12,720 bases of DNA from an uncultured Actinomycetes bacterium (GTDB taxonomy: Bacteria; Actinomycetota; Acidimicrobiia; Acidimicrobiales; RAAP-2), in assembly GCA_903830745.1 (NCBI GenBank), contig CAIKVF010000137.1, positions 1 to 12,720 of the forward strand, read 5' to 3'. The notes under the pieces were generated by a model. It was not told where the DNA came from. It searched no databases and saw only the letters and a program-made list of their open reading frames with translations. The position numbers and the translations under genes are program-made. Below are positions 1-12,720 of the stretch, one piece after another. Positions within the stretch are counted from its first letter, which is position 1. Each line of letters begins with the position of its first letter.

Positions 1-422
1 TGTCAGTAAGCGTCAGGTTTGATGATTTTTCTTCAATTGGTAGATCACAAACCATCAGTTTCGGGATTGACGATGAACGTGCGATATTTCTAATTGCCAA
101 GGCGCTACTGGAATCTATGGAGTATCCATTTGCAATCAGGTTGTTAGGCATTCACCTTTCATCATTTCTCCCTCGTTCAAGAAATGACATGCAACTTACG
201 TTCGGGATCGACACGGCAGTTGATGAACGCCAGCAGACAATTGAAGCAACGAGAGATCGACAAATTGGCTACGAAGCACTCAGGGATGCGATTGACGATG
301 TTCGTGAGAAATTTGGAAAGTCTGCCGTGGGGACTGCATCAGAACTCAGTGAAGATGGAATTGAAATTGAGCGTCAGCGAGGTGGCACCTCCCAGGGACC
401 ACTCGCTAAACCCGAACAGTAA
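1..422 (+). CDS. dinB: DNA polymerase IV (Y-family), C-terminal part; 5' end outside window
   Basis: This is the 3' end of a translesion DNA polymerase gene. The frame is open from base 3 to the TAA at 420-422, giving about 139 residues with no start of its own; the Met at 117 is internal. The visible part is the Y-family little-finger domain: a VRFDDFSS strand near the start, RLLGIHLSSF in the middle, and a C-terminal DDVREKFGKSAVGTAS helix ending in RGGTSQGP. All of these are typical of actinobacterial DinB. MQLTFGID (QLTF at 192-203) sits where DinB proteins often carry the QLxLF-like motif that binds the beta sliding clamp. The palm and fingers domains with the catalytic acidic residues lie upstream of the window, so activity cannot be judged. 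The last 17 bases overlap the convergent L,D-transpeptidase gene. Family assignment is firm; the clamp motif is inference. Confidence 0.9.
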   Translation, partial: SVSVRFDDFSSIGRSQTISFGIDDERAIFLIAKALLESMEYPFAIRLLGIHLSSFLPRSRNDMQLTFGIDTAVDERQQTIEATRDRQIGYEALRDAIDDVREKFGKSAVGTASELSEDGIEIERQRGGTSQGPLAKPEQ

Positions 423-1632
423 CGAGCGTTCCTATTGGAGTATGTGGCCAAATGGTTCCGGCCGAGCTGAATGGAAGCTCAATGCAACCGAGACTTTGTC
501 GTGAGCCATACGTTGAGCGAATGAACCCATGAAGGCCCTCGCCGCCGTTGTAATAGGAGACCCAGGGGATTCCAGGGTCGTAGTACTTAGTTCCGTCGGG
601 GTTCGTACCTGACATTGTTGTACTGGCGTAACGCAAGTACACCGGAAATGTCCCTGGATCACTTGGTGCTGCAGTTATGCCTGTATTCGCCAGTGAGCGA
701 AAACTTGGAACTCCAGCAATGTAGAGCGTTAGAAGTTGCGGGGCAGCCTTACCAATGTTTTGAGCAACGTCTACATAGTTGTATGGACGAGGGCTGAACT
801 CTGATTTCTTTGCGGCCTGCAGGAGCGCATTCCAGGTTTGAATTGTTGTTACTCCGGTAGTTGCAAGCCCATGAACGTCTTGAAAGCTCATTACTGCTCC
901 CTTGAGGATCTGATTTGCAACCCCTGGAACCCACTGAGTACTAAGAGACTGTGGAAGTGAGGGGTAGAGCCAGGTAAATGACCCAGAAGTTTTTTCAACT
1001 ATTGGTTTTGCCATTTTCAGACTTACTTTTGGCATCACCAGTGTTGTCGTTGTAGTTCGAGCTGTTGTTGTGGTTGTTGGAACTGTTGTAGTTGTCGTAG
1101 AGGACTGATCCACGCTTGATGTAGTTGTTGAAGAAGTTGAAGTTGTTGTGGTGCTTCGCACTATCAGCGAAGTTGTTGATTTTGATGAACCCGCTGGAAC
1201 AAATCCGACTGGCATGTATCCGAGCTGAGAGAGAAGTTGTTCTTCCCAAAGAATGTCAACACCAGAAACAAGTGTCTTTGAATAACTTGAAACGACAGTG
1301 CATGTTGAAGTACAGCTAAATGATGTTGGAACCTGAACCGTGTAAGCAACGTTTGGAATTACAGAATTCTTTACGAATGCATCGAACCGTAATTTTGAAA
1401 TCTGAACCCAATTTGTCTGCAGTGAGTGTGAAATCATCAGATTCGGAATTTGCTTAATTGTCAGGGGTTGGCTGAGAGTTATGCGTGCAATTGGCATTGA
1501 CTGATTGATGGATGCCGAAAGCTGAACCGTAACTTGAACTGGCGTTTGTGCCGCCTCTGCACTTGACACGAGTGTGATCAATGAAAGCATGAGGGCTACT
1601 GGAAGGGCGAGAAGTCTCTTGTGCATAATCAC
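406..1632 (-). CDS. Secreted L,D-transpeptidase (YkuD domain) with Thr-rich linker and peptidoglycan-binding-like domain
   Basis: A 408-residue exported enzyme predicted to form 3-3 peptidoglycan cross-links or anchor proteins to the wall. In order: a signal peptide (basic start, hydrophobic 7-24, cleavage near AEA 25-28); an N-terminal beta-rich region of unknown role to about 130, with a close pair C107/C111; an LGYMPVGF segment at 137-144; a Ser/Thr-rich linker 160-197; a GAVMSFQ...GLATTGV peptidoglycan-binding-like unit at 245-272; and a YkuD catalytic domain from about 297. The catalytic motif is H368...S380-L-G-C383. The usual SHGC has Leu in place of His; I recall QSLGC(V/I)E as normal for this actinobacterial subfamily. 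Two starts are possible. GTG at 1632 lies 6 nt after a TACTCT -10 box (leaderless). ATG at 1626 has only a weak GAAG ahead of it. The gene ends inside the convergent dinB tail. Confidence 0.9.
   Translation of the reverse strand: MIMHKRLLALPVALMLSLITLVSSAEAAQTPVQVTVQLSASINQSMPIARITLSQPLTIKQIPNLMISHSLQTNWVQISKLRFDAFVKNSVIPNVAYTVQVPTSFSCTSTCTVVSSYSKTLVSGVDILWEEQLLSQLGYMPVGFVPAGSSKSTTSLIVRSTTTTSTSSTTTSSVDQSSTTTTTVPTTTTTARTTTTTLVMPKVSLKMAKPIVEKTSGSFTWLYPSLPQSLSTQWVPGVANQILKGAVMSFQDVHGLATTGVTTIQTWNALLQAAKKSEFSPRPYNYVDVAQNIGKAAPQLLTLYIAGVPSFRSLANTGITAAPSDPGTFPVYLRYASTTMSGTNPDGTKYYDPGIPWVSYYNGGEGLHGFIRSTYGSRQSLGCIELPFSSAGTIWPHTPIGTLVTVRV
1042..1155 (-). repeat. Low-complexity Thr/Ser codon run (extracellular linker of the L,D-transpeptidase)
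   Basis: About 38 codons, mostly ACA/ACT/ACC and TCA, appear on the + strand as GTTGTTGTAG-like repeats. They encode runs of four or five threonines separated by VP, AR or SVDQSS. Such linkers usually separate a wall-binding or N-terminal module from the catalytic domain in secreted actinobacterial proteins. The triplet repeats are a likely site of length change between strains. Confidence 0.85.
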
Positions 1633-1644
1633 TCTTCAAGAGTA
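1633..1644 (-). promoter_or_regulatory. -10 element for leaderless L,D-transpeptidase mRNA
   Basis: Read on the minus strand, TACTCT (1644 down to 1639) is followed by six bases (TGAAGA) and then GTG at 1632. This TANNNT-N6-start spacing is the same as at trpE, trpG, the S51 hydrolase and lysR in this window. No -35 box is evident. If the ATG at 1626 is the true start, the site could instead give a short leader. Confidence 0.4.
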
Positions 1645-1729
1645 CTCACGAAGGTTTGCAATCCAGACCAAAACTACTGAGGCGAAAGAAACTTAAGTAA
1701 TTCTGTTTCTGGGTATGTGCCTGACCAAC

Positions 1730-1735
1730 TAGGAT
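1730..1735 (+). promoter_or_regulatory. -10 element for tRNA-Cys
   Basis: TAGGAT ends ten bases before the first base of tRNA-Cys, a normal distance for transcription starting just upstream of the mature 5' end. The same hexamer is the predicted -10 of trpG. I see no convincing -35 hexamer. Confidence 0.45.
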
Positions 1736-1745
1736 TAAACCTTCT

Positions 1746-1819
1746 GGCGGCGTGGCCGAGCGGTTAGGCAGGGGCCTGCAAAGCCCCGTACTCCGGTTCG
1801 AATCCGGACGCCGCCTCCA
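1746..1819 (+). tRNA. tRNA-Cys (anticodon GCA), CCA encoded
   Basis: A complete cloverleaf. The acceptor stem GGCGGCG pairs with CGCCGCC (1809-1815). The D arm is GCCGAGCGGTTAGGC. The anticodon stem GGGGC/GCCCC encloses CTGCAAA with anticodon GCA at 1778-1780. The T arm is TCCGG-TTCGAAT-CCGGA. The discriminator is T1816, as expected for bacterial tRNA-Cys, and CCA (1817-1819) is encoded. It is followed within 70 bp by the exonuclease gene and may be co-transcribed with it. Confidence 0.97.
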
Positions 1820-1842
1820 GTGAAATAGGTTATTTTTGTAGC

Positions 1843-1869
1843 ACTGCTGTGGCGAGGTGTCACAGCAGT
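1843..1869 (+). promoter_or_regulatory. Perfect 9-bp inverted repeat just upstream of the exonuclease ribosome-binding site
   Basis: ACTGCTGTG (1843-1851) and CACAGCAGT (1861-1869) are exact inverted repeats around a 9-base loop. The stem ends four bases before the AAAGG Shine-Dalgarno (1874-1878) of the exonuclease. No T-run follows, so it is not a standard intrinsic terminator. It could be a 5'-UTR stem-loop, a processing signal between tRNA-Cys and the mRNA, or an operator. The repeat is seen directly; its function is unknown. Confidence 0.5.
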
Positions 1870-1885
1870 CTGCAAAGGTATCCCT

Positions 1886-2569
1886 GTGAGCAAGAACGAT
1901 TTGAAGCTACCCAGACTTCTTTTGGGCTTCGACACCGAGACCACAGGGCTCGATGTAAATAGCGAACGAGCAATCTCGTACGGCTTCATTGCCTATTACG
2001 ACAATCAGCCAATTTGGTCAGAGCATTTTTATGTAATCCCAGATAGACCAATTGCCGAACCGGCAATGAGAGTCCATGGCCTTTCAGTCGAAGCAATTAT
2101 TGAAAAGAAAGATAAAGAAATCGTCTACGAAACGGTTGCGGGCGGCCTAGCAAGAGCGGTCACAATTCTTCGAGAATTTCAAAAACTAGAAGCTGCCGTT
2201 GTTGGCGCAAATGTTGTCAGATTCGATCTCGCAATGCTTTCGAAAACGTTTGAATCAGTTAACGCAAGAAATCTTTTAGATGAAGGTTTAGATTTTTCAA
2301 AGCTGCCAATTATTGACGTAATTGAGCTCGATAGAAGTATTGATAAAGACTTTGTTGCAAGACCACGCAGGGGGCTTGAATTCCTCTGTAAACACTACGG
2401 AATTGAACCGGGTGGTCACCACGCACTTGGAGATGCACGCGCCACCATTGAAGTATTGCTAAAGCAAAACAAACGCTCAAGACCCGATCAACTCGAATTC
2501 AATGTAACTTCTGTCTCGCCTGAGTTTCATGAATTATCTGAACGGATTACTTCACTTCTTGCTAGTTAA
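1886..2569 (+). CDS. DnaQ-like 3'-5' exonuclease (DEDDh family)
   Basis: A 227-residue DEDDh exonuclease resembling the DNA polymerase III epsilon proofreading subunit. Exo I is FDTETTGLD (D16, E18), Exo II is VGANVVRFDLAML (N109, D114) and Exo III is HHALGDARAT (H178, D183), so all four acidic metal ligands and the general base His are present. The length is a bare nuclease domain with no BRCT, helicase or polymerase fusion. GTG is the start because AAAGG (1874-1878) lies 7 bases ahead. The true replicative epsilon cannot be told from an accessory exonuclease involved in repair or nucleotide turnover, so no gene symbol is given. It lies between two tRNA genes on the same strand, preceded by a strong inverted repeat. 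Fold and activity are confident; the cellular role is not. Confidence 0.9.
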   Translation: MSKNDLKLPRLLLGFDTETTGLDVNSERAISYGFIAYYDNQPIWSEHFYVIPDRPIAEPAMRVHGLSVEAIIEKKDKEIVYETVAGGLARAVTILREFQKLEAAVVGANVVRFDLAMLSKTFESVNARNLLDEGLDFSKLPIIDVIELDRSIDKDFVARPRRGLEFLCKHYGIEPGGHHALGDARATIEVLLKQNKRSRPDQLEFNVTSVSPEFHELSERITSLLAS

Positions 2570-2588
2570 GGTTGAATGACCAAAATGG

Positions 2589-2594
2589 TAAGGT
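2589..2594 (+). promoter_or_regulatory. -10 element for tRNA-Val
   Basis: TAAGGT, a TANNNT hexamer, ends 11 bases before the first base of tRNA-Val, in the 36-bp gap after the exonuclease stop. No clear -35 is visible. The tRNA could also be read through from the exonuclease gene. Confidence 0.35.
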
Positions 2595-2605
2595 TTAACC
2601 CTTAG

Positions 2606-2679
2606 GGGCCGTTAGCGCAGTCTGGTAGCGCACTTCCTTGACATGGAAGGGGTCACAGGTTCAAGTCCTGTACGGCCCA
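2606..2679 (+). tRNA. tRNA-Val (anticodon GAC), CCA not encoded
   Basis: The acceptor stem GGGCCGT pairs fully with ACGGCCC (2672-2678). The D stem is GCGC/GCGC. The anticodon stem CTTCC/GGAAG holds TTGACAT with anticodon GAC at 2640-2642. The variable loop is GGGTC and the T arm ACAGG-TTCAAGT-CCTGT. Discriminator A2679 is followed by CTA, so CCA must be added by nucleotidyltransferase. A small ORF starts three bases downstream. Confidence 0.97.
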
Positions 2680-2682
2680 CTA

Positions 2683-2823
2683 ATGAATTTCGTACTAACT
2701 ATCGGCGTCATGGTGATCATTAGCTCCCTCTACGCCGGCTTTTATATCTGGATGAGAAGTGAATCCTTTGGCGAAGGAAAGAAACGTCGAAGTGATCGAG
2801 CAAAGTCAAGCAAAAAGAACTGA
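2683..2823 (+). CDS. Small single-pass membrane protein, unknown function
   Basis: A 46-residue protein that I do not recognise. Residues 3-23 form one hydrophobic segment rich in Val, Ile, Leu and Tyr, followed by WMRSESFGEG and a strongly basic tail (KKRR, KSSKKN). By the positive-inside rule the tail should be cytoplasmic, and it could touch nucleic acid or acidic lipid. ATG 2683 is chosen because upstream in-frame starts (TTG 2638) lie inside tRNA-Val. No Shine-Dalgarno can precede it except within the tRNA body, and the T-arm/acceptor sequence there is not one. It ends 4 bp from the convergent trpE stop. Evidence for coding is the clean membrane-plus-basic-tail layout and the fit to the available gap. 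A chance frame cannot be excluded. Confidence 0.5.
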   Translation: MNFVLTIGVMVIISSLYAGFYIWMRSESFGEGKKRRSDRAKSSKKN

Positions 2824-2827
2824 AGTT

Positions 2828-4339
2828 CTACTTACTGGGGTCAGTAATTTCTAAGGCCAAGAGTGGTGCAGAAGCTTTATTGATGCACTCTTGATATTCG
2901 AGTTCTGGCACTGAATCTGCAACAACGCCACCGCCAGCTTGGACAGTTGCTGTTCCATTGCGCAGCGAAAGTGTTCGAATCGTGATTGCGAAGTCTGCTT
3001 CACCATTGAGAGAGAAGTAGCCAAGTGCTCCGCCATAGGGACCACGGTGCACCGGCTCAAATTCATCAATAAGTTCCATTGCCCTAACTTTTGGAGCTCC
3101 GGTCAATGTTCCAGCGGGGAAGGTGGCATTGAATGCGTCAAAGGCATCTTTGCCTTCGGCGAGCTTTCCGCTGACCTGTGAAACTAGATGCATTAAATGT
3201 GAGAAGCGTTCTACGTGTGCGAGTCGGTCAACCTTTACTGTTCCAGGTGCAGCAACGCGTCCAATGTCGTTTCTTCCGAGATCTACAAGCATTACGTGCT
3301 CTGAGATTTCCTTTTCGTCGTTAAGCATTTCCTGTTCGATTGCAAGGTCTTGCTTTTCGTCGGCCCCACGTGGGCGAGTGCCTGCAATTGGGTGAGTGAT
3401 TACCTGTCCTTCGTGCACTCGCACCAACATCTCAGGTGATGCGCCAACGATTTGGCTGTCGCCAGTGTCGAGCAAGTACATGTATGGAGATGGGTTGAGC
3501 GACCTAAGTACGCGGTACAGAGTGAGTGGATTAACAGTTGTTGGTCGCTTGAACTGCTGGCTTGGAACAACTTGAAATACATCACCTGCGTAAATGTATT
3601 TCTTGGCTCGCTCCACAACACTGCAGTATTGCTCTTTAGTGAAGTTGGAGAAACTAGCTGCGAGCGTCTTGATGTCAATGGCTGCACGCGCACTTGGTGC
3701 GGTGGCGACCAGGCGTTCAGTTGCGGGGTCATTCGCGGGCGAGGGTCCAACGAGCACTTCAATGATCTCTTGCAGCTGTGATGTGGCGAGATTGAATGCA
3801 TCCTTAGGATCAGTGCCATCTTCAACGAGTGCGTTCACCACCACTGTTGTTGAGTGACTCAAGTGGTCACAAATGAGCACTGCGCCCGGAAACGAGAAGT
3901 CAATGTCTGGCCACATGCCGTCGACGTCTTGGCGAGGAAGGCGCTCTAGGCGTCGAACATAGTCATAGGTAACGAAACCAACGGCCCCACCAAAGAATGA
4001 AGGTAGTTCGGTTGGGATGTACGTTTTGTATCGTGACATGAGTTCACGCAGCACTTCAAGTGGTCCGCGCTCAGCTGCGTTTGCAACGTCAGCACCAGTG
4101 ACGACAGTTTTTCCGTTGAGCGTTGTTACTCGCCATTTTCGGTCAAGACCAATGAACGAGTAACGGCCAGTGTCCTTACCTAGGGCAGCGCTTTCGAGCA
4201 AGAAGATTGATCGGCTGTTAGCGAAACGTTGATAGAGCGAGACCGGGGTTTCGCGGTCAAGCTGCAGCGTGGCGTGAAGAGGTATGACGTTGTAGTTACT
4301 TGCTAAGGCTAAAAAATCGCTTAGTTCAGTTGTCGCCAT
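2828..4339 (-). CDS. trpE: Anthranilate synthase component I
   Basis: 503 residues. It converts chorismate plus ammonia (channelled from TrpG) to anthranilate, the first step of tryptophan synthesis, in the cytoplasm. The N-terminal domain carries LLES (47-50) and the later NPSPYM (282-287), which in the family form the tryptophan feedback pocket, so allosteric inhibition is expected. The chorismate-binding domain is complete: HPIAGTRPRG (316-325), EKEISEH (342-348), DLGRNDIGR (353-361), FPAGTLTGAPK (407-417), GGGVVADS (469-476) and E483. This distinguishes it from a truncated PabB-like protein, and the full N-terminal pocket argues against PabB. ATG 4339 sits 6 nt after TATTCT with no Shine-Dalgarno, suggesting a leaderless mRNA. 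Its partner trpG is transcribed divergently 43 bp away, which is less usual than a trpEG operon. Confidence 0.96.
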   Translation of the reverse strand: MATTELSDFLALASNYNVIPLHATLQLDRETPVSLYQRFANSRSIFLLESAALGKDTGRYSFIGLDRKWRVTTLNGKTVVTGADVANAAERGPLEVLRELMSRYKTYIPTELPSFFGGAVGFVTYDYVRRLERLPRQDVDGMWPDIDFSFPGAVLICDHLSHSTTVVVNALVEDGTDPKDAFNLATSQLQEIIEVLVGPSPANDPATERLVATAPSARAAIDIKTLAASFSNFTKEQYCSVVERAKKYIYAGDVFQVVPSQQFKRPTTVNPLTLYRVLRSLNPSPYMYLLDTGDSQIVGASPEMLVRVHEGQVITHPIAGTRPRGADEKQDLAIEQEMLNDEKEISEHVMLVDLGRNDIGRVAAPGTVKVDRLAHVERFSHLMHLVSQVSGKLAEGKDAFDAFNATFPAGTLTGAPKVRAMELIDEFEPVHRGPYGGALGYFSLNGEADFAITIRTLSLRNGTATVQAGGGVVADSVPELEYQECINKASAPLLALEITDPSK

Positions 4340-4351
4340 CTAGAAAGAATA
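4340..4351 (-). promoter_or_regulatory. -10 element for leaderless trpE
   Basis: On the minus strand TATTCT (4351 down to 4346) is followed by TTCTAG and ATG, a six-base gap that would place the transcript 5' end on the start codon. No Shine-Dalgarno lies upstream. A leaderless mRNA leaves no room for a trp leader-peptide attenuator or riboswitch. Confidence 0.6.
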
Positions 4352-4370
4352 CTTAAGTTCAAGAGGCATC

Positions 4371-4382
4371 TAGGATGCATGC
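4371..4382 (+). promoter_or_regulatory. -10 element for leaderless trpG
   Basis: TAGGAT (4371-4376), six bases (GCATGC), then ATG 4383. This mirrors the trpE arrangement 19 bp away on the other strand. The region where a -35 would be expected (about 4348-4353) overlaps the trpE -10. A 10-bp palindrome, ATGCATGCAT (4375-4384), covers the predicted start point. Confidence 0.6.
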
Positions 4383-5048
4383 ATGGCGAAGAGCCCCTCA
4401 ATCCTGGTTGTCGATAACTACGACTCTTTCGTGTACAACATTGTCCAGTATCTGGGCGAACTTGGGGCGAATGTCCAAGTGCTCAGAAATGATGAAGTGT
4501 CAGCTGGTGACCTCAAAGCAATGAATCTCGATGGGGTCCTCATTTCCCCTGGGCCAGGACACCCGAGTGATGCAGGTAACTGCATTGAAATTATTAACTA
4601 CTGCGCCGAAAACAATCTCGAACTGTTTGGTGTTTGTTTAGGTCATCAAGCACTCGCTGAAGCCTTCGGGGGCGTTGTTTCTTCTGCCCCTGAGCTTGTG
4701 CATGGCAGGTCGTCTCTCGTTACTCATGACAACACTGGCGTTTTCGCCGGCGCACCTAATCCAATGATTGCTGGTAGGTATCACTCACTCGTGGTGCAAG
4801 ACGCAACACTGCCTGACGTATTTGAAGTCACTGCACGAACTGGCGATCTCATTATGGGAATGCGTCACAAGACAGCCCCTCTCGAAGGTGTTCAGTTCCA
4901 CCCAGAATCAGTGCTCACTGAAAGTGGCTACTTGTTACTGGCTAATTGGCTAGAGCGCTGTGGTGCAAGTGATGCAGTTGCAAAGTCGGTTGCGCTCAAC
5001 AAAATCAGCGCAGTGACACGCCAAGCGTTACCGCATCCTGTTTCTTAG
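4383..5048 (+). CDS. trpG: Anthranilate synthase component II (glutamine amidotransferase)
   Basis: A 221-residue class I glutamine amidotransferase that supplies ammonia from glutamine to TrpE. Motifs: DNYDSFVYN (11-19), SPGPGHP (55-61, oxyanion region), nucleophile C85 in GVCLGHQ, and H173/E175 in QFHPES, so the catalytic triad is intact. In many actinobacteria a single such protein serves both anthranilate synthase and aminodeoxychorismate synthase (PabA). Its position next to trpE favours the tryptophan role without excluding the other. The ATG has no Shine-Dalgarno but lies 6 nt after TAGGAT, consistent with a leaderless transcript. The TAG stop overlaps the convergent S51 hydrolase stop by 4 bp. 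The C-terminal stretch after about residue 195 is beyond the conserved domain. Confidence 0.95.
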   Translation: MAKSPSILVVDNYDSFVYNIVQYLGELGANVQVLRNDEVSAGDLKAMNLDGVLISPGPGHPSDAGNCIEIINYCAENNLELFGVCLGHQALAEAFGGVVSSAPELVHGRSSLVTHDNTGVFAGAPNPMIAGRYHSLVVQDATLPDVFEVTARTGDLIMGMRHKTAPLEGVQFHPESVLTESGYLLLANWLERCGASDAVAKSVALNKISAVTRQALPHPVS

Positions 5049-5779
5049 AAACTTGATCCAAAACCGAAACGGGTTTCTGTAATTTCTCCGTTTAGAAGTT
5101 CAACCTTGTATGCGGCTGGACCAGACTGCGGGTCAACTGGAATGTCACTTACAACTGTGGTTGGCTCAAGTCCTTCAAACCAAATCCCAATTCGGTCGTC
5201 TGTTGCGTAGCCAAGTGACGGCAACGTTCCATCTTTCATCCAGTTCTGGAATGTTTCACGTCGACGAGGCTCACCGGAGTAGTGAACGCTGTTGGCGTAG
5301 GGAAGAAGTGAAAGTCCATTAGTTACAGGATCTAGGTCATTGCTATAGGAGTCAGTGTTGCCACCAGTGAACCAGCAAAGACTCCCAGCTGAGCGTCCAC
5401 CCATGATCACTCCTTGTTCCCAAGCCGTGCGCATGTAGTTATCAAGGCCGTGAAGTTCCCAGAGTGCGAGCAGGTTGGCTACTGATCCTCCGCCAACCCA
5501 GACAAGATCAGCACCAAGGACTGCCTCTTCGAAGTTCGCCGAAGGCTGTGGAAAGAGTCGTAGTGCTGTCACTTCACACCCTGCGTCGCCGAAGGCTTGG
5601 TAGTGGCGAGCATATTCACTCTCCATGTCTCCGGTCGCTGTTGCAAGATATGTCACTCTTGGGCGAACCTTTTCGGTCATACTGAGCGCATCGAGAAGCA
5701 AAGTGCCGAGTTTCCAAGTTTGCTGGATTGGCCCAGGAATGAGCCCTCCAGATGTAGCCAGGATGCGAGGTGTTTTCAT
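5045..5779 (-). CDS. Peptidase E-like hydrolase (family S51, GATase-like fold)
   Basis: 244 residues. The S51 family includes alpha-aspartyl dipeptidase (PepE) and cyanophycinase. The nucleophile elbow is MGGRSAGSLCWF with Ser130. The upstream VWVGGGSVANLLALW (93-107) and downstream VHYSGEPRRR (165-174), with the probable catalytic His166, match actinobacterial 'peptidase E / type 1 glutamine amidotransferase-like' proteins. There is no signal peptide, so it should act in the cytoplasm on small peptides. Strict Asp-Xaa specificity cannot be shown from sequence, so no symbol is given. The ATG lies 6 nt after TAAAAT with no Shine-Dalgarno (predicted leaderless). It is a lone gene between convergent trpG and the divergent acyl-CoA dehydrogenase, with no evident link to tryptophan synthesis. 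Confidence 0.85.
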   Translation of the reverse strand: MKTPRILATSGGLIPGPIQQTWKLGTLLLDALSMTEKVRPRVTYLATATGDMESEYARHYQAFGDAGCEVTALRLFPQPSANFEEAVLGADLVWVGGGSVANLLALWELHGLDNYMRTAWEQGVIMGGRSAGSLCWFTGGNTDSYSNDLDPVTNGLSLLPYANSVHYSGEPRRRETFQNWMKDGTLPSLGYATDDRIGIWFEGLEPTTVVSDIPVDPQSGPAAYKVELLNGEITETRFGFGSSF

Positions 5780-5791
5780 CTAGACATTTTA
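5780..5791 (-). promoter_or_regulatory. -10 element for leaderless S51 hydrolase
   Basis: On the minus strand TAAAAT (5791 down to 5786), a near-consensus -10, is followed by GTCTAG and ATG: again exactly six bases. No -35 is obvious. Confidence 0.6.
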
Positions 5792-5817
5792 AACACTTGG
5801 CTACTGCTGAGTATGTC

Positions 5818-5847
5818 TAGTATGCGTGGGAGGGAATTTTGGAGGGG
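5818..5847 (+). promoter_or_regulatory. Leader of the acyl-CoA dehydrogenase: possible -10 and purine-rich ribosome-binding site
   Basis: TAGTAT (5818-5823) could be a -10, giving a start near 5830. Two G-rich blocks follow: GGGAGGG (5828-5834) and GGAGGGG (5841-5847). The second is a strong Shine-Dalgarno 4 bases before ATG 5850. This is the clearest Shine-Dalgarno on a promoter-proximal gene in the window, and it decides the start against the upstream GTG at 5826. Confidence 0.5.
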
Positions 5848-5849
5848 CA

Positions 5850-7049
5850 ATGCCTGTAACTGAAGCAGACTTAGACGTACTTATTAATGACTTGATCGAG
5901 AAGTTTCCACCAAAGACAACTGACCCAGTTGTCTTCATGGGTGAACAGTTCGACCGTGGACTCGCCTGGGTGAATTTCCCAGCAGGACATGGTGGACTCG
6001 ATGGAAGCCCAACCGATCAGCTGTATGTCCTTCGCAAACTCTCCAAGCTTGGTGCACCAACTGCAGCCGGACCAAACGTCATTGGTTACGGAATGTGTGC
6101 ACCAACAATAATTATTCACGGAACTGATGAACAAAAGAAGCGTTACCTTCGTCCACTCTTTACGGGGGAAGAAATTTGGTGCCAGCTCTTTTCAGAACCT
6201 GGTGCAGGATCTGACGTAGCAACACTCGGTACACGTGCTGAGCGCGACGGTGACGAATGGGTTATTAACGGACAGAAGGTCTGGACAACTCTTGCTCACA
6301 ACGCTCATATGGGACTTCTAATTGCTCGAAGCAACCCTGATGTAATTAAGCACAAGGGAATCACTGCATTCCTCGTTGACATGCACGGCCCTGGTGTAGA
6401 TGTTCGTCCACTTTTCCAAGCAACTGGCGAAGCTGAGTTCAACGAAGTTTTCTTCAATGAAGTTCGCATCCCAGACTCTGAGCGACTCGGTGACGTTGGA
6501 GAAGGTTGGGGAGTATCAATCACCACCCTCATGAACGAGCGTGTATCTATTGGTGGAACTATTCCTCCACGTGGATCTGGCCTCATTGGTGAAGCAGTAA
6601 AGATCTGGAAACAGAAGTGGTCGGGTCGTGACGATTCCTACGCACACTCAGTTCGCTCTGATTTGATGCAGGCGTGGGTTCGTAACGAAGTTGGTCGCCT
6701 TACTAACTGGCGAGCTAGTGACCTTCGAAAGGCCGGAACTCCAGGACCTGAGGGATCAGTTGCGAAGCTTGCGTTCGCTGAAGAAAATCAGCGCACCAGT
6801 GAGCTATGTGTGAACCTCATGGGCGCAGAGGGAATGCTCTACGAGAACAACTATCCAATGGTTCGCCCAGCGGGCTCTGCCATGCATGGTGGCGACATGC
6901 GTAAGGCATTTATTCGTATGCGTGCAAACTCTATTGAGGGTGGAACGAGTGAAGTCATGCGCAACATCATTGGTGAGCGTGTGCTTGGACTCGCGGGTGA
7001 ACCACGTAACGACAAAGACGTTGCTTGGAAAGACGTTCCGCGCAGCTAA
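5850..7049 (+). CDS. Acyl-CoA dehydrogenase
   Basis: 399 residues from ATG 5850. It is a flavoprotein that introduces an alpha-beta double bond into an acyl-CoA and passes electrons to ETF. The FAD/substrate segment CQLFSEPGAGSDVA and the adjacent VINGQKVWTT are in the middle domain. The C-terminal helical domain has SIEGGTSEVMRNIIGERVLGL, where E363 sits at the position of the catalytic base in MCAD-type enzymes. The family includes many FadE paralogues; chain length or substrate cannot be assigned, so no symbol. An in-frame GTG at 5826 would add eight Gly-rich residues that simply read through the Shine-Dalgarno, so ATG is preferred. Its stop codon (7047-7049) directly abuts the convergent dienelactone hydrolase stop. 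Nothing else from beta-oxidation is adjacent. Confidence 0.93.
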   Translation: MPVTEADLDVLINDLIEKFPPKTTDPVVFMGEQFDRGLAWVNFPAGHGGLDGSPTDQLYVLRKLSKLGAPTAAGPNVIGYGMCAPTIIIHGTDEQKKRYLRPLFTGEEIWCQLFSEPGAGSDVATLGTRAERDGDEWVINGQKVWTTLAHNAHMGLLIARSNPDVIKHKGITAFLVDMHGPGVDVRPLFQATGEAEFNEVFFNEVRIPDSERLGDVGEGWGVSITTLMNERVSIGGTIPPRGSGLIGEAVKIWKQKWSGRDDSYAHSVRSDLMQAWVRNEVGRLTNWRASDLRKAGTPGPEGSVAKLAFAEENQRTSELCVNLMGAEGMLYENNYPMVRPAGSAMHGGDMRKAFIRMRANSIEGGTSEVMRNIIGERVLGLAGEPRNDKDVAWKDVPRS

Positions 7050-7748
7050 TTATTTGTCGGTGAGTTTCTCCGCAAATAGTTTCAGTGTTTTGGCGTAAGC
7101 GTCTTTTGCCGCCTCTGGGTTGTAGTCAGCTCTTGGGTCTGAGTTGAACCCGTGCCCAGCATCTGCGTACCTCGTTATTTCAGTTGGTACTGAGAGCTTT
7201 GAGGTTGCTTCTCTGAGCTGCTCAACTTCTTCAACAGGAATTCCCTTGTCGAGGTCTCCAAAGAACCCAATCCATGGACACTTCAGTTGTGGTGCAAGTT
7301 CAAGTAGTGGGTCAAGTCCAAAGCGACCATTGGCAATGCCGCTGCCGTAGTAACTAGCGGCTGCACCAACGAGGCCAAGTGATGCTGCGTAGAAGGTGAC
7401 AATGCCACCCATGCAGTATCCGACGATGCCAATGTTTGGCGTCGTGTAACCAAGTGAGTTCAGAAAATCTATGGTCGCTGTCAGGTCGTTAGTGATGCCC
7501 TCTTTGGTAAGCGTCATCATGGTCTGCATAACAGGTCCGAAGTCGTCGTAACCGTATTCCGGTGATCCTTCACGGTGATAAAACTGCGGCGCAACAACGA
7601 AGTAGCCCTCGTCACTAAAACGATCAGCAACGTCACGGATGTGATCATTAACACCGAATGCTTCTTGAACAACAATGAGTGCGCGCTTGGAGTCAGTGTT
7701 CCCAGTTACATAAATAGGGAAGCGTGGAGTGTTTGCGTGGCTGCTCAT
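7050..7748 (-). CDS. Dienelactone hydrolase family protein
   Basis: A 232-residue alpha/beta hydrolase. The nucleophile elbow is GYCMGG with Cys112 rather than Ser, the hallmark of dienelactone hydrolase. D167 (GDLDKGIP) and H199 (DAGHGF) complete the triad, and E29 (VQEAFG) matches the Glu that activates the Cys in the studied enzyme. The classical reaction is ring opening of dienelactone in chlorocatechol breakdown. No other chlorocatechol genes are here, and most homologues act on unknown esters or lactones, so the substrate is open. It is the last gene of the lysR run: its ATG overlaps the stop of the DsbA-fold gene (ATGA, 7745-7748), implying coupled translation. An AGGA about 11 bases upstream is a weak ribosome site. 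Confidence 0.92.
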   Translation of the reverse strand: MSSHANTPRFPIYVTGNTDSKRALIVVQEAFGVNDHIRDVADRFSDEGYFVVAPQFYHREGSPEYGYDDFGPVMQTMMTLTKEGITNDLTATIDFLNSLGYTTPNIGIVGYCMGGIVTFYAASLGLVGAAASYYGSGIANGRFGLDPLLELAPQLKCPWIGFFGDLDKGIPVEEVEQLREATSKLSVPTEITRYADAGHGFNSDPRADYNPEAAKDAYAKTLKLFAEKLTDK

Positions 7749-8347
7749 TCGAAACTCGGTCCTACTGTTCGCGTTCTCTTTAACTCGTAGAAGCCAGGTG
7801 TCCCAGCAACAAGTGAAACGCCATCAAATAGTTTTCCAGCAGCCTCGCCCTTTGGTGCAGGGGTTACAACTGGACCAAAAATTGCGACATCACCAAAGTG
7901 GATAACTGGTGTTCCAACATCCATACCAACTGGGTCCATACCTTGGTGGTGGCTCTTCTTTAATGCTTCATCGAAGTCTGTTGAGTGCTGAGCATCTGCG
8001 AGGTCTGCTTCGAGCCCGGCTTCTTTTAGCGATACAGAGATTAGAACATCAATGTCTTTTTCACTCTTGATGTGATATTGACTTCCCATTGCGCTGTAGA
8101 GCTTTTCTACAACTTCGTTTCCGTGTCGCTGTTCTGCAGCGATAAGCACACGCACGGGACGCCAAGCCTTTTGCATAAGGTCTACGTACTTCTCTGGCAT
8201 CTCTCGACCTTCATTAAGAACTGCCAGGCTCATGACGTGGAACTTGACATCAATGTCTCTGACTTTTTGTGCTTCGAGAAGCCATCTTGATGTAACCCAG
8301 GCCCAAGGGCATGCTGGGTCAACCCAGAGATCAACTTGTTGTGTCAT
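7745..8347 (-). CDS. DsbA-fold thiol oxidoreductase, mycothiol-dependent nitroreductase (Rv2466c)-like
   Basis: 200 residues, thioredoxin/DsbA fold. The N-terminal DLWVDPACPWAWVTSRW carries the active-site motif C13-P-W-A16. The M. tuberculosis Rv2466c protein, a mycothiol-dependent reductase that activates nitro-compounds, has CPWC at this site. Here the second Cys is Ala, so only a monothiol mechanism with a low-molecular-weight thiol (inferred mycothiol) is possible; I recall CPWA as frequent among actinobacterial homologues. A TPVIHFG segment (about 146-152), the cis-Pro loop of the fold, is present. A relationship to 2-hydroxychromene-2-carboxylate isomerase is the alternative. There is no signal peptide, so it is cytoplasmic. 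A good AAGGA lies 5 bases before ATG 8347 and overlaps the stop of the M20 gene, indicating coupled expression. Confidence 0.85.
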   Translation of the reverse strand: MTQQVDLWVDPACPWAWVTSRWLLEAQKVRDIDVKFHVMSLAVLNEGREMPEKYVDLMQKAWRPVRVLIAAEQRHGNEVVEKLYSAMGSQYHIKSEKDIDVLISVSLKEAGLEADLADAQHSTDFDEALKKSHHQGMDPVGMDVGTPVIHFGDVAIFGPVVTPAPKGEAAGKLFDGVSLVAGTPGFYELKRTRTVGPSFE

Positions 8348-8355
8348 GTCGTTCC

Positions 8356-9750
8356 TTACTTATTCGCGTGTGCATGTAACACTGTAATAACTGAATTAAC
8401 TACACCAACCGCCATTGGGATGTCGAGCATCTCATCAATGCCGTGTGCATTTGAATCAGGTCCAAGTACTCCAGTCGCTAAGAACTGAACACCGGGGTAG
8501 CGCTTGCCGAGTGATGCAAGGAACGGGATTGATCCGCCTTCTCCGGTAAAGCCTGGGGCCGTTCCGTAAGCGTCGGTTGATGCCTCTTCGAGTGCTGTGG
8601 CAAGCCATGGAGCAAGTTCTGGTGCATTCCATCCGTCAGCGTGCTCAGTTTTAAAGGTGACCTGCGCGTTCGAAGGTATGTCCTTAGTCATTGCATTAAC
8701 AATGGATTGTTCGCAAAGCTTTGAGTCAGCGGTTGGTGGAAGTCGAAATGAAAGCGTTGCCGTCGTGAATGCACGAAGGACGTTTCCTGCAATGTCAGGT
8801 GTTGGAATTCCACCCATGCCAGTTACTGAAAGTGTTGGTGACCACGTTTTGTTAAGTATTCGACCAGCTGGAGAGCTGCCCATCAGCGTAAGGCCAGGAA
8901 CGAGTGGGAGTTCGTGCTGGTACATGTCGCCGAATTCCTTCGCGGTATTTTCAGCTGATTCCCTAACAGCTTCAGGAATTTCAACGTGAAGTTCCTTTAA
9001 GAGAATTTCACCAGTTGCAGAATCCTCTACACGCTCAATGAGTTGACGAAGAATTCGAAATGACGAAGGAACAACGCCACTCGCCATTCCACTGTGACGT
9101 CCTTGTTCAAGGACTTTTACTGTTAGCTCAATTGATGCAAGTCCACGAAGTGATGTTGTCACCCAGAGTCGGTCGTAAGAGATTGCACCTGAGTCGAGAC
9201 AGATGAGCAGCTCTACATCTCCGAGGTGATCCTTTAGTGCATCGAGGTATGCCTCAAGGTCTGGGCTTCCGCTCTCTTCACATGCTTCAATTAGAACAAC
9301 GCAGCGACTGTGAGCAACATTGTTCGCTTCCATTGCTTCAAGCGCGCTTAGCGCTGCAAAGATTGAATAGCCATCATCAGAAACACCACGAGCGTAAATT
9401 CTGTCGCCACGACGAACAGGATTAAACGGCTCAAGACCTTCTGACCATTCTCCGAGCGGCGGTTGCTTATCTAGGTGACCGTAGAGAACTGCTGTTCCGT
9501 CACCACCACCAGTTGACTCAATGGTGACGGTGATAACTGGGGTGCGACCATCAAGTCGGTGAATCTGCACATCAAAGTTCGCGAGCTTGCGGTTTCGTGC
9601 CCATGTAGCGAGCATCTGTGTCGCAGCTTCAATGTGGCCATTTTGCACCCACTGAGCGTCGAACATTGGAGACAGGCAAGGGATCTTGCAATATTCCAGA
9701 AGAGTGTCAAGAACTGAATCTTCGAATTGTTTTTGGGTAACTAAAGCCAT
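8356..9750 (-). CDS. M20 family metallopeptidase (dipeptidase, carnosinase-like)
   Basis: 464 residues, the usual length for two-domain M20 dipeptidases. Zinc-site motifs are all present: GHLDKQP (H92, catalytic D94), ARGVSDDG (bridging Asp 125/126), ACEESGS (catalytic base E158, metal ligand E159), LDSGA (D186) and the late NAHG (H436). RHSG (H219) in the lid/dimerisation domain matches the residue that reaches into the partner's active site. No signal peptide, so it acts on cytoplasmic dipeptides or related amides; ArgE/DapE-type specificity is less likely given the GHLDxQP form. Translation probably depends on coupling to the glycosylase gene nine bases upstream, because no clear Shine-Dalgarno is seen before ATG 9750. 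It lies in the middle of the lysR-led run. Confidence 0.92.
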   Translation of the reverse strand: MALVTQKQFEDSVLDTLLEYCKIPCLSPMFDAQWVQNGHIEAATQMLATWARNRKLANFDVQIHRLDGRTPVITVTIESTGGGDGTAVLYGHLDKQPPLGEWSEGLEPFNPVRRGDRIYARGVSDDGYSIFAALSALEAMEANNVAHSRCVVLIEACEESGSPDLEAYLDALKDHLGDVELLICLDSGAISYDRLWVTTSLRGLASIELTVKVLEQGRHSGMASGVVPSSFRILRQLIERVEDSATGEILLKELHVEIPEAVRESAENTAKEFGDMYQHELPLVPGLTLMGSSPAGRILNKTWSPTLSVTGMGGIPTPDIAGNVLRAFTTATLSFRLPPTADSKLCEQSIVNAMTKDIPSNAQVTFKTEHADGWNAPELAPWLATALEEASTDAYGTAPGFTGEGGSIPFLASLGKRYPGVQFLATGVLGPDSNAHGIDEMLDIPMAVGVVNSVITVLHAHANK

Positions 9751-9759
9751 ACGGTGAGG

Positions 9760-10392
9760 TTACTTCTCGTTACGTGAGAAATGCACTGTCTGCCAGCAAT
9801 ACCAAGCAACCGCTGAGCGCACTCCAAGAAATGGCTCACCAGCTTGCTTTAATTCTTTTTCAGAGATGGTTTTTTCTAGGTCGTGCAAGATACTCCAACC
9901 CACTCGAACGGCGTAGTCACCAATTGGCCAAACATCGGTTCTGGCGAGCGTGAACATTAGGTACATCTGAGCGGTCCAGGGCCCAATTCCTCGCACCGAT
10001 GTAACTTCTCGAACAATTTCGTCATCAGTCATTCTTCCGTGGCGATGTAATTGAATTCGACCATCAAGAGACATGGTGGCAAGCTCAACCATTGCTTCGG
10101 CCTTTGTTCTATTTAGTCCGGCCGACTTAAGTTTTTCTGCGCCAGCCTTGATAATGCTTTTTTCAGAAACCGTTCCATTGCATACATCGACAACTCGCGC
10201 GTGAATTGTTGCGGCAGCACTTGTGGCTAATAGTTGTGAAGTAATTGAGCTTGCTATTGATGGAAACCGCCTATCAATCTTTGAAGCACGGCGTGAAGGT
10301 GGCGTCCCTGCAAGATTAATTATTTTCTTAAACGCTGGATCAGCCTTGACGATCCTCTTTGCAATATCTGATGGTGATAGCGCGCTAGCCAT
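9760..10392 (-). CDS. DNA-3-methyladenine glycosylase II (HhH-GPD, AlkA-like)
   Basis: A 210-residue base-excision repair enzyme that removes alkylated bases. The helix-hairpin-helix is VRGIGPWTAQMYLM (133-146), and the catalytic Asp is D159 in WPIGDYAVRVG, the AlkA arrangement. There is no C-terminal Cys-rich Fe-S loop, which separates it from Nth/MutY. It is shorter than E. coli AlkA and lacks that protein's N-terminal domain and any Ada-type fusion, like the compact bacterial AlkA/MagIII-type proteins. It begins seven bases after the lysR stop with no clear Shine-Dalgarno, so coupled translation is likely. Whether LysR responds to alkylation or oxidative damage is unknown. Confidence 0.9.
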   Translation of the reverse strand: MASALSPSDIAKRIVKADPAFKKIINLAGTPPSRRASKIDRRFPSIASSITSQLLATSAAATIHARVVDVCNGTVSEKSIIKAGAEKLKSAGLNRTKAEAMVELATMSLDGRIQLHRHGRMTDDEIVREVTSVRGIGPWTAQMYLMFTLARTDVWPIGDYAVRVGWSILHDLEKTISEKELKQAGEPFLGVRSAVAWYCWQTVHFSRNEK

Positions 10393-10399
10393 CTACTGA

Positions 10400-11329
10400 C
10401 TATTGCAGAGATTTTGGAGTGTCGACGTAGACACCTGAAGGAGTATTTGGATTTGACCTAGTTACTTCATGGAGCATTGCTTCAACGGCGCGTACTGGCG
10501 CAGAGGGGAAGCCGAATCGTCTTGATACAAGGATTACTCGTCGCTGCGACATGTCAGAAATTGGAATAGCTCTAAAGCTTTCACGTAAAAACTTTGAAAG
10601 CATTGTGATTGGAAGAATCGATGGACCGTAACCATCAAATGTCATTGACGCAATAGTTCTAATTCCGTCCAGTTCAACTATTGGTTTAAGTTGCACGCCA
10701 GCAATTCGACACGCATCATCAATTTCTTTTCGAATAGGCGTTCCTGACAATGGAAGCAGTAGCTCGTGCTGAGAGAGCTCTTTGAGCGTGATTGCTCCTT
10801 TTTGAGCTGCAAGTGGATGGGTGTGGTGCGCAATGACAGCGAGGTCTTCGCTATACAGGTCGAAGTCCTTAAGTTCTGGAGCACTAGCGGGCCAACCCAA
10901 AACTGCCATGTCAATTGTTCCATCAACAACTCGTGGTTCGAGCGTTGAGTTTGTGCCTTCGGTGATTCGAAGAGCAATGTGTGGGTAATCACGACGCTGG
11001 GCTTCGAGGAGTAGTGGCACTACCCATCGACCTGCTGTTCCGATCATGCCTAGGGAAACTTGCCCTCGGACATCTTTTGTGAGCTCAGAAACGTCTGAAG
11101 TAATGGCATTCACTTCAACAACAACTCGGCGAGAGCGCTCGCTAACTATTTTTCCTGACTCAGTTAGCTTTCCGCTGGATCGATCAACTAGTTCAGTACC
11201 AAGTTCAGCTTCGAGTTTCGCAATTCTTGACGAGATGTTCGACTGAACTGTTCCGAGAGCGGCGGCGGCGTCAGAGAAGCTTCCATGGTCTGAAATTGCT
11301 AAAAGGGCTTCAAGTTGGCGAATCTCCAT
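10400..11329 (-). CDS. LysR-type transcriptional regulator
   Basis: 309 residues from ATG 11329. The N-terminal winged helix-turn-helix begins MEIRQLEALLAISDHGSFSD and includes AAALGTVQSNISSRIAKLE. A linker helix precedes the effector-binding domain, which starts about residue 90 (RGQVSLGMIGTAGRWVVP). The effector is unknown. The upstream in-frame ATG at 11359 is rejected: MEIRQLEAL is the usual LysR start, and ATG 11329 lies exactly 6 nt after a perfect TATAAT, implying a leaderless mRNA whose transcript would exclude the earlier Met. A LysR-type inverted repeat covers that -10. It is the first gene of a five-gene same-strand run with gaps of 7, 9, 8 and -4 bases, so unlike most LysR genes it is co-transcribed with its neighbours rather than divergent from its target. 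Confidence 0.93.
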   Translation of the reverse strand: MEIRQLEALLAISDHGSFSDAAAALGTVQSNISSRIAKLEAELGTELVDRSSGKLTESGKIVSERSRRVVVEVNAITSDVSELTKDVRGQVSLGMIGTAGRWVVPLLLEAQRRDYPHIALRITEGTNSTLEPRVVDGTIDMAVLGWPASAPELKDFDLYSEDLAVIAHHTHPLAAQKGAITLKELSQHELLLPLSGTPIRKEIDDACRIAGVQLKPIVELDGIRTIASMTFDGYGPSILPITMLSKFLRESFRAIPISDMSQRRVILVSRRFGFPSAPVRAVEAMLHEVTRSNPNTPSGVYVDTPKSLQ

Positions 11330-11341
11330 GTATCTATTATA
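11330..11341 (-). promoter_or_regulatory. -10 element for leaderless lysR operon mRNA
   Basis: On the minus strand a consensus TATAAT (11341 down to 11336), preceded by TG in direct contact, is followed by AGATAC and ATG 11329. This is the strongest -10 in the window. No good -35 is present at 16-18 bp. Confidence 0.7.
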
Positions 11342-11347
11342 CAGATA
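11331..11347. promoter_or_regulatory. LysR-type operator (T-N11-A, ATC-N9-GAT) overlapping the lysR -10 box
   Basis: TATCT (11331-11335), seven bases, AGATA (11343-11347) is a 5-bp perfect inverted repeat containing ATC-N9-GAT, the general LysR-family box. It completely covers the minus-strand TATAAT (11341 down to 11336) that sits 6 nt before ATG 11329. Binding there should block RNA polymerase, so negative autoregulation of lysR and the genes behind it is predicted. Confidence 0.6.
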
Positions 11348-11368
11348 GTAAGTATTCATCTAATCAAC

Positions 11369-11402
11369 TTGCGTGATACTTGGTCAATCGGCATACTTAT
11401 AT
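11369..11402 (+). promoter_or_regulatory. Possible promoter of the 6C-like small RNA
   Basis: TTGCGT (11369-11374) is 17 bases from CATACT (11392-11397), within an AT-rich CATACTTATAT block. This would start transcription near 11404-11407, at the base of the first hairpin. The match to consensus is partial (TTG of the -35; four of six in the -10), so the exact position is uncertain. Confidence 0.35.
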
Positions 11403-11403
11403 C

Positions 11404-11491
11404 AACGCGTTTTGCCAGAAGCCCCCCTGATGGCAAGGCGCAGGTTTTTGCAGAAGGACCAGCCTCCCCCCGGCTGGTCCTTTTGTGTTTT
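11404..11491 (+). ncRNA. 6C-like small RNA (two hairpins with C6 loops)
   Basis: Hairpin 1: GCGTTTTGCCA (11407-11417) pairs with TGGCAAGGCGC (11431-11441), 11 bp including two G-U pairs, around a 13-base loop holding CCCCCC (11422-11427). Hairpin 2: AAGGACCAGCC (11454-11464) pairs with GGCTGGTCCTT (11472-11482) around TCCCCCC (C6 at 11466-11471), followed by a T-rich tail. Two stem-loops each displaying six cytosines are the definition of the actinobacterial 6C RNA family, whose mycobacterial member is reported to pair with G-rich mRNA regions through these loops. No plausible protein is encoded here. It lies between lysR (divergent) and murT (same strand) and ends about 23 bases before the murT start. 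The structure is seen directly; the family name is from memory and needs a covariance-model check. Confidence 0.85.
11454..11491 (+). terminator. Intrinsic terminator (second hairpin of the 6C-like RNA)
   Basis: An 11-bp perfect stem, with nine pairs of GGACCAGCC/GGCTGGTCC at its core, and a 7-base loop is followed by TTTTGTGTTTT. It is the only clear hairpin-plus-T-tract in the window. It ends the small RNA just before murT, so murT needs its own promoter. Confidence 0.85.
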
Positions 11492-11500
11492 CAGGGTTGT

Positions 11501-11513
11501 TAGCGTTAGGGCA
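11501..11513 (+). promoter_or_regulatory. Possible -10 element for murT
   Basis: TAGCGT (11501-11506) is followed by seven bases and ATG 11514, one base more than the other leaderless starts here. AGGG two bases before ATG is too close to be a good ribosome site. It lies just after the small-RNA terminator. Confidence 0.35.
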
Positions 11514-12720
11514 ATGAGTAATCGCCTTTCACTTCGCGGATTTCTGGCGCTCAGCACCCTTCGCACGGTTAACTCACTTTCTAGGGCAACCGGACGGGGC
11601 TCTGGGACTGTTGCTGGCGGGCGAGCTGGACTCGCGATCTACCCGAAGCTTCTAAATGATTTGAGCAAGAACCGACAGATCATTCTTGTAAGTGGGACAA
11701 ACGGCAAAACCACCACAACAGCTCTCTGCGTGGCTGGATGGGGGGACAAAGTCTGTTCAAACGCAACCGGTGCCAACATGCCAGCAGGTCACGTCGCTGC
11801 GCTCAGCGGATCTAGTTCACCTCATGTTGTATTAGAAACTGATGAAGCATGGCTCCCTGTTGTTCTTGAGGCAACGAATCCACGTGTTGTTGTTTTGTTA
11901 AACCTTTCAAGAGATCAACTCGACCGCGCTACAGAAGTTCGCTCAATCGCTGAACGATGGCGCAGTGCACTCTCTAAAACAGCACATGACCTTGTGGTTG
12001 TTGCGAATGCAAATGATCCTCTTGTTGTCTACGCAAGTGAGTCAGCTAAAAACATCCGCTGGTGTGACATTGAAACGCCATGGACATCTGACGCAGTCTC
12101 ATGTCCAAAATGCACACAGTCAATAGTTAGAACATCAGATTCTTGGTCTTGTGTGTGTGGATTTACTAAACCAGGTTGTGTTGCAAGCGTTAGTGGCAAC
12201 GAAGTTCGCATTGGTGACGAAACAGTGCAGACCTCTCTCAGCATTCCGGGTCAGTTCAATGTTGGTAATGCCGCAATGGCGGCTACGGCGCTTGACGTGT
12301 TGAACATTGGTCCCTCAAAGTCACTTACGAGTATGAAGTCGGTCACTGGAATAGCCGGAAGATTTACGGTGCGCACATGGCAGGGAAGAAAAATTCACAT
12401 GCTGCTCGCAAAAAACCCAGCAGGATTTGATGCGCTTCTTGAATCACTCAGCCCAGGAACTGATGACGTCTGGATTGCCATCAATGCTCGCATTGCAGAT
12501 GGGAAAGATCCTTCGTGGCTCTACGACGTTTCATTTGAGCAACTGCAAGGCCGAAAAGTTTGGTGTCTAGGAGAACGCAGACTCGATCTTGCGACACGAC
12601 TTGATTATGCGAATGTCACGTACGAGGTTGTAAATGACTTGAACTCGCTTCCAAAGACATCAGACACGACTGAACTTCTTGCGAACTACACAGCCTTTAG
12701 TGACTGGATGCAGAGGACAA
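11514..12720 (+). CDS. murT: Lipid II isoglutaminyl synthase subunit MurT; 3' end outside window
   Basis: 402 codons are visible and the frame is still open at the window edge; the family is usually a little over 400 residues, so it should end soon after. With the amidotransferase GatD, MurT amidates the D-Glu of lipid II stem peptides to D-iGln. N-terminal TGRGSGTVAGGRAGLAIYPKLL is the MurT signature. The Mur-ligase P-loop is SGTNGKTTTT, and ETDEAW and LLNLSRDQLDR follow. A four-Cys zinc ribbon (CPKC...CVCG) is inserted in the middle domain, as in characterised MurT. SIPGQFNVGNAAMAATAL lines the ATP site. The C-terminal DUF1727 region is present (NPAGFDALLES, INARIADGKDPSWLYDV), with NYTAF near the visible end. 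gatD is expected immediately downstream. ATG 11514 follows a possible -10 by 7 nt. Confidence 0.95.
   Translation, partial: MSNRLSLRGFLALSTLRTVNSLSRATGRGSGTVAGGRAGLAIYPKLLNDLSKNRQIILVSGTNGKTTTTALCVAGWGDKVCSNATGANMPAGHVAALSGSSSPHVVLETDEAWLPVVLEATNPRVVVLLNLSRDQLDRATEVRSIAERWRSALSKTAHDLVVVANANDPLVVYASESAKNIRWCDIETPWTSDAVSCPKCTQSIVRTSDSWSCVCGFTKPGCVASVSGNEVRIGDETVQTSLSIPGQFNVGNAAMAATALDVLNIGPSKSLTSMKSVTGIAGRFTVRTWQGRKIHMLLAKNPAGFDALLESLSPGTDDVWIAINARIADGKDPSWLYDVSFEQLQGRKVWCLGERRLDLATRLDYANVTYEVVNDLNSLPKTSDTTELLANYTAFSDWMQRT

Follow-up and report, generated by a model that had tools for sequence, protein, structure and literature searches.

What lies between lysR and murT in the genome of an uncultured actinobacterium of the order Acidimicrobiales, and with which of its neighbours does it belong? 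The DNA considered here, referred to as the window, is the whole stretch of 12,720 nucleotides at positions 1 to 12,720 of contig CAIKVF010000137.1 (assembly GCA_903830745.1), and a first-pass annotation of its letters had placed in this gap a small RNA (sRNA) with the architecture of the actinobacterial 6C family. In the sections of the literature consulted, the 6C RNA of Corynebacterium glutamicum is described as a transcript roughly 100 nt long (PMC4046766), the level of which about doubles under mitomycin C (cited in PMC6789036), and mycobacterial 6C is placed by a survey close to the Ms1 RNA (PMC9569102). For the M. abscessus RNA, B11/6C, the excerpted account is that either loop represses eccB4 via a G6 tract and that compensatory changes restore this repression, hence base-pairing (PMC10470900).

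Two hairpins with cytosine loops

Hairpin 1 (11407–11441, plus strand) is built from arms at 11407–11417 and 11431–11441 and exposes six cytosines at 11422–11427, while hairpin 2 (11450–11486, plus strand) has arms at 11450–11464 and 11472–11486 around six cytosines at 11466–11471. The annotation had given each stem 11 bp; the fold agrees for stem 1, which includes two G-U pairs, and extends stem 2 to 15 bp in the MFE structure, again with two G-U pairs. A U-rich tail directly 3′ of hairpin 2 bears out the suggestion that this element is an intrinsic terminator. The MFE of 11395–11500 is −47.5 kcal/mol, whereas dinucleotide shuffles average −30.45 (sd 3.32) and none of them (0/200) is as low (z −5.14). 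At Rfam gathering scores the window yields two tRNAs only. Upstream on the plus strand are a −35-like TTGCGT (11369–11374) and, 17 nt after it, a −10-like CATACT (11392–11397), which would together form a promoter; given these boxes, their 17-nt spacer and the terminator, the sRNA gene is predicted to run from about 11404 to about 11492 on the plus strand. In the genus profile TTG is retained in the first box and CATA(C) in the second.

A BLASTN search with 11395–11500 (E≤1) hit 72 of 100 relatives; many of the weak hits are due to chance. The record titles of the window's close relatives read Acidimicrobiaceae, Acidimicrobiales or actinobacterium, and some MAGs are titled Acidobacteria. Forty-one same-genus loci were aligned with MAFFT, without fitting to a structure (alignment A1), omitting one locus cut at a contig end (L018), two diverged second copies (L036 and L038) and two loci with no such hairpin (L045 and L046). 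Over the 25 pairs, 92.5% of the cells in A1 are paired, against a shuffled mean of 83.0, 16 of the 25 pairs have changed on both sides (10.0 in shuffles), and cells with changes on both sides number 108 (29.6 in shuffles); none of five covariation measures was reached in any of 500 shuffles, a comparison that ignores kinship. Sliding the structure along A1 drops the paired share to 31–48%. In helix 1 all pairs (10/10) show changes on both sides in relatives, and hairpin 2 is paired in 100% of cells across the 41 rows. Selection on structure, which the annotation had suggested from the two G-U wobbles of stem 1, is supported by this strong covariation, measured against both shuffles and slid structures.

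The loops are conserved as well. In loop 1 the longest C-run measures 5 in 4 of the 41 rows, 6 in 17 and 7 in 20; for loop 2 the corresponding rows number 1, 28 and 12, so that the claim of exactly six cytosines per loop holds for the window and becomes a run of 5–7 in relatives. The 6C architecture itself, two consecutive hairpins with 5–7 cytosines in both loops, is present in 41/41 rows. A mere terminator is ruled out, because hairpin 1 covaries by itself and the C-runs are kept in both loops. Judged from these alignments, the RNA gene is real, conserved and 6C-like, and its structure is under selection. An RNA model built from A1 (R1) matches the window at 11398–11499 and, at E≤0.01, 56 of the 61 genus genomes, G060 among them with a weak match (6e-4). 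The second copies in two genus genomes (L036, G028:C20; L038, G050:C38) keep the promoter-like boxes and the C6 terminator hairpin; their hairpin 1 is without a C-run, and no LysR lies beside them.

Spread through the order

Across the order, R1 matches 59 of 298 genomes at E≤0.1. A second model, R2, was made from an alignment of 53 matches (A4, which still includes one antisense part-match of L011), and matches 135 of the 298 at E≤0.01, some false matches included. On inspection, tandem C-loop hairpins are found in many families of the order, with a few matches false. Two matches (L074 and L075) were judged by eye to be ordinary terminators, L075 lying beside an apparent 5S rRNA, and two more (L131 and L133) were rejected when the detector found no C-loops in them; all four remain counted within the R1 or R2 tallies. 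In A4, which leans towards the model because it was fitted to it, both sides have changed in each of the 25 pairs. In the wider phylum, R2 matches 25 of 198 genomes at E≤0.01. Two C-loops were seen in none of the 11 R2 loci inspected outside the order (out of 14 loci, L227, L234 and L235 being covered by a LysR search only), and R2 is therefore untrustworthy there.

A divergent lysR gene as the partner of the RNA

The lysR gene (10400–11329, minus strand) is transcribed away from the RNA, and its product scores over the cut-off for the LysR HTH and substrate-binding domains; its start was set by comparison at the methionine of MEIRQLE, the open frame extending to 11359. A divergent lysR is present in all 46 genus loci with enough contig, at a near-constant 61–70 nt from the set RNA start. 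Outside the genus, a divergent LysR gene stands beside the RNA in 20 loci, and those of the encoded proteins that were aligned are 37–48% identical to that of the window. In nine of these 20 loci the distance is 62–77 nt and in the other 11 it is 105–132 nt, with an extra C-run between lysR and the RNA in 10 of the 11 (not in L062). In many R1 loci from outside the genus the flanking 1.5 kb or so on either side is free of LysR, so unlinked C-loop RNAs exist too. In one such place (L067, G322:C197) the detector finds four C-loop hairpins in a row with no LysR adjoining, and family f16 holds paired C-loop RNAs about 1.7 kb (L060 and L106, G075:C15) and 2.3 kb (L065 and L115, G164:C97) apart, with no LysR within the stretch examined.

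A search from the protein side was meant to break the circularity of finding LysR genes beside RNA matches. The profile used (A3, from 27 LysR proteins) was itself built from RNA-linked proteins and so favours linked hits, and the counts that follow are uncorrected for relatedness. In GTDB contigs A3 found 578 relatives; among the best 80 of the 578, many of which are from the same genus and overlap the source of R1, R1 matches lie upstream on the opposite strand in 78, and in 34 of the 36 in the subset L180–L215. One of the two misses (L182) has both hairpins by eye and the other (L202) has no C-loops. In whole genomes of the order A3 matches 239 of 298 at E≤1e-60, with one listed match each, up to seven candidates having been scored per genome. 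Upstream of the top 30 of these lysR genes R2 finds a match in 28, and the two remaining loci each have one C-loop hairpin by eye; 14 of the 30 were themselves in the alignment behind R2, which matches 14 of the remaining 16. A strict detector records at least two C-loop hairpins in 20 of the 30 loci and fewer in 10, compared with at least two in 2 of 1180 control windows from the same loci and at least one in 82. Among 40 lower-ranked hits, sampled at about every third position down the list, a model-free detector finds at least one C5-loop hairpin in 30, at least two in 16 and none in 10. LysR-linked loci carry one C-loop hairpin (L303 and L307) to three (L064, L070, L293, L300 and L301).

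Judged by gene order, then, the stable partner of the RNA is the divergent lysR and not murT, an association that is new here, and the RNA very probably belongs to a LysR-sRNA module found through much of the Acidimicrobiales. In the portions of the open-licence literature searched, neither the LysR link nor a 6C-type RNA in Acidimicrobiales was found, and in the one text there that joins 6C RNA with LysR, the synthetase LysRS is meant.

The shared upstream region

Between the two genes lies a palindrome, GAT-N7-ATC (11344–11356), which in the window has one mismatch (GAT-N7-ATT) and which we take to be of the LysR-type class; it is a candidate binding site. The exact form is present in 62 of 66 upstream regions (43/46 in the genus and 19/20 elsewhere), compared with means of 0.78 of 46 and 0.31 of 20 in mononucleotide shuffles. 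It recurs exactly in 28 of the 40 lower-ranked LysR hits, and there it tracks the RNA: a C-loop hairpin accompanies it in 27 of these 28, against 3 of the 12 hits without it (Fisher p 7e-6, kinship ignored). Three hits without the RNA (L334, L339 and L348) retain, by eye, a decayed version of the region.

LysR-type regulators often control their own genes from such sites, and this palindrome is closer to the start of lysR than to that of the RNA. The sRNA could thus be real and LysR still control only its own gene, the palindrome serving autoregulation and the pair being kept together by shared promoter space. We consider this unlikely, given that the palindrome goes with C-loop hairpins in the counts above, and that a conserved TTG...GAT downstream of it also overlaps the −35 region of the RNA. 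On the reading we prefer, the LysR protein would bind the palindrome and the sequence overlapping the −35 box, and would so switch the sRNA in response to a small molecule. GcvA switches the divergent GcvB and OxyR the divergent OxyS in this manner, each pair likewise consisting of an sRNA gene and a divergent gene for a LysR-type regulator; those systems belong to another phylum and their RNAs to another architecture, whereas here the RNA has C-loop hairpins and its regulation by LysR is a prediction.

Downstream neighbours

On the other side, murT (11514–12720, plus strand, running off the window) has MurT_C and Mur_ligase_M domains over the cut-off. It is close downstream, and in the same direction, in most genus loci, and hairpin 2 is a terminator; Rfam, moreover, types 6C as Cis-reg. 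These points would suit a cis-regulatory leader or attenuator of murT. We nevertheless find that reading most improbable, since murT is 231–435 nt away in L002, L029, L031 and L035, a different gene comes next in most LysR-linked loci outside the close genus set (see below), and a TAGCGT box near murT (11501–11506, plus strand; seen no more than 90 nt downstream in 41 of the 49 genus loci inspected) suggests a leaderless promoter of its own, of which it would be the −10 box. The preferred reading remains a free-standing RNA, with murT as a neighbour that we would place outside the module.

The first-pass annotation had wondered whether this neighbourhood was lineage-specific. That is so for murT, which is directly downstream in most genus loci and not in most other LysR-linked ones; the divergent lysR, by contrast, recurs across many families of the order. 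Among 66 LysR-linked loci from beyond the close genus set, 41 have a co-directional HAD-IB gene as the next one downstream, the 66 being the 20 divergent-LysR loci outside the genus, L180–L215 and ten further loci, with the caveats that some of L180–L215 may be of the genus, that L058 and L192 are on one contig and that L202 is without the RNA. The three LysR-linked HAD-IB proteins examined are of type TIGR01490 fused to an acyltransferase. In the window, no HAD-IB gene is found in the immediate surroundings. Elsewhere in the window, at 2828–5048, a trpE match (minus strand) and a trpG/pabA match (plus strand) stand head to head and not in one operon.

Relation to 6C and other RNAs

Under relaxed thresholds, the Rfam 6C model (RF01066) aligns end to end over 11406–11484 at 19.8 bits, and its cut-off is 47; in the source genome it has no match at E≤0.001. 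Formal membership of the 6C family, checked with this model, is therefore unsupported, and on the test made the RNA is 6C-like and not a member of RF01066. Scores above the cut-off are reached by this model in one of the 298 order genomes and in 8 of 198 genomes from the phylum. Canonical 6C (B11) shares with the present RNA two consecutive C-loop hairpins, the second a terminator, and an actinomycetotal host. The LysR-linked loci differ in their divergent LysR, their palindrome and a C-loop hairpin number of one to three, and no LysR was found beside any of the 12 RF01066 loci tested. One sub-threshold RF01066 match (L083) has three C-loop hairpins by the detector. In L077 an Ms1 RNA (229.4 bits) is found near an RF01066 6C, as in mycobacteria, and in L084 a weak, sub-threshold Ms1 match (26 bits, cut-off 162) is similarly placed. 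Four C-loop loci of family f54 (L116, L119, L120 and L125) score 30.7–46.2 bits with RF01066 and resemble canonical 6C more closely than the window does; they have no LysR in the stretch examined, though their genomes do have a LysR match.

Whether the RNA is a direct descendant of canonical 6C, an orthologue that drifted below the cut-off and was then tied to LysR, is a matter on which we are evenly divided; this would be compatible with our explanation of function and differs from it only on descent. The two-hairpin C-loop plan is the same, and RF01066 spans the RNA end to end; some LysR-linked loci score higher (L055 with 41.0 bits and L098 with 34.1). In the reverse direction, R1, searched against the fetched loci only, aligns full-length to canonical L077 (22.7 bits) and L084 (23.4 bits). 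A HAD-IB gene also adjoins 12 of the 19 RF01066 loci taken at E≤0.01, some of which score below the cut-off; both proteins examined there are TIGR01490, and they are 35–38% identical over the aligned part to those of LysR-linked loci. This shared neighbour hints at common descent, a hint made weaker because orientation and domain build differ: the gene is divergent and upstream in the canonical loci, and co-directional, downstream and, in the three proteins examined, acyltransferase-fused in the LysR-linked ones. Against descent there are also the score below the gathering cut-off, the lack of LysR beside the RF01066 loci tested, the chance-level score of R1 on canonical L081 (12.6 bits), and the five of 198 phylum genomes (G435, G474, G504, G513 and G534) in which R2 and RF01066 match at different places. 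The C-loop plan itself could stem from convergence.

Among other families, the one that scores best on the window stretch without reaching its threshold is ar14 (RF02344), whose 24.9 bits fall far short of a cut-off of 58.8 and which is alphaproteobacterial according to Rfam, unlike the RNA here. CcsR1 (RF02791, cut-off 65.3) matched only L084, and weakly. Both share hairpins that expose C-rich, anti-Shine-Dalgarno-like loops.

Predicted action and targets

We think it probable that the locus encodes a free-standing, trans-acting sRNA of about 89 nt with a dedicated LysR-type regulator, whose C-loops pair with G-rich ribosome-binding sites. That lysR adjoins the RNA in many relatives suggests what switches the RNA on or off. 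Transcription, LysR binding and the targets of the sRNA are what we infer from sequence, and antisense action like that of mycobacterial B11/6C is what we infer by analogy.

A small search looked for G6-N(2-12)-ATG. In the source genome this pattern occurs in 10 places versus 6 in a reversed control, a weak excess, and in four relatives 46, 51, 72 and 24 times versus 26, 44, 54 and 18 in controls; ordinary ribosome-binding sites could account for such an excess. Four of the 10 places start a frame of more than 100 amino acids (L247, L249, L250 and L253), and by eye L247 resembles a Rieske-type protein, L250 a conjugation-type ATPase and L253 a solute-binding protein. Only L253 was followed to relatives, and it was rejected as a conserved target: 4 of 61 genomes match, the source among them, and L286 and L287 carry GGGGAG and not G6 at the corresponding place. 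Within this search of the source genome and relatives, no conserved mRNA target was found.

This outcome, and the repetition of similar C-loop hairpins in each RNA, recall sponge RNAs of the CsrB type, which carry repeated similar hairpins. That the C-loops bind a protein, with no pairing to mRNAs, seems to us very unlikely all the same, as B11/6C, with the same kind of loop, represses eccB4 by base-pairing confirmed with compensatory changes, according to the excerpted account (PMC10470900). For the pairing mechanism that we favour, G-rich stretches at ribosome-binding sites would be the partners of the exposed C-runs, and the pairing would block translation, as the same excerpts describe for B11/6C (PMC10470900).

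Conclusions

The balance tips slightly towards the view that the Acidimicrobiales possess a module absent from the literature searched, in which a LysR-type regulator, with one match per genome, is paired with a divergent sRNA of one to three similar C-loop hairpins. Current Rfam misses nearly all such genes in the order, RF01066 finding one of 298 genomes where R2 finds 135, some of the latter being false. If the proposal is correct, a dedicated LysR protein would sense the signal that governs a 6C-type RNA, and that signal would be the effector of the protein. A LysR partner that is conserved and has a readable site would offer a direct handle on the control of 6C-type RNAs. The variable number of C-loop hairpins would furthermore be a natural experiment on loop dosage, and evolution could, if the proposal is true, adjust the dose of anti-Shine-Dalgarno loops through their number in each transcript.
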